A stretch of 37,486 bases of DNA from contig JAFRAH010000031.1 in assembly GCA_017405525.1 (NCBI GenBank), positions 1-37,486 on the forward strand. Direction: 5' to 3'. The notes under the pieces were generated by a model. It was given only the letters and a program-made list of their open reading frames with translations. It had not been told where the DNA came from and searched no databases. Made by a program: the position numbers and the translations under genes. The DNA is from Synergistaceae bacterium (GTDB lineage: Bacteria; Synergistota; Synergistia; Synergistales; Aminobacteriaceae). Position 1 is the first letter of the stretch. Each line of letters starts with the position of its first letter. Positions 1 through 37,486 of the stretch are shown here, piece after piece.

Positions 1-1439
1 CGTTCAATAATCATGAGCGTGTTCTCTTTGCCTACAGGCTTGCCCATGAAGTTACCCGTGTTCAGAATGTAGCAGTCGACTCCGTCCGAAATCAACGCTT
101 TGAATCTCTCATAGTCCATGCCAAGCGGGTATGTCCTGAACGGGTTGGCGTAAGGCTCACACACAAGCGCATCCGGGTCAACGCCGGGGGCGAGGTTCTC
201 TGCTGATGTTCTCTTTGTGGCAAGCGTCGCACCAAGCACTGAAGCCAGTGATGGCCCTTCAAGTTTCAGCACAGGCGGCAATGTCGGATCCCTCATGAGC
301 CAGAATATTGCGTTGAGAGGTTCGCCGATTCTGTCGACTCTGTTTGGCGACCACAAACGAGACTTTATCGCCCTTCCATTTCCGTTGCGAATGTCCTCAG
401 TTACGGCAATAAGTTTTCCGTCAGCTGTCTTTATGCAGCCGCAATTCTGGAGCGTCAGGATAAACTTGTTGTCCGGGCAGCCTATTGGGTAATCGGCGAC
501 CTTGTCGAAGTATGTCGGCTCAAGGGCGATTGCGTACTTGTCCTTCACGTTGACGACGAACGCATCATCATGGAGAACCATAACGTCATATTTCCCGTCA
601 TGCTTTGCGTGTGTGATTGTCGATTTGCCGGAGCCTGAAAGTCCGAACGCCGCAACAACGAACTTCTTTCCTGAGCCGTCCTTGAGGGTGTAGCGTTTCA
701 GTCCGCCGTGGCATGACGCATAGCCGTTACGTGCCGCAATTCCCCATGCAAGCGTGAGTGTACCCTTCTTCATTTCGCCGAAGTAACGGAGGCCGAGGAC
801 TATTGCGCAGTTCTCTTCAGGTGAGAAGAACGCTATACCGAGCGGGAACTGTTCCTGAAGTTTTGCATCACCGTGCGGCCAGTCGGGGTCAGCCACAAAG
901 AAGATGTCGCCGTCATGGTCTGAGATTCTCCTTGATGCCGCGTAACGTGGAGCATAAGCCTCGTTTGCGTACTGGAAGTTGATCATCCAGTTGTAGAGGT
1001 TGTTCTCGTAGCCTTCCGGGACGATGCAGTGTGCCGAAGTCATGAAGTCCTCATCAAGCCCGACGTATGCATCAGCCTGGTAGAGCTTCCTGTAGCGCAT
1101 GTTGAAGACTGCCTCGCGGATAATCTTGCAGTACTTGGCCACGTCAACGTCAGGATAGCCGACAATGCGACGAGCCGCCGCCGTGCGTCCGAATATTCCG
1201 CCGTCATTGAACAGGAGGACGTTTGCACCCATAGGCAGACCCTGCTCTTCGGGCTTGTAGACGGGCATACCAGTAAGTTCGATTGTGCCGGGTGAGTTCT
1301 TTGCGAGGTTGTAGGCTTCGTGAAGATCCTGTACGTGGTGGACGTTGTTGCCGTAAAAGAGCGTCTCAATGGTTGTTCTGGGCTGTGCGTGATAGACTTT
1401 CTTGAAGGTTTCGTTATCATAGTAGCCGATTGTTGACAT
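1..1439 (-). CDS. pckA: Phosphoenolpyruvate carboxykinase (ATP), 3' end outside window
   Basis: This gene encodes a cytosolic ATP-dependent PEP carboxykinase, which interconverts oxaloacetate and PEP; in fermenters it often runs toward oxaloacetate for the succinate branch or for anaplerosis. The frame is open from ATG at 1439 to the window edge, giving 479 residues of a family that is usually about 530-540, so only the C-terminus is missing. The P-loop GLSGSGKST is at about residues 266-274, and an acidic stretch VLHDDAF follows that fits the kinase-2 metal site. The sequence between these motifs is more divergent than in E. coli PckA. A purine-rich RBS (GGAAGGGG) lies about 12 nt before the ATG. 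It is preceded by its own promoter candidate and is probably separate from the lspA operon upstream. The family call is firm; the direction of the reaction is inference. Confidence 0.88.
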   Translation of the reverse strand, partial: MSTIGYYDNETFKKVYHAQPRTTIETLFYGNNVHHVQDLHEAYNLAKNSPGTIELTGMPVYKPEEQGLPMGANVLLFNDGGIFGRTAAARRIVGYPDVDVAKYCKIIREAVFNMRYRKLYQADAYVGLDEDFMTSAHCIVPEGYENNLYNWMINFQYANEAYAPRYAASRRISDHDGDIFFVADPDWPHGDAKLQEQFPLGIAFFSPEENCAIVLGLRYFGEMKKGTLTLAWGIAARNGYASCHGGLKRYTLKDGSGKKFVVAAFGLSGSGKSTITHAKHDGKYDVMVLHDDAFVVNVKDKYAIALEPTYFDKVADYPIGCPDNKFILTLQNCGCIKTADGKLIAVTEDIRNGNGRAIKSRLWSPNRVDRIGEPLNAIFWLMRDPTLPPVLKLEGPSLASVLGATLATKRTSAENLAPGVDPDALVCEPYANPFRTYPLGMDYERFKALISDGVDCYILNTGNFMGKPVGKENTLMIIE

Positions 1440-1489
1440 GTATAATTTTTGCCCCTTCCGTGAAATTTTTGTGTGATGTGAATGGGGTA

Positions 1490-1498
1490 ATTATAGCA
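1490..1498 (-). promoter_or_regulatory. Candidate extended -10 promoter for pckA
   Basis: On the minus strand the sequence TGCTATAAT is a perfect -10 hexamer with a TGn extension, about 50 nt upstream of the pckA ATG. No good -35 hexamer is found at 16-18 nt spacing, so the extended -10 would carry recognition. Confidence 0.5.
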
Positions 1499-1527
1499 CC
1501 ATTAGGGATTTGAAGAAGAAAGGTTTG

Positions 1528-1554
1528 CTCCCCTGAAAAAATTTATCGGGGGAG
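1528..1554. other. Inverted repeat at the end of lspA, possible weak terminator
   Basis: CTCCCC (1528-1533) and GGGGAG (1549-1554) form a perfect 6-bp stem around a 15-nt A/T-rich loop, overlapping the lspA stop codon. On the plus strand it is followed by TTTTATT, but no plus-strand gene precedes it. On the minus strand, which is the direction of lspA, the T-tract is only moderate. It may end the lspA operon or merely weaken read-through into pckA. Confidence 0.35.
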
Positions 1555-1950
1555 TTTTATTATCGGCTCGAAAAAAAAGCTCACTGATGAGATGATGACC
1601 CCCAGAGTTATTTCTATGTCGGCAATGTTAATCACCAGTGGAATAAACGGAACCTTTATCCAGTCAATAACGTAGCCAAGTATGAGTTTCTCTGTAAGGT
1701 TAGACAAAGCCCCGCCGAGCATGAGTGAGTAGCTTACTCTATCGCATGTGTCATTGTTGGGGTGAAATGCCGCAATCCCTATCATTACGGTAGCAATGGA
1801 AGTTATTACGGTGGACATTACCGGCCTGTTCTGGAAGGTGCTGAATGCCATTCCGTAGTTGTACATGAAGTAGTGCGGGTCTCCCAGCCACATGCGCATA
1901 ATATGTTCGGCATCTATGCACAGTGCCGCAATCGTGATTACCTGAAGCAA
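1543..1950 (-). CDS. lspA: Lipoprotein signal peptidase (signal peptidase II), divergent
   Basis: Signal peptidase II is an inner-membrane aspartyl protease that removes signal peptides from diacylglyceryl-modified prolipoproteins. The 135-residue product is short for the family (about 150-170) but has the expected layout: TM1 with an Asp (CID, D13), NYGMAF at 31-36, a GGALSNLTEK block at 79-88 matching the usual GGxxGNxxDR, then VID (D96) and NIAD (D111), which correspond to the catalytic aspartate pair. The G, D and R of the GNxxDR block are replaced by S, E and K. The start is TTG at 1950, inside the end of the HAD gene with a 13-nt overlap, after AAGAGA; I see no better start. A likely substrate in this window is the WG-repeat lipoprotein at 26226-27173. 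Confidence 0.78.
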   Translation of the reverse strand: MLQVITIAALCIDAEHIMRMWLGDPHYFMYNYGMAFSTFQNRPVMSTVITSIATVMIGIAAFHPNNDTCDRVSYSLMLGGALSNLTEKLILGYVIDWIKVPFIPLVINIADIEITLGVIISSVSFFFEPIIKLPR

Positions 1951-2765
1951 AATCTCTTTATCCCTTCAGCCACGCCGTCATTGTCGCAGTCGAGCGTAAC
2001 ATAGTCCGAAGCATTGAGGGCCTCCCTGCAGGCATTGGCCATAGCTACCCCCCTGCCAGCCATCTCCAGCATCTGAATGTCATTGAGGCCGTCCCCGAAT
2101 GCCAGGGTTGAGCCCATAGGAACGCCCAAGTACTCAGCAAGGAACTTCAGGGCATGGCCTTTGTTTGCGTTCGTGTCGTTGATCTCTATGTTGTTGGGTA
2201 CTGACGAGGTGAAGAGCAATTTCGGGAAGACATGAGGAAATGACTTCAGGAGGTTTTCACGAAGCTCATTGTCGAGTGTGTAAATCTGCATCTTCTGAAC
2301 GCCGCCTGATGCCCTCAATACCTCGTAGACATCATCAACTGGAGCCCTCATCTCCCGGACTATTTTCGCCTGCCACGGCCCATACATGAACTTATCCAGA
2401 ACATCATGATTATCCCGCCTCATGAAGCCTTTACCGCCCGCCACAAAGTCATAGATCACCGGCAGCTCATCGAACACACGGCACAAGGTTACGGCACGTT
2501 CAACGGGTATCAGGAACTCGGCAAGTGTCTTCATGTCCTTCACGCTGAAGACCTCTGCACCGTTGAGGGTTATCGCGTAGTGTACGAACTCAAGAGCCTT
2601 GAGGTTGTCCGGGACAGCACCCCAGAACCTGCCTGTTGCCGGGACGATCTCAATTCCCATTGATGCCGCGCGTTCGAGTGCCCTGAAAGTTGCCGGGGTA
2701 ATCTCCTTCTTCCTGTTGAAGAGTGTATCGTCAAGGTCAAACGCAACAAGCCTCACATCTTCCAT
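1938..2765 (-). CDS. HAD-superfamily phosphatase, Cof type
   Basis: This is a 275-residue cytosolic HAD hydrolase of the Cof/YidA (IIB-cap) class, which dephosphorylates small phosphorylated metabolites such as sugar phosphates or flavin precursors. Motif I is FDLDDTLF near the N-terminus with the nucleophile Asp and the acid/base Asp, motif II is the Thr in PATGR, and motif IV is FGDGLNDIQML followed by GVAMANA, which is typical of Cof proteins. The Cof-type cap lies between motifs II and III. The gene overlaps pepF upstream by 13 nt and lspA downstream by 13 nt, so translation is probably coupled. The substrate cannot be predicted from sequence. Confidence 0.88.
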   Translation of the reverse strand: MEDVRLVAFDLDDTLFNRKKEITPATFRALERAASMGIEIVPATGRFWGAVPDNLKALEFVHYAITLNGAEVFSVKDMKTLAEFLIPVERAVTLCRVFDELPVIYDFVAGGKGFMRRDNHDVLDKFMYGPWQAKIVREMRAPVDDVYEVLRASGGVQKMQIYTLDNELRENLLKSFPHVFPKLLFTSSVPNNIEINDTNANKGHALKFLAEYLGVPMGSTLAFGDGLNDIQMLEMAGRGVAMANACREALNASDYVTLDCDNDGVAEGIKRFCFR

Positions 2766-4552
2766 GCGTCCAGTCTCTCCTCAAAGAACTTCATTGTCCG
2801 TTCAAATGGCTCTGAGCTCGTCAGGTCAACGCCTGCCCTGCGTAATATGTTGAGGCTGTAATCACTTCCCCCGCTCTGTAGGAACTTGAGGTAACGCCCA
2901 GTTGCTCCGTCTTCCTGTGAGAGTATCGATGACGCAAAAGCATTAGCCGCTGTGAAGCCCGTAACGTACTTGTAGACGTAGAACGCCGAGTAGAAGTGCG
3001 GTATCCTCGCCCATTCCGCGCAAAGCTCAGGGTCTATCACCATTTCAGGGCCGTAGCAGTTTTCGTTGAGGCCACGCCACAAGTTGCAGAGGTAATCAGG
3101 CGTTAAGACTCCTCCGTTTTCGGCGTATTTGTGTGTCTCGCGCTCAAAGTCCGCGAACATGGCCTGACGGAAAAATGTTGTCCTCACCATGTCGTAATAG
3201 TAATTGAGCAGCCACTTTTTCCCCTCCTCACTGTCTGAGTTCTTCAGGAGATATTCGAGTAATAGAGCCTCGTTTGTCGTTGAAGCGACCTCAGCAAGCA
3301 ATATAGTGTAGTCAGCGTAAACCTGCGGCTGGCATTTCCGGGAGTAATAGCTGTGCATACTGTGCCCCATCTCGTGGACGAGCGTGAAGACATCGTGCAA
3401 TGTCCCGTCAAAGTTCAGGAGGACGTAGGGATTTGTGCCGTAAGCTCCCCATGAGTACGCGCCCTTACGTTTTCCCCTGTTCTCGTAAATGTCAATCCAG
3501 CGTTCGGAGATTCCGAGCCTGAAGTCGTCAAGGTACTCATCACCCAATGGGGCAAGTGCCTTCATGGCCATGTTCACAGCGTCGTCAAACTCAATTTTTG
3601 CCTCTGGTTCTGTGGACATTGGGGCGTTCACGTCGTAGTAGTGAAAATCCTCAAGACCTAGTACCTTCTTGCGCAATGCCGTGAGCCTGTGCATCAATGG
3701 GGCAGAATACTTCCTTGCTGTGCCGACAACGTGAGAATATACATCTTCCGGGACGTTCTCGCCGAACAGTGCCATGTCGAGACTGCTGTTGTACTTCCTT
3801 GCCTGTGAGTAGAACATATCGCCCTTCACCGAGCCGGAATAGAGAGCGGCTATTGCGTTCCTGTACTTGGCGTATGTACCGTAGATGCCCATGAATGCAT
3901 CACGCCTAACGTTCCTGTTCCTGCTCCTGCTGAACCTGTACCAGCGTTCTTCTGTGAGCTCTGCGGTGTTTCCGTCCTCGTCCTGAATGTCCGGGAACTT
4001 CATGTCAGCGTCAGTGAGGAGGGTGAATGCGTTTTCCGGGACTGAGCGCATTTCCCCGGCCTTCGCTAGGAGCACTTCCTGTTCATGCGGCAGGATATGT
4101 TCACGTTCACGGAGCAGCTTCCTGAAGAAGAACTCATAGCGTGTCAGTTCATGTTCATTCTTGATGCAGTCGTTGATGTATTCGTGTGGGAGGGCCAGTA
4201 TCTCCGGCTCAAAGAATGCCACGGCGGCGGAATACTTCACGAGGAGGCTCTCGGCCAGTCCTGCAAGTTCCATCGGCCTGGTCTCGCGGAGGTCTTCATG
4301 GCTCTTCATGTTTGCGTAGACGTAGAGCTTGTTGATTTCGAGTGAGACGGCTTCATCTGACCTGATGAACTCAAGAAGGACTGATGACCCTTCACCAAGT
4401 CTTCCGGCGTAACTGCTGAGTGATTCTATTTTCCCCTGTACGTCGTCAAAAGATTTCTGCCATTCGTCAAACGAGGGATATATAGCCTCTAAGTTCCATT
4501 TGAATTTTTCGGGAATATTTTTTCTCTCTGGTACTTCGTTGTTCTGGTTCAT
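2753..4552 (-). CDS. pepF: Oligoendopeptidase F, M3 family metallopeptidase
   Basis: This 599-residue zinc metallopeptidase degrades short peptides in the cytosol and lacks a signal peptide. The zinc-binding motif HEMGH is at about residues 393-397 within LVHEMGHSMHSYYS. A downstream Glu in LLAEVAST is the expected third zinc ligand of M3 peptidases. Length and domain order (helical N-terminal oligopeptidase F domain, then catalytic M3 domain) match PepF. The start ATG overlaps the coaE stop in an ATGA arrangement, and the 3' end overlaps the HAD gene by 13 nt. In a peptide- or amino-acid-fermenting anaerobe this enzyme would feed amino-acid catabolism; that role is inference. Confidence 0.95.
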   Translation of the reverse strand: MNQNNEVPERKNIPEKFKWNLEAIYPSFDEWQKSFDDVQGKIESLSSYAGRLGEGSSVLLEFIRSDEAVSLEINKLYVYANMKSHEDLRETRPMELAGLAESLLVKYSAAVAFFEPEILALPHEYINDCIKNEHELTRYEFFFRKLLREREHILPHEQEVLLAKAGEMRSVPENAFTLLTDADMKFPDIQDEDGNTAELTEERWYRFSRSRNRNVRRDAFMGIYGTYAKYRNAIAALYSGSVKGDMFYSQARKYNSSLDMALFGENVPEDVYSHVVGTARKYSAPLMHRLTALRKKVLGLEDFHYYDVNAPMSTEPEAKIEFDDAVNMAMKALAPLGDEYLDDFRLGISERWIDIYENRGKRKGAYSWGAYGTNPYVLLNFDGTLHDVFTLVHEMGHSMHSYYSRKCQPQVYADYTILLAEVASTTNEALLLEYLLKNSDSEEGKKWLLNYYYDMVRTTFFRQAMFADFERETHKYAENGGVLTPDYLCNLWRGLNENCYGPEMVIDPELCAEWARIPHFYSAFYVYKYVTGFTAANAFASSILSQEDGATGRYLKFLQSGGSDYSLNILRRAGVDLTSSEPFERTMKFFEERLDAWKM

Positions 4553-5133
4553 TTATCGTTCTCCTGTAAGAAAAAGAAAATGACAGCCTGCCTCTCAAGC
4601 TCAGACAAGCTGCCTTCATTGCGTATAACATAATCACTAACTGACATCCGCAAATTCTGGGGGAGCAAGAATTTTTCCCGCCTCTTCAGCTCCTCGTCAT
4701 TCCAGCCACGTGATGCCCTGCAGCGTTCAGCCCGTGCCTCAAATCCCGCCGTAACATACACCACCCGGTCAACCCATGAAGGCCGCCCCACTTCCGGCAG
4801 TAATGGGATCTCAACCACAGCGGCATCAAGAAGTCGTGTACGTTCCCTGAGTTCCCGCATAACGAGTGGGTGAATTACGGAGTTGCAGTAGTCGTGTTCG
4901 TTCTTGTCGGCGAAAATACGGCGTGAGACTTCAGGCACTGAGATTTTCCCTGACGCATCGAGTATCCCCCTGCCCCAGTGAGGAAGGACGGCATCCTTCA
5001 CGTCATCGCGGAGCCACATGGATTTTGCGACAACATCGGCATCAATCACATCACAATGCATCAGCCGGGCAAGTATCCACGAGACTGTTGACTTACCAGC
5101 CCCTATATCTCCCGTAACTGCCGTAACTGCCAT
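4549..5133 (-). CDS. coaE: Dephospho-CoA kinase
   Basis: CoaE phosphorylates the ribose 3'-hydroxyl of dephospho-CoA, the last step of CoA synthesis. The product is 194 residues, normal for the family (about 200), with a P-loop GDIGAGKST at residues 8-16 followed by VIDADVVA, the usual CoaE segment after the P-loop. I chose ATG at 5133 rather than the longer frame opening at 5262, because the extension is antisense-like relative to the pcrA coding sequence and the kinase fold begins right at this Met. GGAAGGGG and GAGG lie just upstream. The gene begins 41 nt inside the 3' end of pcrA and ends in a 4-nt overlap with pepF. Confidence 0.9.
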   Translation of the reverse strand: MAVTAVTGDIGAGKSTVSWILARLMHCDVIDADVVAKSMWLRDDVKDAVLPHWGRGILDASGKISVPEVSRRIFADKNEHDYCNSVIHPLVMRELRERTRLLDAAVVEIPLLPEVGRPSWVDRVVYVTAGFEARAERCRASRGWNDEELKRREKFLLPQNLRMSVSDYVIRNEGSLSELERQAVIFFFLQENDK

Positions 5134-7135
5134 AACCTCGCCCCTTCCCGCTGTAGAATGTCCTAGGCTTGCCGTGATAGTCTGAACGTTTCCCTCTGTC
5201 GTCTGTCTTCTTGCACTCGTCGGGTATCTCGAAAAGGAAGCGGGACAGCTCGTTCTCGACAACCCCGCCGTAAAGCCGCCTTGACCTTGCCGCAGTGAGG
5301 TAGAGCCTCTCTTCTGCCCGTGTCATTCCGACGTAGCAGAGCCTTCGTTCTTCCTCAAGTTCCTCGTCATTGTCCTTTGACCGTGAATGAGGGAAAACGT
5401 CCTCCTCCATTCCCACAATGAAGACTACCGGGAACTCAAGACCCTTTGACGCGTGGAGTGTGAGGAGACCTACAGCGTCCTCTGAATTTCCGTCAGTGTC
5501 AGCGTCGGTGAACAGTGCCGCCTCTGCAAGTGTCTCGGCCAAATCACCGTCAGGCACAATTGATTTCAGCTCCTTGACGTTTTCGAGCCTGTCGCGGTAA
5601 TTCTCACTGTCAAAGCCCCTGATATAGTCGTCATATCCCATGTCATAGAGTACGTAATCAATTGCGGGCTTTATCCCTTCGTCTGACATGTCGAGGATTG
5701 CGCACATGTGGGACGCAAAAGCCTTCATGTTTTCCCCAAGAGCTCCCTTTACCGGCCATGCCCCGCCTGAGATCATGCTCCAGACCTTCATGGGGTCATC
5801 CAGTATGCCGCTGTCCTGTGAGGCCAGCCACCCGGTGAATGATTTTTGCCGTACTTTTCCCAGTCCCTTTATGGCGAAACCTGCGGAACGTTCAAGTGCT
5901 GCAGCGTCCATAGGATTAAGTGCGAGCCTCAAGACTGAGAGGACATCGCGGACTTCCATGCGGTCATAGAACGACAAGCCCCGTATTATCCTGTATGGTA
6001 TGTCGTTCTCCAGAAACTTATTCTCGTAGACGCGGCTCATTGCGTTTTGCCGGTAAAGTATGGCTATGTCGCTGTAGTCGTAATTGTGAATGTCCCTGAG
6101 TTTCTCGATTTCACGGACGATAAAATCTGCCTCCTGAAAGTCTGACTGTGCTAATAGTGTGTATATCTTCTCCCCTGAGCTTTTGGCGGTGTGAAGATTT
6201 TTCTTGAGACGTGCCTTGTTGTTTCGGATTAAGGCATTCGAGGCATTGAGGATGTTTCCCGTTGACCTGTAATTCTCATCAAGGACTATTGTTTTCGCAC
6301 CGTCAAAGTCCTTCGTGAAGTTGAGTATCATTCCGATCTCTGCACCCCTCCAGCCATATATCGACTGGTCAGGGTCTCCCACTACATTGATGGTGCAGTC
6401 AGGCCCGGCAAGGTATCTCAGCAACAAGTACTGCGGCTTGTTCACGTCCTGGTATTCGTCAACGAGCAACCAGCTTATGCGATCCTGTTCACGCTTTCGG
6501 GTGTCTATGTCCTGCTTCAGAATCTCAAGGGGAAGTATCATGAGGTCGTCAAAATCTGCGGCGTTAATCTCCCGGAGCCTCTCCCGGTATCTCTGAGAGA
6601 GCTTGTAGATTTTCTCGTCCTCCAGCGTAGTATCATGCGGTATTGGTGTCCACGTCATATAGTCGCGCGAAATCAGCTCAAGCATTGATGCGGGGGAAAA
6701 TTCCTTGTCCTTTTCGGGAAAATTCATCTCCCTCATGATTTCCTGGACTATTGCGCGGCTGTCTGACCTGTCGAGAACGGTGAAATCCCTCCTCAACCCC
6801 GCAATCTCTTCTGACTGTTCGGGGTGCCTGAAGAGGAACTTCAACCCGTAAGCGTGGAATGTCCCTGCGCTGATGCTGGAGGCTGCTTTTCCGGGAACTA
6901 GTGCGCTGATTCGGGACTTCATTTCACCGGCGGCCTTGTTCGTGAACGTTACGGCCATGATGTTCCGGGGGTCTGCGATGTGTTCGGCTGTGAGCCATGC
7001 TATCTTCCGCGTCAAAACACGGGTCTTCCCGCTCCCTGCTCCTGCAAGAACCAGCAAAGGCCCGTCAACATACTTCACTGCCTCCTGCTGTCGTGAGGAC
7101 AGGGCAAGCAGTATCTTTTTGCCTTCTTCATTCAT
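5093..7135 (-). CDS. pcrA: UvrD/PcrA-family ATP-dependent DNA helicase with Gly/Tyr/Arg-rich tail
   Basis: This is a superfamily 1A 3'-5' DNA helicase of 680 residues, acting in repair and in removing proteins from DNA. The motifs appear in order: Q-motif region SSRQQEAV, motif I AGAGSGKT (31-38), motif II VDEYQDVN, motif III GDPDQSIYGWRGAE, motif IV ENYRST, motif V TLHASKGLEF and motif VI YVGMTRAEERL. The last roughly 25 residues are low complexity, rich in Gly, Tyr, Arg and Ser (GYGSYGSYGRYRGW), replacing the Tudor-like C-terminal domain that many PcrA proteins carry. UvrD versus PcrA cannot be decided here. The start overlaps the hypA-like gene by 8 nt. Confidence 0.93.
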   Translation of the reverse strand: MNEEGKKILLALSSRQQEAVKYVDGPLLVLAGAGSGKTRVLTRKIAWLTAEHIADPRNIMAVTFTNKAAGEMKSRISALVPGKAASSISAGTFHAYGLKFLFRHPEQSEEIAGLRRDFTVLDRSDSRAIVQEIMREMNFPEKDKEFSPASMLELISRDYMTWTPIPHDTTLEDEKIYKLSQRYRERLREINAADFDDLMILPLEILKQDIDTRKREQDRISWLLVDEYQDVNKPQYLLLRYLAGPDCTINVVGDPDQSIYGWRGAEIGMILNFTKDFDGAKTIVLDENYRSTGNILNASNALIRNNKARLKKNLHTAKSSGEKIYTLLAQSDFQEADFIVREIEKLRDIHNYDYSDIAILYRQNAMSRVYENKFLENDIPYRIIRGLSFYDRMEVRDVLSVLRLALNPMDAAALERSAGFAIKGLGKVRQKSFTGWLASQDSGILDDPMKVWSMISGGAWPVKGALGENMKAFASHMCAILDMSDEGIKPAIDYVLYDMGYDDYIRGFDSENYRDRLENVKELKSIVPDGDLAETLAEAALFTDADTDGNSEDAVGLLTLHASKGLEFPVVFIVGMEEDVFPHSRSKDNDEELEEERRLCYVGMTRAEERLYLTAARSRRLYGGVVENELSRFLFEIPDECKKTDDRGKRSDYHGKPRTFYSGKGRGYGSYGSYGRYRGW

Positions 7136-7490
7136 TTGTGTACATGCCGCTTTCTACTTCAAGGGCTTCTATGGTGAGTTCATATCCTGAGACCACCTGA
7201 ACGTTAAGGCTTCCGCAGAACGGGCACAAGAGCTTCGTATCTTCACGTGTCCCGATTTTCCCGCATGATGAGCATTTCAGCGTCAGGGGCAGCATCATCA
7301 CCGAGAGCATTGCGCCTTCTGCCGGGGTATCCTTCGAGACAGCCGCAAAGATGAACGACATCAATTCAGGGTTGACCTTCTGCATTCCCCCGACCTTGAC
7401 CATGACGCGCTTGACCCTTCTCCATCCTGCACGCCTGCACAAGCTCTGCAGTGCGTTGTTCACCGTAGTGGTCAGAGTGAACTCATACAT
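7128..7490 (-). CDS. HypA-like nickel metallochaperone with Tyr in place of His2
   Basis: The product (120 residues) matches HypA, the small Ni/Zn protein that helps insert nickel into [NiFe] hydrogenases. It starts MYEFTL, where HypA normally starts MHE; it then has a VKVGGM segment, and a zinc ribbon C73-x2-C76 ... C89-x2-C92, followed by the usual GYELTIEALEVE C-terminus. The zinc site is intact, but the canonical nickel ligand His2 is Tyr, and position 40, often acidic, is Asn. I chose ATG at 7490 over the longer frame opening at 7604, because that extension only shadows cheR. The gene starts 1 nt after the cheR stop and overlaps pcrA. No [NiFe] hydrogenase, urease or other hyp gene is in the window, so function is uncertain. 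Confidence 0.78.
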   Translation of the reverse strand: MYEFTLTTTVNNALQSLCRRAGWRRVKRVMVKVGGMQKVNPELMSFIFAAVSKDTPAEGAMLSVMMLPLTLKCSSCGKIGTREDTKLLCPFCGSLNVQVVSGYELTIEALEVESGMYTNE

Positions 7491-7491
7491 T

Positions 7492-8298
7492 CTACTTCTT
7501 GGTGTAGAGGAACGGCCCGGCAGAGACAAAGCCGATCTTCTGGTAGCCGAATATCTGTTCAGTTGAGCCAACGAGGAAATACCCGCCCGGTGCAAGAGCG
7601 TCATAGAACTTGTGATAGAGCTTGTCCTTTGTGTCGGCAGTGAAATAGATTACGACATTCCGGCAAAGTATGAGGTCGAAATTTGCGCCGAAATTGTCCT
7701 CGATCATGTTCATGCGTTTGAACGTTACCCTGCGCTTTATCTCAGGGTTGACATCGTAGGTAGCTCCACCGTCGCGGCTCATGAAGTACTTGTTCAGGTA
7801 TTCCTTCGGGACGTTGAGGAGCTGTGCCTTGCGGTAATTTCCCTTTTGGGCTGTGGCTATTGCTCCCTGGTCAATGTCGGCGGCCAAAACGGGGCTCATG
7901 TTCGTATCGAGGCCACACACTGCCGAGAGTATGGCGAGCGAGTAGGGTTCTTCACCGGTTGCACAGCCTGCGCTCCAGATCTTGAGGCGTTTAGTGCCGC
8001 GCTTCTGGACGAGTTCGGGAATGATCTTGTCCCTCATTTTCCACCACTGGGAGTCATTCCTGAAGAACTCTGAGACGTTGATTGTGAGGTGGTCAAGAAA
8101 TTCACGGAGCTTCTTCTCGTCCTTGCTCATCATGTCAAAGTATTCGTCATAGCTCTTGCAGCCCCAGCGGGACATTAACTCGTGAGTCCGGCGGTGTATC
8201 TGTTCCTTGTACGAGTTAAGGTCAATGCCGATCAGCTTCTTGAGCTTCATCTTGAACGTTGTGTAGCCAGGTGAATTGTACTGGCTGATTTCTTCCAT
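7492..8298 (-). CDS. cheR: CheR-type chemoreceptor glutamate methyltransferase
   Basis: CheR transfers methyl groups from S-adenosylmethionine to glutamates of methyl-accepting chemotaxis proteins. The 268-residue product has the small N-terminal helical CheR domain, with TINVSEFFRN at about residues 72-81 (family consensus T.N.T.FFR). The SAM-binding domain follows, with WSAGCATGEEPYSLA, then DLILCRNVVIYF and GGYFLVGSTEQI. A strong RBS (GGAGGAGG) precedes the ATG at 8298. The location is odd: it sits between frr and a hypA-like gene, with no other chemotaxis gene nearby. It predicts that the organism has chemoreceptors elsewhere in the genome. Confidence 0.93.
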   Translation of the reverse strand: MEEISQYNSPGYTTFKMKLKKLIGIDLNSYKEQIHRRTHELMSRWGCKSYDEYFDMMSKDEKKLREFLDHLTINVSEFFRNDSQWWKMRDKIIPELVQKRGTKRLKIWSAGCATGEEPYSLAILSAVCGLDTNMSPVLAADIDQGAIATAQKGNYRKAQLLNVPKEYLNKYFMSRDGGATYDVNPEIKRRVTFKRMNMIEDNFGANFDLILCRNVVIYFTADTKDKLYHKFYDALAPGGYFLVGSTEQIFGYQKIGFVSAGPFLYTKK

Positions 8299-8360
8299 TT
8301 GTGTAAATTCCTCCTCCGTTAGTGTGCAAGTTTCAGGGATAACTAGTACGGTTGAGCGGT

Positions 8361-8918
8361 TCAGTCCTCAAGTACTTCCTTTTCCTTGACCTTGTAGACC
8401 TCATCAATCTTCTTGATGTAGCTGTCCGTTATGTCCTGGACTTCCTTCGTGAGCTTCTTGAGGTCATCCTCTGTAATCTCTGATGCCTTCTCCTGCTTCT
8501 TGAGTGCCTCTATTGCGTCTCTCCTGTAGTTCCTGATTACGACCTTCGACTCTTCTGCCTTACGTGCAAGCAGCTTCGTGAGTTCAACGCGCCTAGCCTT
8601 CGTGAGTTCGGGAAGGGTCATGCGTATCACTGTCCCGTCGCTCTGGGGGGTCATCCCGATATTCGCCGCAAGTATCGCCTTCTCCATTGCCTTGAGTATG
8701 CTCTTGTCGAAAGGTGCAATCTGGATTGACCGGCTCTCAGGTATCGTTACGTTCGCAAGGTTCTTTATTGGCGTGGGTGTTCCGTAGTAGTCAACCTTTA
8801 TGTCGCTCACAAGGCCGGGGTGTGCCCTTCCTGTTCTTATCGAGAGAAATTCACTCTGCAGGAATGCTACTGCCTTGTCCATATTTCCGCGTAATTCTGA
8901 TAGTACATCTTTCGGCAT
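8361..8918 (-). CDS. frr: Ribosome recycling factor
   Basis: RRF, with EF-G, splits post-termination ribosomes. The product is 185 residues, the standard length, with characteristic segments RTGRAHPGLV, YYGTPTPI, IAPFDKS and the C-terminal helix (KKLTKEVQDITDSYI). It follows pyrH by 7 nt, as in the widely conserved rpsB-tsf-pyrH-frr cluster, and GGAGGA overlapping the pyrH end serves as its RBS. The 62 nt between frr and cheR carry no obvious terminator, so the downstream genes may be cotranscribed with it. Confidence 0.97.
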   Translation of the reverse strand: MPKDVLSELRGNMDKAVAFLQSEFLSIRTGRAHPGLVSDIKVDYYGTPTPIKNLANVTIPESRSIQIAPFDKSILKAMEKAILAANIGMTPQSDGTVIRMTLPELTKARRVELTKLLARKAEESKVVIRNYRRDAIEALKKQEKASEITEDDLKKLTKEVQDITDSYIKKIDEVYKVKEKEVLED

Positions 8919-8925
8919 TTCCTGT

Positions 8926-9639
8926 TCAGTCCTCCTTTACGATCGTGCCTACTTTAGCACCCTCTATAATGTTCCTGACCCAGCCCGACTCCTGAATGTT
9001 CATGACCCAGACAGGCATACCATTTTCACGGCACAACGCAAACGCCGCCGTATCCATAACCGCAAGATTCCTCGTGATGGCCTCACTGTATGTCAGCTTC
9101 GGGAAAAACTCTGCATCCGTGTACTTGTTCGGGTCTTTGCTGTATATCCCGTCAACCTTCGTCCCTTTGACTACACAGTCAAGCTCAAGCTCAAGAGCCC
9201 GGAGAACTGCCGCCGTATCAGTCGAGAAGAACGGGTGCCCTGTCCCTGCCGCAAACATAACGACATGGCCGGACGCAAGAAGACTCTGAGCCTTCCCCCT
9301 GGAATAGAGCTCAGCAACCGGGGGCATTCCTATTGCCGAGAGGACATCAGCAGGGACATCGATATTCTCCAGAGCTGACTTCACTGCAAGGGCATTCATG
9401 ACGGTGCCGAGCATCCCTATAGCGTCAATGTCAACGCGCTCAAACCCTAAATCCTGAGCATCACGGCCGCGAATCATGTTCCCCCCGCCGATTACGAGGG
9501 CTAACTCAATTCCTGCATTCCTGATTTCGGCTAGGTTCTTCGCGAACTTCTGCACGGTGGCGAAATCTATTCCCACATGCTTATCACCCGCAAGGACTTC
9601 ACCTGACAGCTTCAGCAATATACGCTTATACTTGGGCAT
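8926..9639 (-). CDS. pyrH: UMP kinase
   Basis: PyrH phosphorylates UMP to UDP in pyrimidine nucleotide synthesis and is a hexameric amino-acid-kinase-fold enzyme. The 237-residue product has the signature start KRILLKLSGEVLAG, the GGGNMIRG loop, GTGHPFFSTDTAA and the VDGIYSKDP region. I chose ATG at 9639 over a start at 9681, because GGAGG is 8 nt upstream of it, the family begins at this point, and the extra residues run into the tsf-pyrH terminator. It is followed 7 nt later by frr. Confidence 0.97.
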   Translation of the reverse strand: MPKYKRILLKLSGEVLAGDKHVGIDFATVQKFAKNLAEIRNAGIELALVIGGGNMIRGRDAQDLGFERVDIDAIGMLGTVMNALAVKSALENIDVPADVLSAIGMPPVAELYSRGKAQSLLASGHVVMFAAGTGHPFFSTDTAAVLRALELELDCVVKGTKVDGIYSKDPNKYTDAEFFPKLTYSEAITRNLAVMDTAAFALCRENGMPVWVMNIQESGWVRNIIEGAKVGTIVKED

Positions 9640-9663
9640 AATATCAGCCTCCGTTATGTTAAG

Positions 9664-9707
9664 AAAATATCCCCAGCGCAAATTTTCTCATTCACACCGG
9701 GGATATT
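9664..9707 (-). terminator. Hairpin between tsf and pyrH, probable partial terminator
   Basis: A perfect 9-bp stem, AATATCCCC (9666-9674) with GGGGATATT (9699-9707), is followed on the minus strand by TTTT and CTT. It sits between tsf and pyrH, inside a cluster that is usually cotranscribed, so it may lower pyrH-frr expression relative to rpsB-tsf rather than stop transcription entirely. Confidence 0.7.
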
Positions 9708-9718
9708 CATTCGTTCAG

Positions 9719-10591
9719 TTACTCGCCAATCGCAAAACGTTCAAAGCGTCTCACTGTAATTTTTGTTCCGAGCTTCTTTCCTGCCTCAGCCAAGAGATCC
9801 TTCACTTTCTTGTCCGTGTCGCGTATGTATTCCTGCTCCATAAGGCACACAGTCTCGTAGTACTTCCTGAGCTTTCCGGGAATAATCTTCTCGATCTTGT
9901 CGGCAGGCTTCCCCTCATCAAGCAACTGCTGGCGGTACACTGCCTTTTCGCGGTCAAGGACATCTGCAGGCACATCATCAGGAACGAGATATGCGGGTGC
10001 TGCGGCGGCTATCTGCATGCAAACCTCATGGCCGAGCTCTGCAAATTCGGGGCTGTCGAGTACCTTCTTGTCCTCAGCATCAAGCTCAATCAGTGAGCCG
10101 ACCTTGTAGTTGCTGTGAATGTAGCAGAATGCTCTTCCGTTCTGTGCATCATAGCGGGCAAACCTCTTCAGGACGATGTTTTCGCCGAGCTTGGCGATTA
10201 TTGCCGTGATGAGCTCGTTGATGGTGCTTCCTGACTCGTGGACACTCTCAAGAAGTGATGCGGTATCAGCGTATGACTTTGCGACAAGGTGGGCGGTTAT
10301 GGAGTTGCCCAGCCCGTTGAACTCGTCAGTCTTGGCGACAAAATCGGTCTCACTGTTGAGCTCAATCATTACGCCGAGCTTCCCGTCTGAGCTCACAACG
10401 TGGAATATCCTTCCGTCTGAGGCTGTACGTTCAGCTTTCTTTGCGGCCTTCGCTAATCCCTTCTCGCGGAGGTAGTCTATTGCCTTCTCCATGTCCCCGC
10501 CGGTCTCAGAAAGTGCCTTCTTGCAGTCCATCATCCCTGAGCCCGTGCGTTCGCGGAGTTCCTTCACTTTTGCGGCTGTAATCTCTGCCAT
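9719..10591 (-). CDS. tsf: Translation elongation factor Ts
   Basis: EF-Ts is the GDP/GTP exchange factor for EF-Tu. The product is 290 residues, the usual length. The N-terminal UBA-like domain carries VKELRERTGSGMMDCKKAL at about residues 9-27, followed by the core domain with the conserved ELNSETDFVA segment that contacts EF-Tu. It lies 6 nt downstream of rpsB and ahead of a hairpin before pyrH, the common ribosomal arrangement. Confidence 0.98.
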   Translation of the reverse strand: MAEITAAKVKELRERTGSGMMDCKKALSETGGDMEKAIDYLREKGLAKAAKKAERTASDGRIFHVVSSDGKLGVMIELNSETDFVAKTDEFNGLGNSITAHLVAKSYADTASLLESVHESGSTINELITAIIAKLGENIVLKRFARYDAQNGRAFCYIHSNYKVGSLIELDAEDKKVLDSPEFAELGHEVCMQIAAAAPAYLVPDDVPADVLDREKAVYRQQLLDEGKPADKIEKIIPGKLRKYYETVCLMEQEYIRDTDKKVKDLLAEAGKKLGTKITVRRFERFAIGE

Positions 10592-10597
10592 ATCTCT

Positions 10598-11413
10598 CTA
10601 GTCCTCTCTGGTTTCGTCGTCTATGTTGCCCTCGTACTTCTCGTAGAGCCTCTCACTTGCGGCTATGAGTTCCTCGTTGCTGACTGCTTCGGGTTCGCTG
10701 AGTTCCTGGACTGGCACAAGCACAGCGTCCTCACCCTGCCTGCCCTCGATTACCGCGTTGGCCATTAGCCCAGTGATGAGCTTGATTGCCCTGATTGCGT
10801 CGTCATTTCCGGGAATGGGGTAGTCTATCATCTCAGGGTCGCAGTTTGTGTCGACAATCGAGACAACGGGGATGTGGAGTTTGCGGGCCTCAGCTATTGC
10901 GTTCTCCTCACGGCGCGGGTCAATGAGGAATATTACGTCAGGGGTTGCGGCCATGTTAGCGATACCACCCAAGTATTTCTCCAGTTTGAGCTGTTCCTTC
11001 TTGAGAGCGGCCATCTCCTTCTTGGTGAACTCCTCCCATGTGCCTTCCTCATCGTAGCGTCTGAGTTCGAGCATCCTGGAGATCCTGCGCTTGATTGTCG
11101 GGAAGTTCGTCATCAGTCCGCCGAGCCATCTCTGGTTGATGTAGTACTGCCCGCACCTCGTGGCCTCATCGCGTATTGTGTCCTGAGCCTGCCGCTTGGT
11201 CCCGACAAAGAGGACATGACCGCCTGCCGCTGCCGTCTCGCGTATGAAGTCATATGCACGGTCAAGACCCTTCACGGTCTTCTGGAGGTCAATGATGTAG
11301 ACTCCGTTGCGTTCGGTGAAGATGTAGGGTTTCATTTTGGGATTCCAGCGACGTGTCTGATGTCCGAAGTGTACTCCGCATTCGAGGAGCTGTTTCATGC
11401 TTGCTACTGCCAT
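10598..11413 (-). CDS. rpsB: 30S ribosomal protein S2
   Basis: S2 is a structural protein of the small ribosomal subunit. The 271-residue product shows the family's signatures [15 protein letters not shown] near the N-terminus, [19 protein letters not shown] and the [11 protein letters not shown] block. The acidic C-terminal extension (ending in NIDDETRED) is a common variable tail. The start ATG at 11413 has a near-perfect GGAGG about 11 nt upstream. It is the first gene of the cluster, with an extended -10 promoter candidate at 11524-11532. Confidence 0.98.
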
Positions 11414-11523
11414 AAAGAATATATACCTCCTAAAGGTTAATGTCTTGCGCTCAATAACAATCCCTAAGAATTTTCCGGGACACCTTTAATTTACATGAGC
11501 GTGTTTGAATTTGAAGCATGGTA

Positions 11524-11532
11524 AGTATATCA
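11524..11532 (-). promoter_or_regulatory. Candidate promoter of the rpsB operon (extended -10)
   Basis: Minus-strand TGATATACT is a TGn-extended -10 box (TATACT). It lies just after the terminator of the GNAT gene and about 110 nt before the rpsB ATG. The -35 region is only T-rich. The roughly 100-nt leader could hold an S2-responsive structure, but I cannot define one by eye. Confidence 0.45.
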
Positions 11533-11546
11533 CAAAGGGTTGACGC

Positions 11547-11577
11547 AAAAAAAATCAGCCCCTCAAGAGTGAGAGGC
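11547..11577 (-). terminator. Intrinsic terminator after the GNAT/CelD-like gene
   Basis: On the minus strand the stem GCCTCTC / GAGGGGC (7 bp, one G-T pair) closes a 6-nt loop and is followed by TGA and eight T. It ends the tig-clpP-clpX-engB-GNAT unit 22 nt after the last stop codon. Confidence 0.85.
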
Positions 11578-11599
11578 CGGTTATGTAACTGTAAATCCT

Positions 11600-12640
11600 T
11601 TATATTCGAGAAGGCTTGCCAATAAGGACAGCTTTCAAGGCTTTAAGTTGCTTATCAGACACCAATACCTTGAGACAAATTTTAGCGGCATTAATCAATT
11701 TACGTTTGAAAGCATAATAACAATGTGAAAAGTATCCGTAACGATATATACTACCAGAGTATAGGTTTTCTTCTATGCTGCCGTAACGTCTCTTATATGC
11801 CAAGTCTCCACCGCTGAGGAAAAGCTCTGATTTCCCTTTATCTGCAAGCCGACCCAAATAGTAGTGGTATATCATTTTCCCGGCTGAATACTTCGAGTAT
11901 TTCATGTCATAGCTCAAGTTCTCTATATACACCACAGGACACTGCTCGCAAGAAAGAACAACGGCAATAATATTACGTTCTCTTTCCCCGCGCATAACAT
12001 AGACATGTGAGGTCTGACTCCGTTCTGCATAGTCCCTCGCCTTGATTGAATGCCATTCCTTGCTCACCCGGCCCTTATGGGTTTTCTCTTTCATCCTTAG
12101 GAAAGCATCGACAGCCTCATAAAAGCATTCCCCTTCTGAAACAGAATCATATTCCTCAAATATGAGGCCGCCTGTTTCCTGCTCAAGCAATCTTCTCTCG
12201 CGATTGATGTTATATCTTGACTTTGCGGAAAGACGTGAATACATTTCTTCAGATGTCTTGGGTATCTTGATTCTGAAATGGTTTATAGGACAGGAAAAAC
12301 CTTCCCCCGAATAACTGCGCGTATACGATACATATTCTACATTTTTGTGCCTACCTAGTATGTACTTGCCACATTCAGAAACAACATAGCCTGGAATTTC
12401 AGTCAGCCATATCCCTAAATGGGCGGTAGTGCCAAAAGGATGGCGGCGATATAACACTTGAACATAGTAATCTTTTTTGCCATCAGACACATGTAACGTT
12501 TCAAACTCAGAGGCATCGATATTGCTATACAGATCAAATCGGTTATATATGAAATTGGGGGATACCAAGCAAGCACTGCCATTGTCAACAGTTATAGTAA
12601 TAGCGTGGTTCGTGGTTCGATTATAGCCGCCTAAAATCAC
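11600..12640 (-). CDS. GNAT acyltransferase, CelD/FemAB-like (Acetyltransf_6 type)
   Basis: This 346-residue protein resembles the C-terminal GNAT domain found in CelD/BioF2-like and FemAB-like proteins, which add acyl or aminoacyl groups to polysaccharides, lipids or peptidoglycan precursors. Supporting features are RLSAKSRYNINRERRLLEQ around residues 134-152, then YDMKYSKYSAGKMIYHYYLG and LFLSGGDLAYKRRYG, the usual pair of late motifs. No signal peptide or clear membrane segment is visible. The start is GTG at 12640 with AAAGGA about 12 nt upstream. It sits 20 nt after engB and ahead of a strong terminator, so it is probably cotranscribed with the clp operon. The base composition is distinctly lower (19 of 60 G+C at 11701-11760), suggesting acquisition or relaxed selection. 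The substrate is unknown. Confidence 0.7.
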   Translation of the reverse strand: MILGGYNRTTNHAITITVDNGSACLVSPNFIYNRFDLYSNIDASEFETLHVSDGKKDYYVQVLYRRHPFGTTAHLGIWLTEIPGYVVSECGKYILGRHKNVEYVSYTRSYSGEGFSCPINHFRIKIPKTSEEMYSRLSAKSRYNINRERRLLEQETGGLIFEEYDSVSEGECFYEAVDAFLRMKEKTHKGRVSKEWHSIKARDYAERSQTSHVYVMRGERERNIIAVVLSCEQCPVVYIENLSYDMKYSKYSAGKMIYHYYLGRLADKGKSELFLSGGDLAYKRRYGSIEENLYSGSIYRYGYFSHCYYAFKRKLINAAKICLKVLVSDKQLKALKAVLIGKPSRI

Positions 12641-12660
12641 CTTGTCTACGTCCTTTCTGC

Positions 12661-13287
12661 CTAAATTTCCGTGATTGTATCATAATTCTTCAGGAACTTC
12701 ACGACAAACTCACCCAGTGCATCAATGCCTTCTTTCTTCTCTGCCGACGTTATCACCGGGACATCATACGAGAACATTCCTGACCGTACATATTCCTCAC
12801 GAGTGCCCCGCCATTTCCCCCGCGCAATCTTGTCGGCCTTCGTGAACACCACAAATATATTCTTCCCCTCACTCCGTATCCATTCCTGAAGTTCCCGGTC
12901 ATTCTTGAGGAGGCCATGACGAAAATCCACGAGGTGCATCACGAGCCTTAGTGCCTCCCGTTCGGCCATGTACGCACTAACGAGCCTCTGCCACTGGTTG
13001 CGTTCGTCCTTGCTCCGTTTAGCGTAGCCATAGCCCGGAAGATCCACAAGCCTGAACGTACCTGCCGGGCATTCAGCGCGGTAGAAGTTTATGCTCCGTG
13101 TCTTGCCGGGGGTCTGTCCAGTCTTGGCGAGTTTTGCGCCTAAGAGTGCGTTGATGAGTGAGGACTTGCCCACGTTTGAGCGTCCTGCTACGGCGATTTC
13201 GGGAATGTTTTTGTCGTAGGGGATGAGCTGGCCCGGGTTAAAGCATGTTGCCTCAATCCGGGCATTCGTGAATATTCTCTCAGTCAT
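12661..13287 (-). CDS. engB: Ribosome biogenesis GTPase EngB/YsxC
   Basis: EngB is an essential TRAFAC GTPase needed for large-subunit assembly. The 208-residue product has G1 GRSNVGKSS (35-43), G2 within [10 protein letters not shown]3 DLPGYG, G4 TKAD and G5 SAEKKEG. The start overlaps the clpX stop by 8 nt, indicating coupled translation. The clpX-engB order is common in diverse bacteria. Confidence 0.95.
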
Positions 13288-14605
13288 GAAGTAAATCTTT
13301 CAGGGGGGTATTCGGTTCGTTCACGTATTCGGGGGTAATGACGAGCTTCTTGCCGGATTTCTCGTTGTCAGCGATTGATGGCAGCTCGAACTCTATATCA
13401 AGCATCAGGTTCTCCATGATTGAGCGCAGACCCCTGGCACCTGTCTTCCGTTTCACCGCAAGTTCAGCGATCCTGTCGAGTGCTTCGGGCGTGAACTGGA
13501 GATTTACCCCGTCCATATCGAATATTTTTCCGTACTGCTTCACGAGGGCGTTCTTGGGTTCCTGAAGTATCCTGATGAACGCGTCCTTGTCGAGTTCCTC
13601 AAGCGCAACAAGTACGGGGATTCGTCCCACAAGCTCAGGGATAAAGCCGTAAGTTACGAGGTCTTCGGGCTGTACCTTGCTGAGTATCTCGTAGCTCCCT
13701 GACTTCTTGGCCAGTTCTCCGCCGAAACCCAGCGACTTCTGGAGCTCCCTACGTGCTACGATGGGTTCAAGGCCGTCAAATGCCCCGCCGCAAATGAACA
13801 GTATGTTTTCCGTGTTGATCTGTATGAAGTCCTGGTGAGGGTGCTTTCGTCCGCCTTTCGGGGGAATGTTCGAGATTGTGCCCTCAAGGATTTTCAGCAA
13901 CGCCTGCTGTACTCCCTCGCCTGAAACATCACGGGTGATTGACGTTGACTCGGACTTGCGGGAAATCTTGTCGATCTCGTCAAGGTAGATTATCCCGCGT
14001 TCTGCCGCCTTGAGGTCATAATCTGCCGCCTGAAGTAGACGCACAAGGATATTCTCGACATCTTCCCCTACGTAGCCTGCCTCAGTCAGTGTTGTAGCGT
14101 CAGCAATCGCAAAAGGTACGTTGAGTTTCCGGGCAAGTGTCTGGGCTATGAGGGTCTTTCCTGATCCAGTGGGGCCAAGAAGAAGGACGTTGCTTTTCTG
14201 GAGCTCTACGTCAGCATTCTTCTGCTCAAGGTTATTCCTCACGCGCTGGTAGTGGTTGTACACAGCAACAGAGACTACCTTCTTTGCCCGCGACTGCCCT
14301 ATAACGTACTGGTCAAGATACTCGCTGAGTTCACGGGGCTTAATGGCTGAGCTGTCATGTCTGGGGGTATAGGCTCTCTCAGGAATAACTATCTCATCGC
14401 CTGAAATCAGGGATATAGTGTGGGGCTGAATCTGGGCATCTGACTTGTGGCCTGACATCATGATACTGCAGAGGGCTATGCACTGGTCGCAGATTCGGAC
14501 ATTGCCGCCCGGCCCGTTGAACATGTCATCAACCATTGAGCGGGGTTTTCCGCAGAATGAGCAGCGTTCTTCTTCGGGAGTCTTCTTGTTCTTGTCCTGG
14601 GGCAT
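13280..14605 (-). CDS. clpX: ATP-dependent Clp protease, ATPase subunit ClpX
   Basis: ClpX is the AAA+ unfoldase that delivers substrates to ClpP. The 441-residue product has an N-terminal C4 zinc-binding domain (C15, C18, C39, C42), Walker A GPTGSGKT (144-151), the pore loop GYVGED, Walker [10 protein letters not shown], the LGFG loop that docks on ClpP, and the sensor-2 block [11 protein letters not shown]. It starts 4 nt after clpP and overlaps engB, so the unit runs tig-clpP-clpX-engB. Confidence 0.98.
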
Positions 14606-14609
14606 CAGT

Positions 14610-15194
14610 CTACCTTGCCTCTATGATTTTGTCGATAAGGCCGTACTTCAAGGCTTCGTCTGCCGTCATGTAGTTGTCCCTGTCAGTATCGCGCGCTATT
14701 GTCTCGTAGTCCTGCCCTGTGTGTGAGGCTAGTATCCGGTTCATGCGTTCCTTCGTCTTGATGATGTTCTTGGCCTGTATCTCGATGTCGCTGGCCTGAC
14801 CCCTTGCGCCACCCAATGGCTGGTGAATCATCACCTCAGCGTTCGGGAGTGCAAGACGTTTCCCCTTTGAGCCACCTGCGAGAAGGATTGCGGCCATGCT
14901 TGCGGCAAGACCAACGCATATTGTCGACACTTGGGGCTTGATGTACTGCATTGTGTCGTATATTGCGAGCCCGGCAGTAACGCTTCCTCCGGGACTGTTG
15001 ATGTATATGTTGATGTCCTTGTCGGGGTCCTCACTCTCAAGGAAGAGCATCTGAGCCACTATTGAGTTTGCCACGTCATCGACAATCTCAGAGCCAAGAA
15101 ATATTATCCTGTCCTTGAGCAGCCGGCTGTAGATGTCGTAACTCCTTTCACCCCGGCCGGTCTGCTCGATTACGTACGGTATATAGTAGGCCAT
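14610..15194 (-). CDS. clpP: ATP-dependent Clp protease, proteolytic subunit ClpP
   Basis: ClpP is the self-compartmentalised serine peptidase partner of ClpX. The 194-residue product has the catalytic triad Ser99 (GLAASMA), His124 (MIHQPLGG) and Asp173 (TDRDNYM). The start [20 protein letters not shown] is typical of ClpP with a very short propeptide. GGGAG lies 11 nt before the ATG. It is 6 nt downstream of tig and 4 nt upstream of clpX. Confidence 0.98.
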
Positions 15195-15200
15195 AAGGTG

Positions 15201-16574
15201 CTATTCTCCCTGTGATGCTGGCTCTTCGGGCTTGGTGAGCTCCTTGACTTCCTTCACGGCCATGTGCGAGATGAGGGCTTCGGCTGTTTTGTCCCACCTG
15301 AGCTGGTCTGTCAATCGGTCTAACTGGTTCTTGTTCTCGTAGAAGTATTTTGCCACGAATCCCTTCGACACATGGAGCTGTTCGGCTCTGCGGTCAAATT
15401 CTGCCTCAATGTCTGACTGCTCTATGTGAATCTCGAACTTCTCCGCGAGCTTGTCCATCACCAGGACGTTCCTGACTGCTGACTCTGCGCGGGTCTTCAG
15501 GAGTGCCTCATAACCCTTGCGGCCTTCCTCAGTATTCACGCCGAAAGCTGTATTCATGTCTATACCGTTGGACTTTGCCCACTCCTCGTCCTCCCGGCGG
15601 AATGCGGCAATCTGGCGGGCAATGAACCTGTCAGGGAGCTCAACGTTTGACTTTGAGGCCACGAGGTCAACTGCGCGGGTATACAGGTCTGAAAGGTTTT
15701 CCTGGTCAACTTCACCCTTGATGTCCTGCCTGAGCCTCTCACGGAACGCGGCATCATCCTTTATGTCCGTGTCTTGGCCGAAAACGTTGCGGTAGAACTC
15801 CTCGTTGATTTCCGGGAGAACGTACTCTGATACTGTCTCTATCTTCATCCTGTAGCTCACGTGCTTTCCTGCAAGCGAACGGTCAGCATGTCCCTCTTCA
15901 ACGTCAAATTCAGCAGAGACCTCATCACCCTTTGACTTCCCGATAAGTGCCTCGCGAACTTGAGCCCTCACTGTCTCGTCAGCAAGGTTGATCTTCTCGT
16001 GTGTAGTCTCAGGCTTGGGCTGTTCTGACTCCTCCGAACCGTCAGGGTTGAGTGTCCTTATCGTCAGCTCAAGGTCTACAAGGTCGCCGTCCTTTATGGG
16101 CCTGTCAGCCTCCTTGATGTCCGAAAGCTGTATCTGTATCCTCTTGGCCAGGCGGTCAACGTCAGCATCAGTTACTTCTGTTACGACCTTCTCGATCTCC
16201 ATTCCGTCAATTTCGGGCAGCTCAACTTCGGGACGTACCTCAAAGGTGAGCTCACACATTACGGGCTTACTTTCCTCTATTTTCTCCGTTATGTTGAGTG
16301 AAGGTGTATCGATGAGGTCAAGCTCGTAGTCATCCACAACGTGCTGGAGTTCGTCATTCATGATTTTCTCGATGGCTTCATTGTAGATTGCCTCGCGACC
16401 GAAACGCATCTCTATTACTCTTCGGGGTGTATGGCCTTTCCTGAAACCGGGGAAATTTCCCTGCTGTGATAATTCTGTGATTGTCTTGTTGAGTGCTTTG
16501 GTGAACTCGCCCGCTTCTATTTCGAGCTTTATCTTGACGATGTTTTTTTCCTGCCCCAGTAATTCCGTTCTCAT
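15201..16574 (-). CDS. tig: Trigger factor, ribosome-associated chaperone
   Basis: Trigger factor binds near the ribosomal exit tunnel and shields nascent chains. The 457-residue product has the N-terminal ribosome-binding domain with GFRKGHTP at about residues 43-50 (consensus GFRxGxxP), then a central FKBP-type domain and a long helical C-terminal domain. I chose ATG at 16574 over a longer frame opening at 16748, because the family starts here, GGAG is 11 nt upstream, and the extension spans the promoter and leader hairpin. It is first in the tig-clpP-clpX operon, an arrangement common in bacteria. Confidence 0.95.
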   Translation of the reverse strand: MRTELLGQEKNIVKIKLEIEAGEFTKALNKTITELSQQGNFPGFRKGHTPRRVIEMRFGREAIYNEAIEKIMNDELQHVVDDYELDLIDTPSLNITEKIEESKPVMCELTFEVRPEVELPEIDGMEIEKVVTEVTDADVDRLAKRIQIQLSDIKEADRPIKDGDLVDLELTIRTLNPDGSEESEQPKPETTHEKINLADETVRAQVREALIGKSKGDEVSAEFDVEEGHADRSLAGKHVSYRMKIETVSEYVLPEINEEFYRNVFGQDTDIKDDAAFRERLRQDIKGEVDQENLSDLYTRAVDLVASKSNVELPDRFIARQIAAFRREDEEWAKSNGIDMNTAFGVNTEEGRKGYEALLKTRAESAVRNVLVMDKLAEKFEIHIEQSDIEAEFDRRAEQLHVSKGFVAKYFYENKNQLDRLTDQLRWDKTAEALISHMAVKEVKELTKPEEPASQGE

Positions 16575-16610
16575 TGTGAAATTCAGGACTCCTTTGTGAA
16601 ATTGCAAATT

Positions 16611-16631
16611 GCCCTGAACATACAACAGGGC
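16611..16631 (-). other. Hairpin in the tig 5' leader
   Basis: GCCCTG (16611-16616) and CAGGGC (16626-16631) form a 6-bp stem with a 9-nt loop near the 5' end of the predicted tig transcript. No T-tract follows, so it is more likely an mRNA-stabilising 5' hairpin than a terminator. Confidence 0.45.
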
Positions 16632-16644
16632 ATGAATAGGCGAA

Positions 16645-16673
16645 ATTCTATCACAAAACGCGGGGGGTGTAAA
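16645..16673 (-). promoter_or_regulatory. Promoter of the tig-clpP-clpX operon
   Basis: On the minus strand, -35 TTTACA (16668-16673) and -10 TAGAAT (16645-16650) are separated by exactly 17 nt, with a TG extension (TGATAGAAT). This is one of the best sigma-70-type promoters in the window, 71 nt upstream of the tig ATG. Confidence 0.72.
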
Positions 16674-16675
16674 AA

Positions 16676-16730
16676 TCAAGGAGGACTTGACCCAGCCCCC
16701 CGGATGAATGTCTTTCTGCCGCCAAGTCCT
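16676..16730. repeat. Nested inverted repeats upstream of the tig promoter
   Basis: AGGACTTG (16682-16689) and CAAGTCCT (16723-16730) form an 8-bp inverted repeat. A smaller palindrome, TCAAG / CTTGA (16676-16690), overlaps the first arm and is followed on the minus strand by ATTTTTA. This may be a back-up terminator for the gntP unit or a binding site just upstream of the tig -35 box. Confidence 0.4.
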
Positions 16731-16755
16731 AGAGTGTCTCAGCAACATTCACGGC

Positions 16756-16803
16756 AAAAAAACACAAGGGGAGCAAACAGCCTAGTAATGCCGCTGCCCC
16801 CCT
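16756..16803 (-). terminator. Intrinsic terminator after gntP
   Basis: On the minus strand a 10-bp stem, AGGGGGGCAG / TTGCTCCCCT (two G-T pairs), is followed by TGTG and seven T. It lies 20 nt after the gntP stop and separates the dehydratase/permease unit from tig. Confidence 0.85.
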
Positions 16804-16822
16804 GATACATGTACTTGTGCCG

Positions 16823-18151
16823 TTAAGCTATCGAGTGAATGAGCAATGCCGCCGCAAGTCCTGAAAGTGCCATGACGATATTCTGGGCAACGCACAAGGT
16901 CTTCATCGTCGTCTTTATGTCGTAGCCCATGAACTCGCTGAACACCCACGTGAAGCTGTTGTTGACGTGGGAGCCCAGTGCCGCACCTGCACTAATCGAC
17001 AGGAACGCATCAAGCGGAGTCAGTAGCCCGGCATTGCACAGCGGAAGCACTAACCCAGCCGCAAGCATCCCTGCAACTGACGCACTGCCCTGCGCAAACT
17101 TCGAGAACCCTGTAATCAGGAACGGGATCAATATTACGGGTATCGGTGATTTCGCGAGGAGCTCAGCTATCGTGTTGCCGACACCTGTGGCCGAGACTAT
17201 CGCAGACAATGCACCGCCCGCCGCCGTAATGAACACTATTGTGCCGGATGTCTTCAGGGCATCGCTCATGGGAGTGTAGCGTGTCTCCTCTGGAAGATAC
17301 TTGCCCAGACATATCACACTTGCCGCAATTCCGAGAGCAAGGGCTATGTTCTTGTCGCCCAAGAAGGTCAGGAGGGTATGAAGTGCCGTGCCTTTGGGAA
17401 GGAACTGGTTGCTTATTGACGCTATCATTATGAGGACTATGGGAAGGAGTATCGGTATCATTGAGCGCGTGAACGAGGGCATAGCTTCCTCACCTACCAT
17501 CACTATATCTTGTTCAGCATCATCAAGGCGTGTGAAGAAACTCTCAGGCTTCCGCGAAAGGTACAGGTCGCAGAACAGCCACACCGCAACAGTAACGACA
17601 GCCGCCGCAAGAAGTCCCCAGGCTATTGACGTTCCTATTCCGAGTCCGAGAATGGCTATTATCGCGAGGGGGGCAGGTGTCGGGGCAACAAACGCATTCG
17701 TTGCGAGGAGTGAGCAGGCCGTTGCTGTTCCGAGTACGCAGGCATTCTTCCCGCTCTGCTTGCCGACGTTCTTGATGATGGGCGACAACAGGACAAGTGC
17801 AACATCACAGAATACCGGGATTGCCACAACGTAACCTGTCAGGCATAACGCCAGGGTAGCTTTCTTCTTGCCCGTGAAGCTGAGCATTGTCGCCACGATT
17901 CTCTGGCAGGCGTTCGACTTCTCAAGGTATATCCCCAGTATCGTCCCGAAGATTACGAGGAGGCCGAGGCTCTTGCAGGTTGCCGCAAATCCGTTCACTA
18001 TGGTGTTGATTGTCCCGGTAGTTCCCAAGTCGCAGCACAAGCCTATAACCAGCGAAGCAATAAGCATACACACGAAGGGCCCGAACTTAGTCTTAATCAT
18101 CAGGGCAAGCATGAACGCAAGCCCAAGAAGGAATATCACAAGGTTACTCAT
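16823..18151 (-). CDS. GntP-family organic acid/sugar acid permease
   Basis: This 442-residue integral membrane protein belongs to the GntP family, proton symporters for gluconate and related sugar acids or hydroxy acids. It is hydrophobic throughout, with roughly 12 predicted membrane segments, and shows family blocks such as GYVVAIPVFCDVALVLLSPI, NAFVAPTPAPLAI and the late GSHVNNSFTWVF segment. I chose ATG at 18151 rather than the longer frame opening at 18205, because the membrane protein begins there, AAGG lies about 10 nt upstream, and the extension reads back into the dehydratase gene. It starts 16 nt after that gene and ends at a strong terminator. Pairing with an IlvD/Edd-family enzyme suggests that the imported acid is the dehydratase substrate. 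Confidence 0.88.
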   Translation of the reverse strand: MSNLVIFLLGLAFMLALMIKTKFGPFVCMLIASLVIGLCCDLGTTGTINTIVNGFAATCKSLGLLVIFGTILGIYLEKSNACQRIVATMLSFTGKKKATLALCLTGYVVAIPVFCDVALVLLSPIIKNVGKQSGKNACVLGTATACSLLATNAFVAPTPAPLAIIAILGLGIGTSIAWGLLAAAVVTVAVWLFCDLYLSRKPESFFTRLDDAEQDIVMVGEEAMPSFTRSMIPILLPIVLIMIASISNQFLPKGTALHTLLTFLGDKNIALALGIAASVICLGKYLPEETRYTPMSDALKTSGTIVFITAAGGALSAIVSATGVGNTIAELLAKSPIPVILIPFLITGFSKFAQGSASVAGMLAAGLVLPLCNAGLLTPLDAFLSISAGAALGSHVNNSFTWVFSEFMGYDIKTTMKTLCVAQNIVMALSGLAAALLIHSIA

Positions 18152-18167
18152 ATCACTTCTGCCTTCT

Positions 18168-19838
18168 TTAGTTCCTGAATATCCACGTGCAGCCTTTATC
18201 CGCACTCTCTACCATGTTCCTGTAGGCCGCAAGTACTCCCTTTGCCGGGTGGTCGGGACGCTTTACCGTCTTCATTCGCTCAGCTATCTCCTCGTCAGTG
18301 AGCTCAGCGTGAATTGTCCTCGCGTCAATGTCTATCTCGATGATGTCCCCGTCTCTTACTGCCGCGATTGGCCCGCCTTCCCACGCTTCTGGCACTACAT
18401 GGCCGATGCAGGGCCCTCTTGTTGCGCCGGAAAACCTCCCGTCCGTAACCATTGCGCACGATGTATGCAGTCCCATTCCCACGAGCATTGCCGCAGGTAT
18501 CGAGAGCTCACGCATTCCGGGACCGCCTTTGGGGCCTTCGTAGCGTATGACCAAGACACTGCCGGGCTGAATCTTCCTGCCGGTCATGAAGTCTCTCAGG
18601 TCTTCCTCAGAGTCGAAGCACACTGCCGGGCCTCTGTGCCTGAACATCTCAGGGACAACGCCGGACTTCTTCACGATGCAGCCGCCGGGAGCAATATTCC
18701 CGTAGAGCACTGCATAGCATCCGTCAGGGTACAGGGGATCTTCAACCGTGTGAATGACTTCGGGGTTCACCTTCCTACTGTAGCTGTCGAGGAAGCTCCC
18801 CATTGTCCCGCCGGTCGCAAATTTAGCGTCGAGGTTGAGGAACTGCCTTATTGCCTTGAGGGTTGCCCCTACTCCTCCAGCCTTGTAGTAGTCGTAAAGG
18901 TTGTACTTTGAGGACGGCTTGAACTTCGCCACACATGGAACGTGCCTCTGTATCTCGTCAAAGTCCCCCATGTCGAGCTTTATCCCCATGACCTTCGCCA
19001 GTGCGCAGATGTGTATCTGTGCGTTAGTTGAGCCCCCAGTCGCCGCAACATGACGCAAGCCGTTGATGAGGCTGTCCCTCGTTACGATGTCCGAGAACCT
19101 GAGCCCCTCCTTCGTGAGCTCTACGATGCGCTCGCCGACATTCCTGGCCTGCCTGTATTTCGCCGCGGAACTGAAGAGCATTATCGTGCTGTCTATCGGT
19201 GTCATCCCTATGACCTCAGAGAACACCCCCATTGTGCAGGCTGTACCGTACATTGAGCAAGTCCCGCATGAGTGGCAGATATTCTCCTGATAGCCGGTGA
19301 AGGTCTCCTGTGAGATTTTCCCGGCATTCTTTGCGCCGATTGACTCTTTCAGGTCCGGGGTAACGTATGTAGTTCCGTCTTGGGACTCGTAGGGTATCAT
19401 TGTCCCGGGAGTGATGAAGATGCTGGGCTTGTTGAGTGCCGCCGCCGCAATGAGCATTCCGGGAACTATCTTGTCGCACGAACACATGAAGACCATTCCG
19501 TCAAACTCGTGCGCATTGGCCATTGCCTCGATGCTCCCTGCGATGAGCTCGCGTTCAGGAAGAACGTAGTGCATCCCGAAACCGTGAGCCATCCCGTCGC
19601 ATGGTGCAGGAACGTTGAACTCCCCCGGTATTCCTCCGGCAGCCCAGATGCCTTCCTTGACGTACTTGACCAGCTCGGCAAAATTCCTATGGCCGGGGTT
19701 GACCTCAGTCCATGAGTTAGCGATGCCTATTATGGGCTTGCGCAGATCCTTCGTCCTGTAGCCGCACGCGTTCATCAGTCCGACAAAGTAAGCCTCCTGC
19801 GGGTTGTCGGGGTTGTGGTTGCCTTTGAACTCGCTCAT
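18168..19838 (-). CDS. IlvD/Edd-family dehydratase, probably acting on a sugar acid
   Basis: This 556-residue Fe-S dehydratase belongs to the family of dihydroxy-acid dehydratase (IlvD), 6-phosphogluconate dehydratase (Edd) and pentonate/hexonate dehydratases, which remove water to give a 2-keto acid. Family blocks include [29 protein letters not shown] (C121), [17 protein letters not shown] (C194) and [17 protein letters not shown]. The position that is Cys in IlvD (PCN) or many sugar-acid dehydratases (PCH) is Gly49 in NPGHRN, so one of the three usual [2Fe-2S] cysteines is missing; some family members with [4Fe-4S] clusters also differ here. The downstream GntP permease, the divergent LysR gene and the absence of other ilv genes favour sugar-acid catabolism over isoleucine/valine synthesis. 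GAGAGGGG precedes the ATG. Confidence 0.82.
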
Positions 19839-19887
19839 GATTTACTGCCCCTCTCGTTATTATGTTGTTGTTATTGGGAATGAATGA

Positions 19888-19893
19888 AGTATA
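19888..19893 (-). promoter_or_regulatory. Candidate -10 box of the dehydratase-permease unit
   Basis: Minus-strand TATACT lies about 50 nt upstream of the dehydratase ATG. The -35 region at 17 nt (TTCCTA) is poor, as expected for a promoter needing an activator such as the neighbouring LysR protein. Confidence 0.45.
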
Positions 19894-19901
19894 TTGCAGT
19901 C

Positions 19902-19958
19902 CCTCACAAATAGGAAACAGTGAAGTAAACGCTATAATACAAGCAAAAACTTGTGAGG
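19902..19958. promoter_or_regulatory. Inverted repeat in the divergent intergenic region, candidate LysR operator
   Basis: CCTCACAA (19902-19909) and TTGTGAGG (19951-19958) are perfect inverted copies whose starts lie 49 bp apart, flanking the TATAAT at 19933-19938. One arm abuts the dehydratase -10 region and the other lies in the lysR leader, where it also supplies the GAGG Shine-Dalgarno. This fits a shared, autoregulated operator. Confidence 0.5.
19933..19938 (+). promoter_or_regulatory. Candidate -10 box of the LysR-type gene
   Basis: TATAAT lies 31 nt upstream of the first ATG of the regulator, between the two arms of the inverted repeat. No convincing -35 hexamer is present at 16-18 nt. 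Confidence 0.5.
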
Positions 19959-19969
19959 CAGTCTAAATC

Positions 19970-20980
19970 ATGATGACGGGATTCAAGATGTTCATGCTTG
20001 CGGCGGAAGAGATGAACTTTTCGCGCGCGGCTGAACGTGCATTCGTTACGCAGCAGTGCCTTAGCGACCACATAAAGAAGCTCGAAGACAGCTACGGGGT
20101 CAAGTTCTTCCACAGGAAGCCGAAGCTCTCACTTACTCCTGAAGGTGAAGCAATGCTCAGGTATGTATCACGACTTCAGGTACTCGACGAGGGAATACAG
20201 AAGGAACTAAGCGACCTTAACGCCGGCATAAAGGGGACAGTGAGGGCAGGGCTTGGGATGACGCGGGGGGAGATACTCATTCCCATTGCCGCAGAGAAGT
20301 TCAGGGAGAAGGCTCCCAACGCTGACCTTCAGGTTACTCTTGCTGACACAAGAGACCTTGAGCCTTTGCTGCTTTCGGGGGAACTCGATATATTCCTAGG
20401 TGTATCGGCTGAGGAAAACATAATGTTCAAGCGCAGGAAAGTACAGACTGAGAACCTGTACCTGATTATCCCGGAGAATATGCTTAGAGAGTATTTTCCC
20501 GGCAATGAGAGCTACGGGTCATGCCTGAGGATCTTTGCGGGAGGTGTTGACCTCAAGGTGATTCATGATATTCCGTTCGTACTCGGCCATGAAGGCAGCA
20601 GGACAACGTTCGGCGTGAGGCAGTACTACCGTCGGAACGGACTGGAGCTCAACATGCCCGTGTGCATAAGCGACTTCAGGATACACCTCAAGCTCTGCAG
20701 GACGGGGAAATATGCCACAGTCGCGCCGTATATGCACCTGTACCAGCTCATGGAGTCCAGCAATGACGAGGGCGAGAAGCTCCTAGTGTTCCCGCTGCTG
20801 AACATCGAGAAGAAATACGACATCGAGATAATCACTCACAGGGATGCTCCCAAGCTGAAGGTTGTTGATGAGTTTTCGCGAGCCCTTGAGAATGCCTGCC
20901 GTGAATGCTGCCAGAATATAGATGACTTCCTTCAAGCCTCTCAATTATGCTACACACGAAATTTTTTCCCTGAACTATAA
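19970..20980 (+). CDS. LysR-family transcriptional regulator
   Basis: This 336-residue protein has an N-terminal winged helix-turn-helix (about residues 1-60, with MNFSRAAERAFVTQQCLSDH and a wing ending in LSLTPEGEAML) and a C-terminal effector-binding domain from about residue 90. It is somewhat longer than the usual 300 residues. It is transcribed divergently from the IlvD/Edd-family and GntP genes, the standard arrangement for a LysR protein that controls its neighbours and itself. Two consecutive ATG codons are available at 19970 and 19973. The next gene on the same strand, trpB, follows after 38 nt without a terminator, so some cotranscription is possible. The effector is unknown; the sugar acid handled by the neighbours is the natural guess. 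Confidence 0.9.
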   Translation: MMTGFKMFMLAAEEMNFSRAAERAFVTQQCLSDHIKKLEDSYGVKFFHRKPKLSLTPEGEAMLRYVSRLQVLDEGIQKELSDLNAGIKGTVRAGLGMTRGEILIPIAAEKFREKAPNADLQVTLADTRDLEPLLLSGELDIFLGVSAEENIMFKRRKVQTENLYLIIPENMLREYFPGNESYGSCLRIFAGGVDLKVIHDIPFVLGHEGSRTTFGVRQYYRRNGLELNMPVCISDFRIHLKLCRTGKYATVAPYMHLYQLMESSNDEGEKLLVFPLLNIEKKYDIEIITHRDAPKLKVVDEFSRALENACRECCQNIDDFLQASQLCYTRNFFPEL

Positions 20981-20981
20981 T
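20976..20981 (+). promoter_or_regulatory. Candidate -10 box of trpB
   Basis: TATAAT overlaps the lysR stop codon and lies 37 nt upstream of the trpB ATG, leaving a short leader with a strong GAGGAGG Shine-Dalgarno. The -35 match is weak. Confidence 0.35.
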
Positions 20982-21018
20982 TTGACCCGCAAGAAGTTCA
21001 CGAGGAGGAAATAAATTC

Positions 21019-22395
21019 ATGAGCAAAGCAAACGTTCCCTACAAAATATATCTTGATGAGAGCGAGATACCATCATCCTGGTACAACGTAAGGGCAGACA
21101 TGAAGACCAAGCCCGCACCACTCATTCATCCCGGCACGCTCAAGCCCCTGAAGTTCGAGGAGATGAGGCCGATATTCTGCGACGAGCTCATACGCCAGGA
21201 ACTTGACGACGATACCCCCTACATCCGCATACCCAACGAGATTCAGAACTTCTACAAGATGTACAGGCCTTCACCTCTTGTTCACGCGGTCTACCTTGAG
21301 GAGTTACTGGGGACACCGGCGCATATATTCTACAAGTTCGAGGGCAACAATACGTCAGGCTCCCACAAACTGAACTCGGCAATAGCTCAGGCATATTACG
21401 CGAAGACTCAGGGCCTCAAGGGCGTAACGACTGAGACAGGGGCAGGCCAATGGGGTACGGCTCTGGCTATGGCTTGTTCGTTCTTCAAGCTGGAGTGCAA
21501 GGTCTACATGGTGAAAGTGTCGTACGAGCAGAAACCCTTCAGGCGTGAGGTCATGAGGACATACGGAGCGAGCGTTACCCCATCCCCGTCAATGGACACG
21601 AACATAGGCCGCAAGATCAACGCAGAGCATCCCGGAACGACCGGCTCACTCGGCTGTGCAATCTCTGAGGCTGTCGAGGTGGCAACGTCAACGGAAGGTT
21701 ACCGCTATGTTCTTGGGAGCGTCCTCAATCAGGTCTTGCTTCACCAGTCAGTGATAGGTCTTGAGACTAAGGCGGCGTGCGAGAAGTACGGCATAAAACC
21801 CGACATCATCATCGGCTGTGCAGGAGGGGGCTCGAACTTGGGCGGGCTGATCTCCCCGTTCATGGGCGAAAAGCTCAGAGGCGAGGCTGACTACCAGATT
21901 ATAGCGGTTGAACCTGCAAGCTGCCCCAGCTTCACACGAGGCAAGTTCGCGTATGACTTCTGCGACACCGGCAAGGTCTGCCCGATGGCGAAGATGTACA
22001 CGCTCGGCCATGACTTCATACCCAGTGCGAACCATGCGGGAGGACTGCGCTATCACGGAATGAGCAGCATACTCTCACAGCTCTATCATGACGGCTTGAT
22101 GGAGGCTCGTGCGGTTGAACAGACCAGCGTTTTCGAGGCCGCCGAAATGTTCGCGAGGGTTGAGGGGATTTTGCCGGCTCCTGAGAGCTCACATGCTATT
22201 CGTGTGGCGATTGACGAGGCTCTGAAGTGCAAGGAGACCGGCGAGGAGAAAACCATCATAATGGGACTGACCGGGACGGGGTATTTCGACATGGTGGCCT
22301 ATGAGCAGTACAACAACGGGACAATGACGGACTATATTCCGACTGATGAGGACTTGGCGAAAGGATTTGCTACTATTCCGAATGTGAACCTGTAG
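21019..22395 (+). CDS. trpB: Tryptophan synthase beta chain, TrpB2 type
   Basis: TrpB condenses indole with serine (or an activated serine) in a PLP-dependent reaction to give tryptophan. The 458-residue product is of the longer TrpB2 class, with an N-terminal extension, RPSPLVHA in place of RPTPL, the PLP lysine K117 in TSGSHKLNSA, TETGAGQWG, the phosphate-binding GCAGGGSN and AGGLRYHG. No trpA or other trp gene is adjacent. TrpB2 enzymes are often encoded away from trpA and are thought to salvage indole or to use O-phosphoserine; that role is inferred from the family. GAGGAGG precedes the ATG by about 10 nt. The gene lies downstream of lysR. Confidence 0.93.
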   Translation: MSKANVPYKIYLDESEIPSSWYNVRADMKTKPAPLIHPGTLKPLKFEEMRPIFCDELIRQELDDDTPYIRIPNEIQNFYKMYRPSPLVHAVYLEELLGTPAHIFYKFEGNNTSGSHKLNSAIAQAYYAKTQGLKGVTTETGAGQWGTALAMACSFFKLECKVYMVKVSYEQKPFRREVMRTYGASVTPSPSMDTNIGRKINAEHPGTTGSLGCAISEAVEVATSTEGYRYVLGSVLNQVLLHQSVIGLETKAACEKYGIKPDIIIGCAGGGSNLGGLISPFMGEKLRGEADYQIIAVEPASCPSFTRGKFAYDFCDTGKVCPMAKMYTLGHDFIPSANHAGGLRYHGMSSILSQLYHDGLMEARAVEQTSVFEAAEMFARVEGILPAPESSHAIRVAIDEALKCKETGEEKTIIMGLTGTGYFDMVAYEQYNNGTMTDYIPTDEDLAKGFATIPNVNL

Positions 22396-22442
22396 CATAA
22401 TATCTCCAGAAACTGGGAAGGTCAGGGGTAAGTCTGGGCTGT

Positions 22443-22479
22443 GATAAAATACACTTCAGGTTTACCTCTGAATTTTATC
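22443..22479. repeat. Imperfect inverted repeat between trpB and the DUF262 gene
   Basis: GATAAAA ... TTCAG (22443-22459) pairs with CTGAA TTTTATC (22468-22479), with a 5-nt bulge on the left side. The final TTTTATCTT makes it a plausible weak plus-strand terminator for trpB. Confidence 0.35.
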
Positions 22480-22502
22480 TTGGGGAGCAGAGATTTGCTT
22501 TG

Positions 22503-24293
22503 ATGGATCAGATTTTCAGCACCACGAATTTTACAGTTAATCAGCTTGTAGAGAAAATAGAGACTGGTGATCTTGGTTTGCCGGAGTTGCAGCGGCCTTT
22601 CGTGTGGAAGGACACACAAATACGCGACCTCCTTGATTCAATGCTGTTAGGGTATCCTGTAGGCTACCTCATGTTGTGGGATTGCCCTATGCTTGAGAAA
22701 AAGAAATCGATCGGAATCAATGAGAAAAATTATTCTGCCCCAAGAGAAGTAATTATTGACGGCCAGCAGAGGTTGACATCGTTATACGCTGTGATGAAGA
22801 GCAAAAGGGTTGTTGATGCAAAATACAAAGAACGCGAAATTATAATCTCGTTCAATCCGTTGATTAACAAGTTTGAAGTTGGGAATGCGTCTTCAAGGCA
22901 AAGCTCTGAATGGATATACAATATTAGTGAGTTGTTCGCTAAAACAAGTTCCGCAAAGTTTATATTTCAATTTACCGATACGCTTGCAGAATCCCGGAAG
23001 AAGAACAGCAAAATTCTCACAGACAGCGAACGTGAAACTATTTCAGAGAATATAGAAGCGGTGTTCAACCTCAAGAAATATAGTTTCCCTGTCTTCAAAA
23101 TCAAGGCCAATGCAGATGAGGAAGCTGTATCGCAAATATTTGTGCGAATAAACTCGCAAGGGGTAAAGCTCACAGAGGATAGCTTTGTCTTGACGTTAAT
23201 GTCTGTTCACTGGGAGGAAGGACGCAGGGATATTGAAAAACTCTGTGCTGATTCTTTGGCTCCCTCCACTAGTGGCACTACTTCATACAACAGTATAGGC
23301 ATCAAGATAGAGCCTAAAGATGTCATACGCACGCTCATAGCTTATGCGTTCGGCAAGTCAAGAATAAGTTACGGATATAGGCTGCTGAGGGGGACTGACT
23401 TTGAACATAACGGTGTCATAAGCAGGGAACTCATGCAGAAAAATTTTACTGTCCTGCAAGAAAGGCTGCCTGAAGTAATGAACATAAATAATCTTCATGA
23501 ATTTTTCAGGGCAATGATGGATGCGGGCTACCTTGTCGATAGTATGATAGGTGTGAAAAGTATTATCTTCTACACTTACGCAATGTATTTAACAGCAAAG
23601 TATAAATTCAATGCATCCAACAATGAGAACAGGAAATTAACAGCATTGTGGTTTTTCCATGCCATACTTATGTCGTCATATTGGCGCAACGAATCAACAG
23701 CTGAAACCTTGTTTAATGCAATAAAGAGTTTCTCAACGTTTCAGGAGTATAAAGACTATATACTCTCAATAATAAGTCAGAAATTTACGAACTATTACTT
23801 CAATACGACTCTTACCGGGGCTGACTGTCTTGGGGCTTCGGGTTATGGCAATAATTCTTGGTATGCTTATGTTGCCTCGTTAAACATACTGGGTACAAAG
23901 GCTCTCTTCTCTCACAGCAAACTTCCTGCATCTGCTTTGTTCTTGCCCGGCTCTGACGGTACGCGCAAGGCACTGGAGAAGCATCATCTTTTCCCCAAAG
24001 CATACCTCAAGGCTCAAGGCCTCACTGACACGCAGATTAACCATATGGCAAATTACGCCTATATAGACTGGAACGATAACCTGAAGATTTTTGATGAGCC
24101 TCCTTCTGTGTACTACCCCTTAATATGTGAGGGAATGACAGAGGAAGAAATAGCGTTGATGGAAGATGAAAACGCATTGCCTCACGGTTGGGAAAATATG
24201 AATTATGACAAGTTCCTTATGCTCAGGCGTAAGTTAATGGCAGAAATCATAAGAAAGGCTTGCGAGGATCTGAAGGACAGGTTAAAAGTATAA
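22503..24293 (+). CDS. DUF262 / HNH-type protein, GmrSD-like putative modification-dependent nuclease
   Basis: The 596-residue product combines an N-terminal DUF262 (ParB-like/GmrS-like NTPase) domain with a C-terminal HNH-type nuclease region, the layout of single-chain GmrSD/BrxU-like type IV restriction enzymes that cut modified phage DNA. DUF262 signatures are LPELQRPFVW near residues 27-36, GYPVGYLMLWDCP and IIDGQQRLTSLY; RINSQGVKLTEDSF comes later. The C-terminal part has EKHHLFPKAYL (H494, H495) followed by an Asn-rich NHMANYAYIDWNDNLKIF. I took ATG at 22503; TTG at 22500, 12 nt from GGAG, is an alternative. G+C is low (18 of 60 at 22921-22980, against 32 of 60 at 21061-21120 in trpB), and the gene stands alone between housekeeping genes, which suggests acquisition. 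The target is unknown. Confidence 0.8.
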   Translation: MDQIFSTTNFTVNQLVEKIETGDLGLPELQRPFVWKDTQIRDLLDSMLLGYPVGYLMLWDCPMLEKKKSIGINEKNYSAPREVIIDGQQRLTSLYAVMKSKRVVDAKYKEREIIISFNPLINKFEVGNASSRQSSEWIYNISELFAKTSSAKFIFQFTDTLAESRKKNSKILTDSERETISENIEAVFNLKKYSFPVFKIKANADEEAVSQIFVRINSQGVKLTEDSFVLTLMSVHWEEGRRDIEKLCADSLAPSTSGTTSYNSIGIKIEPKDVIRTLIAYAFGKSRISYGYRLLRGTDFEHNGVISRELMQKNFTVLQERLPEVMNINNLHEFFRAMMDAGYLVDSMIGVKSIIFYTYAMYLTAKYKFNASNNENRKLTALWFFHAILMSSYWRNESTAETLFNAIKSFSTFQEYKDYILSIISQKFTNYYFNTTLTGADCLGASGYGNNSWYAYVASLNILGTKALFSHSKLPASALFLPGSDGTRKALEKHHLFPKAYLKAQGLTDTQINHMANYAYIDWNDNLKIFDEPPSVYYPLICEGMTEEEIALMEDENALPHGWENMNYDKFLMLRRKLMAEIIRKACEDLKDRLKV

Positions 24294-24297
24294 CATG

Positions 24298-24306
24298 TGC
24301 TAAAAT
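24298..24306 (+). promoter_or_regulatory. Candidate extended -10 promoter of typA
   Basis: TGCTAAAAT is a TGn-extended -10 box in the 52-nt gap between the DUF262 gene and typA, about 40 nt before the ATG. The -35 is weak. Confidence 0.35.
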
Positions 24307-24345
24307 TGCGTGAAAAATTCATTACAACAGGACTGAAAATTTTCC

Positions 24346-26229
24346 ATGCAATTACAGAACGCAAAAAACATCCGCAACCTCGCCATAGTTGCCCACATTG
24401 ACCACGGCAAAACCACACTCATTGACTCAATCTTCAGGGCTGCCCAGACATTCGCGGCACACACCCAAGTAGCCGAGCGCGTAATGGACTCCAACCCCCT
24501 CGAACGTGAACGTGGCATCACAATACGAAGCAAGCCCTGCACAGTCGAGTGGAAGGGTTACCACATAAACATCATAGACACTCCCGGACATGCTGACTTC
24601 TCCGGCGAGGTTGAACGAATCTTGTCGACAGTCGACAGCGTTATACTCATCGTCGACGCGAACGAAGGCCCAATGCCTCAGACCCGCTACGTCCTTCAGC
24701 ACGCCCTCTCAATCGGAATGCGTCCCCTCGTCTTCATCAACAAGGTAGACCGTGAAGGTGCTGACCCTACACGTGCCCTTAACCTCACGTTTGACTTGTT
24801 CTTTGAGCTCGGTGCAAGTGATGAGCAGGCTGACTTCCCCGTCCTCTATGGCTCAGGTCTCAACGGATGGGCAGTCAATGACCTCAGCAAGCCTCACGAG
24901 GGAATGGATGACTTGTTCCAGGCAATAATCGACCACGTTCCTGCTCCTGACGTTGACCCGGATAAGCCCTTCCTTATGCAGGTCAGTACTCTGGCATGGA
25001 ATGAGTACGTCGGGCGCATTGGCTGCGGGAAAATCCTTCAGGGTCATATCCGAAAGGGTGAACAGTTCGTGAGGGTCTCCACAAAATGGAACTCCAACGA
25101 CCACACAGGGAACGACTGGGAGATTACCGGCAAGGAAAACGCAAAGGCAGCTCAGCTCTGGGTAACTCGTGGGCTTGAACGCGTTGAAGTCGAGGAAGTC
25201 AGTGCGGGAGATATTGTGTGGATTACCGGGCCGAACGAAATCAACATAGGCGATACTTTCTGCGCTGAAGAGATCTCCGACAACCCACTAAAACCTCTCT
25301 CCATTGAGGAACCTACAGTGTCTATGTTCTTCCTCGTGAACTCCGGGCCATTCGCAGGGCGTGAAGGTCAGGCAGTAACGTTGAGACAGCTCAAGGCACG
25401 ATTGCAACGTGAAATGCACGTTAATGTGTCGCTCAGGATGGAGGACTTGGGACGGCCTGACGGTGTGAAGATTTCGGGGCGCGGTGAATTACAGCTCGGC
25501 ATTCTCATTGAGGAGATGAGGCGTGAGGGTATGGAGTTCTGCGTGTCGAAGCCTGAAGTCATAGTCGAGTACAAGGACGGCGTGAAGTGCGAGCCCTACG
25601 AGCTGGTTACTATTGACGTTCCCGAAGAGTACCAGGGTATAGTGTTCGAGAAGATGACGCGGCGGAAGGGCAAAGTCCTCAACATCGACAACCCTGACCG
25701 GGGACTCTTACGCATTGAGATAGAGATACCGACAAGGGGACTTATAGGCTACCGTGGCGAGTTCCTCACTGACACCAGAGGCTTGGGGATAATGTCTAAC
25801 TGTTTCAGCGGCTATAAGGAATGGGCAGGCGACCTCATCACGCGCAACCGTGGCTCACTCGTCAGCATGGACACGGGAGAAGCTACGGCCTACCAGCTGG
25901 AGAACCTGCAGAGCCGTGGAGTACTCTTCATTTCCCCGCTTGAGCAGGTCTACAACGGAATGATTATCGGCGAGTGCTCAAGGCCGGGCGATATTCCCTG
26001 CAACCCCACCAAGAAGAAGCAACAGACTAACCACCGTTCAGCCACAAAGGAGCTCACAACGAAACTTGACGTTCCCCGCAGAATGTCCCTCGAAAAGGCT
26101 ATGGAGTGGATTGAGACAGATGAGCTCGTTGAGGTTACCCCGCAGTCAGTGAGGCTAAGGAAGGCCATACTCGACGAGCTCGAACGCCGAAAAGCCCAGA
26201 GACGACAGCCGCAGGAACAGGGAGCATGA
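24346..26229 (+). CDS. typA: Ribosome-associated translational GTPase TypA/BipA
   Basis: TypA/BipA is an EF-G-like GTPase that helps ribosome assembly and stress or cold adaptation. The 627-residue product has G1 AHIDHGKTT (16-24), switch [11 protein letters not shown]4 NKVDREGA, then the domain II/III and V segments and the TypA-specific C-terminal domain with [16 protein letters not shown] and the late [30 protein letters not shown] block. The length is normal. The last codons overlap the start of the WG-repeat gene (ATGA). It probably has its own promoter in the gap after the DUF262 gene. Confidence 0.96.
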
Positions 26230-27173
26230 CGGCCATGAAGCGAGGAATTTACGCCGTTGCTGTGGCAGTGATTGCCCTGCTGACCTCCTGCACCGCATCA
26301 TTCGCCGCATACACACGCCCTGCAGTGTTCGTTGTACCTCCGACGTTCCAGGAAGCCCGCGACTTCCACGAGGGATTAGCCGCCGTGAAGTCAAATGACC
26401 GCTGGGGGTACATCGACTATCTCGGACGCATCGCCGTGCCGTTCATTCACAGAGTGCCGGAAGCCGGGGATTTCTCGGAGGGTTTCGCGTTCGTTGGGGA
26501 TCACTACATCGACACTGAGGGACAGCCTGCATTCGTCCGTGTTGATCCTGATACTGACGAGCGCACTGAACGTTTCTTCACGAACGGGCTGCCATTCTCT
26601 CAGGGCATGGCCGCAGTACAAGTTGCCGGGCAATGGGGATATATTGACCTGATGGGGAACTACCTTGTTGTTCCGTCATTCGAGAGAGCCGGGAAGTTCG
26701 CAGAAGGTCTTGCACCCGCCCGGAAAAATGGCCTCTGGGGATATATCGACATGAGGGGACGCTGGGTAATCGAGCCGAAGTTCACGCGTGCCGGGGAATT
26801 TCACGAGGGCTTGGCGGCAGTCTACATCCGGGGACTCTGGGGCTACATCAACAAGGAAGGGAAGTACGCAATCCGCCCGCAGTACACTGAGGCAGGAGAT
26901 TTCGCCTACGGTGTCGCACCCGTGAGGAAGAGGACGACCTATAGGGGCTGGGGGTTCATTGGGCACTGGAACAACGCCGCAATACCTGCCCGCTACAACA
27001 ACGCCGGGAATTTCGGGGATGCGCTTGCACCTGTTGCCGCTGATACACGCTGGGGGTATGTGAACGTTCGGGGTGAATGGGAAATTGCCGCACAGTACGA
27101 GGACGCAAGGACATTCAGCGAGGGACTTGCCGCCGTGAAAGTCGAGAACAAGTGGGGATACATCAGGCCGTAA
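26226..27173 (+). CDS. WG-repeat lipoprotein
   Basis: This 315-residue protein begins with a signal peptide whose lipobox L-T-S-C places the lipidated Cys at residue 22. The mature part is built from WG repeats (F-x-E-G-L-A ... W-G-Y-I-D-x-x-G). WG pairs sit at residues 60, 137, 171, 205, 242, 276 and 310; the later ones are 34-37 residues apart, and the repeat between 60 and 137 is degenerate. WG repeats are thought to form beta-rich, surface-exposed binding modules; the ligand is unknown. The start overlaps the typA stop (ATGA), suggesting translational coupling; an alternative ATG at 26235 gives a shorter n-region. G+C resembles the neighbours, so it looks resident rather than acquired. 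Confidence 0.85.
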   Translation: MTAMKRGIYAVAVAVIALLTSCTASFAAYTRPAVFVVPPTFQEARDFHEGLAAVKSNDRWGYIDYLGRIAVPFIHRVPEAGDFSEGFAFVGDHYIDTEGQPAFVRVDPDTDERTERFFTNGLPFSQGMAAVQVAGQWGYIDLMGNYLVVPSFERAGKFAEGLAPARKNGLWGYIDMRGRWVIEPKFTRAGEFHEGLAAVYIRGLWGYINKEGKYAIRPQYTEAGDFAYGVAPVRKRTTYRGWGFIGHWNNAAIPARYNNAGNFGDALAPVAADTRWGYVNVRGEWEIAAQYEDARTFSEGLAAVKVENKWGYIRP

Positions 27174-27175
27174 AC

Positions 27176-27207
27176 TTGCACTGCAAAAGCATTCTTCATA
27201 GTATAAT
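27176..27207 (+). promoter_or_regulatory. Candidate promoter region of the hydrogenase operon with a small palindrome
   Basis: TATAAT (27202-27207) lies 61 nt before the TTG start of the hydrogenase flavoprotein gene. An 11-bp palindrome, TTGCA-C-TGCAA (27176-27186), sits near the -35 position and could be a regulator site. A -35 hexamer at standard spacing is not convincing. Confidence 0.4.
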
Positions 27208-27268
27208 TGTATCTCATCCAAGGGGTAAAAATTTTTTTCGCCAATAAAAACGAGGGAGTGAATCTATT

Positions 27269-29122
27269 TTGAGTCGCCTTAGTATTATGAATGAGACAAA
27301 AGCTCAGGCCGCTGTAGAGTCCCTTCACAAGGATCTTGAACGGCGCATTACCGGGGCTCCTCCTGATCTCTGTCCGCTTGACGTTGCCAGCAGCTACCTC
27401 AAGGTTTGTTCAGCCCAGACCTGCGGGAAGTGTGTACCCTGCCGCGTTGGTCTTCCACAGCTCGAACGCCTCATTGATGACCTCATTGACGGCAAGGGGG
27501 ACATGAAGACAGTTGAGACCATCGAGAAGACAGCCGAGACAATCTCAACCTCTGCCGACTGCGCAATAGGTTACGAGGCCGCTAACATGGTCTTGAAGGG
27601 CGTTAAGGGCTTCCGTGATGACTACGTTGCACACGCTAAGGGTCATCAGTGCACCTCCGAGGGCTTCCGTGCCGTTCCGTGCGTAACGTTATGCCCCGCA
27701 CATGTCGACATTCCGGGCTATATCGCTCTCGTGAACGCCGGACGTTATGCCGACGCTGTGAGGCTCATCCGCAAAGATAACCCGTTCCCTTCGGTCTGCG
27801 CTATGGTCTGTGAGCATCCCTGCGAGAACAAGTGCCGCCGCCGCATGGTTGACGATGCAATCAACATCAGGGGGCTCAAGCTCTACGCAATCGACAACGC
27901 CGGTCATGTTCCCGTCTACCGTGATGGTGAGAAACCTGCTCCTGCAACAGGGAAGAAGGTTGCCGTAATAGGTGGAGGGCCCAGCGGAATAAGTGCCGCG
28001 TACTATCTCGGAATGATGGGGCACAGTGTCGAGATATTCGAGCAGCGCAAGCACCTTGGCGGAATGTTGCGTTATGGCATCCCGTCATACAGGCTTCCCC
28101 GTGAAGTTCTACACAACGAGATAGAGACCCTCCTCACTGCCGGGGACATCAAGGTTCACAGGGAGGTATCAGTAGGAGGAAAAGACTTCCCGCTCTCAAA
28201 GCTTCGTGAAGAGTTTGACGCTGTATATATTGCCATCGGTGCACACACGGACAAGACCCTCAAGATTCCCGGCGAGGATGCTGAGGGCGTAATGTCAGCA
28301 GTGGCGTTGTTGCGTCGCATAGGTGATGAGGACTTCCCTGACTTCAAGGGCAAGAAGGTCGTAGTTGTCGGCGGCGGTAATGTCGCTATGGACTGCGCAA
28401 GGTCATCACTGAGGCTCAACGCTGACAAGGTTACCCTGGCCTACAGAAGGCGCAAGGATGACATGACGGCTCTGGCTGAGGAAGTCGAGGCCACAGAAGT
28501 CGAGGGCTGCGAGATTCTCGAACTTGCCGCACCGCTCAAGGTTGAAGTTGAGGACGGGAAAGCAAAAGCACTCTGGGTGAAACAGCAGATGATCTCCAAC
28601 ATCAAGGGAGGCCGTCCCGCACCCAAAGATGCATCAGCTGAGCCCATACGTCTTGAGGCAGATATTATCGTCGTGGCAATCGGCCAGGGCATCGACAGCT
28701 ACAACTTCGAGCAGTCAGGAATTGCCGTGAAGTGGGGATGCATTGAGGCGTTCGACAGCGAGCAGGTCAAGGGCGAGAAGATGGACGGAGTATTTTCCGG
28801 CGGCGACTGCGTTTCAGGGCCTGCTACAGTGATCCGTGCGATTGCGGCGGGAAAAGTTGCGGCGGCCAACATCTACGAGTACCTGGGCTACCATCACCCC
28901 ATCACCCTGCCTGTAGAGATACCTGACCCCGTTCCACACAACAGGCCTGCCTGCGGGCGCGTGAAGATGCGTGAACGTCCGATAGACCAGCGTATTCATG
29001 ACTTCGAGCTCGTCGAAAAGGGAATGACTCAGGAAGAGATGGAGCAGGAAAGCAACAGGTGCCTGAGATGCGACTACTACGGCTTCGGAAAATTCAGGGA
29101 GGGGCGTGAAGTAAAATGGTAA
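27269..29122 (+). CDS. Hydrogenase-associated flavoprotein: NuoF C-terminal Fe-S domain fused to a GltD/NfnB-like NAD(P)H oxidoreductase
   Basis: The 617-residue product is the probable electron-transfer partner of the adjacent hydrogenase. Residues 40-125 match only the C-terminal 4Fe-4S bundle of NuoF/HydB (C52-x2-C55-x2-C58 in TCGKCVPCR, then C98 in ADCAIG); the FMN/NADH-binding NuoF core is absent. From about residue 135 it is like the glutamate synthase small subunit (GltD) and NfnB: Cys-rich segments (C138, C142, C177, C181, C185, C189) for Fe-S clusters, an FAD dinucleotide fold VIGGGPSGISAA (233-244), and a second nucleotide fold VVVVGGGNVAMDCARS followed by AYRRR, which favours NADPH or NADH binding. 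The C-terminus adds RCLRCDYYG. The start is TTG at 27269, 10 nt from AGGGAG; ATG at 27287 has no Shine-Dalgarno. Its stop overlaps hydA by 7 nt. Confidence 0.85.
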   Translation: MSRLSIMNETKAQAAVESLHKDLERRITGAPPDLCPLDVASSYLKVCSAQTCGKCVPCRVGLPQLERLIDDLIDGKGDMKTVETIEKTAETISTSADCAIGYEAANMVLKGVKGFRDDYVAHAKGHQCTSEGFRAVPCVTLCPAHVDIPGYIALVNAGRYADAVRLIRKDNPFPSVCAMVCEHPCENKCRRRMVDDAINIRGLKLYAIDNAGHVPVYRDGEKPAPATGKKVAVIGGGPSGISAAYYLGMMGHSVEIFEQRKHLGGMLRYGIPSYRLPREVLHNEIETLLTAGDIKVHREVSVGGKDFPLSKLREEFDAVYIAIGAHTDKTLKIPGEDAEGVMSAVALLRRIGDEDFPDFKGKKVVVVGGGNVAMDCARSSLRLNADKVTLAYRRRKDDMTALAEEVEATEVEGCEILELAAPLKVEVEDGKAKALWVKQQMISNIKGGRPAPKDASAEPIRLEADIIVVAIGQGIDSYNFEQSGIAVKWGCIEAFDSEQVKGEKMDGVFSGGDCVSGPATVIRAIAAGKVAAANIYEYLGYHHPITLPVEIPDPVPHNRPACGRVKMRERPIDQRIHDFELVEKGMTQEEMEQESNRCLRCDYYGFGKFREGREVKW

Positions 29123-30840
29123 ACGCGACAATAAACGGAAAAGCAGTACAGGTTCCCGAAAACACAACGATACTTGAAGCCGCAAAGCTCAACCACATAA
29201 CCATTCCGCACCTCTGCTACCTGAAGAAAGTAAACGAGATAGGGGCTTGCCGTGTCTGCGTTGTCGAGATTGAGGGGCAGGACAGGCTCGTATCGTCATG
29301 CAACACCTACGTTCAGGAAGGCATGAAGATTCTCACGAACAGCCCTAAAGCACGTCAGGCTAGGAGGATCAACGTTGAGCTGATACTCTCACAGCACAAT
29401 GCGAGATGCGCCGAATGTGTACGTTCCGGCAACTGTGAGCTCCAGACTACAGCCAATGACTTGGGCATTAACACTTTCCCCTACCACAAGGACATAGCCG
29501 CGTTCAACTGGAACAGCGATTTCCCGTTAATCCGCAATGATGACAAGTGCATTAAGTGCATGAGGTGCGTCCAGATTTGCGACAAGGTCCAGCAGATGCA
29601 CGTCTGGGACATCGCGAAGTCAGGTTCACGCACAACGGTAGGAGTTACGGGCGGCGAGGACATCACCAAAGTTGACTGCACGGTCTGCGGTCAGTGTATC
29701 ACTCATTGCCCGGTCGGTGCTCTCGTTGAGCGTGATGACACACAGAAGGTACGTGATGCGTTTGCGGCGGGCGACAAGATCATGATTGCGTCAGTTGCTC
29801 CGGCAGTAAGGACTTCATGGGGTGAACAGCTCGGCCTGACTCATGACGAGGCAAGTGCTAACCGTCTGGCCTCAGCGTTGAGGGCGGTCGGGTTCAACTA
29901 TGTGTTTGACACAGACTTTTCGGCTGACTTGACCATCATGGAGGAGGCTAGCGAGTTTGTTGGCAAGCTCAAGAACGCAAAGAACGAGAAGTTCCCGATG
30001 TTCACGTCATGCTGTCCTGGATGGGTCAGGTTCATCAAGATGGAGTTCCCTGACTTAGTGCCTCAGCTCTCAAGCGCGAAATCACCACAGCAGATGTTCG
30101 GGGCAATCATAAAGTCATGGTACGCTCAGATTCTCGGAGTTGAGCCGGAAAAGATCTACCACGTCTCGTTCATGCCCTGCACCGCCAAGAAGTACGAGTG
30201 CGACGTTGAGTGCATGGACAGCTCAGGGGCTCGTGATGTTGATGTTGTCCTCACAGTGAGGGAGCTCGACAGGCTGATACGCTCAGAGGGAATTGACGTT
30301 AAGGCACTCGATGAGTCAGAGTTTGACGCACCACTAGGCACAGCGTCAGGAGCAGGACACATATTCGGGACGACCGGCGGAGTCATGGAGGCGGCACTAA
30401 GGACGGCCTACCAGATGGTTACGGGCAGCAACCCCGACCCCAATGCGTTCAGGTATGTGCGCGCGTATGACGGCATCAAGGAGACAGAGTTCGAGATTGC
30501 CGGGACGAAACTCAGGATTGCCGTTGCCCACGGTCTGGGGAACATCCGCAAACTCTGTGAGGACATTCAGAGCGGCAAGGCTCACTATGACTTCGTGGAG
30601 TGCATGGCCTGCCCGACTGGCTGCGCTGGTGGCGGTGGTCAGCCAATCTATGAGGGTCAGGAGCTCGGTGAAAGCAGGGGCAAAATCCTCCTCGACATGG
30701 ACAGGAAAATGACCCTGAGATTCTCACACGAGAACCCCTCAATCGTACAGTGCTACAAGGAATACTTGGGAGAACCCGGAAGTGAGAAGGCACATCATCT
30801 TCTTCACACTGACCAGACGAAATGGGAGCTCTGGAAGTAG
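29116..30840 (+). CDS. hydA: [FeFe] hydrogenase catalytic subunit
   Basis: HydA reduces protons to H2 or oxidises H2 with an H-cluster. The 574-residue product has the modular layout of Clostridium pasteurianum CpI: an N-terminal [2Fe-2S] domain (C34, C45, C48, C62), a His-ligated cluster (H94, C98, C101, C107), two [4Fe-4S] clusters (C145, C148, C151, C155 and C188, C191, C194, C198), then the H-cluster motifs TSCCPGW (C299, C300), MPCTAKKYE (C355) and ECMACPTGCAGGGGQP (C499, C503), and a C-terminal small-subunit domain. The proton-relay Cys299 is retained. The paired GltD-like gene upstream overlaps by 7 nt and suggests NAD(P)H coupling, resembling what HydDB calls group A2 (glutamate-synthase-linked). 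Maturases HydE/F/G are not in the window. The protein is cytosolic. Confidence 0.96.
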   Translation: MVNATINGKAVQVPENTTILEAAKLNHITIPHLCYLKKVNEIGACRVCVVEIEGQDRLVSSCNTYVQEGMKILTNSPKARQARRINVELILSQHNARCAECVRSGNCELQTTANDLGINTFPYHKDIAAFNWNSDFPLIRNDDKCIKCMRCVQICDKVQQMHVWDIAKSGSRTTVGVTGGEDITKVDCTVCGQCITHCPVGALVERDDTQKVRDAFAAGDKIMIASVAPAVRTSWGEQLGLTHDEASANRLASALRAVGFNYVFDTDFSADLTIMEEASEFVGKLKNAKNEKFPMFTSCCPGWVRFIKMEFPDLVPQLSSAKSPQQMFGAIIKSWYAQILGVEPEKIYHVSFMPCTAKKYECDVECMDSSGARDVDVVLTVRELDRLIRSEGIDVKALDESEFDAPLGTASGAGHIFGTTGGVMEAALRTAYQMVTGSNPDPNAFRYVRAYDGIKETEFEIAGTKLRIAVAHGLGNIRKLCEDIQSGKAHYDFVECMACPTGCAGGGGQPIYEGQELGESRGKILLDMDRKMTLRFSHENPSIVQCYKEYLGEPGSEKAHHLLHTDQTKWELWK

Positions 30841-30859
30841 CAAGATAGTGTTAGAGGTT

Positions 30860-30893
30860 TTCCCTCGCTGAAACATGGCGGGGGAATTTTTTT
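30860..30893 (+). terminator. Intrinsic terminator after hydA
   Basis: A 9-bp stem, TTCCCTCGC (30860-30868) with GCGGGGGAA (30878-30886, one G-T pair), is followed by seven T. The T-tract overlaps the end of the convergent mutL stop codon. Confidence 0.88.
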
Positions 30894-32589
30894 ATTCGCG
30901 GCCAAAACGTTTAAGCAAGTCTTCGTTCTTCAGCTCAATCATCGTAGGTCTTCCATGAGGACATACATAAGGCTGTTCACACTCCTTCAGTTCGTGCCAA
31001 AGTGATAATGCCTCGTCTCTGGTTATTCTCGTTGTGAGCTTCACAGATGCCTTGCACGCCATAGTTGCCCACGTCCGCCACAAAATATTTCTCGTGTCGC
31101 CGTCATGGTTATTCTTCAGTGCCCGCAGTGATGCCCGCAAAAGTGCTTCGGGCTCAAACTCAATGCTTCCTATTGACGGTACAGCCCTGAGCTCAACGCC
31201 TGAAGGTGTGTCAGCGAACTCAAAGCCTGAATCTTTCAGGGCAGGCTCGAACTCGTGAGCCTCAAGTGCAAGCGTAGGGTGAAGTATCACAGGAACTAGC
31301 AGCTTCTGGACGTTCCGGGAGGTTTCGGCGTTCGACTTTATGCGCTCGTAGTTGACGCGTTCATGTGCAGCGTGTGGGTCAACCAACGTTATACCTTCAG
31401 CAGTGTCATAGACGAGGTAGCCTCCTGAGTTCTGACCCATGAAGTTCACGGCTTCCCTCTCTTCGGGCTCAATGGCCGGGAAAATTTCAATCTGTCTCGG
31501 CGGGATATGGCCGGTTGAAGTTGCGGGGTTGTCGCGGAAGTTCCAGCCTGGCCGGGAAATTCTGCCTGACCCTGACGGCTTGGAGGGGTGTATTCTTGCG
31601 GGCTCTTTGGGTGCTTCGGGCATTGGCATGGGGCTTCCGAGGCTCTTCACGGCATTGTGAAGGGACGCGTAAATCTCATCGGGATACCTGAACCTGACCT
31701 CTGATTTTGCCGGGTGAATGTTCACATCAACTAGTGAGGGCTCAAGCGTGAAGAACAGTGCCCAGTTTCCAGCAAGCTCCCTTGCCGCCGTAGCAACTGC
31801 AGACTTTATCACACTGTCATTAACCGCCCTGCCGTTCACGAACGCCATAACATCGCCACGCCCGGATATTCCTGCCCTAGACTGGAACCAGCATTCAAGC
31901 TCAAGATGACCTGCCTGAATCTTGACGGTCTGAATTTCCGCACCTTCAGGCCAAATTCTGGAGAGTACCCGCCTTTTGTCGCCTGAACCGTCAGTGCTGA
32001 ATATCACCTTTCCGTCATGCTCAAGCGTGAACGAGACATCTGGCCTGCACACAGCGTATTCACGTAGGAAGACCGCCGCCCTCCTGAGCTCACCTGATGC
32101 GCTCTTGAGGAACTTACGCCGTGCCGGGAGCCCGGAAAAGAGATTGCTGACCTGAACCCTCGTACCTTGTGCGCAGTTTGCCCGGACGTGCTCGGTGATC
32201 CTGCCGTCATGTGTTCGTATGATGCCGCCGGATTCATCGCCTTCCTGCCTGCTCCGTATCTCTACGTCTGCAACAGCCACAAGACTGGCCAATGCCTCAC
32301 CCCTGTAGCCCAGAGTAAGAATGCTCTCAAGGTCTGAGATTTCGGCGAGCTTGCTTGTTGCGTGGTACATGAGGGCAAGAGGGAGCTCCTCGAATGCAAT
32401 TCCTGAACCGTCATCCTCGATTGTTATCCTGAGCCTTCCTCCATCATTGAGGCGGGCGGTTATTCGTTTTGCCCCGGCATCTAGTGAGTTCTCGACGAGT
32501 TCCTTGACCGCTGAGGCTGGACGTTCGACAACTTCACCGGCGGCTATTCTTGACCATACATTTTCAGGGAGTGCTTTTATTGCGGGCAT
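30892..32589 (-). CDS. mutL: DNA mismatch repair protein MutL with endonuclease motifs
   Basis: MutL couples MutS mismatch recognition to strand incision. The 565-residue product has the GHKL ATPase N-terminus (GEVVERPASAVKELVENSLDAGA region, DDGSGI, GYRGEALAS) and a C-terminal dimerisation domain with endonuclease motifs: DPHAAHERVNYE at 404-415 (consensus DQHA-x2-E-x4-E, Gln replaced by Pro), ACK, CPHGRP (543-548) and a final FGRE. This indicates a nicking MutL of the kind used where MutH is absent. I chose ATG at 32589 over the frame opening at 32631, because AAGGAG lies 7 nt upstream and the family starts here. No mutS is adjacent. Confidence 0.95.
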   Translation of the reverse strand: MPAIKALPENVWSRIAAGEVVERPASAVKELVENSLDAGAKRITARLNDGGRLRITIEDDGSGIAFEELPLALMYHATSKLAEISDLESILTLGYRGEALASLVAVADVEIRSRQEGDESGGIIRTHDGRITEHVRANCAQGTRVQVSNLFSGLPARRKFLKSASGELRRAAVFLREYAVCRPDVSFTLEHDGKVIFSTDGSGDKRRVLSRIWPEGAEIQTVKIQAGHLELECWFQSRAGISGRGDVMAFVNGRAVNDSVIKSAVATAARELAGNWALFFTLEPSLVDVNIHPAKSEVRFRYPDEIYASLHNAVKSLGSPMPMPEAPKEPARIHPSKPSGSGRISRPGWNFRDNPATSTGHIPPRQIEIFPAIEPEEREAVNFMGQNSGGYLVYDTAEGITLVDPHAAHERVNYERIKSNAETSRNVQKLLVPVILHPTLALEAHEFEPALKDSGFEFADTPSGVELRAVPSIGSIEFEPEALLRASLRALKNNHDGDTRNILWRTWATMACKASVKLTTRITRDEALSLWHELKECEQPYVCPHGRPTMIELKNEDLLKRFGRE

Positions 32590-32635
32590 GTCTTGCTCCT
32601 TCAAGTTGGGGATTAGGGAATATCTTACCACGCGG

Positions 32636-32674
32636 AAAAAAATTACCCCCCGGCCATGAAGACCAGAGGGCTAA
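32636..32674 (-). terminator. Intrinsic terminator after the LRR surface protein gene
   Basis: On the minus strand TTA(G)CCCTCTGG pairs with CCGGGGGGTAA, giving 11 bp with one bulged G and two G-T pairs, followed by seven T. It lies 15 nt after the stop codon. Confidence 0.8.
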
Positions 32675-32688
32675 TGATACTGTGCTGA

Positions 32689-35600
32689 CTATTCGGCGAT
32701 AATGTAGAGTGTCCCGGATTCAAGCTCTGAGCCGTTATGCGTTGCCTTTACGCAGACCTTGAAGTCTCCAGTTACGAGCTCAGCCTTGAGGGTGAATGTC
32801 CCATCATCTGAGATCGTGATACCTTCAGCGGGCTTGTCGTCAATCCAGACTGTAACGCCTGAGACCTCAACGCTCCACTTGCCCAAGATGAAGGTTAGTG
32901 TCTTACCTGCCTTGACGGTGATTAGGTCGCTTTCCTGTCCTTCACCTGAGCCGAGAACGTCATCACTCTTTACGCCCAGCGATGCAGGAAGTACCGCCTT
33001 TCCTGTTCCGTCCGTTTCGGGGATGCCGCCAGGAACTCCGGGAATGTCCTGAACTTGAGGGAGTCCTGCCGTGAGTTCAGCGGGCATGTCCCCGGAAGTG
33101 TCAGGCTGTAACGGCTTCGCTGATGACGTGGCGGTTACCTTGACGGTGTAGTTCTTTGTGCCGGCCGCTCCGTTAGAGTCTTTTGCCTTGAGGGTGAACG
33201 TGAATGTGCCTGACTTCGTGAACGTCCCGGTAATTTTCCCGGTCGATGTGTTGAGTGTGAGGCCGTTCGGAATTTTCCCGCTGCTCACGCTCCACGTATA
33301 GGGTGCTTCACCACCTGATGCCTTCGGGCTGAACGTGAAGGAGCTTCCTACTGTCCCTGTTGCCGGGATTGTACCTGTTACTGTCGTCTGAGTTACCGTT
33401 ACGGTGTAGGCTTTAGTCCCTGCTGCGCCGTTGCTGTCTTTGGCCTTTAGTGTGAACGTGAAAGTACCTGCCTTTGTGGGCGAGCCGGTGATTGCCCCGG
33501 TTGATGCGTTCAGTGTGAGGCCGTCAGGAAGTTTCCCGGATGAGACCGACCACGTATAGGGGCTTGCTCCGTTTGAGGCTTTCGGTGTCCATGAGCACGA
33601 GGCTTTGCGGGTTATAGTTGCCGGGATTGTCCCTGATACTTTCGTCTGAGTTACCTTGATGGTGTAGGCTTTAGTCCCTGCCGCACCATTTGCGTCTTTG
33701 GCCTTGATGGTGAACGTGAAAGTACCTGCTTTTGTGGGTGAGCCGGTGATTTTTCCGTTCGATGAGTTCAGCTTCAGGCCGTCAGGAAGTTTTCCGGATG
33801 AGACCGACCAAGTATATGGGCTCTTTCCACCGCTAGCTTGAGGCGTTCCAGTGTATGAGTCCCTCCGTGTCGTTGTTGCCGGGATTGTGCCGCTTACTGT
33901 CGTCTGCGTAACCTTCAGCGTGAAGTCCTTTGTGGCTGTCCTGCCGGTGTTGTCCTTGAGCTGTACCGTGAAGGTGAATGTGCCTGCTTTGGTCGCTGTG
34001 CCGGTGATTTTCCCAGATGATGCCTTGAGCGTCAGGCCGTCGGGAAGTGAACCGTTGCTGACTGACCACGTATAGGGAGTTGCCCCGCCAAGTGCCGCTA
34101 GTTTCGTGCTGTATGTTGCGCGCCGTGTCGTGTCGGGAAGTGAGGAGGTCGTTATCTCCATGGTCTTGACGACGTTTAGCTCAGGGTCGGCAGCTACGGT
34201 GATGTTCTCATGGCAGGTGCTTACGTCGAGGGTTGTGAGCTCATTTGCCCAGCAGATTAACCCCATCAGTGAGGTACAGCCGCTAACGTTGAGGGTCTTC
34301 ATGTTATTATGACAGCAACTAAGGAATTTCAGAGCGGTCTTGTTGCTCACATTAAGTTTTGACAGTTGGTTACCGTCGCAGCGTAGCGTTACCAAATCGT
34401 TAGCGTTGCTTACGTTAAGCGTGGTAAGCTGATTCCACCGACAGTCCAAGTTTCTTAAAGCCGCACACCCGCTTATGTTGAGTTTGTTCAGTCCAGAACC
34501 AGAGCAATCCAGATCCGTCAAGGCCGTGCACTTGCTGAGGTCAAGCGTGTTCAGCTGGTTACCGGCGCAGTTCAGTGTCTCTAGTGCCCTGCATTTGCTG
34601 AGGTCAAGCGTTTGTATCTGGTTGCCTCCACATTCCAGATTAGTGAGGGCTGTGCACTTGCTGAGATTGAGCGTTCTTATCTGGTTTCCGCCGCAATTGA
34701 GATCCTTTAAGGCAGTGCATTTGCTGACATCAAGGGCGGTTATCTGGTTGTTCCAGCATCCCAAGTTGGTTAGGTTCGTGCATCCGCTGACGTTGAGCGT
34801 GGTTAGCTGGTTGTCGTTGCATGTCAGCTCCATTAGGGAGGTGCAGGTGCTCACGTCAAGAGTGGTCAGCTTAGTATTCCAGCATCTCAGGGTGATTAGC
34901 TTCGTACAGCCGCTAACGTTGAGCGTGGCAAGCTGGTTATTGTCGTTGCATTCCAGATCCATTAGGGAGGTGCAGGTGCTTGCATCAAGTGCCGTCAGGT
35001 TGTTGTTCCAGCAATTCAGGCGGATTAATTTTGTGCAACCGCTAATGTTGAGGGTGGCCAGCGGGTTATCGTTGCATTCCAGTTCCGCCAAAGCAGAGCA
35101 TGTGCTCACATCGAGGGCTGTCAGCTGAGCACCGCCGCAGTTTAGGTACATCAAGGACGTACAACCTGCAACGTTAATCGAGGTCAGTTGAGAGTTCCCC
35201 CAGCAGTTAAGCTCCATGAGAGACGGGCATGTACTGGCATTAATTGAGGTCAGCTGAGTGTTCCCGCAGTTCAGGGACTTCAAGGACGTACAGCCTGTAA
35301 CATTAAGCGAGGTCAGGGGGTTGTCGTCCAAATACAGGAAACGCAAAGAAGTGTTCCCGCTGACATTAATTGAGGTGAGCTGGTTATTGGTACAATTAAG
35401 ATGATCCAACGACGTACAGCCGCTAATATTCAGCGAGGTCATTCCGTTATTCCAGCATGAAAGATCAACAAGAGCTCTATTACTGCTAACGTCAACCGTG
35501 CTCAAGTGGTTATCCTCACAGTGAAGAACCTCAAGTGCCGTCAAGTACTCAATACCCTTCAGGTTGTAGACTGACCTTCCGCCTATGTGGACTTCTTTGG

Positions 35601-35781
35601 CCTCGGCAATTTCTGCGGCATTAAGCACCCCGTTATTGTCTGTGTCAAATCCCCTGACAGTATCGCGGACAACGTTATCCGGGAAATTCGCCTCGTCAAT
35701 AGCTACGTCGCCCCATGCATACCCGGCAATAGTGAGCACACATGCCATTACCGCCCAAAAAATACAATACTTCCTGCGCAT
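32689..35781 (-). CDS. Secreted leucine-rich-repeat and Ig-like-repeat surface protein
   Basis: This 1030-residue exported protein begins with a signal peptide (basic MRRK, hydrophobic core, cleavage near AWG), then a short stretch with FDTDNNGVLNAAE that resembles a calcium-binding EF-hand/dockerin loop. Residues about 83-523 hold about 21 leucine-rich repeats of 21 residues (LxxLxCxxNQLTxLNVSGCTS), most with a Cys after the LxxL core. About residues 546-883 hold four Ig-like (He_PIG) repeats of 86 residues with YTWSVSSGKLPDGL. A Pro/Gly linker and a C-terminal beta-rich domain follow, with no LPxTG or obvious sorting motif. Such BspA/internalin-like proteins usually bind host or cell-surface partners. 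I chose ATG at 35781, because GGAG is 11 nt away; a GTG at 35790 is only 2 nt from it. It is monocistronic, with its own promoter and terminator. Confidence 0.88.
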   Translation of the reverse strand: MRRKYCIFWAVMACVLTIAGYAWGDVAIDEANFPDNVVRDTVRGFDTDNNGVLNAAEIAEAKEVHIGGRSVYNLKGIEYLTALEVLHCEDNHLSTVDVSSNRALVDLSCWNNGMTSLNISGCTSLDHLNCTNNQLTSINVSGNTSLRFLYLDDNPLTSLNVTGCTSLKSLNCGNTQLTSINASTCPSLMELNCWGNSQLTSINVAGCTSLMYLNCGGAQLTALDVSTCSALAELECNDNPLATLNISGCTKLIRLNCWNNNLTALDASTCTSLMDLECNDNNQLATLNVSGCTKLITLRCWNTKLTTLDVSTCTSLMELTCNDNQLTTLNVSGCTNLTNLGCWNNQITALDVSKCTALKDLNCGGNQIRTLNLSKCTALTNLECGGNQIQTLDLSKCRALETLNCAGNQLNTLDLSKCTALTDLDCSGSGLNKLNISGCAALRNLDCRWNQLTTLNVSNANDLVTLRCDGNQLSKLNVSNKTALKFLSCCHNNMKTLNVSGCTSLMGLICWANELTTLDVSTCHENITVAADPELNVVKTMEITTSSLPDTTRRATYSTKLAALGGATPYTWSVSNGSLPDGLTLKASSGKITGTATKAGTFTFTVQLKDNTGRTATKDFTLKVTQTTVSGTIPATTTRRDSYTGTPQASGGKSPYTWSVSSGKLPDGLKLNSSNGKITGSPTKAGTFTFTIKAKDANGAAGTKAYTIKVTQTKVSGTIPATITRKASCSWTPKASNGASPYTWSVSSGKLPDGLTLNASTGAITGSPTKAGTFTFTLKAKDSNGAAGTKAYTVTVTQTTVTGTIPATGTVGSSFTFSPKASGGEAPYTWSVSSGKIPNGLTLNTSTGKITGTFTKSGTFTFTLKAKDSNGAAGTKNYTVKVTATSSAKPLQPDTSGDMPAELTAGLPQVQDIPGVPGGIPETDGTGKAVLPASLGVKSDDVLGSGEGQESDLITVKAGKTLTFILGKWSVEVSGVTVWIDDKPAEGITISDDGTFTLKAELVTGDFKVCVKATHNGSELESGTLYIIAE
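33133..34146 (-). repeat. Four tandem 258-bp repeats encoding Ig-like modules
   Basis: Four consecutive modules of about 86 codons encode the Ig-like repeats. Long DNA stretches are nearly identical between copies, for example around 33512-33560 and 33779-33830. The similarity indicates recent duplication or homogenisation, and the copy number may vary between strains. Confidence 0.85.
34213..35535 (-). repeat. About 21 tandem 63-bp leucine-rich repeats
   Basis: This is a coding repeat with a 63-bp period (two copies are 66 bp), each encoding one 21-residue LRR. Copies are less uniform than the Ig-like modules but share the CWNNQLTTLNVSGCT core, and alternate copies use SGCT and STCT. Confidence 0.85.
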
Positions 35782-35837
35782 AACTATCACTTCTCCTTTT
35801 TGGGTTTGTGTGTTCTAGTTTTTTGTGGAATGCGTGA

Positions 35838-35865
35838 ATTTTATCACACTCACAGACGGGCTCAA
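35838..35865 (-). promoter_or_regulatory. Candidate promoter of the LRR surface protein gene
   Basis: On the minus strand, -35 TTGAGC (35860-35865) and -10 TAAAAT (35838-35843) are 16 nt apart, with a TG extension (TGATAAAAT). It lies 57 nt before the ATG. Confidence 0.55.
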
Positions 35866-35881
35866 AAATTGTATTTCACTG

Positions 35882-35887
35882 TATAAT
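35882..35887 (+). promoter_or_regulatory. Candidate -10 box of the phosphofructokinase gene
   Basis: TATAAT lies 47 nt before the GTG start. It is divergent from, and within about 20 bp of, the LRR gene promoter. No good -35 is visible. Confidence 0.4.
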
Positions 35888-35934
35888 TATTCGCACGTTC
35901 ACTAAAATTTTTCACACAAAGGAGAGTTTCTATC

Positions 35935-37164
35935 GTGGAAGAAAAAAGAAAGATGAAGAACATCGGCATCATCACTTCAGGAGGAGACTGCGGAGGTCTC
36001 AACGCCGTAATCAGGGGTGCGGCACGTACTGCCCTCATGCGCGGAATGAGAACCTACACAATCCCCAATGGTTACGCAGGACTCTACAACCTCGTGAACT
36101 TTGACCACCTCGTTGAACTTGACGAGGAACGCACGGATCACATCACCTCACAGTTTGCCGGGAGCGACGCAGGACACAGCCGCGTGAAAATCTCGAAGAT
36201 CAACGACCCCGACAAGTACGACCGTATCATGATGGGACTGAGGAAACACAACATTGACGGCTTGGTTATCTCCGGGGGCGACGACACAGGAAGCGTTGTA
36301 GTTGACCTTGCCGAGCACGGGATACCTTGCGTACATGCCCCGAAGACTATGGACCTTGACCTTCAGACCTATTCAGTCGGCGGAGACTCTGCCATCAACA
36401 AGATCGCCAACATTGTGGACGACCTCAAGACCACCGGCACGACACATAACCGCATAATGGTAATCGAGGTGTTCGGACGCTATGCAGGACATATGGCATT
36501 CAGGGGCGGAATTGCGGCAGATGCTGACTGCATACTCATCCCTGAAGTTCCCGTAGACTTCAACGCGGTGTATGCTCACCTCAAACACTACTACATCCGG
36601 CGAATCCTGAACTCTGACGTTCACGCAGGGACGTACACAATCGTCGTAGCTGAGGGAGTGAGGGGCGAGGACGGTAATCTGTTCTCTGACGGCGGCGGTG
36701 CAAAGACCGACTCATTCGGGCATCCGAGGCTTGCAGGTGCTGGTCGTTTCGTCAAGGAGACACTGGAGGACATGATGCGTGCTGACCCGGAGATCAAGCA
36801 GTTCATGAAGACCTCAGAAATGTATGTTCCCGGAGTTTTCGAGATCCCCGAAATCCGCGAGGTCATCCCCAGCCACATAGTCAGGAGCGGTTCAACGTCG
36901 GCCTATGACGTGAACTTCGGCAAGCAGATAGGAGCAGCGGCAGTAATCCTTCTTGAGCAGGGAGTCAGCGGCGTTACGGTCGTGAAGATGTTTGACGGCG
37001 AGATACGCTACATGCCGACAACCGAGGCAATAGCCCAGAGGTTCGTGGGGCTTGAGAGCGTTTCGTTCTATGAGCAGATGGACGTATGCTTCGGACGCTA
37101 CAGGCAGGAATACATACCCAAGCTCAAGGAAGTTCACGGGGCAGTAGAGAGGCAGTACAGCTAG
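35935..37164 (+). CDS. pfp: 6-phosphofructokinase, probably pyrophosphate-dependent
   Basis: The 409-residue product belongs to the phosphofructokinase family. TSGGDCGGLNAVIRG at residues 14-28 is the phosphoryl-donor loop. The two positions that separate PPi from ATP enzymes (E. coli 104 and 124) are Asp in GGDD (114-117) and Lys in PKTMD (136-140), the PPi-type combination; the catalytic Asp of TxD is present at residue 140. PPi-PFK is reversible, so it can serve both glycolysis and gluconeogenesis. The start is GTG at 35935 with GGAG 10 nt upstream; ATG at 35953 is an alternative. It is followed by a strong terminator, so it is probably monocistronic. Confidence 0.88.
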   Translation: MEEKRKMKNIGIITSGGDCGGLNAVIRGAARTALMRGMRTYTIPNGYAGLYNLVNFDHLVELDEERTDHITSQFAGSDAGHSRVKISKINDPDKYDRIMMGLRKHNIDGLVISGGDDTGSVVVDLAEHGIPCVHAPKTMDLDLQTYSVGGDSAINKIANIVDDLKTTGTTHNRIMVIEVFGRYAGHMAFRGGIAADADCILIPEVPVDFNAVYAHLKHYYIRRILNSDVHAGTYTIVVAEGVRGEDGNLFSDGGGAKTDSFGHPRLAGAGRFVKETLEDMMRADPEIKQFMKTSEMYVPGVFEIPEIREVIPSHIVRSGSTSAYDVNFGKQIGAAAVILLEQGVSGVTVVKMFDGEIRYMPTTEAIAQRFVGLESVSFYEQMDVCFGRYRQEYIPKLKEVHGAVERQYS

Positions 37165-37184
37165 GAAGTGAAAGAGTAAGGCAG

Positions 37185-37219
37185 TCCCCCGGTCTGGCAT
37201 GGCCGGGGGATTTTCTTTT
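37185..37219 (+). terminator. Intrinsic terminator after pfp
   Basis: A perfect 8-bp stem, TCCCCCGG (37185-37192) with CCGGGGGA (37203-37210), is followed by TTTTCTTTT. It lies 20 nt after the stop codon and just ahead of the tRNA promoter. Confidence 0.88.
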
Positions 37220-37222
37220 GCG

Positions 37223-37251
37223 TTGACAAGAAGGAAAGACGGGCATAAAAT
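37223..37251 (+). promoter_or_regulatory. Promoter of tRNA-Ala
   Basis: A consensus -35 TTGACA (37223-37228) is separated by 17 nt from the -10 TAAAAT (37246-37251). It lies 32 nt upstream of the mature tRNA 5' end, the strongest sigma-70-type promoter in the window. Confidence 0.8.
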
Positions 37252-37283
37252 ATTCGGCGTTTCATGATTATCACAGCATTAAC

Positions 37284-37359
37284 GGGGCTGTAGCGCAGTT
37301 GGGAGCGCGCGACATTCGCATTGTCGAGGCCGGGAGTTCGAATCTCCTCAGCTCCACCA
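37284..37359 (+). tRNA. tRNA-Ala, anticodon CGC
   Basis: The 76-nt cloverleaf includes an encoded 3' CCA. The acceptor stem GGGGCTG pairs with CAGCTCC, including the G3-U70 wobble that identifies alanine tRNAs. The anticodon stem CGACA / TGTCG encloses the loop TTCGCAT, so the anticodon is CGC and reads GCG. The T-arm GGGAGTTCGAATCTCC is standard. It is a single gene with its own promoter. Confidence 0.95.
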
Positions 37360-37367
37360 TTTCCCCC

Positions 37368-37486
37368 CTAGTTCACACACAACCCAGAGCCGCAATCACC
37401 GCATAACCCTTCAGCCTTGAGCCACTGACCCGCCGGATGATGACCCAGACCAATGAATGATGCCGCCTGAAGGTGAAGACACTTGA
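37368..37486 (-). CDS. Possible 3' end of an unidentified protein gene
   Basis: A minus-strand frame is open from the window edge to TAG at 37368-37370, giving 38 residues. It contains GLGHHPAGQWL and ends with a Cys-rich segment GLCGDCGSGLCVN. The paired Cys could bind metal, but I do not recognise the family and the piece is too short for a call. Codon use resembles the neighbours, but a chance open frame cannot be excluded. Nothing else is visible in this stretch. Confidence 0.4.
   Translation of the reverse strand, partial: KCLHLQAASFIGLGHHPAGQWLKAEGLCGDCGSGLCVN

What the first reader, a model, noticed from the sequence alone, without database searches (positions are those of the whole stretch)
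22503..24293. Low-GC, stand-alone GmrSD-like gene between trpB and typA
The DUF262 motifs (QR and DGQQR) and the C-terminal HHLFPK/Asn-rich region match single-chain modification-dependent nucleases used against phages. The gene has clearly lower G+C than both neighbours (18/60 versus 32/60 in sampled lines) and no partner genes, so it is probably a one-gene defence insertion in a core region.
Basis: partly seen in the sequence, partly recalled or inferred. Interest (0 to 1): 0.5.

Follow-up and report, generated by a model that had tools for sequence, protein, structure and literature searches.

The report
Solo BrxU-like DUF262-HNH restriction gene
A single, horizontally exchanged bacterial gene that very probably makes an anti-phage DNA-cutting enzyme of a known kind (BrxU/GmrSD-like) sits in a variable gap between two housekeeping genes; it is a good example of ordinary defence-gene turnover rather than something new.

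Summary
Window 22503-24293 (+) is an intact 596-aa gene between trpB and typA, with low G+C (0.414; mean of 26 other window ORFs 0.524). Its N-terminus is a clear GmrSD_N/DUF262 domain; its C-terminus is an HNH (His-Me finger) fold whose residues are invariant in 55 aligned homologues. The AlphaFold model (pLDDT 87) matches BrxU over nearly its whole length (Z 17.7), then SspE and DndI. PADLOC's HEC-05 (= BrxU) profile matches residues 7-587.

It differs from GmrSD proper: no PF07510 match, and HHxFP/HHxYP replaces (E/D)H in all 55. I file it as a BrxU/HEC-05-like protein that most likely works as an NTP-driven, modification-dependent nuclease.

The gene is in 7 of 43 congeneric genomes, always directly after trpB; the nearest congeners lack it, and its tree conflicts with the typA tree. 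The interval is a plastic slot with mostly non-defence cargo, not a dedicated hotspot. Near relatives outside the genus often end type I or Eco57I-like restriction operons. The genome carries two putative C5-methyltransferase genes, which argues against a plain 5mC target. New member of a known kind; modest interest.

The parts
22503..24293 (+). BrxU/HEC-05-like DUF262-HNH protein, 596 aa (in-frame TTG at 22500 is an alternative start)
22536..23177 (+). GmrSD_N (DUF262, ParB/Srx-like) domain, residues 12-225: Q30 R31, R41-S46 (BrxU RLFDS equivalent), D86-R90 (DGQQR), F213-S218 (FxRxNS)
   Evidence: ParB/Srx fold matches
23982..24143 (+). HNH (His-Me finger) core, residues 494-547: H494 H495 at the end of a beta strand, N517 at the next strand, N526; all invariant
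   Evidence: Nme1Cas9 HNH match
22422..22471 (+). hairpin (17-pair outer stem) between trpB stop and the gene, probably trpB's terminator; the loop region carries a -10-like TGTGATAAAAT (22440-22450)
   Evidence: z -2.7. The pattern scan did not call a terminator or a promoter here, so the roles are inferred
24295..24307 (+). promoter-like ATGTGCTAAAATT before typA, present or nearly so in the 15 linked intervals compared; right-hand boundary of all cargo
   Evidence: not called by the consensus scan
21019..22395 (+). trpB, left flank
24346..26229 (+). typA, right flank

Best explanation
The gene encodes a single-chain restriction enzyme built like BrxU. An N-terminal DUF262 domain binds and hydrolyses a nucleotide and senses foreign, probably base-modified, DNA; a helical middle links it to a C-terminal HNH nuclease that cuts that DNA. 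Shown here: the sequence motifs, the whole-length BrxU-like predicted fold, the invariant HNH residues, the restriction-operon setting of near relatives, and horizontal exchange within the genus at one site. Inferred from BrxU and GmrSD: nucleotide hydrolysis, the switch between dimer and monomer, and cutting of modified phage DNA. The target is probably a hypermodified base, not plain 5mC. The gene has been gained and lost repeatedly downstream of trpB, probably by recombination through the conserved flanks, because no recombinase or end repeats were recognised.
For: GmrSD_N E 3.9e-33. HEC-05 profile E 6.7e-35 over residues 7-587; HEC-05 is equated with BrxU in a passage of PMC11411939. BrxU is the only strong PDB relative by profile (1.1e-21) and by fold (Foldseek 7.9e-14; Z 17.7, 484 residues). 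D86-R90, S46, H494, H495, N517, N526 invariant in 13 and 55 sequences. Near relatives lie at the end of restriction operons: type I genes next to or near the gene in L106 and L185, an Eco57I-type methylase plus a ResIII helicase in L184 and L109. Of 80 close co-directional neighbours of 79 wider relatives, 14 match ResIII, 7 Methylase_S and 6 HSDR_N (overlapping counts, no control set). Patchiness 7 of 43, at least 4-5 gains or losses on the typA tree, AU p 0.0138 against the typA grouping, third-position identity lower than typA in 21 of 21 pairs and than trpB in 15 of 15 usable pairs.
Against: No biochemical or phage data for this clade in anything read here. No PF07510 match, and the position of BrxU D474, whose alanine mutant was inactive, is His in all 55 homologues. 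BrxU cuts 5mC DNA, yet this genome has two PF00145 genes, and 5 of the 7 carriers have at least one match, so the specificity cannot be simply BrxU's if those enzymes are active. The global rmsd to BrxU is large (about 20 A): the domains match but their arrangement differs or is not predicted. Two of seven congeneric copies (G033, G039) are frameshifted. The carriers are hardly less scattered on the typA tree than chance (58 of 500 shuffles as low), the typA tree is a single-gene tree, and the gene tree used a quick search.
Confidence: 0.7

Rival explanations
1. It is an accessory of restriction-modification systems that works only with a partner (as TgvA needs TgvB), and the solo copy next to trpB is an orphan with no or another role.
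For: Near relatives are embedded at the ends of type I and Eco57I-like restriction operons; TgvA and TgvB cannot act alone (passage in PMC11411939); two of seven solo copies in the genus are frameshifted.
Against: Both sensor and nuclease domains are in one chain with every key residue kept; [quoted passage not shown] five of seven solo copies in the genus are intact although they differ from each other at 26-43% of residues, which suggests selection for function while solo.
Confidence: 0.12
2. It senses DNA phosphorothioation, as SspE or DndI do, rather than modified bases.
For: SspE and DndI are the next fold matches after BrxU (Z 7.3-11.9).
Against: No dndC match in the window's genome at 99.4% completeness (the Ssp modification genes were not searched); BrxU matches clearly better (Z 17.7).
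Confidence: 0.07
3. It is a decaying or selfish passenger with no defence function now.
For: Broken copies in G033 and G039; patchy presence; low G+C relative to host.
Against: The window copy is intact with all catalytic-type residues, a plausible ribosome-binding site (GGAGCAG upstream of ATG) and a -10-like element.
Confidence: 0.08

Closest known systems
BrxU (Escherichia fergusonii, PDB 7p9k/7p9m); PADLOC HEC-05
   Same: Single chain of similar length (596 vs 587), DUF262 motifs, helical middle, C-terminal HNH; whole-length fold match Z 17.7; HEC-05 profile matches 7-587; embedded or stand-alone defence gene.
   Different: 15-16% identity; HHLFP where BrxU has DHIYP; not in a BREX locus; host carries putative C5-methyltransferase genes although BrxU cuts 5mC DNA.
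GmrSD / Eco94GmrSD (type IV restriction, PF03235 + PF07510)
   Same: GmrSD_N domain with QR, DGQQR and FxxxN; order sensor then nuclease.
   Different: No PF07510 match at E 1; HH instead of (E/D)H; a second gene in the same genome (G000:C28:218-1945) is the more GmrSD-like one, with a weak PF07510 match.
SspE and DndI (phosphorothioate-sensing)
   Same: DUF262 plus HNH, fold matches Z 7.3-11.9; weak PADLOC SspE hit.
   Different: Lower fold score than BrxU; no dndC in this genome.
TgvAB (Vibrio cholerae VPI-2)
   Same: DUF262 and HNH domains, tied to a type I restriction cluster, as relatives of this gene are.
   Different: Two-protein system; here one chain with no partner.

Membership tests
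DUF262 / GmrSD_N (PF03235) | profile match over the curated cut-off with QR, DGQQR and FxxxN motifs | tested here: met
   115.7 bits against cut-off 33.2; motifs invariant
GmrSD type IV enzymes (strict) | GmrSD_C / DUF1524 (PF07510) domain | tested here: not met
   no match at E up to 1; three relatives also none at E up to 0.01, while another gene of the same genome matches weakly, below its cut-off
GmrSD type IV enzymes (strict) | E/D-H-N-N nuclease residues (PMC4619093) | tested here: not met
   first residue is H in 55 of 55 sequences; H, N, N are kept
GmrSD type IV enzymes | cleaves sugar-modified hydroxymethylcytosine DNA, not unmodified DNA | not testable with these tools
   needs protein and DNA substrates
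BrxU / HEC-05 | whole-length profile match | tested here: met
   PDLC04151, residues 7-587, profile 23-593 of 600, E 6.7e-35; PADLOC's own thresholds were not applied
BrxU / HEC-05 | BrxU-like fold of both domains | tested here: met
   Z 17.7 over 484 residues, model 6-588; global rmsd about 20 A, so the domain arrangement is not confirmed
BrxU / HEC-05 | DHIYP nuclease motif with essential D474 and H475 | tested here: inconclusive
   HHLFP: the H475 equivalent is kept, the D474 position is H; the correspondence was read by eye from the motifs, not from a residue-level structure alignment
SspE / DndI phosphorothioate sensors | co-occurring phosphorothioate modification genes | tested here: inconclusive
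   no dndC (TIGR03183) in the genome; Ssp modification genes were not searched

The most novel reading that the evidence does not exclude
The trpB-typA gap of this genus is a docking slot where alleles of one solo DUF262-HNH nuclease are swapped between species by homologous recombination through the conserved flanks, with no mobile element. The HHxFP clade would have a narrower target than BrxU (not 5mC), which lets it coexist with host C5-methyltransferases.
Probability: 0.3. Interest if true: 0.4.

Novelty: new member of a known kind. Interest (0 to 1): 0.22.

Why it matters
It adds a well-supported BrxU/HEC-05-like enzyme outside a restriction-operon setting and gives a clean case of a one-gene defence cargo traded at a fixed chromosomal site. 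If it is active in a host that methylates cytosine at C5, it would be a useful tool for asking how DUF262 enzymes tell phage modification from host modification.

Tried and rejected
Rejected: 'the gene is vertically inherited and core' (7 of 43 genomes of the genus, nearest relatives G029 and G004 lack it). Rejected: 'dedicated defence hotspot' (of the 14 other linked intervals 4 hold the same gene, and most of the rest hold a methyltransferase-like gene, transport or peptidase genes, surface proteins or unknowns). Not found: a mobile element at the site; no useful repeats and no recombinase recognised among the ORFs read (only some of these ORFs were scanned against Pfam). NCBIfam gave no family.

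Weak spots: the trpB rows of G003 are wrong, because a stop sign was dropped in alignment and the codons slipped; I left out its 6 pairs with the other carriers and used 15 of 21. dS was saturated (printed as -1) for most gene pairs, so I used third-position identity. Highly expressed flanks may diverge more slowly at synonymous sites, so that comparison is supportive only. The neighbour tally has no control set and used 80 of the 81 co-directional neighbours (one, in L111, was a fragment of the gene itself). The 80 loci are the best 80 of 225 relatives. L177 gave no qualifying ORF and dropped out.

The two carriers without a PF00145 match (G033, G039) are the two with frameshifted genes; this is too few to read anything into, and both frameshifts may be assembly errors.

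No claim is made that nothing is in print on this clade. Papers: PMC11411939, PMC4619093 and PMC8565348 were read as found passages; PMC12409352 as outline with abstract and the Results section; others only as search listings. The correspondence of HHLFP to DHIYP is my reading of the motifs, not a tool result. A phage-record search (9 records, 2 covering at least 80% of the query, best 38% identity) and a plasmid search (369 records, 19 covering at least 80%, best 33% identity) added nothing to the argument.

Full report
Observation. The ORF at 22503-24293 (+) is real: 596 aa, starting at ATG. G+C falls from 0.51-0.57 to 0.40-0.43 across it and recovers in typA. Against 26 other window ORFs of at least 120 aa the gene is lowest in GC (0.414 against a mean of 0.524, sd 0.031) and second lowest in GC3. 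No other gene lies between trpB and typA.

What the protein is. Pfam finds only GmrSD_N (residues 12-225, E 3.9e-33); NCBIfam finds nothing. PADLOC's best model is HEC-05 (E 6.7e-35, residues 7-587), with PDC-M55C, SspE and others weaker. HEC-05 is equated with BrxU in a passage of PMC11411939. By sequence profile the PDB holds BrxU (1.1e-21) and, weakly, SspE (0.016). An AlphaFold model made from 55 sequences has mean pLDDT 87.4 and pTM 0.80. Its best structural matches are BrxU (Z 17.7 and 17.5, about 484 residues, model 5-588), SspE entries (7.3-11.9) and DndI (11.2). ParB and sulfiredoxin folds follow for the N-terminal half, and the Nme1Cas9 HNH domain for residues 450-569. Global rmsd to BrxU is about 20 A, so the domains match but the whole arrangement is not confirmed.

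Residues. DGQQR (86-90), S46 of the BrxU RLFDS position, H494, H495, N517 and N526 are invariant in 13 close and 55 wider homologues. In the model H494-H495 end one beta strand and N517 stands just before the next, as a His-Me finger should. All 55 have HHLFP, HHIFP or HHLYP (40, 13 and 2), where GmrD has (E/D)H (PMC4619093) and BrxU has DHIYP with both D474 and H475 needed (PMC8565348). That, and the missing PF07510 match, is why I do not file the protein as GmrSD in the strict sense. A second DUF262 gene of this genome, G000:C28:218-1945, is the more GmrSD-like one, and DUF262 genes of one kind or another are in 37 of 43 genomes of the genus.

Where relatives live. Of 100 genomes searched, own included, 25 have some match; close copies (57-76% identical) are in 6 other genomes of the genus, and a 44% copy is in another genus of the family. 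Outside the genus the nearest are Bacillota and IMG/VR contigs at 51-57%. I listed the neighbours of 14 of these loci and scanned ten neighbour proteins from six of them. L106 and L185 carry type I restriction genes upstream, with a helicase or HsdR next to the gene. L184 and L109 carry an Eco57I-type methylase and a ResIII helicase just upstream. L105 has a ResIII helicase two ORFs upstream. The L104 protein had no match. In 79 wider relatives, 80 close co-directional neighbours gave 14 ResIII, 7 Methylase_S, 6 HSDR_N, 3 N6_Mtase and 3 Eco57I matches (overlapping counts). None of the 90 loci L104-L193 has trpB or typA nearby. G045's protein is identical to that of L115, a Synergistaceae MAG contig of the same length, 36,593 bases. 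G045 is listed as of the window's family, so the window's organism is very probably one of the Synergistaceae.

The site. In 15 of 43 genomes of the genus trpB and typA lie on one contig within 5 kb. The gap is 1.3-4.9 kb. Five hold this gene (window, G022, G027, G032, G033). The others hold a methyltransferase-like gene (G004, G012, G010, G031; no Pfam match in the one scanned), unknown secreted-looking proteins (G034, G035, G040), a gene matching the Cas2 profile weakly (G034), an MmeI C-terminal remnant (G024), a DUF6273 protein and another surface-like ORF (G029), and an IF-2B/mtnA-like gene with transport- and peptidase-like genes (G037). G032 has DUF5058 and M20 peptidase genes after this gene, and G033 an FAD-binding reductase. 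Two more carriers, G003 and G039, have the gene right after trpB with typA on another contig. So 7 of 7 copies directly follow trpB. In the unlinked G030 a type III methyltransferase follows trpB, and in the unlinked G039 one precedes typA. The slot therefore sometimes holds restriction genes but is not a defence-only hotspot.

Boundaries. After trpB a hairpin-like sequence is seen by eye in most genomes; in the window it spans 22422-22471, with TGTGATAAAAT in its loop region (folded for the window, G022, G039 and G004). Before typA the 15 linked intervals keep a sequence like ATGTGCTAAAATT; in G022 and G027 the gene's stop codon lies inside it. The consensus scan did not call either element, so their roles are inferred. 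No useful repeats mark the ends.

History. On a 104-row tree the seven genus copies form one side of a branch (SH-aLRT 94, not starred), next to Bacillota copies. On a 30-genome typA tree the carriers need 5 changes (shuffled mean 6.4; 58 of 500 shuffles as low), and the window's nearest relatives G029 and G004 have other cargo. Forcing window, G022, G027 and G039 together, as the typA tree has them, is rejected (p-AU 0.0138). Third-position identity between copies is below that of typA in 21 of 21 pairs and of trpB in 15 of 15 usable pairs. I read this as repeated allele exchange at one site within a genus-level pool after an old arrival; rapid evolution of a vertically kept gene with many losses is not fully excluded. 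Low G+C is not universal among carriers (0.374-0.510).

Mechanism. The best reading is BrxU-like: nucleotide binding in the DUF262 domain, sensing of foreign DNA, cutting by the HNH domain. BrxU cuts 5mC, 5hmC and, best, glucosylated DNA (PMC12409352). The window's genome has two PF00145 genes; in all, 5 of 7 carriers and 16 of 36 non-carriers have at least one. If those enzymes are active, a 5mC cutter would be self-harming, so a narrower target is likely. Phosphorothioate sensing is less likely: no dndC.

Verdict. Ordinary and well supported: a new, solo member of the BrxU/HEC-05 kind, with a clear case of same-site exchange.

Noticed in passing
L015:1492-3747 (G087): A homologue with an extra C-terminal SLFN_AlbA_2 (Schlafen) domain, E 1.7e-15: a DUF262-HNH-Schlafen fusion.
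   Followed up: partly
G000:C28:218-1945 (L224): Second DUF262 gene of the window's genome, GmrSD-like with a weak PF07510 match; similar 580-aa genes in many congeners.
   Followed up: partly
L079:13406-15192 (G039) and L074:4749-6520 (G033): Two congeneric copies of the gene are split by frameshifts; pseudogenes or assembly errors. Both genomes also have no PF00145 methyltransferase match.
   Followed up: partly
window 22422-22471 and the same place in congeners: Hairpin after trpB whose loop region often carries a -10-like element (e.g. TGTGATAAAAT), as if terminator and next gene's promoter overlap.
   Followed up: partly
window 11603-12640 (-): GNAT-type acetyltransferase ORF (PF13480) with equally low G+C (0.415), another possible recent arrival.
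   Followed up: no
window 32692-35790 (-): 1033-aa ORF with leucine-rich repeats and several Ig/PKD domains, probably a surface protein.
   Followed up: no
L077:1351-2295 (G024): C-terminal remnant of an MmeI-type IIG restriction enzyme in the same trpB-typA slot.
   Followed up: partly
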